A stretch of 44,986 nucleotides of DNA, taken from NCBI RefSeq assembly GCF_030756675.1, contig NZ_JAVBXD010000035.1, positions 1 to 44,986 on the forward strand. Reading direction: 5' to 3'. Source of the stretch: Bacillus multifaciens (GTDB lineage: Bacteria; Bacillota; Bacilli; Bacillales; Bacillaceae_G). Positions 1-44,986 of the stretch are shown piece after piece. The notes beneath the pieces were generated by a model that searched no databases, was not told where the DNA came from, and was given only the letters and a program-made list of their open reading frames with translations. The position numbers and the translations under genes are program-made. Within the stretch, counting starts at the first letter, position 1, and each line of letters starts with the position of its first letter.

Positions 1-97
1 CCATGTTTTATTTTCAAGTTTTGTATTTCTTAATTATACAAAAATGTACCATACAGAGAGAGACTTTTTTAGTGTCTACTCTATAGGGTACATTTTA

Positions 98-149
98 GAG
101 CGGTCAGGGCCTTTTCCTACCACGTGCAATGGTTAAAAAAAGAGAAGGT
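98..149 (+). repeat. Dispersed repeat, 3' half only (copy 1 of 6)
   Basis: This stretch matches the right half of the longer repeats at 5190, 12786, 21813 and 42172: a GGTCAGGGCC core, then CTTTTCCTACCACGTGCAA, then an A-rich tail. The left half, with GTGGG and GAGAGCA-CTGG, is missing, so this is a truncated copy. It resembles the bcr-type intergenic repeats of the B. cereus group, but I cannot assign a subfamily. Confidence 0.7.
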
Positions 150-160
150 AAAAACATAGA

Positions 161-200
161 AAAGGAAGAAGCGTATAGGGAAACGCTTCTTCCTTTTTTT
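161..200 (+). terminator. Rho-independent terminator of an upstream gene outside the window
   Basis: A perfect 14-bp inverted repeat (161-174 with 183-196, AAAGGAAGAAGCGT arms) encloses an 8-nt loop and runs into a T tract at 194-200. It lies upstream of the M3 peptidase promoter, so it most likely ends a transcript entering from the left. Confidence 0.8.
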
Positions 201-220
201 CTGAATTTACTAACATTTCA

Positions 221-260
221 TGGTATAATATGGAAAGGGACGGGGCTTTCTAAAAGGAGG
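221..260 (+). promoter_or_regulatory. SigA-type promoter with extended -10 and RBS for the M3 peptidase
   Basis: TGG-TATAAT at 221-229 is an extended -10. The -35 region around 201-206 (CTGAAT) is poor, which is common with extended -10 promoters. The AAGGAGG at 254-260 is an excellent ribosome binding site. Its spacing selects the TTG at 269 rather than the out-of-frame ATG at 264. Confidence 0.55.
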
Positions 261-268
261 GAAATGCA

Positions 269-2101
269 TTGCGTGAGACCTTAAAACAACGGTGGAGCTT
301 GGATGAGATTTTTTATGGAGGAAGTGAGTCTTCTGAATTTAAACAATTTCTTCTGAAATTAGAGGGAGATATTTCTAAGGAAGCAGCGGTAACAATAGAA
401 ATTAAGGAACTGAAATCAATAAGTGGATACGATGAGTGGATCGAACAAATGAATCGAATCCAAGGGTTATCTATTCGCTTGATTGAGGCAACTCATTTTG
501 TGGAATGTTTGGAATCAGAAAATGTTGAAGATGAGCAGGCTATTGTATTAAGTGAAAAAGTAAGGAATATTTCATCACAATTTGAGATTGTCATGAACGA
601 TTTTGAACAAAGATTGGTACATATACCGGACAAGATTTGGGAGAAGCTGTTGCAGCTAGAACAAATAAAACAGATTGCTTATCCACTTCAAGAAAAAAGA
701 GAAAAAGCGAGAGGGGAATTACCAGTAGCACAGGAAAAGTTGATTCAAGATCTTTCTATTAATGGCTATCATGCATGGGTCAATTTATATAACTCTGTCA
801 CTGGAAAAACGAAGATTGTTCTAGAGGAAGAAGGAAAAAGAGAATACCTTAGCTTTGGACAAGTCTATAATCTATTACATTCATCTATCAATCACCATAA
901 TAGAAGGAATCTCGTAAATGCCTTACATCATGCAGGTGAACAAGTGGCTGAGACATGCGCAGTAGCTCTAAATAACATCGCTGGTTTTCGATTACAAGTG
1001 TATAAACACCGGGGGTTAGCTTCAGATTCCATTTTAACAGAGCCACTTCGTTACAATAGAATGTCACAATTAACGCTCGATTCTATGTGGGAAGCTGTCA
1101 ATCAAAGTAAGCCTATCATAACTTCATATTTAAAAAGAAAGGCACGTTTATTAGGGTTAGAAAAAATGGATTGGTTCGACATATATACGCCGATAGGCAA
1201 AGTAACCAAGACTTATACGTATGAAGAGGCTGCTGACATAATCCTTACTGGGTTTCACTCTTTTAGTCCTAAATTAGCGGATTATACAGAAAGAGCGTTT
1301 CAGGAAGGCTGGATTGACTCTGAAAGCAGAGATACAAAGGCAAGTAGGGGATTCTCAGCTAGATTTCCGCTAACAAAGCAATCGCGTATCTTCATGAATT
1401 TTCAGGGAACACATAATAATCTCGCTATACTTGCCCATGAATTAGGGCATTCTTTTCATCAAGGAATTATTGTAAATGATGTTCCGCCATTTGCACAGCA
1501 GTATACGATGGCTGTTAGTGAAACAGCATCTACGTTTGCTGAAACGATTATTTTAAATAAGGTCATTCAAGAGACTTCAAATGAACATGAGAAATTGCTC
1601 CTTCTAGAGGCAAAAATACAATCTGCCTTGAGTTATTTAATAGGAGTTCAAGGACGGTTTATATTTGAAAAAGACTTTTATGAAATCCGAAAAGAGCGGG
1701 TTGTAGGAGTCGATGAATTGAATCATTTGATGGAGAAAGCGCAGCAGTACGCGTTCAATGATTCTCTTGCTTCTTACAATGATTTTTCATGGGTTTGGAA
1801 TCGCCATTTCTATTTCACAGATAAACCTTTTTATAATTTTCCGTACACATTTGGCTTCCTATTCAGCCAAGGAATCTATGCAAATGCCCTTCAAGAAGGA
1901 CATTCATTTGAAGAAAAATATATACATTTACTTCGAGACACTGGCAGAATGACTGCTGAGCAATTAGCTTTTCACCACCTTTGCTTTGATGTAACAAAAC
2001 AAGAATTTTGGGAGAAAGCAATGCAAATTGTTTTACAAGATATAAAAGATTTTCTTGTCTTAACAGAGAAATCTCTGAACCAGGAGGACATGAAATGCTG
2101 A
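269..2101 (+). CDS. M3-family oligoendopeptidase (PepF-like zinc metallopeptidase)
   Basis: A 610-residue protein with the M3 zinc signature: HELGH at residues 390-394 supplies two His ligands and the catalytic Glu, and SETASTFAE puts the third ligand near E418, 28 residues after the first His. Length (about 600 aa) and the N-terminal helical half fit the oligoendopeptidase F group, which cleaves short cytosolic peptides. No signal peptide is visible. The start is TTG, chosen because AAGGAGG sits 8 nt upstream. The 3' end overlaps the next gene by 7 nt, so the two are probably translationally coupled. Pairing with a kinase-fold gene is not typical of the housekeeping pepF locus, so the physiological substrate is unknown. 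The family call is strong; equivalence to B. subtilis PepF is not claimed. Confidence 0.9.
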   Translation: MRETLKQRWSLDEIFYGGSESSEFKQFLLKLEGDISKEAAVTIEIKELKSISGYDEWIEQMNRIQGLSIRLIEATHFVECLESENVEDEQAIVLSEKVRNISSQFEIVMNDFEQRLVHIPDKIWEKLLQLEQIKQIAYPLQEKREKARGELPVAQEKLIQDLSINGYHAWVNLYNSVTGKTKIVLEEEGKREYLSFGQVYNLLHSSINHHNRRNLVNALHHAGEQVAETCAVALNNIAGFRLQVYKHRGLASDSILTEPLRYNRMSQLTLDSMWEAVNQSKPIITSYLKRKARLLGLEKMDWFDIYTPIGKVTKTYTYEEAADIILTGFHSFSPKLADYTERAFQEGWIDSESRDTKASRGFSARFPLTKQSRIFMNFQGTHNNLAILAHELGHSFHQGIIVNDVPPFAQQYTMAVSETASTFAETIILNKVIQETSNEHEKLLLLEAKIQSALSYLIGVQGRFIFEKDFYEIRKERVVGVDELNHLMEKAQQYAFNDSLASYNDFSWVWNRHFYFTDKPFYNFPYTFGFLFSQGIYANALQEGHSFEEKYIHLLRDTGRMTAEQLAFHHLCFDVTKQEFWEKAMQIVLQDIKDFLVLTEKSLNQEDMKC

Positions 2102-3009
2102 ATGTAGTGACAAGAACAGAAGAGTTAAGAATAAAATTACAACACATATTAAAGAGAGAATATAAAGAGTTGGGAGTTAAAAGTTTAGAAGTAGCAGGAA
2201 GCGGCGTCCAAAATGTTGTGTTTCGAGGAGATTCGGAAACAAGTTCCTTTGCTTTTCGTGTACCATGGGAGCGCGAAGTTGCTAATATAAATGAGAATTC
2301 ATTTAGCAGTCGCCTTTCATTACAAAAGGAAGCAAAGCTTGCTGCGTTTTGTCATTCTCAAGGAATTCCTGTGCCAGCCGTTCATGGACTGCATCTTTCG
2401 GAGGAACTGGATTTTTTAATTTCAGACTATATAACTGCTGACTCTACTCCGATTTCTTCTTATAAAATTGGAGAATTAGCCAATAAACTTCATCGTATGC
2501 CAATTGAAGATTTGCAGTATGAAAATGAAAACGGAAAGTCGACAGAAAAGCATATAGCAGAGCGTCTTGTTAAAAGACTACAATCATTTAACGAAATTAC
2601 TTCTTTACGTCTTCAATTTCCAAAAGTAGAAGAAATTGAAGCGATTTTAAAGGAGGGGGAACAGGTAAAGAGGCTGCTTCATATGGATATTCGGTCTGCC
2701 AATATAATTGGTCAGAGCGGAGAAATTCAGGCAATCGTTGACTGGGATAATGCTCTCATTGGTCATCCACTTCTCGAACTGATGAGAATAGCGGAAGTAA
2801 ATGAAGTGAATTGGAGCGAGTTTAAGGCCGGGTATAAAAATGAGCATATTTTTGATTCTCTGCCTAAAATTGCTTGTCTGTTTTACAGGCTTGATACGGC
2901 AGTGATGCTTGCGAACCTTTTTATCGCTCAGCTTAAACTAAAAGATAAAGGACTGTATTATAAAGAACGTGTTGAAACAATTAGTAACGAAATACATAAA
3001 ATTTTATAA
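2095..3009 (+). CDS. Aminoglycoside phosphotransferase (APH)/choline kinase-fold protein
   Basis: A 304-residue protein with the two catalytic motifs of the APH/choline-kinase superfamily: H196-x-D198-x-x-x-x-N203 (HMDIRSANI), with the catalytic base Asp and a metal-binding Asn, and the DFG-equivalent D216-W-D218. The N-terminal lobe has a plausible nucleotide-binding strand (GSGVQNVVFRG). An upstream in-frame extension to 2008 exists, but AGGAGG at 2082-2087 selects the ATG at 2095, which overlaps the peptidase stop. These enzymes phosphorylate hydroxyls on aminoglycosides, macrolides or small metabolites such as choline or thiamine. Nothing in the sequence identifies the substrate, and chromosomal Bacillus members are mostly uncharacterised. 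An antibiotic-resistance role should not be assumed. Confidence 0.85.
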   Translation: MLNVVTRTEELRIKLQHILKREYKELGVKSLEVAGSGVQNVVFRGDSETSSFAFRVPWEREVANINENSFSSRLSLQKEAKLAAFCHSQGIPVPAVHGLHLSEELDFLISDYITADSTPISSYKIGELANKLHRMPIEDLQYENENGKSTEKHIAERLVKRLQSFNEITSLRLQFPKVEEIEAILKEGEQVKRLLHMDIRSANIIGQSGEIQAIVDWDNALIGHPLLELMRIAEVNEVNWSEFKAGYKNEHIFDSLPKIACLFYRLDTAVMLANLFIAQLKLKDKGLYYKERVETISNEIHKIL

Positions 3010-3099
3010 AATGAAGTCTCATGGTAGTTCGCTGTAATAAACTATGGGGAGTTTTGTAAGTTAAATATAATGATGGCTTCTATGAAGGGAGATGGATTC

Positions 3100-3837
3100 G
3101 TGAAACAAGAAAATCTAAAAGTGTATGATCAGAGATATCAACTAATCTATGAATCAGGAATACAATTTTGGAATCAGCATGAACCACATCCGCAATTATT
3201 ACACCTTGTTGAAGGACTAGCAGAAGGAGATAGATGTATCGAATTTGGTTGTGGGGAGGGACATGAATCTCGAGTGTTAGCTTCAAAAGGGCTTCATGTA
3301 ACAGCGATAGATTTATCCCCTATAGTTATTAAACACGCTATTAGCAATACACATAAAGATTTAGATGTTAATTATTTAGTTGGTGATGTTACGGATCTTA
3401 CTAATCTTGGAATCGCAGATCATACATATGAATTAGCCGTTAATGTAGGCTGTTTACATATGATGGCGGAAGATGAAGATCGAATTGCACATCTAAAGGA
3501 AGTGAAACGAGTTCTGAAAAGCGGTGGCTTATTCTTTTTACAAAATGGATTAGCTTTAGACAGTGTGGTGTCTAAATCAACTGAAGAGGAACATATACTA
3601 GAACAATTACAATCATTTCACAAACAACAACTTAAACCTGGTGAATTAATATGTATGCAGGTCTCTACTCCTAAAGGTATAAAAAAGGTTGAAGTGCCTT
3701 TATGTCCAGCCGGGAAAACATTATCAATTCAAGGATATGTAACCGAATTAGAGGCGGCTGGATTCTCTATCATGTTTACAGAACAAGGCGGCGGAGCAAA
3801 TATGCCTTTTGAAGCTATTATTGTAGCGAGAGCCTAG
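3100..3837 (+). CDS. Class I SAM-dependent methyltransferase
   Basis: A 245-residue Rossmann-fold methyltransferase. Motif I is EFGCGEG at residues 48-54, followed by the acidic end of strand 2 (TAIDLSP) and a motif-IV region (NVGCLHMM). The post-core FLQNG and LEAAGF segments are typical of the Methyltransf_11/25 group acting on small molecules. I chose the GTG at 3100 because AAGGGAGA lies at 3085-3092 upstream of it; an in-frame ATG at 3070 has no convincing ribosome binding site. It sits 90 nt after the phosphotransferase-fold gene on the same strand. The substrate is unknown. Together with the flanking kinase-fold and acetyltransferase genes it forms a run of small-molecule-modifying enzymes. 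Confidence 0.85.
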   Translation: MKQENLKVYDQRYQLIYESGIQFWNQHEPHPQLLHLVEGLAEGDRCIEFGCGEGHESRVLASKGLHVTAIDLSPIVIKHAISNTHKDLDVNYLVGDVTDLTNLGIADHTYELAVNVGCLHMMAEDEDRIAHLKEVKRVLKSGGLFFLQNGLALDSVVSKSTEEEHILEQLQSFHKQQLKPGELICMQVSTPKGIKKVEVPLCPAGKTLSIQGYVTELEAAGFSIMFTEQGGGANMPFEAIIVARA

Positions 3838-3888
3838 ATTAAGACATTTTATATGAATATATACTATATATAGCTAGGAGAAAAAAAC

Positions 3889-4386
3889 ATGAATATGAAT
3901 TTAGAAATTGAAAAAGTAAAACTAGAGGATAAAACCGTTTTAAAAAATTTAACGGAACTATATAAATACGATTTTAGCGAATTTGATCCTGAAGATGTGA
4001 ATGAGCATGGTTTGTATGAATATATGTACGTAGATTATTATTTTACAGAGGAAGGTCGCTTTCCGTTCTTTATAAAAGTGAATGGAAAGTACGCGGGATT
4101 CGCGCTAATCCGAGAGATTGAGGAAAATGACCGTACATACTATTCGATGTCAGAATTTTTTGTCATGAAAAAGTATCGTAAAAGTGGTGTAGGGAAACAA
4201 TCAGCTGTTCAACTGTTTTCTAAATTCCCTGGGGAGTGGGAAGTTGCAGAGATGGAGGAAAATATTCCAGCACAAGCGTTTTGGCGAAAAGTCATTTCGG
4301 CGTACACGAATAATGAATACTGTGAGATAAGGAAAGACGGTTGGGACGGACCGATTCAAGTGTTTCATTCGAGCGGGAGTATGTAA
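3889..4386 (+). CDS. GNAT-family N-acetyltransferase
   Basis: A 165-residue GNAT-fold protein. The acetyl-CoA-binding motif A is visible near residues 94-106: the beta-4 strand (EFFVM), then YRKSGVGKQSA, matching the R/Q-x-x-G-x-G/A pattern. The C-terminal part (PAQAFWRKV) is the usual alpha-4 region that buttresses CoA. A good ribosome binding site (TAGGAG) precedes the ATG. The gene is on the same strand as the three genes before it, 51 nt after the methyltransferase stop. GNAT substrates cannot be predicted from these motifs. It may act on a small amine or on a protein N-terminus. Confidence 0.85.
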   Translation: MNMNLEIEKVKLEDKTVLKNLTELYKYDFSEFDPEDVNEHGLYEYMYVDYYFTEEGRFPFFIKVNGKYAGFALIREIEENDRTYYSMSEFFVMKKYRKSGVGKQSAVQLFSKFPGEWEVAEMEENIPAQAFWRKVISAYTNNEYCEIRKDGWDGPIQVFHSSGSM

Positions 4387-4433
4387 GTGTTGTAAAGTGA
4401 TAATAAAGTCATTTAATTTCGATATAAAAATAT

Positions 4434-4469
4434 AAGAGCCTTGCTACATTTTTTTATAGTAAGACTCTT
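4434..4469 (+). terminator. Possible terminator hairpin after the GNAT gene
   Basis: Arms at 4434-4446 and 4457-4469 pair with one mismatch and one G-T pair around an A/T-rich loop. It lies between two convergent genes. There is no strong T tract on either side, so function as a terminator is uncertain. Confidence 0.35.
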
Positions 4470-4529
4470 TAAAGTTGTTTGATTCTTATTGAACTAAAGC
4501 ACCCGTTATACTCTATTTAGTTAGAAAAG

Positions 4530-4895
4530 TTATTTATTAGAAAAATTATTAATCGCTTGAATAGCTAGTTTCAACGCTTTTCTTCTTCTTTCTAAAAGCG
4601 TTCTTTGGGGACTACCAGCCTTTGACTTATCATAAATGTTCTCAATTGATGGAAGCAAACCAGTAAGAACATTGCGAGCTTCTGCTAAATCTTCCTGGGT
4701 GTAATGATGGGGTCTTTGATTCCAAACGTTTTCTAGCATTGCTAAGCCGATGCAAACAGCTTTGAGTCGTTTCTTTACTAAGGTAGTATTTGCGCCTTTC
4801 TGAGTCATCTGTGACAAGGCATTTTCGAGTTTACTGATTGTCGATTGGAAAGATTTTATTGATTCCAATTTATCTACATTTGATACGTTTTCCAT
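4530..4895 (-). CDS. Small helical protein of unknown function
   Basis: A 121-residue soluble protein with no recognised domain. It is rich in Leu, Lys, Ala and Asn and looks almost wholly alpha-helical, with a short basic segment (LLERRRKALKLAIQ) near the C-terminus and an internal VKKRLKAV segment of similar character, possibly two related helices. No signal peptide or membrane segment is visible. An AGGGA lies upstream of the ATG at 4895. It is transcribed convergently to the GNAT gene and looks monocistronic. Codon use resembles its neighbours, which supports a real gene. No function is proposed. Confidence 0.65.
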   Translation of the reverse strand: MENVSNVDKLESIKSFQSTISKLENALSQMTQKGANTTLVKKRLKAVCIGLAMLENVWNQRPHHYTQEDLAEARNVLTGLLPSIENIYDKSKAGSPQRTLLERRRKALKLAIQAINNFSNK

Positions 4896-5189
4896 GTTAG
4901 TACCGTCCCTTATTCGTTTCTAAATTATTTTGCTTGATACTTGATAAAATCGTTAAGAACCTGATTTCACTCGCAATATTTTAACATAAATAACTAACTT
5001 TCTTTGGGAGGTTGCTTGGAACCCAGATTCTGTATTTGATGAAAGAGGGGCTATGCTTGCTTTCTAATTTGTTTAGTACATCTACTATCGGGTGCGTTCA
5101 AGAAGAAATTAACAGAGTCTTATATATAAATTCAATTTGTTTTTTAACATATAGATTGCTGTTATGAAAAAAAGGAACCTGCACTTGTT
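4896..5189. other. Intergenic stretch, no gene seen
   Basis: AT-rich sequence between the start of the 121-residue protein gene and the dispersed repeat. No ORF with a ribosome binding site was seen on either strand, nor a convincing hairpin. It presumably holds the promoter of the minus-strand gene at 4530-4895. Confidence 0.5.
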
Positions 5190-5290
5190 TGCTCTTTTTG
5201 GTTTTCACTGCGCATGTGGCAGAAATAGGCCCTGACCGATTCTATACATGGCTAGATGCTCTCGCCCACCGAAAAAGAAAAGGTTTTTTA
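5190..5290 (-). repeat. Dispersed repeat, full-length (copy 2 of 6)
   Basis: On the minus strand this reads ggtGGGCGAGAGCATCTAGCC, then an ATG-TATAGA-GGTCAGGGCC core, TGCCACATGCG and an A-rich tail. It matches the copies at 12786, 21813 and 42172. Nested inverted segments (GTGG with CCAC, CTGGCC with GGTCAG in the best copies) allow an RNA fold. It lies just downstream of ampS in the same orientation as ampS. Confidence 0.75.
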
Positions 5291-5320
5291 TGTTAGTTTT
5301 TCAATTTGTATCTATATAAT

Positions 5321-5355
5321 ACAAAAATGAGCACAACAACCTGTGCTCACTTTTT
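5321..5355 (-). terminator. Terminator of ampS
   Basis: Perfect 8-bp arms TGAGCACA (5328-5335) and TGTGCTCA (5342-5349) enclose a 6-nt loop. On the minus strand the hairpin is followed by a T-rich run (complement of 5321-5327), directly after the ampS stop codon. Confidence 0.75.
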
Positions 5356-5360
5356 CTATC

Positions 5361-6476
5361 TTATTTTAAGTTTTCAGGGTTTAACGCTTCTAATTCAGGT
5401 ACAACGAAGCGGCCGTCTTTACGGATTAATACGTCGTCGAAGTAAATTTCGCCGCCGCCGTATTCAGGGCGTTGGATGCATACTAAATCCCAGTGGATGT
5501 TAGAGTTGTTGCCATTCCATGCATCGTCGTATGCTTGTCCAGGAGTGAAGTGGAAGCTGCCATCGATTTTCTCATCGAATAGAATATCGCCCATTGGATG
5601 TAAAATGTATGGGTTTACGCCAATTGCGAATTCACCAACGTAGCGAGCTCCTTCATCTGTATCGAAAATTTTGTTAATGCGTTCTGTATCGTTTGCAGTT
5701 GCTTCAATAATTTGGCCGTCTTTAAATGTAAGTTTTACATTTTCGAACATGTAACCATTGTATGGAGATGGCGTGTTGTAAGAAACTGTACCGTTAACAG
5801 AATCGCGAACAGGCGCAGAGTATACTTCGCCGTCTGGAATATTTAAGTGACCAGCACATTTAATTGCTGGAATATCTTTAATAGAGAATGTTAAGTCAGT
5901 GCCAGGTCCAACAAGACGTACTTTATCTGTTTTGTTCATGAACGCAACAAGATTGTCCATCGCTTTATCCATTTTCGCGTAGTCTAAGTTACATACGTCA
6001 AAGTAGAAGTCTTCAAATCCTTCTGTGCTCATTTTTGCAAGCTGTGCCATCGCAGCGTTTGGATAGCGTAGTACAACCCATCTTGTTTTTGGAACACGAA
6101 TGTCTCTATGTACTTTTTTACCTACTGTGTTACCGTAAATTTTCATGCGCTCACTTGGAACGTCAGCTTGTTCATTTACGTTATCACCAGAGCGAAGGCC
6201 GATATAAGCGTCCATATCTTTCATTACGCTTGCTTCATATGCAGCGATTTGCTCGAAATGTTCTTCTGTTGCGCCCATCATTAAAGAGCGGTCTACTTGA
6301 TGATCTTTTAATAGTACGAATGGATAACCACCAGCTTCATATGCAGCCTTTACAAGTGCTGTTACTAGCTCTTTTTGTAAACCGAAGTTTTCGATTAATA
6401 CTTTTTCGCCTTTTTGTAAACGAATAGAGTAGTTAATTAAATTTTTTGCTAATGTTTCAATACGTGGGTCTTTCAT
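5361..6476 (-). CDS. ampS: Aminopeptidase, family M29 (AmpS/PepS type)
   Basis: A 371-residue cytosolic metallo-aminopeptidase of family M29, which removes N-terminal residues from peptides using two co-catalytic metal ions. Visible signatures are the KVLIENFG and KLTFKDGQI regions, the Glu ligand candidates in PDGEVY and VGEFAIG, and an I-H328-W-D330 pair that corresponds by pattern to the His/Asp ligands near the C-terminus of the family. Length is slightly below the approximately 410 aa of the B. subtilis and Thermus enzymes. AAGGGAGG precedes the ATG at 6476. The gene appears monocistronic, with its own terminator at 5321-5355. Confidence 0.92.
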   Translation of the reverse strand: MKDPRIETLAKNLINYSIRLQKGEKVLIENFGLQKELVTALVKAAYEAGGYPFVLLKDHQVDRSLMMGATEEHFEQIAAYEASVMKDMDAYIGLRSGDNVNEQADVPSERMKIYGNTVGKKVHRDIRVPKTRWVVLRYPNAAMAQLAKMSTEGFEDFYFDVCNLDYAKMDKAMDNLVAFMNKTDKVRLVGPGTDLTFSIKDIPAIKCAGHLNIPDGEVYSAPVRDSVNGTVSYNTPSPYNGYMFENVKLTFKDGQIIEATANDTERINKIFDTDEGARYVGEFAIGVNPYILHPMGDILFDEKIDGSFHFTPGQAYDDAWNGNNSNIHWDLVCIQRPEYGGGEIYFDDVLIRKDGRFVVPELEALNPENLK

Positions 6477-6600
6477 ATGTAAAGCCTCCCTTATATATGT
6501 ATCCTTCCTTATTGTAACCTACTTGTTTGAATTTGTTTAATAATTTATGTTTTATTTGGCAAATAAATATGAAAATTGGCACGAAATATCACTTTAAATT

Positions 6601-6658
6601 GAAAAAGTCAAACCCCACTCTTTTAGGTGGACAAGAGCAACTGGCCATGCATAGTAGC
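6601..6658 (+). repeat. Dispersed repeat, 5' half only (copy 3 of 6)
   Basis: Contains TTTTAGGTGGACAAGAGCAA, then CTGGCCATGCATAGTAGC, the left half of the element. The match stops exactly before the GGTCAGGGCC core, so it is the complement of the truncation seen in copy 1. It lies about 105 bp upstream of ytxG. Confidence 0.7.
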
Positions 6659-6765
6659 AATCTAAATGTTGAAAAATTAAAATGGATGTATGTAGAACAA
6701 TTAGAATGAAACGGAAAATGATTGTATAATAGAAAAAAGCATAAAAAGATAAAGGAGTGATTCGG

Positions 6766-7269
6766 ATGCAAATTCTTTTATACGTCAGTGTAGCCATTAT
6801 CGCAATTGCGTTTGCTGTATTAGTTGTTTATGTATGTCGAACATTACTATCTGTTCAAAAAACGTTAGAGAATGTAGCGAGTACGATGGAAGGCCTGGAA
6901 AAACAAATGCAGGGCATTTCAGTGGAAACAGAGCAACTTCTTCATAAAACAAATGCATTAGCAGATGATATTCAACAGAAATCGCAGTCGCTAAATAAAG
7001 TGATGGAAGGTGTAGAGGGAATCGGAACAACGATTCATTCCTTAAACACACGATTACGCGGTGTTTCTGATTCTGTTGCCCATCAAGTAGAAAACAATGC
7101 TGATAAAGTAGCACAAGTGGTGCAATGGAGTAATGCAGTCATTGACGTGTACAATCGCTTCCGTGCAAAAAAGAAAGAAGAGGAAGTAGAGCAGTTTGAA
7201 AGAACAGAGAAAAAGCCGAAAAAAGAAAAGAAATTACCGCGACTTCCGATTCGAATGAGAGGCGAATAA
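6766..7269 (+). CDS. ytxG: DUF948 general-stress-type membrane protein (YtxG)
   Basis: A 167-residue protein with one N-terminal membrane helix (about residues 2-26), then a long coiled-coil region with heptads around LEKQMQGISVETEQLL, and a highly basic lysine-rich tail (EKKPKKEKKLPR). This matches the DUF948 family, called YtxG in Bacillus. AAAGGAGTGA at 6751-6760 selects the ATG at 6766 over an in-frame ATG at 6757. A TATAAT at 6725-6730 is a likely -10. The stop codon is one base before ytxJ, so the two are an operon. In B. subtilis, as I recall it, ytxH lies between these genes; it is absent here. The biochemical role of YtxG is not established. Confidence 0.85.
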   Translation: MQILLYVSVAIIAIAFAVLVVYVCRTLLSVQKTLENVASTMEGLEKQMQGISVETEQLLHKTNALADDIQQKSQSLNKVMEGVEGIGTTIHSLNTRLRGVSDSVAHQVENNADKVAQVVQWSNAVIDVYNRFRAKKKEEEVEQFERTEKKPKKEKKLPRLPIRMRGE

Positions 7270-7270
7270 T

Positions 7271-7597
7271 ATGAGCATGACAAAGATTGATACAATGGAA
7301 CAATTTGAAGAAATCCTAGCAAGTAAAGAGCCATATATCTTGTTTAAACATAGCACAACATGTCCAATAAGCCACGGTGGTTTCACGGCGTTTCAAGAGT
7401 ACCTTGGTGAAGAGCAAGCTGTGCCAGCCTATTATTTATATGTACAAGATGCACGTCCAGTTTCTAACAGAATCGCGGAGTACTTTGGAATTAAACATGA
7501 ATCGCCGCAAGTATTATACATAAAAGATGGTAAAGTGCTCTGGCATGCATCGCATTGGAACATTACGAAGCAAGCATTAAAAGAAAATGTGAAATAA
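7271..7597 (+). CDS. ytxJ: YtxJ, thioredoxin-fold bacilliredoxin-like protein
   Basis: A 108-residue thioredoxin-like protein carrying a single-cysteine C31-P-I-S active site (HSTTCPISHGG), the cis-Pro region (SPQVLYIKDGK) and the expected 108-110 aa length. The family (monothiol bacilliredoxin, YtxJ) is thought to remove bacillithiol from mixed disulfides on proteins, which fits a Firmicute that makes bacillithiol. It starts one base after ytxG and its ribosome binding site lies within the ytxG 3' end, so it depends on ytxG transcription. A strong terminator follows at once. Confidence 0.88.
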   Translation: MSMTKIDTMEQFEEILASKEPYILFKHSTTCPISHGGFTAFQEYLGEEQAVPAYYLYVQDARPVSNRIAEYFGIKHESPQVLYIKDGKVLWHASHWNITKQALKENVK

Positions 7598-7600
7598 GGA

Positions 7601-7627
7601 AAAGCAAGCAAATACGCTTGCTTTTTT
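7601..7627 (+). terminator. Terminator of ytxG-ytxJ
   Basis: Perfect 9-bp arms AAAGCAAGC (7601-7609) and GCTTGCTTT (7616-7624), a 6-nt loop, then a continuing T tract. Confidence 0.85.
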
Positions 7628-7722
7628 TATTTTCTGAAAATAATATTGACGGGCTATATTTTTTACGATTAAATGAAGAGAAAATAACGATTCCACATGC
7701 AGTCTCATGCGATGTGTATGAA

Positions 7723-7751
7723 GTGACATCTGTATATGTATCATATATAAT
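7723..7751 (+). promoter_or_regulatory. SigA promoter of aroA
   Basis: GTGACA (7723-7728), a 17-bp spacer and TATAAT (7746-7751): one mismatch to the -35 consensus and a perfect -10. It lies about 70 bp before the aroA start. Confidence 0.7.
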
Positions 7752-7819
7752 AAATTATCTTATGAATGGTATTTATATTTGTTAGTATACATATAAAACT
7801 TGAAAGAGGTGGCTTTATT

Positions 7820-8890
7820 ATGGCATCACAGGAGTTAGATCGGTTACGTTCTCAAATTGATGAAATGAACTTACAAATCTTAAAGTTATTAAATGAGCGC
7901 GGTCGTCTTGTACAAGAAGTTGGCAAGTTAAAAGAAGTACAAGGTGTGAAACGTTTTGATCCAGTACGTGAACGCAAAATGCTCGATTTAATTGCGGACA
8001 ATAACGATGGACCATTTGAAACATCAACGCTTCAACATTTGTTTAAACAAATTTTTAAAACAGGCTTAGAATTGCAAGAAGATGATCATCGTAAGGCCCT
8101 TCTTGTATCACGTAAGAAAAAGTCAGATGATACAATTGTTGATATTAAAGGTGAAAAAATTGGTGACGGCAATGCTCATTTTATTATGGGACCATGTGCA
8201 GTTGAAAGCTATGAGCAAGTTCGTCAAGTTGCTGAGGCAATGAAAGAACAAGGCTTAAAACTGATGCGAGGCGGAGCATTTAAACCGCGTACATCACCAT
8301 ATGATTTCCAAGGTCTTGGCGTTGAAGGGTTGAAGATTTTACGCCAAGTAGCAGATGAGTATGATTTAGCTGTCATTAGTGAGATTTTAAATCCAAATGA
8401 TATTGAAATGGCGCTTGATTATGTAGATGTCATTCAAATTGGTGCTCGCAATATGCAAAACTTCGAGTTGTTAAAAGCAGCTGGTTCTGTGAATAAGCCG
8501 GTATTATTAAAACGAGGATTATCTGCAACAATCGAAGAGTTTATGTATGCGGCAGAATATATTATTGCACAAGGAAATGGCGATATTATTTTATGTGAGC
8601 GCGGTATTCGTACGTATGAGAAAGCAACGCGAAATACGTTAGATATTTCTGCTGTACCAATTTTAAAGAAAGAAACGCACTTGCCAGTTGTTGTTGATGT
8701 AACACATTCAACAGGACGCCGTGATTTATTATTACCAACTGCAAAAGCGGCAATGGCGATCGGCGCAGATGCGATTATGGCAGAAGTGCACCCAGATCCA
8801 GCTGTCGCACTTTCTGATTCAGCGCAGCAAATGGATATTCCTGAGTTCAATGCATTTATGAATGAATTAAAAGCATTTCGGATGAGATAG
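7820..8890 (+). CDS. aroA: Bifunctional chorismate mutase / 3-deoxy-7-phosphoheptulonate synthase
   Basis: A 356-residue fusion that carries out the first step of the shikimate pathway (PEP + erythrose-4-P to DAHP) and also has an AroQ-type chorismate mutase. Residues 1 to about 90 form the helical mutase domain ([20 protein letters not shown]). From about 120 onward is the type I-beta DAHP synthase barrel, with MGPCAVES, the [11 protein letters not shown] substrate motif and [11 protein letters not shown]. In this architecture the mutase domain serves as the sensor for feedback inhibition by prephenate or chorismate. AAGAGGTGG selects the ATG at 7820 (an upstream in-frame ATG at 7766 lacks a site). 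It is followed by a strong terminator and then ccpA, the order I recall for B. subtilis. Confidence 0.95.
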
Positions 8891-8905
8891 TAGGATAATG
8901 GCTTC

Positions 8906-8943
8906 AAAAATCTATGTAGCTGTGTGCTGCATAGATTTTTTTC
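8906..8943 (+). terminator. Terminator of aroA
   Basis: AAAAATCTATG (8906-8916) pairs with CATAGATTTTT (8930-8940), extended inward by a 4-bp TAGC/GCTG stem and a 5-nt loop, then a T run. Confidence 0.85.
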
Positions 8944-9024
8944 TTAAAAATGGGTATTTTTCTATTAAAAATATGAAAATATAAGAAAAGGAACGAATTT
9001 TTTCGAAACTTTTTCGGGAAAATA

Positions 9025-9132
9025 TTGTGTCAATCCTTATTTGTATCGTATCATTAGTGAAAGGGCTCGGAAGTGACATCTTTAAGTAGAGTGGATGTCT
9101 TTTTTTCATTCAAGTTAACTGATACATATTAT
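9025..9132 (+). promoter_or_regulatory. ccpA promoter region with a terminator-like hairpin
   Basis: A candidate promoter TTGTGT-N18-TATCAT lies at 9025-9054. Downstream, GACATC (9074-9079) and GATGTC (9094-9099) can form a hairpin followed by about eight Ts (9099-9106). A second, weaker -10 (TATTAT, 9127-9132, with TTTCAT 17 bp upstream) lies beyond it. The hairpin could end read-through, or attenuate the upstream promoter while the second one escapes. Both promoters are read by eye only. Confidence 0.35.
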
Positions 9133-9165
9133 ATAGATGAATTTTATAAAGGAGTGTGTGAAAAG

Positions 9166-10164
9166 ATGAACGTAACAATATATGATGTAGCGCGCGAAGC
9201 AAATGTCTCAATGGCAACAGTATCACGTGTTGTGAATGGCAATCCAAATGTAAAACCAACAACAAGAAAGAAGGTATTAGAGGCGATTGAACGCCTTGGT
9301 TACCGTCCAAATGCAGTAGCACGCGGATTAGCAAGTAAGAAAACAACAACAGTTGGGGTTATTATTCCAGATATCTCGAACACGTTCTATGCAGAGCTTG
9401 CGCGCGGTATTGAAGATATCGCAACAATGTACAAATATAATATTATTTTAAGTAACTCTGACCAAAATAAAGAGAAAGAATTCCATTTATTAAATACAAT
9501 GCTTGGGAAACAAGTAGATGGTATCGTATTTATGGGGGAGGATATTACAGAGACTCACGTAGAAGAATTTAAAAAATCTCCTGTTCCAATCGTACTTGCG
9601 GCATCGTTTGATGAGCAAAATAATACACCATCTGTAAATATCGATTACACACAAGCAGCGTATGATGCGATGAAACATTTCTTAGAGAAAGGTCATACAA
9701 GAGTTGGTTTCGTATCTGGACCTTACGTTGATAAAGCAGGCAGTGCGAAAAAATTACAAGGTTACAAACGAGCATTAGAAGAAGCTGGCATTGCTTACGA
9801 CGAAGAGCTTGTTGTAGATGGTGACTACACATACGATTCTGGTATGGAAGCGCTAGACAAACTATTGGAACTTGCTGAAAAACCAACAGCCGTATTCGTA
9901 TCTTCTGATGAAATGGCACTAGGTGTCATTCACGCAGCGCAAGATAAAGGTTTAAACGTACCAAATGATCTAGAAGTACTTGGTTTTGACAATACACGCC
10001 TTGCCCTTATGGTACGTCCGCAGCTTTCAACAGTTGTACAACCAATGTATGATATCGGAGCAGTTGCAATGCGTCTATTAACAAAATACATGAACAAAGA
10101 AACGGTAGAAGATCATACTGTTATTTTACCGCACCGCATTCAGTTTAGAAAATCAACAAAATAA
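9166..10164 (+). CDS. ccpA: Catabolite control protein A (LacI family)
   Basis: A 332-residue LacI-family regulator that binds cre sites when complexed with HPr-Ser46-P and controls carbon catabolite repression and activation. The N-terminal helix-turn-helix is clear ([20 protein letters not shown], residues 4-23), followed by the hinge helix with [13 protein letters not shown] and the periplasmic-binding-protein core ending [12 protein letters not shown]. Length matches B. subtilis CcpA (334 aa). AAAGGAG at 9148-9154 selects the ATG at 9166; the longer in-frame extension to 9073 overlaps the leader hairpin and is not coding. Its regulon probably includes acsA, acuABC and ackA in this window, although I found no convincing cre site by eye. 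Confidence 0.95.
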
Positions 10165-10192
10165 TAAGAAGCTTGAGGAAATATATTAACAG

Positions 10193-10238
10193 CTCACAAA
10201 AATGCTCAGAGTTTTTATACTCTGGGCATTTTCGTGAG
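10193..10238 (+). terminator. Long hairpin between ccpA and a convergent GNAT gene
   Basis: 20-nt arms (10193-10212 with 10219-10238) pair almost completely around a 6-nt loop, with a few mismatched or wobble pairs. No long T tract follows on either strand, but its position between convergent stop codons fits a bidirectional terminator. Confidence 0.6.
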
Positions 10239-10250
10239 TTCAATAACAAA

Positions 10251-10841
10251 CTAAATTGTAGATAGCTTTTGTATTTCTTTATTGTCTTGCCATTCATTCT
10301 TATGAAGGGTGTAATGGTAATGCTTTTGATTTTCAATTTCGATTTCCCCTACAAATGTAAATCCGCTTTTTTGAATCACTTTATTTGAGCTTACATTTCG
10401 TGTTAGAGCAACGGCATTTAGAAGTTCAACATTTGTTTTCTCAAATAAATAGTTAATCAATCCTTTTGCTGCTTTTGTTGTATATCCTCTATTCCTATAG
10501 TGTTTTGAAATAGCATAAGCAATCTCTCTATTCGGAGCGGGCAGTTCTTCTTTTATTCCAGTCATACAAAAACCAATGAACTTACCAGTTTCTTTTAAGA
10601 TGATTCCTAATCTCAAGTAAGTTTGTTTATCGATATTAGGCACCGCTGCTAAAAACTCTTTGTTTGATGGTATTTCATAATTTGTTACCCAATCTAAACG
10701 CTGTTCTCTTGTTGATTTGAAATCTGGTAAGAACTCATAAACTTCAGGTTGTGAGGTAAGTTCATATATAGCATCAGCATCGTCAATCCTATATTCTCGT
10801 AGCAATATTTCTCCGCAGTCTATTGTGAATAAGTCGTCCAA
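10251..10841 (-). CDS. GNAT acetyltransferase, RimJ/RimL-like
   Basis: A 196-residue GNAT protein of the Acetyltransf_3 (RimJ/RimL) type. Motif A appears as YAISKHYRNRGYTTKAAKGL, with a typical LNAVALTRNVSSNKVIQKSGF motif B further on (adapted acceptor and CoA contacts). Start is TTG at 10841 with AGGGG about 10 nt upstream; no closer ATG gives the conserved N-terminus (ITCGEILLREY-like start region). RimJ/L relatives acetylate ribosomal protein N-termini or small molecules. The substrate is unknown here. It is convergent to ccpA and divergent from the small membrane protein gene at 10993. Confidence 0.82.
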   Translation of the reverse strand: MDDLFTIDCGEILLREYRIDDADAIYELTSQPEVYEFLPDFKSTREQRLDWVTNYEIPSNKEFLAAVPNIDKQTYLRLGIILKETGKFIGFCMTGIKEELPAPNREIAYAISKHYRNRGYTTKAAKGLINYLFEKTNVELLNAVALTRNVSSNKVIQKSGFTFVGEIEIENQKHYHYTLHKNEWQDNKEIQKLSTI

Positions 10842-10992
10842 ATTGTTTCAGCCCCTATTGTTTTTTCTTTACATATTTCTATTCTTCTAAAAAAATCCCT
10901 TTTTAAAATAAACCGCTTCTCTAATGGAAATTTCGCTTTGCCACTATTTCTAATGTATAATGGCACTAAAGGCTATGTGAGGGGGAGATGAA

Positions 10993-11265
10993 ATGATCAT
11001 TCTTTGGGGAATTACACTTTGCGTGACGGCTCTATTTGCTTATATGACATTAAAACAGAGTGGTATGAGACGATTTATTCCTGGTAGTGCTTTGGCAGGA
11101 ATAGCCCTAATCACATACGTTACTTCCATTTTTTTAGAAAGCGCTGGAGAACAAGTACATGAGAAATTTGTGTTTTTTTCTACTACATTATTTGTAGGCG
11201 CTATCATTATTTTACTTGTGGCAGGAATTATTTTGTTTATTCATACAAACTCAGAAACATTATAA
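10993..11265 (+). CDS. Small three-helix membrane protein of unknown function
   Basis: A 90-residue, very hydrophobic protein with three predicted membrane helices (about residues 2-18, 31-48 and 61-84) and short polar loops. GAGGGGGAG lies just before the ATG and a TATAAT is present at 10956-10961. I do not recognise the family. The gene stands alone, convergent with mscL and sharing a bidirectional terminator. Its compact size and good translation signals support a real gene. Confidence 0.7.
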   Translation: MIILWGITLCVTALFAYMTLKQSGMRRFIPGSALAGIALITYVTSIFLESAGEQVHEKFVFFSTTLFVGAIIILLVAGIILFIHTNSETL

Positions 11266-11266
11266 A

Positions 11267-11299
11267 AAAGAGAGCAGGCATACAATACCTGCTCTCTTT
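11267..11299. terminator. Bidirectional terminator
   Basis: Perfect 12-bp arms AAAGAGAGCAGG (11267-11278) and CCTGCTCTCTTT (11288-11299) with a 9-nt loop, between the convergent small membrane protein gene and mscL. A/T runs flank both sides. Confidence 0.85.
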
Positions 11300-11309
11300 A
11301 TCTATTTTA

Positions 11310-11708
11310 TTATGCATTATCTCGTGATGCATTTTGTTGTTTCAATAAATCGCGAATTTCTGTAAGAAGTACTTCTTCTTTTGTCGGTGCTGGTACTTCT
11401 TCTTTCTTTTCTTCTTCTTTTTTGAATGTTAGCTTATTAAATAGTTTAATAAATAAGAAGATAGAGAATGCGATGATGAAGAAGTCTACTACAGTTTGAA
11501 TGAAGGCACCATATTTTAAAGTATCTTCACCAAGCGGATAAGCTAGCTTTGAAAAATTAATGCCACCAAGTAATAATCCAAGTAAGGGCATAATAATATC
11601 ATTTACTAATGAAGAAACAATTTTACCAAACGCGCCGCCAATTACAACCCCGACAGCTAAATCCATAACGTTTCCTTTTAAAGCGAACTTTTTAAATTCG
11701 TTCCACAT
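11310..11708 (-). CDS. mscL: Large-conductance mechanosensitive channel MscL
   Basis: A 132-residue channel protein that opens under extreme membrane tension to release osmolytes. The amphipathic N-terminal helix ([12 protein letters not shown]) and pore-lining TM1 ([20 protein letters not shown]) are diagnostic, followed by TM2 ([18 protein letters not shown]) and a charged cytoplasmic helix bundle rich in Glu and Lys. Length is normal. The upstream 208 bp to the next gene contain a small inverted repeat (ATTCAG-AAAA-CTGAAT, 11814-11829) of unknown meaning, about 105 bp from the start. Confidence 0.95.
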
Positions 11709-11916
11709 CTATAATTCCACCCTTTCCACGTTCACTATGAATTTTATTATTCCTATCAACACATTCTATATAAAGTTAAGATAGAAATAAAGGGTAGAAG
11801 AGAATGAAAATAAATTCAGAAAACTGAATGCGTTTTCCTTTTTTGTTATAAATTTGTAATTATTCATAAGCCAAGAAACTCTTTAATTGTTATATAAGTA
11901 ATTCCATTTTGCAGCA

Positions 11917-12774
11917 TTATAGATATTCACTGCCTTCCTTCAAAGAATGATAGAATGTTGTAATCACAGATGAAAATTTCTCTTCCTCTTCTAAAAATGG
12001 ATAATGATTGCTGTGGTCAAAAGGAATAAAGGAGGAATTTTTTATACTTTCCTGTATTTGCAACGAATATGCAACTGGGCATTGCACATCATGGTTTCCG
12101 CAAATGATTAACGTTTTTGTTGTTACGCTAGCAAGTTGTTCTCGTAAATCAAAGCTGCGGAATTCTTTTGAAAAATAGTTCATACGACTTGCAGCCATCG
12201 TCTTATAAATTGGTTTTGAAAAGTATGTTTCATATTGGTCTGGACGATATAAAGATAACTTTGTACGCTCGGTTGATAAAGTAGTTCTTTCTTCTTTCGT
12301 AAGATGCGGCAATTTCAAATCTTCAATAAGCTGCTGCATATAGGAAAATTGCGGATGTTCTGGATGATAAATGCAGTCTTTTGTTTTTGTATAGTCACTA
12401 GCGGCAGCGCCAACGACTACTAACGATTGTAAGGACTGTGGATAATTTATAGCATATAAAAGTCCAAGCATGCCGCCAGTAGAATGCCCTGCAAAATGCC
12501 ATGATGAAATGTGCAGTGCTTCTCGAATTGCTTCTAAATCTTGAATCGTTTCTTTCATACTTAATTCATCTTCTTGAAAAGCAGTCACTGAATTTCCTGC
12601 ATCTTTTAAGTTAATTAATATAACTTTATGTAAGGATGTAAAGCTATCGGCAAAATAGTCGCCAGTTTCATTGAATTGGGAGTAAAGGTGTGTAATACAG
12701 AGCGGATCTCCTTGTCCTTTTGTAAATAACTCAAAGGTTCCGCGGTTTGTATGTATAAGTTGTTGATTCCACAT
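11917..12774 (-). CDS. Alpha/beta-fold hydrolase
   Basis: A 285-residue alpha/beta hydrolase. The nucleophile elbow is GHSTGG with Ser98; the likely catalytic His is in DHSNHYPF (H254 or H257), and a candidate acid lies in ICGNHDVQCP. The oxyanion region and cap domain are of ordinary length. Two in-frame ATGs are available: AAAGGAGAT is only 3 nt from the ATG at 12780 but about 9 nt from the one at 12774, so I chose 12774. The ribosome binding site sits at the edge of a dispersed repeat separating it from acuC. The substrate is unknown (ester, lactone or peptide). Confidence 0.85.
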   Translation of the reverse strand: MWNQQLIHTNRGTFELFTKGQGDPLCITHLYSQFNETGDYFADSFTSLHKVILINLKDAGNSVTAFQEDELSMKETIQDLEAIREALHISSWHFAGHSTGGMLGLLYAINYPQSLQSLVVVGAAASDYTKTKDCIYHPEHPQFSYMQQLIEDLKLPHLTKEERTTLSTERTKLSLYRPDQYETYFSKPIYKTMAASRMNYFSKEFRSFDLREQLASVTTKTLIICGNHDVQCPVAYSLQIQESIKNSSFIPFDHSNHYPFLEEEEKFSSVITTFYHSLKEGSEYL

Positions 12775-12785
12775 GAACATATCTC

Positions 12786-12881
12786 CTTTTGTTTTAACCC
12801 TCGCATGTGGCAGAAAAAGGACCTGACCGCTACTATGCGCGGCCAGATGCTCTCGTCCCCCTTTAAAAAGAAAAGGGGTTT
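12786..12881 (-). repeat. Dispersed repeat, full-length (copy 4 of 6)
   Basis: On the minus strand it contains GGGGGACGAGAGCATCTGGC, then CGCGCATAGTAGC, GGTCAGGTCC, TGCCACATGCGAGGGTTAAAA. It fills the gap between the acuC stop codon and the hydrolase ribosome binding site, in the same orientation as both genes, so it would be transcribed within any acuABC read-through. Confidence 0.75.
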
Positions 12882-14048
12882 TTAATACAATACCTTTTTC
12901 ATATTATTCCGAATTATCTCAAGGCACTTCGCTACAGTTAATTCGTTTTTCTCTTCAATTTCTTGTTTGCGTGGAATCGGGTTATACATGTTGTCTGGGT
13001 CTTCCCAGGTGAGCGGGAGATCTGTTTTAGCTTGTCCTTTCCAAGCTTCAATCCATTCTGGTGGGAGATGTCCTGAGATGTTTTGGATGTTGTTCATTTC
13101 GAGCCAAATGAGCGCCCAAGCTCTTGGAACGACGCGCCATATGTCATAGCCGCCGCCACCGACTGCAATCCAGCGGCCGTTGCAATATTTATGAGCGATC
13201 TCATGAGCGATTTTTGGAATTTCACGGTAAATTTGTATCGTTGAACAAAGATGTGTAAGAGGATCGTAATAATGAGCATCAGCTCCGTTTTGCGTTAAAA
13301 TAATATCTGGTTTGAAATAGTCAGCGACTTCTTGAATAACGGTGCGATATGCATGGATAAATGAGTCATCTTCTGTAAAAGCATCAAGAGGAACGTTAAA
13401 AGAATAGCTATAGCCATTCCCTTGACCACGCTCATTTACAGCCCCTGTTCCTGGAAATAAGTAACGTCCTGTTTCATGCAATGAAATTGTGCATACGTTA
13501 GGATCGTCATAAAAGGACCACTGCACGCCATCACCGTGATGAGCGTCTGTATCGATGTACAAAACACGAAGACCGTATTTTTGTTGTATATATTTAATGG
13601 CAATCGAGCTGTCATTATAAATACAAAATCCAGAGGCTTTCCCGCGAAAGCCATGATGTAATCCGCCGCCGAGATTGAGAGCATGTTCCGCTTTTCCTTC
13701 AAGAATGGCATCGACCGCAGTTAAGGTGCCACCAACGAGAAGGGCACTCGCTTCATGCATGTTTGGAAATATGGGTGTATCTTCTGTTCCAAGGCCATAG
13801 GACATGGCAAGTGATTGTTCTAGTGTTCCTTCTCCAGCACGTTTTACCGCATTTATGTACTCTTCTGTATGAATCAAAGCAATTTCTTCATCCGTTGCCA
13901 TTCGTGGTGGAATAACTTGTGAAGGCTGGATAAAGCCTCCTTTTTGCAGTAAATCATAGGTCAGTTTTACCCGAAGCTGATTAAAAGGATGATCAGGACT
14001 AAAGGAATAGCCCTGATAATCTTCTGAGTAAATGAATACATTTTTCAT
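12882..14048 (-). CDS. acuC: Acetoin utilization protein AcuC, protein lysine deacetylase
   Basis: A 388-residue zinc-dependent deacetylase of the class I histone deacetylase fold. In B. subtilis, AcuC removes the acetyl group that AcuA places on acetyl-CoA synthetase, restoring activity. The zinc-site and charge-relay motifs are present: NLGGGLHHG, DTDAHHGDGV and QNGADAHYYDPL. The ATG at 14048 overlaps the acuB stop codon (ATGA), indicating translational coupling; a longer in-frame extension to 14075 runs into acuB and is not needed. It is the last gene of acuABC, with a dispersed repeat directly after the stop. Confidence 0.94.
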   Translation of the reverse strand: MKNVFIYSEDYQGYSFSPDHPFNQLRVKLTYDLLQKGGFIQPSQVIPPRMATDEEIALIHTEEYINAVKRAGEGTLEQSLAMSYGLGTEDTPIFPNMHEASALLVGGTLTAVDAILEGKAEHALNLGGGLHHGFRGKASGFCIYNDSSIAIKYIQQKYGLRVLYIDTDAHHGDGVQWSFYDDPNVCTISLHETGRYLFPGTGAVNERGQGNGYSYSFNVPLDAFTEDDSFIHAYRTVIQEVADYFKPDIILTQNGADAHYYDPLTHLCSTIQIYREIPKIAHEIAHKYCNGRWIAVGGGGYDIWRVVPRAWALIWLEMNNIQNISGHLPPEWIEAWKGQAKTDLPLTWEDPDNMYNPIPRKQEIEEKNELTVAKCLEIIRNNMKKVLY

Positions 14049-14689
14049 GATCCCATCCCCGCAATATTTGGCCATAAAACATGGTAGCCTTTTTGTTCTA
14101 GCTCTTCAATTGCTTTAAGAGGATTCATAGTTTGAATACGGAAAACAAGAACTTTGTCGCTCTCTTCTTTTGCTGGATAGACAAGAACGCTCACAATGTT
14201 AATTTTCAGTTCGCTGAAAACAGCAACAACTTTCCCAAGAATACCAGGTTCATTTTTTACTTGAATTTCAATTTGTGAACTTGGTTGATGAGCACCTGTT
14301 AATTTGACAAGTGTATGTAATACTGTTGATTCCGAAATAATGCCGACAAGCTGACCGCCTTTTGTAACAGGAAGGCAGCCAATTTTATTTTCAAAAAATA
14401 ATGTGGCAATTTCTTCAACGAAATCAAGTGGATGACATGTCATAACGGGATGCTTCATAATACGTTCAATCGGCTCTTGAAGGGCATCCTTTGAAACGTG
14501 TTCATCAAGAATAGACGGACTTGCATCGCGAACGTCACGGTCGGAAATAATACCGAGAACTTCATATTGTTCATTTACAACTGGAATGTGCCGAATACTA
14601 TGTGCTGCTAATGTTCTTAAAGCTGTTTCAATCGTGTCGGTTGGGCGCAGCGTTGTTACATTTTGATTCATGATTTCTTCAACAATCAT
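14045..14689 (-). CDS. acuB: AcuB, CBS-pair plus ACT domain protein
   Basis: A 214-residue protein with two CBS motifs (residues 1 to about 130: MIVEEIMNQNVTTLRPTDTI and MKHPVMTCHPLDFVEEIATL) and a C-terminal ACT domain (from about 140: VKNEPGILGKVVAVFSELKI). CBS pairs bind adenosine nucleotides and ACT domains bind small ligands, so AcuB is probably a regulatory sensor for the AcuA/AcuC switch; its exact role is not established. It begins 15 nt after acuA and overlaps acuC by 4 nt. Confidence 0.92.
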   Translation of the reverse strand: MIVEEIMNQNVTTLRPTDTIETALRTLAAHSIRHIPVVNEQYEVLGIISDRDVRDASPSILDEHVSKDALQEPIERIMKHPVMTCHPLDFVEEIATLFFENKIGCLPVTKGGQLVGIISESTVLHTLVKLTGAHQPSSQIEIQVKNEPGILGKVVAVFSELKINIVSVLVYPAKEESDKVLVFRIQTMNPLKAIEELEQKGYHVLWPNIAGMGS

Positions 14690-14704
14690 GATGTAATCCC
14701 CCTT

Positions 14705-15337
14705 TTAGTACATGAAACGATTTTTGAAGCGTAAGCGGTCAAATTGTTGAATGGATGATACATCAACTCGTTTTCCGATGCGAACCATTAAGCAGTTTGC
14801 TGGATGTGAACAAATTTCCGGATCATCTGTTGCCATCCATTCCAATCCACCAGCATTCATCATTTTCTCCATTACTTTTCGATATTCCCAGACATTGAGT
14901 CCAGTTTGTTTTAAATCCCAGTGCCAATAATATTCAGTCGTTAAAATAATGTAGTCTTCCATATGGTCATCCATCATAGAAACTTCTAATAAGTTCTTTC
15001 CAACAGCGCAGCCGCGAAAATCAGGAACAACTTCAATTGCGCCAAGCTCAATCAAATTGTTCATTTTCCCTTCAGACCATCGTTCAAGAGGATCTGGATA
15101 TAAATATGTTACATAGCCAACAATTGTATGTTCATGACGAGCAATAATAATCCGAGCTTCTGGTAATTTAGAAATCTCGACAATTGCTTTATACTGCTGA
15201 GCCGCAGGACGAAAGGCAACTAAGTCAGGATGAAACTCATACGTTTCTAAATTATGTGTCTGGACAGGACCTTCAATAACTAAAGTTCCTTTTGGTGCTT
15301 TTAAATTTCTTGCATTGTAAACTTTACTATGAATCAA
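14705..15337 (-). CDS. acuA: AcuA, protein lysine acetyltransferase acting on AcsA
   Basis: A 210-residue GNAT enzyme that, in B. subtilis, acetylates and inactivates acetyl-CoA synthetase. Visible motifs are GYVTYLYPDP, the motif-A stretch VVPDFRGCAVGKNLLEVS, and a C-terminal tail with CSHPANCLMVRIG. I chose the TTG at 15337: AAGGTGGTG lies 9 nt upstream, and the resulting 210 aa equals the B. subtilis length. The GTG at 15352 would lack a site. It leads the acuABC operon, divergent from acsA, so modifier and target share a control region. Confidence 0.9.
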   Translation of the reverse strand: MIHSKVYNARNLKAPKGTLVIEGPVQTHNLETYEFHPDLVAFRPAAQQYKAIVEISKLPEARIIIARHEHTIVGYVTYLYPDPLERWSEGKMNNLIELGAIEVVPDFRGCAVGKNLLEVSMMDDHMEDYIILTTEYYWHWDLKQTGLNVWEYRKVMEKMMNAGGLEWMATDDPEICSHPANCLMVRIGKRVDVSSIQQFDRLRFKNRFMY

Positions 15338-15433
15338 TTTTAGGCTCACCACCTTCAGAGCTTTGTGAATCTACTATCTATTTTCATACTACTGTACTCA
15401 GTATGCGATGTGAATCGAAATTTGTCAGTAAAA

Positions 15434-15487
15434 ATTTGTCTGAAATTCTTAAAAAATACTGAAAATTATAAAATATATCTTTATAAT
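15434..15487 (+). promoter_or_regulatory. acsA promoter overlapped by CodY-like boxes
   Basis: CTGAAA (15459-15464), a 17-bp spacer and TATAAT (15482-15487) form a SigA-type promoter. AAAATACTGAAAATT (15453-15467) matches 12 of 15 positions of the CodY motif AATTTTCWGAAAATT and covers the -35. A second, weaker match (11 of 15) lies at 15434-15448. CodY and CcpA control of this locus is known in B. subtilis. I saw no convincing cre site. Confidence 0.5.
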
Positions 15488-15522
15488 GGACTTATACGGT
15501 ACATAGAAGGGGGATGTAAAGA

Positions 15523-17241
15523 ATGAAAGTAGAAACACTTCCAGTTATTCAAGGGGAAAATAATTTGTTAAATTACGATGAAGCATATCGAAATTTTAAT
15601 TGGGAAGAAGTTAATCAAAATTTTTCTTGGCATGAAACTGGGCGAGTAAATATGGCTTATGAGGCCATTGATCGACATGCCAAATCCCACCGAAAAAATA
15701 AAGTAGCATTGTATTATCAAGATGGTGCGAGAAAAGAGAAATATACGTTTAAAGAAATGAAAGAATTGTCGAATAAAGCAGGAAATGTTTTGAAAAACTA
15801 TGGGGACGTTGAAAAAGGCGATCGCGTCTTTATTTTTATGCATCGTTCACCGGAATTATATTTTACTTTATTAGGTGCAATTAAGCTTGGGGCAATCGTT
15901 GGCCCATTATTTGAAGCTTTCATGGAAGCGGCTGTATGTGACCGCCTAGTGGATAGTGAAGCAAAGGTGCTTGTGACAACACCAGAATTGTTAGAACGTA
16001 TACCATTTAATGATTTACCAGCATTAAAAACAGTATTTGTTGTTGGGGAAGGTGTAGAAGAGGGCGGTAAAATTGTCGCATTTAATCCGCTTTTTGAACA
16101 AGCTTCTAATCAATTAAAAATAGAATGGCTTGGAAGAGAAGATGGGCTCATTTTGCATTATACATCTGGTTCAACAGGGAAACCAAAAGGGGTGCTGCAT
16201 GTTCAAAATGCAATGGTGCAGCATTATCAAACAGCAAAATGGGTGCTGGACTTAAAAGAAGATGATGTGTATTGGTGCACGGCAGATCCAGGCTGGGTAA
16301 CGGGAACATCATATGGTGTTTTTGCGCCTTGGTTAGTTGGAGCTTCTAACGTCGTTTTAGGCGGACGCTTTAGTCCAGACGCTTGGTATGAAACGCTTCA
16401 AGATTACGGTGTAACAGTTTGGTATAGCGCTCCGACAGCATTTCGTATGTTAATGGGTGCTGGTGATGATACGCTGAAGAAATATGATTTATCAAATCTT
16501 CGTCATATTTTGAGCGTTGGGGAACCGTTAAACCCAGAAGTAATTCGCTGGGCGATGAAAGTGTTCCATCTTCGTATTCATGATACGTGGTGGATGACGG
16601 AAACAGGAGGACAAGTTATCTGTAACTATCCTTGTATGGAAATTCGTCCAGGATCAATGGGAAAACCAATTCCAGGCGTGAAGGCAGCGATCGTCGATAA
16701 TGAAGGTAATGAATTGCCGCCATACACAATGGGGAACTTAGCAATTGGAAAAGGATGGCCATCGATGATGCGTGCTGTTTGGAATAACCCACAAAAATAT
16801 GAGTCTTATTTTATGCCAGGAGACTGGTATGTGTCAGGTGACTCTGCGTATATGGATGAAGATGGCTATTTCTGGTTCCAAGGGCGTATTGACGATGTCA
16901 TTATGACGTCTGGTGAACGTGTTGGTCCGTTTGAAGTAGAAAGTAAATTAATTGAACATACAGCAGTTGCGGAAGCAGGTGTTATCGGGATTCCAGATCC
17001 TGTACGCGGAGAAATTATTAAAGCGTTCATCGCACTGCGCGCAGGGTACGAACCATCTGAAGAATTAAAAGAAGACATTCGTCAATTTGTAAAAAAAGGA
17101 CTAGCTGCTCATGCGGCACCGAGACAAATTGAATTCCGAGATAAATTACCGAAAACGAGAAGCGGTAAAATTATGCGCCGTGTATTAAAGGCATGGGAGT
17201 TAAACTTACCAACAGGTGACTTGTCTACGATGGAAGATTAA
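15523..17241 (+). CDS. acsA: Acetyl-CoA synthetase, AMP-forming
   Basis: A 572-residue ANL-superfamily enzyme that converts acetate, ATP and CoA to acetyl-CoA by way of acetyl-AMP. Core motifs are the P-loop-like YTSGSTGKPKG (near residue 214), the WWMTETGG acetate/AMP motif, SGDSAYMDEDGYFWFQGR hinge region and the C-terminal PKTRSGKIMRR. The lysine in SGK is residue 549, the same number as the AcuA target in B. subtilis AcsA. Length equals the B. subtilis protein (572 aa). AGAAGGGGG precedes the ATG. The divergent acuABC operon encodes the enzymes that acetylate and deacetylate it. The 3' end and terminator have a decayed second copy at 18125-18219. Confidence 0.96.
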   Translation: MKVETLPVIQGENNLLNYDEAYRNFNWEEVNQNFSWHETGRVNMAYEAIDRHAKSHRKNKVALYYQDGARKEKYTFKEMKELSNKAGNVLKNYGDVEKGDRVFIFMHRSPELYFTLLGAIKLGAIVGPLFEAFMEAAVCDRLVDSEAKVLVTTPELLERIPFNDLPALKTVFVVGEGVEEGGKIVAFNPLFEQASNQLKIEWLGREDGLILHYTSGSTGKPKGVLHVQNAMVQHYQTAKWVLDLKEDDVYWCTADPGWVTGTSYGVFAPWLVGASNVVLGGRFSPDAWYETLQDYGVTVWYSAPTAFRMLMGAGDDTLKKYDLSNLRHILSVGEPLNPEVIRWAMKVFHLRIHDTWWMTETGGQVICNYPCMEIRPGSMGKPIPGVKAAIVDNEGNELPPYTMGNLAIGKGWPSMMRAVWNNPQKYESYFMPGDWYVSGDSAYMDEDGYFWFQGRIDDVIMTSGERVGPFEVESKLIEHTAVAEAGVIGIPDPVRGEIIKAFIALRAGYEPSEELKEDIRQFVKKGLAAHAAPRQIEFRDKLPKTRSGKIMRRVLKAWELNLPTGDLSTMED

Positions 17242-17283
17242 ACAAGAAAGGTCTGAACATTCTTCGTTCAGGCCTTTCTTGTT
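17241..17283 (+). terminator. Terminator of acsA
   Basis: 18-nt arms (17241-17258 with 17266-17283) pair completely with one G-T wobble and a 7-nt loop. The left arm starts at the last base of the stop codon. A homologous, co-varied copy lies at 18174-18219. Confidence 0.9.
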
Positions 17284-17401
17284 TAGAGTATAGTGAAGTT
17301 GTGTTCAAATTGTTCAGCGTTACATATAACTTATTAAAATACAGAAGAACATGGTTAATACAATGGTATAAAGAAAAGATTTAATCTGTGGAGGGATGTT
17401 A

Positions 17402-18028
17402 GTGACGCAATATTATCTTTTTGTTACTATGTCAATTTTTCTTATTATTTTGCCAGGACCTGATACGGGATTAGTAACTCAGAATACAATGCTGCATGGG
17501 AAACAAGGTGGAATGAAAACTGTTTTTGGTATTTTAAGTGGTTTAAGTATTCATACGTTAGCAGCTGTACTTGGGATTTCTGCAATTCTTGTTAAATCGG
17601 CATTTTTATTTTCTATTTTTAAGTATATTGGTGCTATTTATCTTATTTACTTAGGATGTGTATCATTATGGTCATTACGGAAGACTGGAAAACAAACAGA
17701 GGATAGTACAGTTAAAAATAAGTATCAAGGTGCTTCTTGCTTCCGACAAGGTTTTCTTACTAATTTGTTAAATCCAAAAGTAGCTATTTTCTTTCTAACG
17801 TTTTTACCGCAATTTATACAGCATGATGGGAATACGTTTTTTCAACTTTTTATTATGGGAATGACATATACAGTTTTAACCTTTTTATGGTTTATACTCT
17901 ATATTTATTTAATCAATGCAATTCGGACATGGATGAAAAAGCCGTCTACAGAGCGGGCTATTCAAGGGATAAGTGGTTTTGTACTTTTGGCATTTGGGAT
18001 TAAATTGGCGCTGGAAAAACGACCGTAA
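17402..18028 (+). CDS. LysE/RhtB-family amino-acid exporter
   Basis: A 208-residue inner-membrane exporter of the LysE family, with about six hydrophobic segments. The family signature near the N-terminus is LIILPGPDTGLVTQNTM, and the central LLNPKVAIFFLTFLPQF motif is equally typical. GAGGG at 17391-17395 is too close to the ATG at 17396, so the GTG at 17402 (6 nt spacing) is preferred. LysE relatives export lysine, threonine, homoserine or cysteine; the substrate here is unknown. It lies between acsA and a degenerate duplicate of the acsA 3' end, which suggests it was inserted or left by a rearrangement. Confidence 0.87.
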   Translation: MTQYYLFVTMSIFLIILPGPDTGLVTQNTMLHGKQGGMKTVFGILSGLSIHTLAAVLGISAILVKSAFLFSIFKYIGAIYLIYLGCVSLWSLRKTGKQTEDSTVKNKYQGASCFRQGFLTNLLNPKVAIFFLTFLPQFIQHDGNTFFQLFIMGMTYTVLTFLWFILYIYLINAIRTWMKKPSTERAIQGISGFVLLAFGIKLALEKRP

Positions 18029-18124
18029 TTACTTTTATAAGTAAAGCTCATCTCTTACTTATGGTTAGCTTTGTTAATCAATCCCCTGCTACACGTTAGG
18101 AGGGATAAAGCGAAACTAGGGAAA

Positions 18125-18173
18125 TTAAAGGCTGGGTAATTTACCAATAGGCGACTGTCTACGATGAAAGATT
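18125..18173 (+). pseudogene. Decayed duplicate of the acsA 3' end
   Basis: TTAAAGGC-TGGG, then TTTACCAATAGGCGACT and GTCTACGATGAAAGATTAAA, aligns with the last codons of acsA (about 17183-17243: ATTAAAGGCATGGG, CTTACCAACAGGTGACTT, GTCTACGATGGAAGATTAAA) with small deletions that destroy the frame. Similarity may extend weakly further left to about 18090. It is followed by a terminator homologous to the acsA terminator. Confidence 0.85.
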
Positions 18174-18219
18174 AAATAAGCAAGTTCTGAATCAAGTATA
18201 GTTCAGAACTTGCTTATTT
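18174..18219 (+). terminator. Terminator after the LysE gene, homologous to the acsA terminator
   Basis: A perfect 18-bp stem (18174-18191 with 18202-18219) and 10-nt loop. Against the acsA terminator the arms differ at three positions on the left and four on the right, and every change keeps or improves pairing. This indicates it has stayed functional while the coding relic decayed. Confidence 0.9.
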
Positions 18220-18264
18220 TAAGTAGGTTATTATAAAAACGAAAAAAGAAATAAAATAATTTTT

Positions 18265-18293
18265 TGAACCATTTGCCTCCATCATTTGTATAA
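18265..18293 (+). promoter_or_regulatory. Possible ECF-type promoter of the sigma-factor operon
   Basis: TGAACC (18265-18270), a 16-bp spacer and TGTATAA (18287-18293) resemble the TGAAAC/CGTC-type layout of Bacillus ECF promoters. The best SigA reading (TTGAAC with TATAAG) has a 19-bp spacer, which is poor. Autoregulation by the downstream ECF sigma factor is therefore plausible but inferred. Confidence 0.4.
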
Positions 18294-18326
18294 GTTTATG
18301 AAAGAATAAATTAGGGGGCGCTTCAT

Positions 18327-18782
18327 ATGTCGAATAAATGGATGCTTTCATTCGTTTTGATCAGTATTACAATCGTAATTGCTTTAGGTACACTTTTGCC
18401 TATAGCGATAGGATTTAAAGTTTCAATGATTACGTTAGCGTGTATGATGATTGTTATATTTTCAATCCTTATCCCATTTGATAAGAAATATATTGTACGA
18501 AAAGCCGGGAATAAAATCGATTTTACAAAAACAAAAGTATACTTTCGTTGGAATGTATTTGATACCATATCTGTCTGTATTGCGGTGTACGCTTGTATAT
18601 GCGTATATGTGTTATTTTTCTTAGTTTCAAGCGGATTAACAGTTCAAAATCCATATGTGCAATTTTTTACGAATCAAGCGCTGGTTTGGACATTAGTCGC
18701 AAGTATTTATTTAATTAGCCGAATCTCTTTAACGTTAAAGGGGATAAAGGAGATTAAACAACATGGCGCAAATTGGGATTGA
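18327..18782 (+). CDS. Four-helix membrane protein, first gene of an ECF sigma operon
   Basis: A 151-residue membrane protein with four predicted helices (about 6-24, 29-47, 84-108 and 117-137) and a polar, basic cytoplasmic loop between helices 2 and 3 (PFDKKYIVRKAGNKIDFTKT). I do not recognise the family. AGGGGGCG lies upstream of the ATG. Its 3' end overlaps the sigma-factor gene by 20 nt and contains that gene's ribosome binding site, so expression is coupled. It could be a signal sensor or a sigma regulator by context; no sequence motif shows this. Confidence 0.75.
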   Translation: MSNKWMLSFVLISITIVIALGTLLPIAIGFKVSMITLACMMIVIFSILIPFDKKYIVRKAGNKIDFTKTKVYFRWNVFDTISVCIAVYACICVYVLFFLVSSGLTVQNPYVQFFTNQALVWTLVASIYLISRISLTLKGIKEIKQHGANWD

Positions 18783-19308
18783 GGAGGAGTTGATGCTCTC
18801 CTATCAAAAAGGAGATGAACAAGCAGGGGAACGGTTATATGTTTTAATCAAACCTGCGTTATATACTTTTTTATATCGTTTTAATCGTGATGAACAGTTG
18901 AGTCAAGATCTCGTCCAAGATACGTTCCTTACATTAGAACGTAAGAAGAAAATGTATGATGTTGAAAAGGGGAAAGTGAAAACGTATTTGTTTCAAATTG
19001 CATATCGGTTAATGATCAATAAGCTTAATCGTAGAAAAAAATGGCGTTCGCTTCTTCCTTTTTTTATTCCGATTGAAGAGAAGGAGATTTCAAAAGAAGA
19101 TCGTTTTACGATTCGAGAAGCTATTTTGAAAGTTCCAGAAGAACAGCGAGCTGTTCTGATTCTTTCGTATTATCATGATATGCCTCATAAGGAAATTGCT
19201 GATGTATTAGGTATTCCGATAGGGACGGTTAAATCAAGATTGCATCATGGAATAAAAAAATTGAAGCAATTGCTGGAGGTGGATGAAATTGAACGAAAAT
19301 CCCTTTGA
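18763..19308 (+). CDS. ECF-type RNA polymerase sigma factor
   Basis: A 181-residue sigma-70 family protein of ECF architecture. Region 2 spans about residues 20-85 (DQLSQDLVQDTFLTL-like helix and KVKTYLFQIAYRLMINKLNR), and region 4 about 120-175 with PEEQRAVLILSYYHDMPHKE and the DNA-recognition helix GIPIGTVKSRLHHGIKKL. Regions 1 and 3 are absent. AAAGGAG lies 8-9 nt upstream of the ATG, inside the preceding gene. The downstream gene overlaps its 3' end, the normal position for a cognate anti-sigma factor. It does not match a named Bacillus sigma factor that I can identify. Confidence 0.88.
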   Translation: MAQIGIEEELMLSYQKGDEQAGERLYVLIKPALYTFLYRFNRDEQLSQDLVQDTFLTLERKKKMYDVEKGKVKTYLFQIAYRLMINKLNRRKKWRSLLPFFIPIEEKEISKEDRFTIREAILKVPEEQRAVLILSYYHDMPHKEIADVLGIPIGTVKSRLHHGIKKLKQLLEVDEIERKSL

Positions 19309-19531
19309 TAAAGAATATAGATTGAAGCAATGTTTAGATAGTGATCATGTGGAAGTTCCTGATTTTCCGCAAAAAGTGAATAGTGGAGATCGATTTTTAC
19401 GCTTTCTTGCGTCTCCAGCTAAAGATCCTGTTGAAGCGACAATTGGTAATGATTTATCAATTGTGTTTCACATATCTCTGTTAGCAAGTGTTCCGCTTCT
19501 TTCTTTATTGACGATACTCATTGCCAACTAG
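19289..19531 (+). CDS. Small membrane-anchored protein, candidate anti-sigma factor
   Basis: An 80-residue protein with a polar, acidic N-terminal part of about 57 residues and one C-terminal membrane helix (VFHISLLASVPLLSLLTILI). GGAGGTGG at 19275-19282 gives 6-8 nt spacing to the TTG at 19289; an ATG at 19283 in the same frame is too close. It overlaps the sigma gene by 20 nt. There is no zinc-binding HXXXCXXC motif, so it is not a classical ZAS anti-sigma factor. By position it could hold the sigma factor at the membrane, with the membrane protein at 18327 as partner; this is inference. Confidence 0.7.
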   Translation: MNENPFDKEYRLKQCLDSDHVEVPDFPQKVNSGDRFLRFLASPAKDPVEATIGNDLSIVFHISLLASVPLLSLLTILIAN

Positions 19532-19559
19532 TAAGTATAAGAGAAATTTTGGGCTGTAT

Positions 19560-19589
19560 TTGACAGGCATATACAAATGATGTTATAAA
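19560..19589 (+). promoter_or_regulatory. SigA promoter of tyrS
   Basis: A perfect TTGACA (19560-19565), an 18-bp spacer and TATAAA (19584-19589), directly upstream of the T-box leader. Confidence 0.8.
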
Positions 19590-19599
19590 GAGAAGTATA

Positions 19600-21152
<1,553 letters not shown>

Positions 21153-21157
21153 CATGC

Positions 21158-21187
21158 CAAAAAGCGTAAGAGTCCTTACGCTTTTTG
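21158..21187 (+). terminator. Terminator of tyrS
   Basis: Perfect 13-bp arms CAAAAAGCGTAAG (21158-21170) and CTTACGCTTTTTG (21175-21187) with a 4-nt loop. Confidence 0.85.
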
Positions 21188-21213
21188 TCTGTTAAGAGAG
21201 AGGAGTTCATGTT

Positions 21214-21780
21214 ATGGATATTCAGGCAATTTTAGAAGAGTATGTATTAAATCCAGAGAAGTTAATGAAATTTGGGGGAATTATTCTTAAAATCATTCTT
21301 ATTTTTATTGTGGCAAAAATGATTATTCGCGTCACTAATGTAGGAATTGAACAAATTTTTAAGATGAGCAGCAAAGCCCCTGTACGTACGAATGAAAGAC
21401 GTGAGGCGACGTTAACGAAGCTTTGTCAAAATATTGTTCATTATGTTGTGTACTTCATGGTTGTTATGACGGTTTTAGAAACAGTAGGAATCGATATTAA
21501 AGCGCTTCTTGCTGGGGTGAGTGTTGCTGGTTTAGCAATTGGTTTTGGAGCACAAAACTTAGTAAAAGACATTGTAACAGGATTCTTCATTATTTTTGAA
21601 GATCAATTTTCAGTTGGCGATAAAGTGAAAATTAATGATATTGACGGTGTCATCGAAGAAGTAGGGCTTCGTACGACGCAGTTAGTTGCAGAAAACGGGG
21701 AGATTTATTTCATTTCAAACAGTTCAATTACAAAAGTTGCGAACTACTCTTTAGGTGAAAAACGTAAAGAGATAGCGTAA
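21214..21780 (+). CDS. Short MscS-family mechanosensitive channel
   Basis: A 188-residue MscS-type channel. Hydrophobic segments lie at about 22-42, 66-86 and 92-115; the last contains the pore motif (SVAGLAIGFGAQNLVKDIVT). A beta domain follows (FSVGDKVKINDIDGVIEEVG, then LRTTQLVAENGEIYFISNS). The protein ends after VANYSLGEKRKEIA, just where the C-terminal alpha/beta vestibule domain of typical 260-290-residue MscS proteins would begin. It therefore looks truncated, or is a naturally short form. A dispersed repeat begins about 33 bp after the stop. GAGAGGAG lies 7 nt before the ATG. Confidence 0.85.
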   Translation: MDIQAILEEYVLNPEKLMKFGGIILKIILIFIVAKMIIRVTNVGIEQIFKMSSKAPVRTNERREATLTKLCQNIVHYVVYFMVVMTVLETVGIDIKALLAGVSVAGLAIGFGAQNLVKDIVTGFFIIFEDQFSVGDKVKINDIDGVIEEVGLRTTQLVAENGEIYFISNSSITKVANYSLGEKRKEIA

Positions 21781-21812
21781 GAATATATATAAATACAAAT
21801 TGAAAAAATGAC

Positions 21813-21920
21813 ATAAAAAAACCTTTTCTTTTTAGTGGGGATGAGAGCAACTGGCTATGCATAGAAGCGGTCAGTTCCTTTTCCTGCCACGTGCAGAGTT
21901 TAAAACAAAGAGAAAAAGAA
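21813..21920 (+). repeat. Dispersed repeat, full-length (copy 5 of 6)
   Basis: Reads ACCTTTTCTTTTTAGTGGGG, ATGAGAGCAACTGGCTATGC, ATAGAAGCGGTCAGTTCC, TTTTCCTGCCACGTGCAGAG, then an A-rich tail. It is the only complete copy on the plus strand and follows the short MscS gene. Confidence 0.75.
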
Positions 21921-21924
21921 AGTA

Positions 21925-22031
21925 GCTGTTATGGGGTATTTTCCATAACAGCGGTGTATATGGCGAAAAAATAAAACGGATATATATGGAAGTAAACAAA
22001 AGACTTTGGTATCATGCCGAAGTCTTTTGTT
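21925..22031 (+). terminator. Two consecutive hairpins downstream of the repeat
   Basis: GCTGTTATGG (21925-21934) pairs perfectly with CCATAACAGC (21943-21952) over an 8-nt loop, without a T tract. Then CAAAAGACTT (21997-22006) pairs with the GAAGTCTTTTG arm ending near 22029 and is followed by a T run. The second is a standard terminator shape, more than 200 bp after the channel gene, with the repeat in between. Confidence 0.55.
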
Positions 22032-22119
22032 TTAAAATTTTCCGTATGTTCACTTCAAGTTCATAACAGGCGTGTATGCTGTAAGTATCAAAAGTGATAG
22101 AAAAGAGGGAGTTATCTAT

Positions 22120-22272
22120 ATGTCACTAGAAGCATTAATTATTTTTTCGTTACTAAATGCAGGCCAACTAGCAGAGAACGAACAAAATCAATTACAAAAA
22201 AATAATAGTGAACAACATGTTTATGTAGAGAAACAAGAAGTGAATCAAACGATGAATATAAAAATGAAATAA
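22120..22272 (+). CDS. Small protein of unknown function (50 aa)
   Basis: A 50-residue ORF starting at an ATG with GAGGGA about 8 nt upstream. The first 16 residues are hydrophobic (MSLEALIIFSLLNAGQ), and the rest is polar, rich in Glu, Asn and Gln. No family is recognised. It ends about 35 bp before the shared terminator with rpsD. The start signal and lack of overlap with other genes support it moderately. Confidence 0.45.
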   Translation: MSLEALIIFSLLNAGQLAENEQNQLQKNNSEQHVYVEKQEVNQTMNIKMK

Positions 22273-22305
22273 AGTGAAACTGCGAGATAAATATGTTTAT
22301 ACAAC

Positions 22306-22336
22306 GAAAAAAGCCAATCCAAAAGGATTGGCTTTT
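22306..22336 (-). terminator. Terminator of rpsD
   Basis: AAAAGCCAATCC (22309-22320) pairs perfectly with GGATTGGCTTTT (22325-22336). On the minus strand the hairpin runs into a T tract (complement of 22306-22312). It may also stop the small plus-strand gene. Confidence 0.8.
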
Positions 22337-22341
22337 CGTCA

Positions 22342-22944
22342 TTAACGAGAGTAGAACTCTACGATTAACGCTTCGTTGATTTCAGCAGCTAACTCAGCGC
22401 GCTCTGGTAAGCGAGTGAAAGTAGCTTCTAATTTGTCAGCATCGAAAGTTAAGTACTCAGGTACGAAGTTGTTAACTTCGATAGCTTCTTTAACTACAGC
22501 TAGGTTTAGAGACTTTTCGCGAACGCTGATTGTTTGGCCTGGTTTAACGCGGTAAGATGGGATATCTACGCGAGCGCCATCTACCATGATGTGACCGTGG
22601 TTTACTAATTGACGAGCAGCGCGACGAGTGCGAGCTAAGCCCATGCGGTAAACTAGGTTGTCAAGGCGAGCTTCAAGAAGGATCATGAAGTTTTCACCGT
22701 GTTTACCCATCATTTTACCAGCTTGGTCAAATGTGCGACGGAATTGACGCTCAGTCATGCCGTACATGTGACGAAGTTTTTGTTTTTCTTGTAATTGTAA
22801 ACCGTATTCTGAAAGTTTCTTACGTTGGTTAGGACCGTGTGGACCTGGTGCGTAAGGGCGTTTTTCTAATTCTTTACCTGTGCCGCTTAGAGAGATTCCA
22901 AGACGACGAGAAAGTTTCCAAGATGGACCTGTATAACGAGCCAT
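22342..22944 (-). CDS. rpsD: 30S ribosomal protein S4
   Basis: A 200-residue primary 16S rRNA-binding protein that starts assembly of the 30S body and also represses its own mRNA in Bacillus. It shows the family N-terminus ([20 protein letters not shown]), the globular domain with [15 protein letters not shown], and the S4 RNA-binding module ([40 protein letters not shown]). AAAGGAGGAG precedes the ATG. In Bacillus rpsD is monocistronic and away from the alpha operon, as here. No zinc-binding cysteines are present (the C- form). Confidence 0.97.
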
Positions 22945-23079
22945 GAATGACTCCTCCTTTAAAATGTTTTTATTTTTGTAAAATAAAAACAGACGTAATT
23001 GACATTTATGCGTATTTCATTTTCATGTATCCTCGCTCCAGCAGCAGGGAGTTACACGATACACCTCATCGTGAGGAAC
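22945..23079 (-). promoter_or_regulatory. rpsD 5' leader, Firmicute S4 autoregulatory element
   Basis: The untranslated leader runs about 135 nt from the promoter to rpsD. On the minus strand it contains CCTCACGATGAGG, TGTATCGTGTAACTCCCTGC and TGCTGGAGCGAGGATACATG, which fold into paired elements (ATCGTG with CACGAT; GTATC with GATAC) like the S4-binding pseudoknot leader described for Bacillus rpsD. An ORF read across it on the plus strand is not considered real. Confidence 0.65.
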
Positions 23080-23108
23080 AAAATACAAACAATAAACTCA
23101 CATTACAA
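23080..23108 (-). promoter_or_regulatory. SigA promoter of rpsD
   Basis: On the minus strand: TTGTAA (complement of 23103-23108), a 17-bp spacer and TATTTT (complement of 23080-23085). It places the start of transcription just before the S4 leader. Confidence 0.6.
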
Positions 23109-23295
23109 GGCTGCCTTTTTATTTTACACAAAGGCTATTATATCTGTTTATTAGGAGAGAGTCAAGAACATCGAATTTCATTTTATACATTCAAATTTTG
23201 GAAAAATGCAAGAAGGAATTTTGTAAATGCTCATGGAAAGGATAGTAACAGATAGAAAACGCTTACATAAGATGGGATATAAGGGGGATGTTTGC

Positions 23296-24471
23296 ATGAA
23301 AAAGAAACATATCGAAACGACGTTAATTCATCATGGGTATGATGCGGCGCAGCATAAAGGAAGTTTAACACCGCCGTTATTTCAAACATCTACGTATACA
23401 TTTGAAACAGCGCAGCAAGGAGAAGCAAGCTTTGCTGGGTATGATTCAGCTTATATTTATTCTAGACTTGGAAATCCGACAGTTGAGTTATTTGAGGAAA
23501 GAATGGCAGCGTTAGAAGAAGGAGAAGCGGCACTTGCGTTTGGCTCCGGTATGGCAGCTATTTCAGGAACACTTTTTGCCTTTTTAAAAGCTGGAGATCA
23601 TATTGTTTGTTCGAATGGCTTATACGGTTGTACGTATGGATTTTTAGAAATGTTGGAAGAGAAATTTACAATTACGCATACATTATGCGAAATGGAAACT
23701 GAAGAGGAGATAAAAAATAGTATTGGGCCGAATACAAAAATCATTTTTGTAGAAACACCGATTAATCCAACGATGAAATTGATTGATTTAGAACTTGTCG
23801 TCAAAGTAGCTAAGCAGCATGGACTGCTCGTTATTGTGGATAATACATTTTGTTCACCGTACTTGCAAAGACCGCTTACAATAGGCTGTGATATCGTCCT
23901 GCATAGTGCGACAAAATATATTGGCGGTCATGGTGATGTTGTGGCCGGTGTTACAATTTGTAAAACGAATGAGCTTGCCGAAAAAATTCGTCCGATTCGT
24001 AAAGATGTTGGCGGGATTATGGCACCGTTTGATGCATGGTTACTTTTACGAGGTTTAAAAACATTAGCAGTTCGAATGGATCGTCATTCTGACAATGCCG
24101 AAAAAATTGCTGCTTTTCTTCGAAATCATGAACTAGTAGAAGATGTTTGGTATCCGGAAGGAATGCTTGCAAATAAACAAATGAAGCGCGGGGGCGGTGT
24201 ACTGTCGTTTACAGTAAAAGGAGGAAAAGCAGAGGCACAAGCTATAATGGATAACTTAAAATTAATTGCCATTGCAGTGAGTCTTGGTGATACAGAAACG
24301 TTAATTCAGCACCCAGCAACGATGACACATGCGGTCATTCCGAAACACGTTCGTGAGCAAATGGGTATTTCTGATAACTTATTACGCCTATCTGCAGGGC
24401 TTGAGTCCTGGGAAGATATTGTAAGAGACTTAGCGCAAGCACTGCAAAAAGAAAAAACGGCTTTATCGTAA
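23296..24471 (+). CDS. megL: Methionine gamma-lyase (PLP trans-sulfuration family)
   Basis: A 391-residue PLP enzyme of the cystathionine gamma-synthase/lyase family. PLP-binding Lys207 lies in SATKYIGGH. The methionine gamma-lyase-type cysteine is C112 in LYGCTYG; its 95-residue spacing from the PLP lysine equals that of the Pseudomonas enzyme (C116/K211). This favours cleavage of methionine to methanethiol, 2-oxobutyrate and ammonia over cystathionine metabolism, although related activities cannot be excluded. AAGGGGGATG lies before the ATG at 23296; 23 upstream in-frame codons lack a site. It stands alone and converges on msrC, which regenerates free methionine. Confidence 0.88.
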   Translation: MKKKHIETTLIHHGYDAAQHKGSLTPPLFQTSTYTFETAQQGEASFAGYDSAYIYSRLGNPTVELFEERMAALEEGEAALAFGSGMAAISGTLFAFLKAGDHIVCSNGLYGCTYGFLEMLEEKFTITHTLCEMETEEEIKNSIGPNTKIIFVETPINPTMKLIDLELVVKVAKQHGLLVIVDNTFCSPYLQRPLTIGCDIVLHSATKYIGGHGDVVAGVTICKTNELAEKIRPIRKDVGGIMAPFDAWLLLRGLKTLAVRMDRHSDNAEKIAAFLRNHELVEDVWYPEGMLANKQMKRGGGVLSFTVKGGKAEAQAIMDNLKLIAIAVSLGDTETLIQHPATMTHAVIPKHVREQMGISDNLLRLSAGLESWEDIVRDLAQALQKEKTALS

Positions 24472-24489
24472 GAAAAATACTGTCTACCA

Positions 24490-24572
24490 AATATATCGAC
24501 CGTTCTTTGCAATATGTCGGCGATTTTCATAATATATCGACCGTTTTTTAGAATATATCGGCGATTCGACAC
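24490..24572. repeat. Four tandem 20-21-bp units
   Basis: Units begin at 24490, 24511, 24531 and 24552. Units 1 and 3 read AATATATCGACCGTT; units 2 and 4 read AATATRTCGGCGATT, each followed by 5-6 variable bases. Neighbouring units form an imperfect inverted repeat (ATCGACCG with CGGCGAT), so the array is also two 41-bp quasi-palindromes. Confidence 0.8.
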
Positions 24573-24616
24573 GATATAAAGATTCTTCGGCTATGTTCGA
24601 TACAACGAGTGCACTA

Positions 24617-24647
24617 AGAAGGAGCTGACCTTAAGGCAGCTCCTTCT
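24617..24647. terminator. Terminator between megL and msrC
   Basis: AGAAGGAGCT (24617-24626) pairs with AGCTCCTTCT (24638-24647), extended by three further pairs with one bulged A and a TTAA loop, between convergent genes. T tracts are weak, so strength is uncertain. Confidence 0.65.
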
Positions 24648-24649
24648 CG

Positions 24650-25129
24650 TTATATATGTTTTAATAAAACCTCGATAAATTTCTCTAAATAGGTTTGATC
24701 AATTTCATCAAAGCGCCCTTTGTTTGGGCTGTCGATGTCTAATACGCCGATGACTTCATTATTTTTGATTAGCGGTATAACGATTTCTGAATTAGAAGCT
24801 GCATCGCAGGCGATATGCCCAGGGAACTTGTGGACATCAGCGACAAGTTGTGTCGTTTTCGTTTCTGCTGCTACGCCGCATACGCCGCGGCCAAATGGAA
24901 TACGAACGCAAGCTGGTAATCCTTGAAATGGTCCAAGTACGAGCTGATTTCCTTCTGTTACATAAAAACCTACCCAGTTAATATCTTGCAAAAACACATT
25001 GAGTAAAGCAGATGCATTTGCTAAGTTAGCTACTACATTTGATTCGCCTGTTAATAGAGCATCGAGTTGTTTTATCACTGTGCTGTATTGTTCCTCACGT
25101 GTACCTGTATATTCTTCTGCTGTGAACAT
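24650..25129 (-). CDS. msrC: Free methionine-(R)-sulfoxide reductase, GAF domain
   Basis: A 159-residue single GAF-domain enzyme that reduces free (not protein-bound) methionine-R-sulfoxide. The three family cysteines are present: C74 (LPACVRIPFG), C84 (GRGVCGVAAE) and C108 (GHIACDAAS); their spacing matches E. coli fRMsr (84/94/118). The remaining GAF motif ends with SEIVIPL and GVLDIDSP. This is B. subtilis YtsP by family and position. It is divergent from refZ, and the approximately 175-bp gap holds both promoters. Confidence 0.92.
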   Translation of the reverse strand: MFTAEEYTGTREEQYSTVIKQLDALLTGESNVVANLANASALLNVFLQDINWVGFYVTEGNQLVLGPFQGLPACVRIPFGRGVCGVAAETKTTQLVADVHKFPGHIACDAASNSEIVIPLIKNNEVIGVLDIDSPNKGRFDEIDQTYLEKFIEVLLKHI

Positions 25130-25306
25130 GGAAACGCCGCCCTTTCTGTAGGTTAGTGTAAAATCATTGCAAAATAAGCTATAATTCGCAAGACTTTGTC
25201 GATAGAAAATTAAAGGAATTTGTCTTAAAAGTCAAGAAATTTACATCAAGTTCAATTAATCGTGCTTTTATTGCCCGCGAACAGCGGGATGAAAAGGAGT
25301 GAGTGT

Positions 25307-25945
25307 ATGACACAGGCGAGACAGAAGATCATCGACGCAGCAATTTCACTATTTTATGCGAAAGGCTATAATGGTACATCAGTGCGTGACATAGCGAAAC
25401 AAGCAGATGTCAATGCTGCAAATATCTCCTATTATTTTTCCGGAAAACAAGGATTACTGGAACAGTTGGTAACAGACTTTTTAGAGGGCTATTTACGTAT
25501 TGTTGAAATGAAATTTGAACAGCGAAATTTTTTGTCTGCAAAAGAAGTAATATTTCAGATGGTGAGAAATATTTTACAATATCAGTTTGAGCGAAGAGAA
25601 CTTACTCGTTTTTTCTACAGAGAACTTTCGTTAGATAGCACATTAATTCGCGAAATCATGACGATTTACTTTTCAAAAGAGAGATACTATATGGAGCAAC
25701 TCATTAGACAAGGGCAAGAAAATAAAGAATTTCAAAATGTATCATTTACGATGTTTATGACGCAGTTAAAGGGAATGATCAGTATGCCGTATTTATATCC
25801 ACAATATATATCAGAAGTGCTGCATTCCTTTCCGTCAGAAATCTTTTTTATTGAAATGTATATGAAGGAAGTAGAGCAGTGGATGGAGCAAACTCTTTGT
25901 ACAGAGCATTTACAATATCCTCTGCCGAGAGCGGCGTATGTATAA
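25307..25945 (+). CDS. refZ: TetR-family DNA-binding protein RefZ
   Basis: A 212-residue TetR-family protein. The N-terminal helix-turn-helix is clear (TSVRDIAKQADVNAANISYY, residues 26-45), followed by a helical ligand/dimer domain with two clusters of aromatic residues. Family and position (between msrC/ytsP and ezrA) match B. subtilis RefZ (YttP), a sporulation-associated factor that binds sites near oriC and influences Z-ring position and chromosome capture. AAAAGGAG selects the ATG at 25307. A short hairpin (CCCGC-GAACA-GCGGG, 25274-25288) lies just upstream of the ribosome binding site. A TATAAT at 25180-25185 is the probable -10. Confidence 0.85.
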   Translation: MTQARQKIIDAAISLFYAKGYNGTSVRDIAKQADVNAANISYYFSGKQGLLEQLVTDFLEGYLRIVEMKFEQRNFLSAKEVIFQMVRNILQYQFERRELTRFFYRELSLDSTLIREIMTIYFSKERYYMEQLIRQGQENKEFQNVSFTMFMTQLKGMISMPYLYPQYISEVLHSFPSEIFFIEMYMKEVEQWMEQTLCTEHLQYPLPRAAYV

Positions 25946-25962
25946 AAAAAATCAAAAAACGT

Positions 25963-26003
25963 AAAGCAGCTTGTTGCCAATATGTATGGGAATAAGCTGT
26001 TTT
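25963..26003 (+). terminator. Terminator of refZ
   Basis: AAAGCAGCTT (25963-25972) pairs with AAGCTGTTTT (25994-26003) with one G-T pair, followed by more Ts. The loop is long (21 nt). Confidence 0.65.
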
Positions 26004-26330
26004 TATTTGTTTTTTATAAAGTGGTATCTTCTTTTTGAAATTCTAACATAGTAGTATAACTATAATGTGATATTAATGTTTTTGTTTTGAAAGAAAATAG
26101 AGGTTTTTAGTCATTATAATTTTGGAGTTTGAGTTGTGTACGGAATTGACTTAAAAATAGTAAATTCTTTCATGAAATTTTTCGAAAAACTAGGCCAAAA
26201 ACATATAATTACATGGTATGATTAATACATTGCTAGTTGTTAAATATGGGGGATTTCCCTTTTCTTACATAACGCCTTCCATTTTTAAAAACGGAACGGA
26301 CAAAAAACAGATAAATAGGAGGCATTTTGA
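26004..26330 (+). other. Intergenic region upstream of ezrA
   Basis: AT-rich region of about 330 bp with several TATAAT-like sequences (26115-26120, 26204-26209, and TGG-TATGAT at 26214-26222) but no -35/-10 pair with good spacing. No ORF or strong hairpin is seen. It presumably holds the ezrA promoter. Confidence 0.4.
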
Positions 26331-28040
26331 ATGGATTCAATCTTGACAATCGTTGTCATCATCGTGAGTGCTATCTTGCTCTTCCTCATCGTAGAGCTTG
26401 TGATGAGAAATCGTTTATATAAAGATATCGAAGCACTAGGGCAATGGCAAAAAGAAATTAAAGATAAGCCTGTAGCGGATGAACTGAAGCGAGTGAAAGA
26501 GCTGAAAATGACTGGACAAACAGAAGAGCTGTTTGAAAAATGGCGCAATGAATGGGATGAAATTGTCGCTAATATTCTTCCGAAAGCAGAAAAAGAATTA
26601 GAAAGCGCCCAAAAATTTGCCGCGCAATTTTCCTTCCGAAAAGCAAAACATTCAATTAATGAATCCATTAGTAGTTTAGATGAAGCAGATCATCGAATTA
26701 TGGATATTTTAAATGAGCTGCAAGAATTGTTGGAAAGCTATGAGAAAAACAATTCAGAGATTGAGCAGTTACGTGATACATATCGCAGTTTGAAAAAGAG
26801 CGTGCTTGCTCATCGTCATATGTTTGGCGCAGCCGAGAAGAAAATTGAAGGGCTGCTTGATGATGGGTCAAATAAATTTCAAACGTTTGAAGAAGCAACA
26901 CAAAATGGAGATTACTTAAAAGCGCGTGAAATTGTGGTGAGTTTAGAAGAAGGACTAGCGCATTTGGAAGTAATTGTGCATGAAGTACCAGAATTATTAG
27001 TAGAATGTCAAACGACACTTCCGGTGCAATTAGAAGATTTATCACAAGGTCACGACGATATGAAAAAACAAGGTTATGTACTAAATCATTTGGAAATCCC
27101 AAAAGAAGTAAGAGAGATGGACAAACAATTGCAAATGTGCCTTGCTGATTTAGAATCTCTACACGTAGTAGAAGCGCAAGAAAAAATGGAAGTTTTAAAA
27201 GGAAATCTTGATGCGTTATATGAACAATTAGAGTTAGAAGTAAGAGCAAAACATTATGTTGAACAGCAGTCGGTAACTGTATACGAAGATTTAGAGACAA
27301 TTCGAGAAGAAGCGCTGGAAACGAAAGCAGAAACACAATTTGTGAAACAAAGTTATCAATTACAGGATAGAGATATCGAATCTCAAAAAGTGGTTGAAAA
27401 ACAGATGCACATTTTAATGAAGCGTTTTGAAGTGTTGCAGCTTCGCATTGCAGAGCAAGATATCGCATTTTCTGTCATTCGAGAAGAATTAGAAGAAATT
27501 TATGAGCAATGTGAAACGTTAAAAGTAATTCATGATGAGTACAAAGACATGCTGCAAATGATGCGTAAAGATGAGTTTGAAGCGCGTGAGGCTTTAAAAG
27601 AAATGCGCCATACACTGATGGAATCAAAGCGGATGATGCAAAAATCAAATTTACCAGGTTTGCCAGATAGTATCGTAGCGGAATTGCAAAATGGACAACA
27701 AGCAATGCATAGTGTGTATGAGCAACTCGAATTAAAACCGCTTGATATGGGCGCAGTGAATCGCACACTAGAAGAAGCGGTAGCGATTGTAAATGGTGTT
27801 CACGAAGCAACGCAAGAGTTAATTGAACAAGCATATTTAGTAGAAAAATTAATTCAGTACGGTAATCGTTATCGTAGTCACGATGATATGCTGGCGAAAA
27901 GTTTAGATAACGCTGAGCAACTGTTCCGTGAATATGAATATGATGCAGCTCTAGAACAAGCCGCTTCTGTATTAGAGCAAATTGAACCAGGAATCGTGCA
28001 AAAAATTGCTGAATTTGTTGATTTAGAACAAACTCCTTAA
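26331..28040 (+). CDS. ezrA: Septation ring formation regulator EzrA
   Basis: A 569-residue membrane-anchored, spectrin-like helical protein that limits FtsZ ring assembly and supports division and cell-wall synthesis. One N-terminal membrane helix (about residues 3-25) is followed by long coiled-coil repeats over the rest of the chain. The conserved QNR-type patch near the C-terminus is visible as QYGNRYRS. The length is close to B. subtilis EzrA (562 aa). AGGAGGCATTTTGA precedes the ATG. It lies between refZ and the desulfurase-thiI pair, the order I recall for B. subtilis. Confidence 0.95.
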
Positions 28041-28058
28041 TTGATTAAGGGGTTTGTT
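28027..28058 (+). terminator. Terminator of ezrA
   Basis: AACAAACTCCTTAA (28027-28040) pairs with TTAAGGGGTTTGTT (28045-28058) with one mismatch/wobble, then a T run. The stop codon is part of the left arm. Confidence 0.8.
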
Positions 28059-28098
28059 TTTTGTGTAAATAACTTTTGTATGCATTATGGTGTAATAT

Positions 28099-28301
28099 TG
28101 CTATAATGAATAGCGGAATATGGAGCGTTTTTTTTCGTTGAAAGCAGAAAAGCATACTTCCGCTTTAATGACGGAAACTATGAGCAGGCTTAGCGGAAAC
28201 GCATGAATGTATGATATGATTATCCCGCTACGAAGATCTTTCTCGTAAAGTAAAGAAGTTTCACTTTAGGGGATTTCGATATCGGTGAAAGGGGAATAAC
28301 G
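28099..28301 (+). promoter_or_regulatory. Extended -10 promoter and structured leader before the desulfurase
   Basis: TGC-TATAAT at 28099-28107 is an extended -10. The roughly 190-nt leader holds AGCGGAA at 28112-28118, TTCCGCT at 28158-28164 and AGCGGAA again at 28192-28198, so the middle arm can pair with either outer one. CATAC next to the middle arm pairs with TATG after the first; GCGTTT (28125-28130) can pair with AAACGC (28197-28202). No known riboswitch class is recognised. Confidence 0.45.
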
Positions 28302-29444
28302 ATGATTTACTTTGATAATAGTGCGACGACAAAGCCGTACCCGGAAGCCTTACAATCTTATGTGACAGTTGCAGGAAAGTATTTTGGAAATCCTTCTTCT
28401 ATTCATTCCCTTGGAGGAGAATCAGAGCGTTTATTAACGCAATCACGTACGATTGCTGCTCAGCTTCTTCGCGTAAAGCCTTCAGAAATTGTCTTTACAT
28501 CTGGAGGAACGGAAGGAAATAACCTTGCAATTAAGGGGATTGCGATGAGAAATCGCGCCCGTGGTAAACATATGATTACAACAAACATTGAACACGCTTC
28601 TGTGTTTGAAGCATATAAGCAGCTAGAAAACCGTGGTTTTGACGTTACATATTTGCCGGTAAATGAAAATGGTGTTGTATCAGTTGAAGATGTGAAACGT
28701 GCTCTTCGAGATGACACTATTCTTGTTTCTATGATTCACGTCAATAACGAAACAGGTGCGATTCAGCCTGTTGATGAAGTTGGAAAGTTATTAGCGAACT
28801 ACCCGAAAGTACGATTCCATGTCGATCATGTACAAGGAATTGGAAAAGCACCGCTTGATTTGCATGAAAGTCATATTGATCTTTGCACAATTTCGGGACA
28901 TAAGTTCCATAGTGTAAAAGGAACAGGACTTCTATTTGTTCGTGATGGTGTAAGGCTCGATCCAGTTTTATCGGGTGGTGGACAAGAGTTGCGTTACCGT
29001 TCTGGTACAGAAAACTTGCCAGGAATTGTAGCGATGATCAAAGCTTTGCGAATGACTTTAGAAAAACAGTCCGAAAATACGGTGCATCTTCGTGCGTTAA
29101 AAGAAGAACTCATTCGTATGTTTAAGGGTATGAAGGATGTTACAATTAATACGCCGAAAGAACATACGGCACCGCATATTTTAAATGTATCATTTGTGGG
29201 ATTAAAGCCAGAAATTGTTGTGCATGCTTTGGAAGAACGTGATGTGTATGTGTCAACAAAATCTGCTTGTTCTTCAAGAGCAAACGAAGTAAGCCACGTT
29301 TTACTAGCGATGGGCTTGCCGCATGCGGTAGCAGAAAGTGCAATTCGTATTAGTTTAACTGCGGAAAATACGTTGGAAGAAGTAAAACAATTCGAAGGAA
29401 TTATAAAAGAAACATTGCCAAAATTATATGAAGTGATGAGGTAA
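28302..29444 (+). CDS. Cysteine desulfurase (NifS/IscS type, partner of ThiI)
   Basis: A 380-residue class V PLP aminotransferase that takes sulfur from cysteine and carries it as a persulfide. PLP-binding K201 is in SGHKFHS, and the persulfide cysteine C323 lies in the mobile loop STKSACSSR. The N-terminal YFDNSATTKP is typical. In B. subtilis the gene at this position is nifZ, which serves ThiI directly. Here the stop is 6 nt before thiI, supporting the same pairing. The leader upstream is unusually long and structured. Confidence 0.93.
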   Translation: MIYFDNSATTKPYPEALQSYVTVAGKYFGNPSSIHSLGGESERLLTQSRTIAAQLLRVKPSEIVFTSGGTEGNNLAIKGIAMRNRARGKHMITTNIEHASVFEAYKQLENRGFDVTYLPVNENGVVSVEDVKRALRDDTILVSMIHVNNETGAIQPVDEVGKLLANYPKVRFHVDHVQGIGKAPLDLHESHIDLCTISGHKFHSVKGTGLLFVRDGVRLDPVLSGGGQELRYRSGTENLPGIVAMIKALRMTLEKQSENTVHLRALKEELIRMFKGMKDVTINTPKEHTAPHILNVSFVGLKPEIVVHALEERDVYVSTKSACSSRANEVSHVLLAMGLPHAVAESAIRISLTAENTLEEVKQFEGIIKETLPKLYEVMR

Positions 29445-30662
<1,218 letters not shown>

Positions 30663-30686
30663 AACCATAAATTACCATTAAAAAAT

Positions 30687-30717
30687 ATGTATGAAGCTAT
30701 ATGGTTTATCACACTCT
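30687..30717 (+). promoter_or_regulatory. SigG-type promoter of sspA
   Basis: TGTATG (30687-30692), an 18-bp spacer and CACTCTA (30711-30717) match the SigG pattern TGMATR-N17-18-CATWMTA with one mismatch in each box. This fits forespore expression of an SASP gene. Confidence 0.6.
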
Positions 30718-30741
30718 ATACTCACAAGGAGGTGATACCAT

Positions 30742-30936
30742 ATGGCAAACACAAGTAAATTAGCAGTTGCTGGTGCGCAAGCTGCTTTAGATCAAATGAA
30801 ATACGAAATCGCTCAAGAGTTCGGTGTACAACTTGGACCAGATTCAACATCTCGTGCTAACGGATCTGTTGGTGGTGAAATCACAAAACGTTTAGTTTCA
30901 ATGGCTGAACAACAATTAGGCGGTTTCCAACGATAA
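30742..30936 (+). CDS. sspA: Alpha/beta-type small acid-soluble spore protein
   Basis: A 64-residue SASP that coats spore DNA and protects it from UV and heat, then is degraded at germination as an amino-acid source. The two conserved blocks are present: [13 protein letters not shown], with the GPR protease site at E-I-A, and [40 protein letters not shown] before the ATG is a near-perfect ribosome binding site. A position downstream of thiI matches B. subtilis sspA. Several paralogues exist in the B. cereus group, so the symbol rests on synteny. Confidence 0.95.
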
Positions 30937-30957
30937 CAACTATATATAATGGCTTAG

Positions 30958-30987
30958 AGAGAGCGGGATTTCCCGCTCTTTCTTTTT
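30958..30987 (+). terminator. Terminator of sspA
   Basis: GAGAGAGCGGG pairs with CCCGCTCTTTC around an ATTT loop, then a T run to 30987. Confidence 0.85.
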
Positions 30988-31078
30988 GTTGTTTTCTGTC
31001 AAAAAATAAGAGAAAACATCTACTATTGTAGCCAATTGGTCAAAATATAAACAAATTTGTCAAAAGAAGATAGTTTAA

Positions 31079-31093
31079 AATTTACAGAAAATT
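31079..31093 (+). promoter_or_regulatory. CodY box upstream of the acyl-CoA ligase gene
   Basis: AATTTACAGAAAATT matches the CodY consensus AATTTTCWGAAAATT at 14 of 15 positions, the best match seen in the window. It lies about 45 bp before the start, next to TATATT/TATTAT -10 candidates (31095-31102). This predicts repression by CodY when branched-chain amino acids and GTP are plentiful. Confidence 0.6.
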
Positions 31094-31137
31094 CTATATT
31101 ATTAAAGAGAGGATGGATAAAATAAAGGGGGAAGAGT

Positions 31138-32724
31138 ATGAACCGGGAAGAGCTATTAGCGCCGCCGATGTATAATTTAGTCGAAGAAATGGAGCGTTAT
31201 GCACATGAGCCAAATAGGCTTGCACTTATTTGGCAAGATGATCAAGGGAATAAAAGGGAAGTCACATACGGAGAATTGTTACAAGGAGCGAATAAAATTG
31301 GAAACGCTTTTATAAAAAGCGGTCTGCAAAAAGGGGACAAGCTTCTTATTATGATGCCGCGTCTTATTGAAACATATATGACGTATATTGCTGCGATTAA
31401 AGCGGGGTTTGTTGTTATTCCGAGTTCAGAAATGCTGCGCAAAAAAGATATTGAATACCGAATCGAGCATGGAGAAGTAAAAGCGATTGTAAGCTATGAA
31501 CCGTATGTAGGACAATTCGATGGAATTGAAGCAGTGCATTCTCTTCATAAATTTGTATTAAGCGAAAAACCGCTAGAAGGATGGAAGAATATACAGTACG
31601 CGCTTAACACAGAGAGCGCTGTATTAGAAATGGCAGAGACAAAGTGTGATGATATGGTGTTCTTATCGTATACATCTGGAACGACGGGCAATCCGAAGGG
31701 CGTTGTACATACGCATGCTTGGGCGTATGCTCATCTTCGTACGAGCGCTGCAAATTGGTTAGCAATTGAAGAGAATGATGTTGTATGGGCAACAGCAAGT
31801 CCAGGGTGGCAAAAATGGGTGTGGAGTCCGTTTCTTGCGACGCTCGGTTCAGGTGCAACGGGATTTGTGTACCATGGGAAATTTGATCCGGAAACATATT
31901 TACAGTTATTAAGTGATAACAAAGTAAATGTACTATGCTGTACGCCAACTGAATATCGTTTAATGGCGAAAGTGGAAAACTTACAGCGGTATGATCTCTC
32001 TTCCTTGCATAGTGCGGTTTCAGCAGGAGAGCCATTAAACAGAGAGGTTATTAATACATTCCGAAATTATTTTCATATAACGGTTCGTGATGGATATGGT
32101 CAAACAGAAAATACATTGCTAGTTGGCGTATTAAAAGGAATGGAAATAAAACCTGGTTCGATGGGAAAACCGACGCCGGGCAATCAAGTTGATATTGTAG
32201 ATGAAGATGGTAAGCCAGTTCTTCCGGGAGAAGTAGGAGATATTGCAGTACATGTGAAAACACCGGCTTTATTTAAACAATACTATAAAGATTCAGAGCG
32301 TACGGCTATGCAATTTCGCGGTGATTATTACATTACAGGTGATCAGGCTAAAAAGGATGAAGATGGCTACTTTTGGTTTGAGGGGCGCGGCGACGATATA
32401 ATTATTAGCTCCGGCTATACAATCGGACCGTTCGAAGTGGAAGATGCACTAGTCAAACATCCATACGTCAGAGAATGTGCGGTTGTGGCAAGTCCAGATG
32501 AAATACGAGGAAATATCGTAAAAGCCTTTATCGTGTTAAAAGAAAATATTGATGAGAAAGACAGTACGTTAATCCCGCTCTTGCAAGAGCATGTGAAAGA
32601 ATTAACGGCGCCTTATAAATACCCGCGTAAAATTGAATTTGTGAAAGAATTGCCAAAAACGATTTCCGGTAAAATTCGCCGCGTGGAGCTGCGAAAACGT
32701 GAAATGGAACTGGCTTCAAAGTAA
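31138..32724 (+). CDS. AMP-forming acyl-CoA ligase (YtcI-like)
   Basis: A 528-residue ANL-superfamily ligase related to, but distinct from, acsA. Motifs are YTSGTTGNPKG near residue 178, the DGYGQTENT adenylate motif, ITGDQAKKDEDGYFWFEGRG and C-terminal PKTISGKIRR with catalytic K512. The PGSMGKPTPG region and overall length fit the medium/branched short-chain acyl-CoA synthetase group; by position it corresponds to B. subtilis YtcI. The substrate is not shown by sequence; a near-perfect CodY box upstream suggests a link to branched-chain amino-acid or fatty-acid metabolism. K512 lies in the same SGK context as the acetylated lysine of AcsA. AAAGGGGGAAG lies before the ATG. Confidence 0.88.
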   Translation: MNREELLAPPMYNLVEEMERYAHEPNRLALIWQDDQGNKREVTYGELLQGANKIGNAFIKSGLQKGDKLLIMMPRLIETYMTYIAAIKAGFVVIPSSEMLRKKDIEYRIEHGEVKAIVSYEPYVGQFDGIEAVHSLHKFVLSEKPLEGWKNIQYALNTESAVLEMAETKCDDMVFLSYTSGTTGNPKGVVHTHAWAYAHLRTSAANWLAIEENDVVWATASPGWQKWVWSPFLATLGSGATGFVYHGKFDPETYLQLLSDNKVNVLCCTPTEYRLMAKVENLQRYDLSSLHSAVSAGEPLNREVINTFRNYFHITVRDGYGQTENTLLVGVLKGMEIKPGSMGKPTPGNQVDIVDEDGKPVLPGEVGDIAVHVKTPALFKQYYKDSERTAMQFRGDYYITGDQAKKDEDGYFWFEGRGDDIIISSGYTIGPFEVEDALVKHPYVRECAVVASPDEIRGNIVKAFIVLKENIDEKDSTLIPLLQEHVKELTAPYKYPRKIEFVKELPKTISGKIRRVELRKREMELASK

Positions 32725-32740
32725 TATACACTTCACTCTG

Positions 32741-32774
32741 CCCAATTCTATCCGAATGGAATTGGGTTTTTTGT
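32741..32774 (+). terminator. Terminator of the acyl-CoA ligase gene
   Basis: CCCAATTC (32741-32748) pairs with GAATTGGG (32759-32766), then a T tract. Confidence 0.85.
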
Positions 32775-32857
32775 TTTATGGGAGAGAGTGTTTTATAATC
32801 TTATTATAAGAAAATTAAGATAATATTTTTATGATGGGAAAATTGGGGGTAGAGAGA

Positions 32858-33430
32858 ATGTATGGCGTAATTGCTTTATTTGATGAAGCAGTAGAAAAAG
32901 AAATACATACAGTATGGGATGAATTGTGTAGAAACGACATTTCTTATTATTCTAAAGAGGTTCCTGATAGAAGACCACATATTACCATTGCTAGCTATCA
33001 AAATGTTGAACAAGAATCTTTTATAGAAGACATGAATCGAGTTTTACAAGAGACGAGTAGCATTCCTATAACGCTAAGCACATTGGGAACATTTTTAGCA
33101 TCTAAGACAGTATTTCTTTCGCCTGAACCTACGAAAACGTTATTGGATTTTCATCGCAATTTCCATGAGAAAATGAAAACATATAGCGATCATTCATCTT
33201 CGTTATATCTTCCTGACAATTGGATCCCGCATTGCACAATTGCTAATCACTTAACGGAAGAAAAATTTCATGAAGCTTTTCGATATTGTACAAATAGAAT
33301 AGAGAAAATACATGCGGTTATTAGGGAAATTGCTCTAATAAAAGTAGAATATAAAAATGAAAAATGTGTGAATGCACCTATTATTTTTTCGAAAAGGTTA
33401 AGGGGTGTCACAAGCAATGTTTATAGCTAA
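32858..33430 (+). CDS. 2H phosphoesterase (2'-5' RNA ligase-like)
   Basis: A 190-residue 2H-superfamily protein with both catalytic motifs: H41-I-T43 (RRPHITIASY) and H125-C-T127 (WIPHCTIANH). Members hydrolyse or ligate 2',3'-cyclic or 2'-5' phosphodiesters in RNA or nucleotides, or cyclic phosphate metabolites. The exact substrate is unknown. The first 9 in-frame codons from 32831 were excluded because GGGGGTAG lies just upstream of the ATG at 32858. It ends 19 bp before the YtcJ gene, so the two may form an operon. Confidence 0.85.
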   Translation: MYGVIALFDEAVEKEIHTVWDELCRNDISYYSKEVPDRRPHITIASYQNVEQESFIEDMNRVLQETSSIPITLSTLGTFLASKTVFLSPEPTKTLLDFHRNFHEKMKTYSDHSSSLYLPDNWIPHCTIANHLTEEKFHEAFRYCTNRIEKIHAVIREIALIKVEYKNEKCVNAPIIFSKRLRGVTSNVYS

Positions 33431-33449
33431 TCAAAATGGGGGAGAAAAA

Positions 33450-35012
33450 ATGGGAGAACTTTGGCATGGCGGAAAGATTTATACGATGGAAGAAGAATGC
33501 GCGGTCGTAGAAGCAGTTTACGTAGAAAACGGTAAAATTATTGCTGTTGGAAAGAAAGAAGAACTAGAGGCACGGTATCAGCCGAAACAGTTCTTCAATT
33601 TAGAAGGGAAAATAACGCTCCCTGGTTTTGTTGATAGCCATATGCATCTTATTGGACACGGAGAACGATTACTTCGCTTAGATTTATCAGCATGCACATC
33701 TTATCTGGAAGTACTAAACCTTGTCGCGGAGCGAGTGAAAATAACGAAGCAAGGAGAATGGATTGTTGGCGAGGGCTGGAATGAAAACAATTTTACAGAT
33801 CGAAAAGATGTACATAAACGGGATTTAGATGATTTGTCACGCCAGCATCCTATTTTATTAAAACGAGTTTGCCGTCATGTAATGTTGGTGAACTCTTATA
33901 TTCTTGAGAAAGCTGAAATTATGCAAGGTAGGGAAAATCCAAAAGGCGGGAAAATTGGCCGCGATCAACATGGTGAATTTACAGGATTATTGTATGAACA
34001 AGCGCAAGATTTAATCGCTCCTATTCTACCAAACATCGATGCAGATTATTTAACAAAGGCACTGCAAACCGCAATTCAAGATTGTTGGAAATATGGGCTA
34101 GTTGGCGGCCATACAGAAGACTTAAACTACTATGGTGGTTTTCAAAAAACATACAATGCCTTTACGGAAGTGATTCGAGATTTACCGTTTAAAGCACATC
34201 TTCTTGTTCATCATGAAGTAGCGCACGAACGTGAGCAATATGAGAATACACATTATATTGAATTTGGAGCGATGAAAATCTTTTCGGATGGTTCCTTTGG
34301 CGGACGAACGGCGCTACTTAGCGAACCGTATGAAGATGCAAAAGAAACGAATGGCGTTGCTATTTTTTCCCGTGCTGAACTTGCGGAACTCGTTAAACAA
34401 GCACGAGAATTTCGTATGCCTGTCGCAATTCATACAATTGGTGATCTATCACTTGAATATGTAATCGATGCGCTTGAAATGCATCCGCCAAAAGAAGGGC
34501 AGCGGGACCGCATTATTCACTGTCAGCTTGCGCGTGAAGAGTTAATCCAGCGCATGAAGAAGCTCCCGGCAATTTTAGATATTCAGCCTGTCTTCGTTTC
34601 TTCTGACTTTCCATCTGTTATTGAAAAGTTAGGAGAGCGGCGTCTTCGGTATGCATATGCATGGAAAACGCTCCTTGCTGCTGGTTTACACTGTGCGGGC
34701 GGTTCAGATGCACCAATCGAGCAGGTGAATCCGCTTTTAGGTATATATAGCGCTGTAACAAGAAAGAGCTTTGTGGATGGAAACTGTTACATGCCAAAAG
34801 AAAGGTTAACAGTATTTGAAGCTATTTCACTTTTCACAACAGGAAGCGCATATGCGATTGGAAAAGAAGAGAACCGCGGGAAAATTGCAGCGGGGTATGA
34901 GGCAGACTTCACTATATTGGCTAAAGATATATTTAACGTGCAAGAAGAGGGAATAAAAGAGCTAAACGTTATGATGACGGTTGTAGATGGTGAGGTAGTA
35001 TACAAGAAATAA
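33450..35012 (+). CDS. ytcJ: YtcJ-type metal-dependent amidohydrolase
   Basis: A 520-residue amidohydrolase_3 (YtcJ-like) enzyme. The metal motif H64-M-H66 is in VDSHMHLIGHGE; later metal or substrate motifs are FSDGSFGGRTALL, AIHTIGDLSLE, IIHCQLA and GGSDAPIEQVNPLLGIYSAV. A composite beta domain formed by both ends (GGKIYTMEEE and ADFTILAKDIF) is typical. The family hydrolyses C-N bonds in N-substituted amides; the physiological substrate is unknown. GGGGGAG at 33438-33444 selects the ATG at 33450. It converges on NAD kinase. Confidence 0.9.
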   Translation: MGELWHGGKIYTMEEECAVVEAVYVENGKIIAVGKKEELEARYQPKQFFNLEGKITLPGFVDSHMHLIGHGERLLRLDLSACTSYLEVLNLVAERVKITKQGEWIVGEGWNENNFTDRKDVHKRDLDDLSRQHPILLKRVCRHVMLVNSYILEKAEIMQGRENPKGGKIGRDQHGEFTGLLYEQAQDLIAPILPNIDADYLTKALQTAIQDCWKYGLVGGHTEDLNYYGGFQKTYNAFTEVIRDLPFKAHLLVHHEVAHEREQYENTHYIEFGAMKIFSDGSFGGRTALLSEPYEDAKETNGVAIFSRAELAELVKQAREFRMPVAIHTIGDLSLEYVIDALEMHPPKEGQRDRIIHCQLAREELIQRMKKLPAILDIQPVFVSSDFPSVIEKLGERRLRYAYAWKTLLAAGLHCAGGSDAPIEQVNPLLGIYSAVTRKSFVDGNCYMPKERLTVFEAISLFTTGSAYAIGKEENRGKIAAGYEADFTILAKDIFNVQEEGIKELNVMMTVVDGEVVYKK

Positions 35013-35037
35013 AGGCGGCACATGCCGCCTTTATTTC
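35011..35037. terminator. Bidirectional terminator between ytcJ and nadF
   Basis: AAAGGCGGC (35011-35019) pairs with GCCGCCTTT (35024-35032) across an ACAT loop, beginning at the ytcJ stop. Confidence 0.8.
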
Positions 35038-35038
35038 T

Positions 35039-35842
35039 TTATAAAAACGTTCTTTGCACTTTTTCCCAGAACGAATTATTTTTTAGTTTTACTGTTTTGA
35101 TTTGCTTATCGCTTAAACGGACAACTGCTTTTTCGACTTGCTTAATGCTAAGTGCTTCGTTATCCATACCCATGACAGGATAATCTTTGTCATTATGAGT
35201 TAATTTTAATGTTAACGTACGACCGTTGCTTAAGATGAACGGAGAACCAAGTGTCCGGTACGTATTATTATTTAAGGAAGCAAGCTCACTTACTTGGAAA
35301 CATGGAATTAATGGATCCACGACAGCGCCGCTTAGTGATTTATTATATGCAGTGCTACCTGTTGGGGTAGAAACAACTAAGCCATCCCCTCTGAATGTTT
35401 CAAAATATAAATCATCGATGTACACATCTAATACAAATGTTTTAATCACGCTAGAGCGCAGTGAAAATTCATTTAGGCAATAAAACGATGTGTCATGATC
35501 GACAATTACTTGGATTGTTGGATATCTTCTTACTTCAATTTCATTTTTTGTGATTTCTTGAAGGGCGCTATCGACATGGTCGATGTGGAAGTCACAGTAA
35601 AAGGAAATATCATCTGTTGTCGAAACCCCTGCGTATAAGCAATCATCACGAAATCCTGTTTTTCTAACAGCCTGCAAAAATGTACCGTCGTCGCCAACAC
35701 TAATGATAGCGTTTGCGTGCTTTGGATGGTCTAGTATTGTAAATCCGTTTTCCTTTAAAATGTCGTATACTGGTTTCATTTTTTCAATAAGCGTTGCTTT
35801 ATCATCACCGTAAAAGAAAAATAAATTGCGACGATCTTCCAT
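35039..35842 (-). CDS. nadF: NAD kinase (second Bacillus type, YtdI/PpnKB)
   Basis: A 267-residue ATP-NAD kinase that makes NADP. The family GGDGT motif appears as G50-D-D-G-T (SVGDDGTFLQAV), and the second conserved block is DGLVVSTPTGSTAYNKSLSG. Length equals B. subtilis YtdI (267 aa), the second of two Bacillus NAD kinases. GGAGGGA selects the ATG at 35842; five upstream in-frame codons overlap this site. It is divergent from ytfI. Confidence 0.93.
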   Translation of the reverse strand: MEDRRNLFFFYGDDKATLIEKMKPVYDILKENGFTILDHPKHANAIISVGDDGTFLQAVRKTGFRDDCLYAGVSTTDDISFYCDFHIDHVDSALQEITKNEIEVRRYPTIQVIVDHDTSFYCLNEFSLRSSVIKTFVLDVYIDDLYFETFRGDGLVVSTPTGSTAYNKSLSGAVVDPLIPCFQVSELASLNNNTYRTLGSPFILSNGRTLTLKLTHNDKDYPVMGMDNEALSIKQVEKAVVRLSDKQIKTVKLKNNSFWEKVQRTFL

Positions 35843-35943
35843 TTTGTATCCCTCCATGCAGTAAATAATATGTTCAAATAGTATATTTCGATAAAAATAT
35901 AAAAAATCCTTCTATTTTTAGAAAAATCTATATTTTCAATTTC

Positions 35944-35984
35944 GTTTATTTTTTTCATACCATGTCGATAATGGATATGGTATG
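35944..35984 (+). promoter_or_regulatory. SigF-type promoter with an overlapping inverted repeat, for ytfIJ
   Basis: GTTTA (35944-35948), a 15-bp spacer and GTCGATAATG (35964-35973) match the forespore SigF pattern (GYATA-N15-GGNNANAATR) with one mismatch in each box. A perfect 8-bp inverted repeat, CATACCAT (35956-35963) and ATGGTATG (35977-35984), surrounds the -10. Confidence 0.5.
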
Positions 35985-35997
35985 AAAGGATGGTACG

Positions 35998-36627
35998 ATG
36001 AAGTGGCTTGCGATTGGAATTGGAATACTTATTTTGTTTGTCTTACTTATTTTGTTATCGAAATTATCGCTAAAAATTAGTTTGTTATATACCGAAACAG
36101 AAAAACAATGTTTGTTTCAAGTGAAGATATGGATGATTCATTATACGTTTGATGTGTTAGAGCGTATCGAAAAGCAGCAAAGGAAAACAAATCAAAAAAT
36201 TGACAAAGCAGAAGAGGAAGGCGGAACCGAGGAAAAATTTGTGGCATGGCTTGACAGTGCAGCGGAGATTATAAAAAGGCTGCAAGAAATCCATACTATG
36301 ATTAAAGATTTTCTGCAAAAAGTGAAAATCAACAATTGGAGATGGTATTCGCAAATTGGAACAGGTGATGCAGCGAGTACTGGAGTTATTACAGGCTATG
36401 CATGGTCAGTAAAAGGAATCATTGTTGGCGTTGCCGGACAATATGCAGAAATTATTGGTGCGCCGCAACTTGAGATTACTCCAATCTTTCAAGGGAAAAC
36501 TGTGGCATCACATTGTGAATTAACGGCTTCGTTTCGTATATATCGTGCAGTTAAGGCGGTAATTAAGCTGTTTATATTTTTGAAGAAGCAAGGAGTTATT
36601 ACGACAGATCATGCGATGCAGCAATAA
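35998..36627 (+). CDS. ytfI: DUF2953 membrane protein YtfI
   Basis: A 209-residue protein with one N-terminal membrane helix (about residues 2-24), then a beta-rich and helical domain typical of DUF2953 (KISLLYTETEKQCLFQVKIW; WYSQIGTGDAASTGVITGY). In B. subtilis ytfI precedes ytfJ and both are expressed in the forespore. Here the gap to ytfJ is 16 bp. A SigF-like promoter lies 25 bp upstream. Biochemical function is unknown. Confidence 0.88.
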   Translation: MKWLAIGIGILILFVLLILLSKLSLKISLLYTETEKQCLFQVKIWMIHYTFDVLERIEKQQRKTNQKIDKAEEEGGTEEKFVAWLDSAAEIIKRLQEIHTMIKDFLQKVKINNWRWYSQIGTGDAASTGVITGYAWSVKGIIVGVAGQYAEIIGAPQLEITPIFQGKTVASHCELTASFRIYRAVKAVIKLFIFLKKQGVITTDHAMQQ

Positions 36628-36643
36628 ATATAGGGAGGATTAT

Positions 36644-37039
36644 ATGGAACATCCAATTCAAGGATTAATGACAACAGCGATGCAGCATTTAAATCATATG
36701 ATTGATGTAAATACAATCATTGGTGATCCAATTCAGTCACCTGATGGAAGTGTCATCTTAACAGTTTCTAAAGTAAGCTTTGGATTTGCGGCAGGTGGTA
36801 GTGAATTTGGAAAACTGGAAAATAATAATCATCATCCATTTGGCGGCGGTAGCGGCGGCGGTGTTTCCATTAACCCGGTTGCTTTTCTCGTTGTAAATAG
36901 TGAAGGTGTGAAAGTACTTCATTTAGATAAACAGACGCATATACTTGATAAAATCATGGAATTAGCACCGCAAGCAGTTGATAAAGTGAAAGAAATGATG
37001 AACAAACAAAAAGATGAACAGCCGGAGTATGAAATATAG
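36644..37039 (+). CDS. ytfJ: Sporulation protein YtfJ/GerW
   Basis: A 131-residue spore protein of the GerW/YtfJ family. The family core is visible: MEHPIQGLMTTAMQHLNHMI, a strand-rich segment SPDGSVILTVSKVSFGFAAG, a glycine loop FGGGSGGGVSINPVAFLVV and a C-terminal acidic tail. The protein is needed for normal lysozyme-dependent or nutrient germination in B. cereus-like species (gerW), with details varying. GGGAGGAT precedes the ATG at 36644; 11 in-frame upstream codons were excluded. It is the second gene after the SigF-type promoter. Confidence 0.9.
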   Translation: MEHPIQGLMTTAMQHLNHMIDVNTIIGDPIQSPDGSVILTVSKVSFGFAAGGSEFGKLENNNHHPFGGGSGGGVSINPVAFLVVNSEGVKVLHLDKQTHILDKIMELAPQAVDKVKEMMNKQKDEQPEYEI

Positions 37040-37091
37040 AAAATGAAATGCACCTTTTGTAAAGGACGTTAAAAAATGATGCTACATGAAG

Positions 37092-37129
37092 AAGATGATT
37101 TCTGTATTAACAGAAATCATCTTTTTTAG
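37092..37129 (+). terminator. Terminator of ytfI-ytfJ
   Basis: AAGATGATTTCTG (37092-37104) pairs perfectly with CAGAAATCATCTT (37111-37123), then a T run. Confidence 0.88.
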
Positions 37130-37265
37130 ATTTATTCTGTTATTCGCGGGCAGTAAGACCCTTATAGAACGTATATATCATTTAACTCGGAAAATTAATT
37201 CTTTTTAATTTTATATTTATGTATAATGTAAAATATGGATTATTGTGGAAGGGGAGATCCAGCGT

Positions 37266-40200
37266 ATGAATGAAGTTATAGTTTCAAAATCCTTTTTTTC
37301 AAGGTATAAAACAATTGCAGATGCCGTAAAGGGTGCCTCACCAGGTACAACAATAGTAGTAAAACCTGGTGTGTATCGAGAAAATATCCATATTGATAAA
37401 GATATTAACATAATTAGCGAAGATGATAAGAATGATACTGTAATTGAAACGTTTCAAACAGCCTTTTTCATTGAGAATGGGAGCAAAACATTTATAAAAG
37501 GCATTCAAGTTCGTCAGCTTGGACAAGATGATGCAGCTTTAATAAATTGTTCTTCTGGAACAATACAAATACAAGACTGCGATATTTATCCTCAAAATGG
37601 TTCAGGTGTATGGGTGAACCGACAAGGGATATTGTATATGCAATTCTGTCAAATAACTGGTGGGTATACAAATGCAATCAACTTTGGAGAGGGAAGTCAA
37701 GGGACAATAGAAGATTGTGAAATACATGGGATGAAGGGTGAAAAATATCCATCTCTGTTTATTAATAATAGTAATCCGATTATAAAAAATTGCCGCATTT
37801 ATAATAGTGTGAGCAATGCTATTTTTATGAAAAATAATAGCAAACCATTTATAGAAAACTGTGACTTGTTTGATATACAAGATGCCATTCTGTATATATC
37901 TAATAGTGCTCCTACCATAAAGAAATGTAAAATACATGATGGACAAAGTAATGCTTTCCACATAGAAAAGGGAAGTAAACCGATAATAGAAAATTGTGAG
38001 ATATTTAAGTTTACAAATACAATGATATATATTCATGAGAGTCAGCCAGCTATGAAGGGTTGCAAAATGTTTGATGGAAACACAAATGCGGTAATTTTTA
38101 AAGAGCAGAGTGAAGGATTAATTGAGGAATGTGAAATATTTAATTTATTAGGTGAAGAATATCCAGCGATTTGGATAGAAACGAGTCAACCTACATGGAA
38201 GAAATGTAAAATTAGTTATACTGCAAGTAATGCTTATTATATAAGTGAAGGAAGTAAACCGGTAATAGAAAATTGTGAGATTTATAAAACGGAAGGCGAT
38301 GCTTTCCGAATTGTGAAGTCAGAGCCTAGCATTAGATTTTGTAAAATGTATGATGGGGAATCATCTGCTTTTTATATTCAAGAAGAAAGTCGACCTTTTA
38401 TTGAAGAGTGTGAAGCATTTAATTTTAAAGATCAAATTGTAGTAGTAATTACTAGTAGCCCGATGTTTAGAAGGTGTAAATTTCATGATGGTGAAGCGAA
38501 CGGAATATCATTTTATCAAAATGGCGGCGGCCTTTTTGAAGAATGTGAAATATATCAATTTTCAAATGAAAAATATTCTACTATATATGTTAACCAAGGT
38601 ATTCCGGAGTTTAAAAAATGTAAAATTTATAAGGGTACTAGAGATGCAATCTATTTAGAAAATAACAGTGGTTCCATCATGGAAGAATGTGAAGTCTGTC
38701 AATTTCAAAATGAATCCTATGCAATGATTCAAGGGGTACAAAGTAATTTGAAATTAATAAATTGTAAATTATATGAGGGGAATAATAATGCTTTTAATTT
38801 TATAGGAAACAGTCAGTTGACAATAGAGGGATGTGAAATATTTAATTTTTCTAGTGATAACTATTCAATGATTTGGATAGAGGAGAGTTATCTAACACTT
38901 ACAAAGAGTGAATTGTATAAAGGACAATATACGGCTGTAAATATTAATAAGAATAGCGTTGTTTCTATTGAAGATTGTAATATATCAGATTTCAATGAAG
39001 ATTGCGTAGAAATTTATGAGGAAAGCGAAGTATTGCTCCAACGAAATAAAATGTATAACTCTTTAAGAGGGGTTGGAGTCGTAAGTGGTAGCAACTCAAA
39101 AATAATAGAGTGTGATATATATGATTGCCAAGGAACAGCTGTCTGGCTAAATCAGGGACAAGCTACAATCGAGAAAATTCAAATTAAAAATTGTGGTGGG
39201 AATGCACTTAATATGAAAAATAATAGTAACGTTGGTTTTGTAAATGGGAGTATTTCTCAATTTGAATATCCAATGATATATAGTGAAGAAAGTCAATTTG
39301 ATGTAAAGGAAAGTAGTTTTAATCATTGTAAGAATCCAATATTTTTAGTGGAAAAAGAAAGTGAATTTTGGATAGAACAATGTGAAATGTCTCAAGTAGA
39401 GGAATCATCGGCAATTGAAATCAATTCACATGTAAAAGGTACTGTTCAAAAGTGTAACATTTATGATGCTTTTATGGGCATTAAGATTTCATCTGAAAGT
39501 CAAATTACTTTAAAGGATATCAAGTGTTTTGATATAGAAAAAACAGCTTATCAAATTACTGATGATCATTCAGCTACATTAGAAAATTGTAAAACGTATG
39601 TAGAAGTAACGCGTCAGAAAGTACAATCCACTAAAGAATCAAAAGAAGAAAAACAGGATGTAGAAGAAGTACAAGAACAGCAGGAAATTATAGAATCGAA
39701 CGATATAATGACAGAGTTAGAACGTTTTGTTGGAATGAATAGTATTAAGGAACAAATTAAATACTTAATTAACCTTGTAGAAATTACTCGTTATCGAAAA
39801 GAAGCAGGTCTTGACTCCGGGGGAGATATTAAACCAAAACATACCGTTTTTTATGGGAATCCAGGGACGGGAAAAACAACGATTGCTCGTTTGCTAGGGA
39901 AAGTATATAAATCACTTGGACTGCTTGAAAAAGGACATGTTGTTGAAGTAAAGCGTGAAGACTTGGTGGGAGCCTATATTGGTCATTCTGAAGAGAAAAC
40001 AAAACAGCGTATCGATGAAGCAATGGGCGGAGTTTTGTTTATTGATGAAGCATATTCGTTAAGTATTGAAGATGGAGCACGTGATTTTGGGAGACAAGTT
40101 ATTGAAGTTTTATTAGCAGCTCTTGAAAATCATCGCGGAGAATTTTTATGTATCGTTGCTGGTTATGAGAAAGAAATGGAACGATTTATTGCTTCTAATC

Positions 40201-41384
40201 CAGGTTTGAAAAGCCGTTTTGTATCTTATATGAAATTTGAAGATTATACACCAGATGAATTGATGGAAATTGGAAATCGCTTGTTAGATGATAAGAAGTA
40301 CCGCTTAACAGAGGAAGCGGAAAATTATGTATATGAACAATTTGTATGGCTGTATAGAAAGCGGGATGAACATTTTGGAAACGCACGTACGGTTCGGGAA
40401 CAAGTAGATAAATGGATTACATTGCAAGCGAACCGAATTAGTACATTACCAAGAAGTGAATGGAAGAACAAAGAAGTATTGACGACAATTCGTTTGGAGG
40501 ATGTTGAAAAAGCATTCCAACAAAGAGATGCAAGAAAAGTGGCTGTTCCAATTAATGAGAAATTACTACAAGAGCAAATGGACCGTTTGGATAGTTTAAT
40601 CGGTTTAACAAAGGTGAAAAAAGAAATTGAAAGATTAATCCAGCTTGTTTCTTATTATCGAGAAGAAGGTAAGGATATAAGAGAGCTTTCCATGCATATT
40701 TCGTTAATTGGTAATCCAGGAACAGGAAAAACAGAGGTTGCGCGAATTATTGCAAAAGTGTATGAGGCATTAGGAATTTTAGAGCGCGGAGATTGTGTGG
40801 AAGTAGACCGAAAAGAATTGGTTGATAAATATCAAGGGGGAACGGAAGAGAAAACAGCGGGTGTATTACAAAAAGCAATGGGAGGCACACTGTTTATTGA
40901 TGAGGCATATACATTGACGAATAAGGGGAGTAATGATTCTGGACATATAGCTGTGGAATTATTGCTAAAACAAATGGAAGATAAACGCGGAGAATTTATC
41001 GTATTAGTTGCTGGATATGAAGATGAGATGGAAGAGTTCCTTGATAGCAATAAAGGTCTTCGTCGTCGCTTTGATCGCCGCCTTGTATTTGAAGATTATA
41101 CACCAGAAGAAATGATTCAAATTGCAAATTATTATATGACTAAAAAGCTGTATAGTATGTCAGCCGAAGCAAGACACATGCTTGTTGAATATTTTACTTA
41201 TCTGTATGAAAATCGCGATAAAACATATGGGAATGCAGGTTTGGCTCGTAAGATTATTGAACAGGCAATGAAAAATTTAGATTATCGTATCGCTACCTTG
41301 CCAATAGAAGAGCGAATGGAAGAACGGAAATATACAATTAGTGTGGAAGATATACAGGCACTTTTACAACAACAGGAGCAATAA
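37266..41384 (+). CDS. Beta-helix / dual CbxX-SpoVK AAA+ ATPase fusion protein
   Basis: A 1372-residue protein without signal peptide or membrane segment. Residues 1 to about 780 form a right-handed parallel beta-helix: a pectate-lyase-like cap (YKTIADAVKGASPGTTIVVK), then about 30 coils of 22-26 residues, 24 of which have Cys at the same position (IENCEIF, IKKCKIHD, IEECEIYQ). A charged linker (about 780-820) follows. Then come two AAA+ domains of the CbxX/CfxQ/SpoVK class: Walker A GNPGTGKT at 864-871 and 1149-1156, Walker B LFIDEA ending at 929 and 1214, plus pore and Arg-finger regions (SNPGLKSRF; SNKGLRRRFDRR). Both Walker sets are intact. GGGGAG 9 nt upstream selects the ATG at 37266, and TATAAT is at 37222-37227. 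It separates ytfJ from tpx. Function is unknown; cytosolic protein remodelling on a beta-helix platform is inference. Confidence 0.93.
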   Translation: MNEVIVSKSFFSRYKTIADAVKGASPGTTIVVKPGVYRENIHIDKDINIISEDDKNDTVIETFQTAFFIENGSKTFIKGIQVRQLGQDDAALINCSSGTIQIQDCDIYPQNGSGVWVNRQGILYMQFCQITGGYTNAINFGEGSQGTIEDCEIHGMKGEKYPSLFINNSNPIIKNCRIYNSVSNAIFMKNNSKPFIENCDLFDIQDAILYISNSAPTIKKCKIHDGQSNAFHIEKGSKPIIENCEIFKFTNTMIYIHESQPAMKGCKMFDGNTNAVIFKEQSEGLIEECEIFNLLGEEYPAIWIETSQPTWKKCKISYTASNAYYISEGSKPVIENCEIYKTEGDAFRIVKSEPSIRFCKMYDGESSAFYIQEESRPFIEECEAFNFKDQIVVVITSSPMFRRCKFHDGEANGISFYQNGGGLFEECEIYQFSNEKYSTIYVNQGIPEFKKCKIYKGTRDAIYLENNSGSIMEECEVCQFQNESYAMIQGVQSNLKLINCKLYEGNNNAFNFIGNSQLTIEGCEIFNFSSDNYSMIWIEESYLTLTKSELYKGQYTAVNINKNSVVSIEDCNISDFNEDCVEIYEESEVLLQRNKMYNSLRGVGVVSGSNSKIIECDIYDCQGTAVWLNQGQATIEKIQIKNCGGNALNMKNNSNVGFVNGSISQFEYPMIYSEESQFDVKESSFNHCKNPIFLVEKESEFWIEQCEMSQVEESSAIEINSHVKGTVQKCNIYDAFMGIKISSESQITLKDIKCFDIEKTAYQITDDHSATLENCKTYVEVTRQKVQSTKESKEEKQDVEEVQEQQEIIESNDIMTELERFVGMNSIKEQIKYLINLVEITRYRKEAGLDSGGDIKPKHTVFYGNPGTGKTTIARLLGKVYKSLGLLEKGHVVEVKREDLVGAYIGHSEEKTKQRIDEAMGGVLFIDEAYSLSIEDGARDFGRQVIEVLLAALENHRGEFLCIVAGYEKEMERFIASNPGLKSRFVSYMKFEDYTPDELMEIGNRLLDDKKYRLTEEAENYVYEQFVWLYRKRDEHFGNARTVREQVDKWITLQANRISTLPRSEWKNKEVLTTIRLEDVEKAFQQRDARKVAVPINEKLLQEQMDRLDSLIGLTKVKKEIERLIQLVSYYREEGKDIRELSMHISLIGNPGTGKTEVARIIAKVYEALGILERGDCVEVDRKELVDKYQGGTEEKTAGVLQKAMGGTLFIDEAYTLTNKGSNDSGHIAVELLLKQMEDKRGEFIVLVAGYEDEMEEFLDSNKGLRRRFDRRLVFEDYTPEEMIQIANYYMTKKLYSMSAEARHMLVEYFTYLYENRDKTYGNAGLARKIIEQAMKNLDYRIATLPIEERMEERKYTISVEDIQALLQQQEQ

Positions 41385-41463
41385 AAAAGTGAAATCAGGG
41401 AATATGTGCAAATTAAAATAGGCTCTTTTGTTGAAAAAATTATATAAATTGAGTTAGTTTCAT

Positions 41464-41494
41464 TTGTATTTTAAGGGCATTATGACTATCATTA
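41464..41494 (+). promoter_or_regulatory. tpx promoter with a PerR-like box
   Basis: TTGTAT (41464-41469), a 17-bp spacer and TATCAT (41487-41492). TTATGACTATCATTA (41480-41494) overlaps the -10 and matches the PerR box TTATAATNATTATAA at 11 of 14 fixed positions. Peroxide control of a peroxidase is reasonable but unproved. Confidence 0.4.
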
Positions 41495-41536
41495 ACACTG
41501 TACATACTTTGTTTTTAGAAAAGGGAGGATTTTCAA

Positions 41537-42037
41537 ATGGCAAACGTAACGTTTAAAGGAAACCCAATCACTTTAGTTGGCACAGAAGTTAAAGTAGGCG
41601 ATCAAGCACCGAACTTCCAAGTGTTAGCAAATGATTTATCTCCGGTAACTTTAGAAACATATAAAGGCGCAGTGAAATTAATTAGTGTTGTACCATCTAT
41701 TGATACAGGTGTATGTGATGCGCAAACTCGTCGTTTCAACGAAGATGCAGCTAGCATTGAAAACGCAAAAGTATTAACAATTAGCGTTGATTTACCATTT
41801 GCTCAAAAGCGTTGGTGTGCAGCTAACGGTTTAGAGAATGTTGCAACGCTTTCTGATCACCGCGACCTTTCTTTTGGTGAGGCATACGGTGTTGTAATGA
41901 AAGAACTTCGTTTGCTTGCACGTGCAGTATTCGTAGTAGATAGCAACGACAAAGTTGTTTACGTAGAGTACGTAAGTGAAGGTACAAGCCATCCAAATTA
42001 CGAAGCAGCATTAGAAGCAGCAAAAGCTGCGAAGTAA
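41537..42037 (+). CDS. tpx: Thiol peroxidase (atypical 2-Cys peroxiredoxin)
   Basis: A 166-residue peroxiredoxin that reduces hydrogen peroxide and organic peroxides with electrons from thioredoxin. The peroxidatic C60 is in [15 protein letters not shown] and the resolving C94 in KRWCAANG, the same numbering offset as E. coli Tpx (C61/C95). GGGAGGA precedes the ATG, and a strong terminator follows. In B. subtilis it lies next to ytfJ, as I recall; here the beta-helix ATPase gene intervenes. Confidence 0.96.
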
Positions 42038-42051
42038 TACGGGCAACAAAG

Positions 42052-42083
42052 AGCGACCTCTTAATGAAGAGGTCGCTTTTTTA
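42052..42083 (+). terminator. Terminator of tpx
   Basis: AGCGACCTCTT (42052-42062) pairs perfectly with AAGAGGTCGCT (42067-42077) with an AATG loop and T tract. Confidence 0.88.
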
Positions 42084-42171
42084 TGATAGCAAGTATTGAT
42101 ATATGTAAATTCGTTTTGATTTTTGAACATGAGTCATTGTTATGCAGAACAAAAAGTGATTCGCACTCGCT

Positions 42172-42273
42172 TTCTCTCTTCGTTTTAACCCTTTGCATGT
42201 GGCAGAAAAAGGCCCTAACCGCTACTATGCATGGCCAGATGCTCTCGCCCACCTAAAAAAGAGTTTTTGTTTT
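42172..42273 (-). repeat. Dispersed repeat, full-length (copy 6 of 6)
   Basis: On the minus strand it reads TTTTTTAGGTGGGCGAGAGC, ATCTGGCCATGCATAGTAGC, GGTTAGGGCCTTTTTCTGCC, ACATGCAAAGGGTTAAAACG. It is the cleanest copy in the window and is antisense to the flanking tpx and ytxK genes. Confidence 0.8.
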
Positions 42274-42376
42274 TTTACATTTTCATTTATATATTGTCGA
42301 TTCAATATGAATGAAAAGAATTTAGAATATGGTATGATATAAGTTATGTGTATTTTAGTTTGAAGGAGGAATTTTA

Positions 42377-43363
42377 GTGAGTTCAACAGTAGAAACATTA
42401 TTTTCTATTTTTGATTCTTCTGCCGTAATTTTACGTAAAGAATTAAATATAACGTATTTAGAAGCACTTGTAGAGACAGGTGATAATTTATTTGAAGGAA
42501 CAATTTTACAAGAAGGCCTAGAACAACCAACAATTGAAAGATTAGAGCGTGAATATAGCAAGTTTAATGAAGAAAACTATAAAGGCGAAGAAATTCGCAA
42601 AGCGTTTCAACTGGCCATCTTAAAAGGGATGAAAGACGGCGTACAAGCAAATCATGAAATGACGCCTGATGCAGTTGGAATGTTTATGAGTTATTTGTTC
42701 CATAAATTTATGAAGGATCAAAAGGAAATAACTGTACTAGATCCTGCAATTGGAACGGGTAATTTATTAACGACAATCTTCAATGGTTGTCTAGAAGGTA
42801 CAACGATGAGTGGCTTTGGAGTAGATGTGGATGACTTACTTGTTAAACTTGCACTAGTCAATGCGAATTTACAAAAACAAGCGGTCGAGTTCTTTAATCA
42901 AGATGGACTAGCTTCTCTTTATATTGATCCAGTTGATGCGGTTGTGTGTGATTTACCAATCGGCTATTATCCAAATGAAATCGGTGCAAGTGAATATACG
43001 TTAAAAGCAGACGAAGGTATGTCTTATGCACATCATCTTTTTATTGAACAAAGTGTCAAACATACAAAAGAAGGCGGCTATTTATTTTTCTTAGTGCCAA
43101 ACTTCATTTTTGAAAGCGATCAAGCACCAAAGCTTCATGCATTTATTAAAGAAACATGTTTTGTGCAAGGTTTACTACAGTTACCTGTTTCCATGTTTAA
43201 GAATGAAAAAAATGCAAAAAGTATATTTGTTCTCCAAAAGAAAGGGCAAAACGTACAAATGCCAAAACAAGCGCTATTAGTAGAACTACCAAAATTCTCT
43301 AACATGCAAGCGATGGAGAACATTATGCAGCAAATTAATGGTTGGTTTGTTGAGAAAAACTAA
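42377..43363 (+). CDS. ytxK: YtxK, N6-DNA-methylase-fold protein
   Basis: A 328-residue class I methyltransferase-fold protein related to N6-adenine DNA methylases. Motif I is VLDPAIGTGNL (D122-P-A-I-G-T-G). The catalytic NPPY/DPPY motif is replaced by D192-L-P-I-G-Y-Y-P. The C-terminal part has FLVPNFIFES and QLPVSMFKNEKNAKSIFVLQ, as in type I HsdM proteins. There is no DNA-recognition domain. Together these suggest a non-DNA substrate or a non-catalytic role. The start is GTG with AAGGAGGA upstream. It sits before ackA, as in B. subtilis. Confidence 0.88.
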   Translation: MSSTVETLFSIFDSSAVILRKELNITYLEALVETGDNLFEGTILQEGLEQPTIERLEREYSKFNEENYKGEEIRKAFQLAILKGMKDGVQANHEMTPDAVGMFMSYLFHKFMKDQKEITVLDPAIGTGNLLTTIFNGCLEGTTMSGFGVDVDDLLVKLALVNANLQKQAVEFFNQDGLASLYIDPVDAVVCDLPIGYYPNEIGASEYTLKADEGMSYAHHLFIEQSVKHTKEGGYLFFLVPNFIFESDQAPKLHAFIKETCFVQGLLQLPVSMFKNEKNAKSIFVLQKKGQNVQMPKQALLVELPKFSNMQAMENIMQQINGWFVEKN

Positions 43364-43506
43364 AAAGGGTACGTATATAACAGATAGATACTCATATATA
43401 GTACAGTTTTATATTGTTTACAAAATTAAGTAATATATATAAGTGGCGAAATTAAAAACATTCAATCTGTAATATAAAAAAAATAATCGTGTTACAATTT
43501 TTTCAC

Positions 43507-43590
43507 TTGAAATATATGTCGTACGATGTTTAAATTAAAATCGTGAGTATTAAATTTTTATCAGTGAAACGGTTCTGTTATCTGAAAAAA
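43507..43590 (+). promoter_or_regulatory. Weak promoter and CodY-like signals upstream of ackA
   Basis: TTGAAA (43507-43512), a 17-bp spacer and TTAAAT (43530-43535) form a weak SigA-type promoter. TGTTATCTGAAAAAA (43576-43590) matches the CodY motif at only 10 of 15 positions. CcpA and CodY activate ackA in B. subtilis; I did not find a clear cre site here. The rest of the 299-bp gap shows no gene. Confidence 0.3.
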
Positions 43591-43662
43591 AATTAAAGAC
43601 ATAAAATAGAGCGGTTTGTGGAGAGATTCCACACAGCTAGAGAAAAAGGGGCGAAAGACTAG

Positions 43663-44856
43663 ATGTCAAAAATCATCGCGATTAATGCAGGAAGCTCTTC
43701 CTTAAAGTTCCAATTATTCGAAATGCCAAGTGAAACAGTATTAACAAAAGGTTTAGTAGAACGTATCGGTTTAGACGATGCTATCTTCACAATTACTGTG
43801 AATGGTGAAAAACAAACTGAAGTAACAAATATTCCAGATCATGGAGTAGCAGTTAGTATGTTACTTAATAAATTAACTGAAAATGGAATTGTGAAATCTC
43901 TTGATGAGATTAGCGGTATCGGTCACCGTGTTGTACACGGCGGTGAAAAATTTGATGATTCTGCTTTAATTACTGATGAAGTATTAGCAGAAATCGATGC
44001 TTTAAGTGAGTTAGCACCACTTCATAACCCAGCACACGTTGTTGGTATTAAAGCGTTCCAAGCAGTTCTTCCGAACGTACCATCAGTTGCAGTATTTGAT
44101 ACAGCATTCCATCAAACAATGCCGGAAGAATCTTTCTTATATAGCTTACCTTACGAATACTATGAGAAATATGGCATCCGTAAATACGGCTTCCACGGTA
44201 CTTCTCATAAGTATGTAACAGAGCGTGCAGCTGAATTATTAGGCCGTCCACTTGAAAGCTTACGTTTACTTTCTTGTCACTTAGGTAACGGTGCAAGTAT
44301 CGCAGCTGTTGAAGGCGGAAAATCTATCGATACATCTATGGGCTTCACTCCACTTGCTGGTGTAACAATGGGTACACGTTCTGGTAACCTTGACCCTGCG
44401 TTAATTCCATACATTATGAAGAAAACAGGACAATCTGTAGATGAAGTTCTGAACGTATTAAACAAGAAAAGTGGTATGTTAGGTCTTTCTGGATTCTCAA
44501 GTGACTTACGTGATATTGAGCAAGCTGAAGAAGAAGGAAATCACCGTGCAGAAGTAGCACTAGAGATCTTTATCGGCCGCATTCATAAATATATTGGTTC
44601 TTATGCAGCTCGTATGAAAGGTGTAGACGCAATCATCTTTACAGCTGGTATTGGTGAGAACAGTGCACTAATCCGTGAGCGTGTATTAGAAGGCCTTGAG
44701 TTTATGGGCGTATACTTTGATTCAAAACGTAACAATATTCGCGGCGAAGAAGCATTCATCAACTTCCCACATTCTCCAGTGAAAATTATCGTAATTCCAA
44801 CTGACGAAGAAGTTATGATTGCTCGTGACGTAGTACGTCTTGGAAATATTGGTTAA
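43663..44856 (+). CDS. ackA: Acetate kinase
   Basis: A 397-residue enzyme that interconverts acetate plus ATP and acetyl phosphate plus ADP, giving ATP during overflow metabolism. The family signature near the N-terminus is [16 protein letters not shown], the second is [11 protein letters not shown], and the nucleotide region is [17 protein letters not shown]; the active-site Arg lies in [23 protein letters not shown] precedes the ATG. It works opposite to AcsA (acetate scavenging), encoded in the same window. It is monocistronic, with its own terminator. Confidence 0.97.
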
Positions 44857-44865
44857 TATATGATG

Positions 44866-44895
44866 AAAAGACGGGATGATTCCCGTCTTTTTCAG
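44866..44895 (+). terminator. Terminator of ackA
   Basis: AAAAGACGGGA pairs with TCCCGTCTTTT around a short TGAT loop, then more Ts. Confidence 0.85.
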
Positions 44896-44898
44896 AGT

Positions 44899-44925
44899 GT
44901 TGGGAAACCCTTTGGGTTTCCCAAC
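44899..44925. repeat. Perfect 12-bp hairpin after ackA
   Basis: GTTGGGAAACCC (44899-44910) and GGGTTTCCCAAC (44914-44925) are perfect inverse complements with a 3-nt TTT loop. No T tract follows on either side, and it lies just after a complete terminator. Confidence 0.8.
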
Positions 44926-44986
44926 CTCTGATGACCTTTATTGTAACTATGTATAAAAAAATTGTACGAAACAATAAAAAATAAGA

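Follow-up and report, generated by a model that had tools for sequence, protein, structure and literature searches.

A 2023 preprint describes the characterised members of the SpoVK-CbbX-EccA clade of AAA+ ATPases as chaperones of narrow scope, which recruit through N-terminal domains of various kinds and are not associated with peptidases (PMC10659427). The same source takes a GY signature at sensor 1 as a clade criterion, places an Asn four residues before the arginine finger (a count that depends on the Arg chosen), describes SpoVK as restricted to sporulating firmicutes and lists a beta-helix among the N-terminal domains of EccA (PMC10659427). According to this source, SpoVK of the B. subtilis type consists of one module with a short N-terminal domain, and the standard form of mycobacterial type VII EccA places a TPR N-terminus ahead of its motor. 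The EccA copy that we fetched has one motor module, as does the fetched copy of CbbX, the activase of red-type Rubisco, which lies beside Rubisco genes. NosD of the NosDFY transporter is an extracytosolic protein whose partner is an ABC ATPase. The protein described here, encoded in a window of 44,986 nucleotides (the whole stretch of DNA that was analysed), carries a long arm fused to two AAA+ modules.

The gene between ytfJ and tpx

The gene occupies positions 37266..41384 of the plus strand, on which all features given below also lie, and encodes 1372 amino acids in one open frame from the ATG at 37266, in the order beta-helix, linker, AAA1, AAA2. Profile matches along this frame bear out the preliminary description, which had proposed a fusion of a beta-helix to two AAA+ modules; a frame-join artefact is ruled out, the frame being open throughout and the same order being found in nine other single genes. 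As had also been claimed, the N-terminus has no hydrophobic segment, and the protein looks cytosolic. Upstream lies ytfJ of the GerW family (36611..37039; TIGR02874, 169.9 bits vs. a cut-off of 116.3), followed by an intrinsic terminator-like hairpin of 19 pairs with a T-rich tail (37087..37128), in a scan that returned two such sites in the region where shuffles average 1.7. The putative ribosome-binding site AAGGGGAG (37249..37256) would serve the ATG at 37266. With the hairpin upstream and a ribosome site of its own, the gene appears to be self-contained. No 9-of-12 match to a sigma-70 promoter was found directly upstream; a TATAAT occurs at 37222 and is only suggestive as a promoter.

Downstream, tpx is found at 41537..42037 (NF001808, 246.6 bits), and flank alignment showed that the stretch preceding its start is common to the window and Ectobacillus panaciterrae. 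That the gene was added between ytfJ and tpx in this lineage, as had been proposed, is supported by the comparison of 80 fetched loci, 69 of which hold both genes and none of which matches the fusion protein at E 1e-10. No protease or secretion gene is present among the immediate neighbours in the window.

The beta-helix arm

Residues 1-778 (37266..39599) are predicted to form a right-handed parallel beta-helix of about 33 coils, a number estimated from their spacing. The helix, already recognised in the preliminary description, is supported by repeated coils of about 22-25 residues, by the predicted solenoid fold and by AlphaFold. No tandem repeats above threshold were detected in the arm at the DNA level. 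A cysteine ladder runs from Cys 151 to Cys 523 (37716..38834), and the residue following each ladder Cys is acidic and basic by turns through 17 coils in a row. Such alternation does not extend to these arms at large: among the 24 arms surveyed (L183 being left out) it is clear in only three, namely those of the window, L144 and L147, and was not seen in the other 21, many of which have no more than 0 to 9 coil pairs that can be tested. Arm length varies among relatives in two-coil units, with a period of 45-46 residues, and among single-domain arms the shortest has about 445 residues (L144, whole gene) and the longest 790. Pfam searches of the L144 arm tail and of the extra region of L145 returned nothing credible.

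Two AAA+ modules and their relatives in Bacilli and Streptomyces

A charged linker (residues 779-812, 39600..39701; pLDDT below 50 for residues 781-800) leads to the first AAA+ module with its lid (residues 813-1085, 39702..40520), which contains the Walker A motif GNPGTGKT at 39855..39878 and the Walker B motif GVLFIDEAY at 40029..40055. The second module with its lid (residues 1098-1366, 40557..41363) repeats GNPGTGKT at 40710..40733 and has GTLFIDEAY at 40884..40910; the ATPase motifs thus read as intact in both, as had been stated. Each module also has a tyrosine in pore loop 1, the GY signature at sensor 1 (VAGYEKEM and VAGYEDEM) and a conserved Asn a few residues ahead of the arginine finger (NPGLKSRF and NKGLRRRF), and the AAA_lid_6 lid (PF17866) is matched in two stretches. 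By sequence, both modules are members of the SpoVK-CbbX-EccA clade. Sensor 2 reads GNAR..R in module 1 and GNAG..R in module 2, in which the first Arg is lost and the second kept; this first arginine is missing from module 2 in almost the whole Bacilli branch. An AlphaFold model of the pair (residues 781-1372, no alignment) reached a pLDDT of 43.5, which is unusable and too poor for a fold search.

The best match of the AAA part among solved structures is CbbX (3zuh/3syk, E ~5e-63), followed by EccA1 (9lur). Identity with CbbX is not supported: the score to TIGR02880 (422.7) falls under the cut-off of 459.25 and no Rubisco gene is present among the 15 window genes examined. EccA shares with the window protein the AAA+ clade and an N-terminal interaction domain ahead of the motor; however, the score to its model TIGR03922, built from two matched stretches, is 446.9 bits against a cut-off of 466.65. 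The Pfam list of the window protein is without TPR. SpoVK shares the clade, the motifs and the tyrosine pore loop, and the score to its model (474.8) exceeds the cut-off of 422.95, but is summed over two matched stretches. The pairing of NosD also differs from the fused AAA+ seen here.

The architecture is neither unique nor unprecedented: the same order is found in other Bacilli and in Streptomyces type VII loci, and a beta-helix N-terminus of EccA is listed in the 2023 preprint. No functional study of a beta-helix/AAA+ fusion was found in the literature. The 11 Bacilli relatives are sporadic and sit in unrelated genomic places: nine are single-gene copies, one is split and one, L148, is broken, and L147 is without the second lid. 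Given this broken copy and this lidless copy, the function seems dispensable, and from the patchy presence among species we infer that the gene was horizontally acquired. Note that scoring was confined to the two or three best candidates of each genome, so that misses are possible, and that one search set, which was without a positive control, gave 0 of 398 at the strict limit of E 1e-90. In the split version (G137) the beta-helix has a gene of its own, next to one for Hsp70 and one for a TPR-AAA-AAA protein, and this separate arm gene fits an arm that would be the recruiting module of a chaperone machine. A phage origin was considered and rejected: 30 phage records match, none covering 80 % of the protein, the 25 matches listed all fall in the AAA part only, and a viral scan with the AAA part gave no match. 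In the Bacilli branch, 4 of 11 first modules and 7 of 12 second modules have His at the pore-loop position, the others Tyr or Phe, and the second module of L177 is degenerate.

On Streptomyces plasmids the same domain order occurs beside type VII secretion genes, and in 13 of the 14 fetched loci EccC is encoded no more than 12 kb to either side of the beta-helix AAA gene, with eccC annotated in 11 of 12 annotated loci. These proteins, such as the 'right-handed parallel beta-helix repeat-containing protein' WP_326813255.1, share with the window protein the order, a similar coil period and the AAA+ clade, but are about 21-28 % identical to it (listed matches covering at least 95 % of the protein), and their first-module pore loop is without an aromatic residue (10/10), whereas both window modules carry Tyr. 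The window modules both fall in a Bacilli-only clade, comprising 23 rows (97/95) in the full tree of 76 rows and 16 rows (99/97) in a 50-row tree, and the SpoVK rows form a clade of their own (100/100), apart from that of the window modules (99/97). The 26 rows dropped were near-duplicates and long branches (L177, L151, L088, L152 and the single EccA row, whose branch in the full tree is very long). On the 50-row set, with groups chosen once the first tree was known, the AU test rejects Bacilli and Streptomyces first modules as one clade (p 0.0001) and with it a single duplicated ancestor of both pairs; the full tree returns the same two clades. By these trees, each of the two groups duplicated its AAA+ pair independently. 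That two phyla each arrived at a double motor behind an arm suggests a useful combination.

Possible functions of the fusion

We lean, by a little, towards a remodelling chaperone of the cytosol that was acquired horizontally, works on its own and recruits its clients through the arm. By homology, the AAA+ modules may stack as two hexameric rings. With a beta-helix rise of 4.8 angstrom per coil, 33 coils would give six arms of roughly 16 nm each, projecting from the ring. One dedicated client, or one class of clients, could bind along the side of the arms, the pore loops would pull the client's exposed tail under ATP hydrolysis, and the client would be reshaped, assembled or released rather than degraded. 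With the first sensor-2 arginine lost from module 2 across almost the whole Bacilli branch, the two rings probably contribute unequally, and length changes in two-coil steps would adjust how far the arm reaches or the surface that it offers to the client. The aromatic pore-loop residue is not general in the Bacilli branch, several modules having His, which counts against this reading, as do the degenerate second module of L177 and the defects of L148 and L147.

It is unlikely that the fusion is an EccA-like chaperone of type VII secretion, feeding substrates to EssC/EccC as in Streptomyces. The Streptomyces loci, the score of the AAA pair to the EccA model and the beta-helix in the preprint's list of EccA N-termini speak for this link. 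For the Bacilli branch it is weakened: the EccA score remains below its cut-off, the AU test separates the first modules, and Streptomyces EccC, EccD, EccB and mycosin have no match at E 1e-8 in the 45-kb window (which extends 3.6 kb downstream of the gene) or in the loci of the 11 Bacilli relatives (8-20 kb each), EssC being above cut-off in only 3 of the 11 genomes with a copy (genome completeness not given). We give rather little credence, too, to a role in sporulation or spore-envelope synthesis, with a SpoVK relative activating an envelope enzyme. The SpoVK score, the adjoining sporulation gene ytfJ and SpoIVA in 8 of 11 genomes with a copy agree with it; however, that score combines two stretches, SpoVK proteins fall in another clade, G430 and G543 show single-module matches of their own, and a terminator-like hairpin stands between ytfJ and the gene. 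The suspected sporulation link is further weakened for the Bacilli branch, as SpoIVA was not found in three of the 11 relatives' genomes.

An accessory defence or conflict gene, whose arm would recognise a foreign protein or particle for the motor to disrupt, appears comparably improbable. Sporadic presence, the one broken copy, the partial resemblance that PADLOC reports between the AAA part and IetA, DolB, TRIP13 and mad8, and tailspikes and adhesins among the arm's fold matches point that way, but PADLOC matched only the AAA parts of other families, similarity in fold carries no evidence of function, and the window neighbours named by Pfam and NCBIfam look housekeeping. Least of all do we expect a carbohydrate-active or carbohydrate-binding helix, in a machine acting on polysaccharide or on the enzymes of its synthesis. 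Residues 5-85 weakly resemble pectinesterases (E 0.004) and the fold matches also include lyases and epimerases; against this, the coils are, by eye, near-regular repeats with no obvious unique cleft, those of L147 repeat at 50 % identity, and the protein looks cytosolic.

Returning to the remodelling chaperone, a bolder form of it, which we regard as doubtful, is that a solenoid-armed double-motor chaperone was built at least twice in bacteria, that its arm is an exchangeable module acting in cis or in trans together with Hsp70 and a TPR-AAA pair, and that the window arm, with its charge-alternating cysteine ladder, is a regular track on which a long repetitive client could be templated or measured as the rings pull it. 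With its Hsp70 gene, the split operon offers a natural test of the purpose of the arm, and the gene, as it seems self-contained, could be moved into B. subtilis for a direct test. Few members of the SpoVK-CbbX-EccA clade have a known target, and a doubled motor, a very long rigid arm and single-gene mobility would widen the chaperone abilities of this clade.

The gene and its setting between ytfJ and tpx

The ORF at 37266-41384 forms a single, uninterrupted frame, which bears out the preliminary description of a fusion encoded in one ORF, and its start ATG (37266) is preceded by AAGGGGAG at 37249-37256. Since a 19-pair terminator-like hairpin (37087-37128) separates it from the upstream ytfJ and the segment ahead of tpx is common to the window and Ectobacillus panaciterrae, it has the appearance of an independent unit inserted between two old neighbours. 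The proposal that it is an addition between ytfJ and tpx held in a survey of 80 ackA loci among the matches listed, nearly all Bacillaceae by title: both neighbours were present in 69 of the 80, and none contained a match to the window protein at E 1e-10. The ackA nearest to that of the window among these loci comes from E. panaciterrae (85 %). Across the fetched ackA loci the ytfJ-tpx spacing is 73-1358 bp, with the sole exception of locus L079 (3527 bp), whose gap holds ORFs (4923-8213) resembling, by eye, glycosyltransferase and membrane protein genes; the ytfJ-tpx gap has therefore taken up genes more than once. At 0.229, the GC3 of the gene is slightly below the range found for nine others in the window (0.252-0.300).

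Arm and motors of the window protein

The reading of the arm as a cysteine-laddered beta-helix likewise stands: Pfam Beta_helix matches six stretches within residues 1-778, the arm holds 31 of the protein's 33 cysteines, 23 of these at the ladder motif, and for the monomer AlphaFold2, run on the single sequence, predicts a long solenoid (pLDDT 80.8 and pTM 0.72 in the best model). Because the self-identity maxima fall at 45 and 48 residues, followed by 93 and 23, the true repeat unit is the coil pair. Over the 17 coils between Cys 151 and Cys 523, the residue after the ladder cysteine alternates uninterruptedly between acid and base, and 16 of 19 adjacent coil pairs at the ladder motif are of opposite charge and none of the same charge, a result reached by 0 of 2000 permutations. 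This alternation also occurs in the Bacilli relatives L147 (12/17 pairs, one same) and L144 (6/8), and was not seen in the other 21 of 24 arms, many of which have few testable pairs. Judged by title, the listed hits of Foldseek and VIA-align are beta-helix proteins (for example adhesins, tailspikes, alginate lyases, epimerases and NosD). The Foldseek TM-scores are low, VIA-align does no more than re-rank the Foldseek list, and a common fold does not amount to a common function. Nucleic-acid binding by the arm is unlikely, given the net charge of -38 on residues 1-775.

Two full AAA+ modules with intact Walker A and B had been described, and these two motifs are indeed kept in each, as are the GY sensor 1, the Asn plus arginine finger, and the lid. 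A Tyr stands in pore loop 1 of either module (AYIG, KYQG); at this position the Bacilli branch, comprising the window gene and its Bacilli relatives, has Tyr 5, Phe 2 and His 4 in first modules (n=11) and Tyr 4, Phe 1 and His 7 in second modules (n=12). Module 2 reads GNAG, and module 1, SpoVK (8/8), CbbX (one) and EccA (one) read NAR or NGR; NAG is found in 10 of the 11 Bacilli second modules having letters at that position. The nearest solved structures to the AAA part are CbbX, then EccA1; an AAA-pair model made without an alignment was unusable (pLDDT 43.5).

Relatives in Bacilli and Streptomyces

A search for the taxonomic spread of the same domain order recovered Streptomyces loci and nine single-gene Bacilli relatives (L145, L146, L147 and L172-L177; L147 lacks the second lid), the Bacilli total being completed by a split set (L144) and a broken copy (L148). 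The arm is confirmed by Pfam in L144-L147, and in L172-L177 rests on a 45-residue period above the maximum of 100 shuffles in 6/6. Close relatives were present in 2/299 sampled genomes of the order (G137, G191), in 3/398 of the class (G569, G430, G543), and in 2/23, 1/7 and 7/151 of the family samples (seed genomes included). All 19 genomes of E. panaciterrae's family gave just single-module matches (frames of ~320-380 aa) or short matches in Clp-sized frames. Neighbour genes are common to close kin (L172/L173; L175-L177); between the other relative loci there were scattered single matches at most, and no recurring gene beside the relatives.

Three adjacent genes on one strand, 22 and 77 bases apart, make up the split set (L144 6361-11760). 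The first codes for an arm alone (445 aa), the second for an Hsp70 (505 aa, PF00012 E 4e-144) and the third for a protein of 814 aa in which TPR-like matches accompany a pair of AAA modules. About 1 kb upstream lies a gene for a type IV coupling protein, and the three genes together resemble a mobile chaperone set. Among matches to the AAA pair of the window protein, that of the split set scores highest (54 %, 662.7 bits).

Several variants were also observed. L145 (8724-12770, minus strand) has an extra region between arm and AAA pair (residues ~590-760) with no credible Pfam match; in L177 (9347-12925, minus strand) module 2 is degenerate, without DE Walker B and arginine finger, and module 1 is intact. 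At L146 (G569) the relative lies between two similar short ORFs (6148-6432, 94 aa, and 10785-11075, 96 aa), the second of which has no Pfam match. Other Bacilli tandem SpoVK-clade AAA proteins with different N-terminal parts (L088, L149-L153, L178) fall outside the branch, and in genome G335 one of these genes (L150) lies ~11.5 kb from EssC. SpoVK/CbbX-like AAA proteins also occur in Bacillus phage G (gp596; match H42, 39 % identity) and in Brevibacillus phage Emery (match H46, 34 %).

From the 40 Streptomyces rows listed, 14 loci were fetched. Thirteen of these, all but L179, encode EccC no more than 12 kb to either side, and three have a single AAA module (L183, L187, L188). Among plasmid records matching the window protein, 22/292 cover at least 80 % of it. 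In a 76-row tree the modules sort by group: first and second modules from Bacilli fall together (23 rows, 97/95), and separately from them those from Streptomyces (23 rows, 96/98); a 50-row set gives the same split (16 rows, 99/97; 15 rows, 100/100). Joining the first modules of both groups costs 89 log-likelihood units in the 50-row set (AU p 0.0001). As the trees split by group and the constraint is rejected, the two-module motor arose separately in Bacilli and Streptomyces. For the arms, homology is to be read with the caveat that the repeats align with nearly any beta-helix.

Function of the Bacilli branch

EssC scored above the cut-off in 3, and SpoIVA was not found in 3, of the 11 genomes with a copy (genome completeness not stated), so the Bacilli branch does not require type VII secretion or sporulation; the common denominator left is the arm and the double motor. 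Preprint PMC10659427 describes the known members of the SpoVK-CbbX-EccA clade as narrow chaperones that do not associate with peptidases and that recruit through N-termini of varied kinds, and it names a beta-helix among those of EccA. This description, together with the common arm and double motor, makes a remodelling chaperone whose arm recruits clients the best reading. For such a chaperone we infer the ring geometry of the AAA modules, the arm length in nm and the handling of clients. In the open-licence literature no functional study of a beta-helix/AAA fusion in the clade was found, and that preprint was the sole paper found to name a beta-helix there; PMC11237479 deals with a different beta-helix domain. 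The architecture is real and striking, and had already been glimpsed in print; here it is assigned to a separate Bacilli branch, the function of which is testable.
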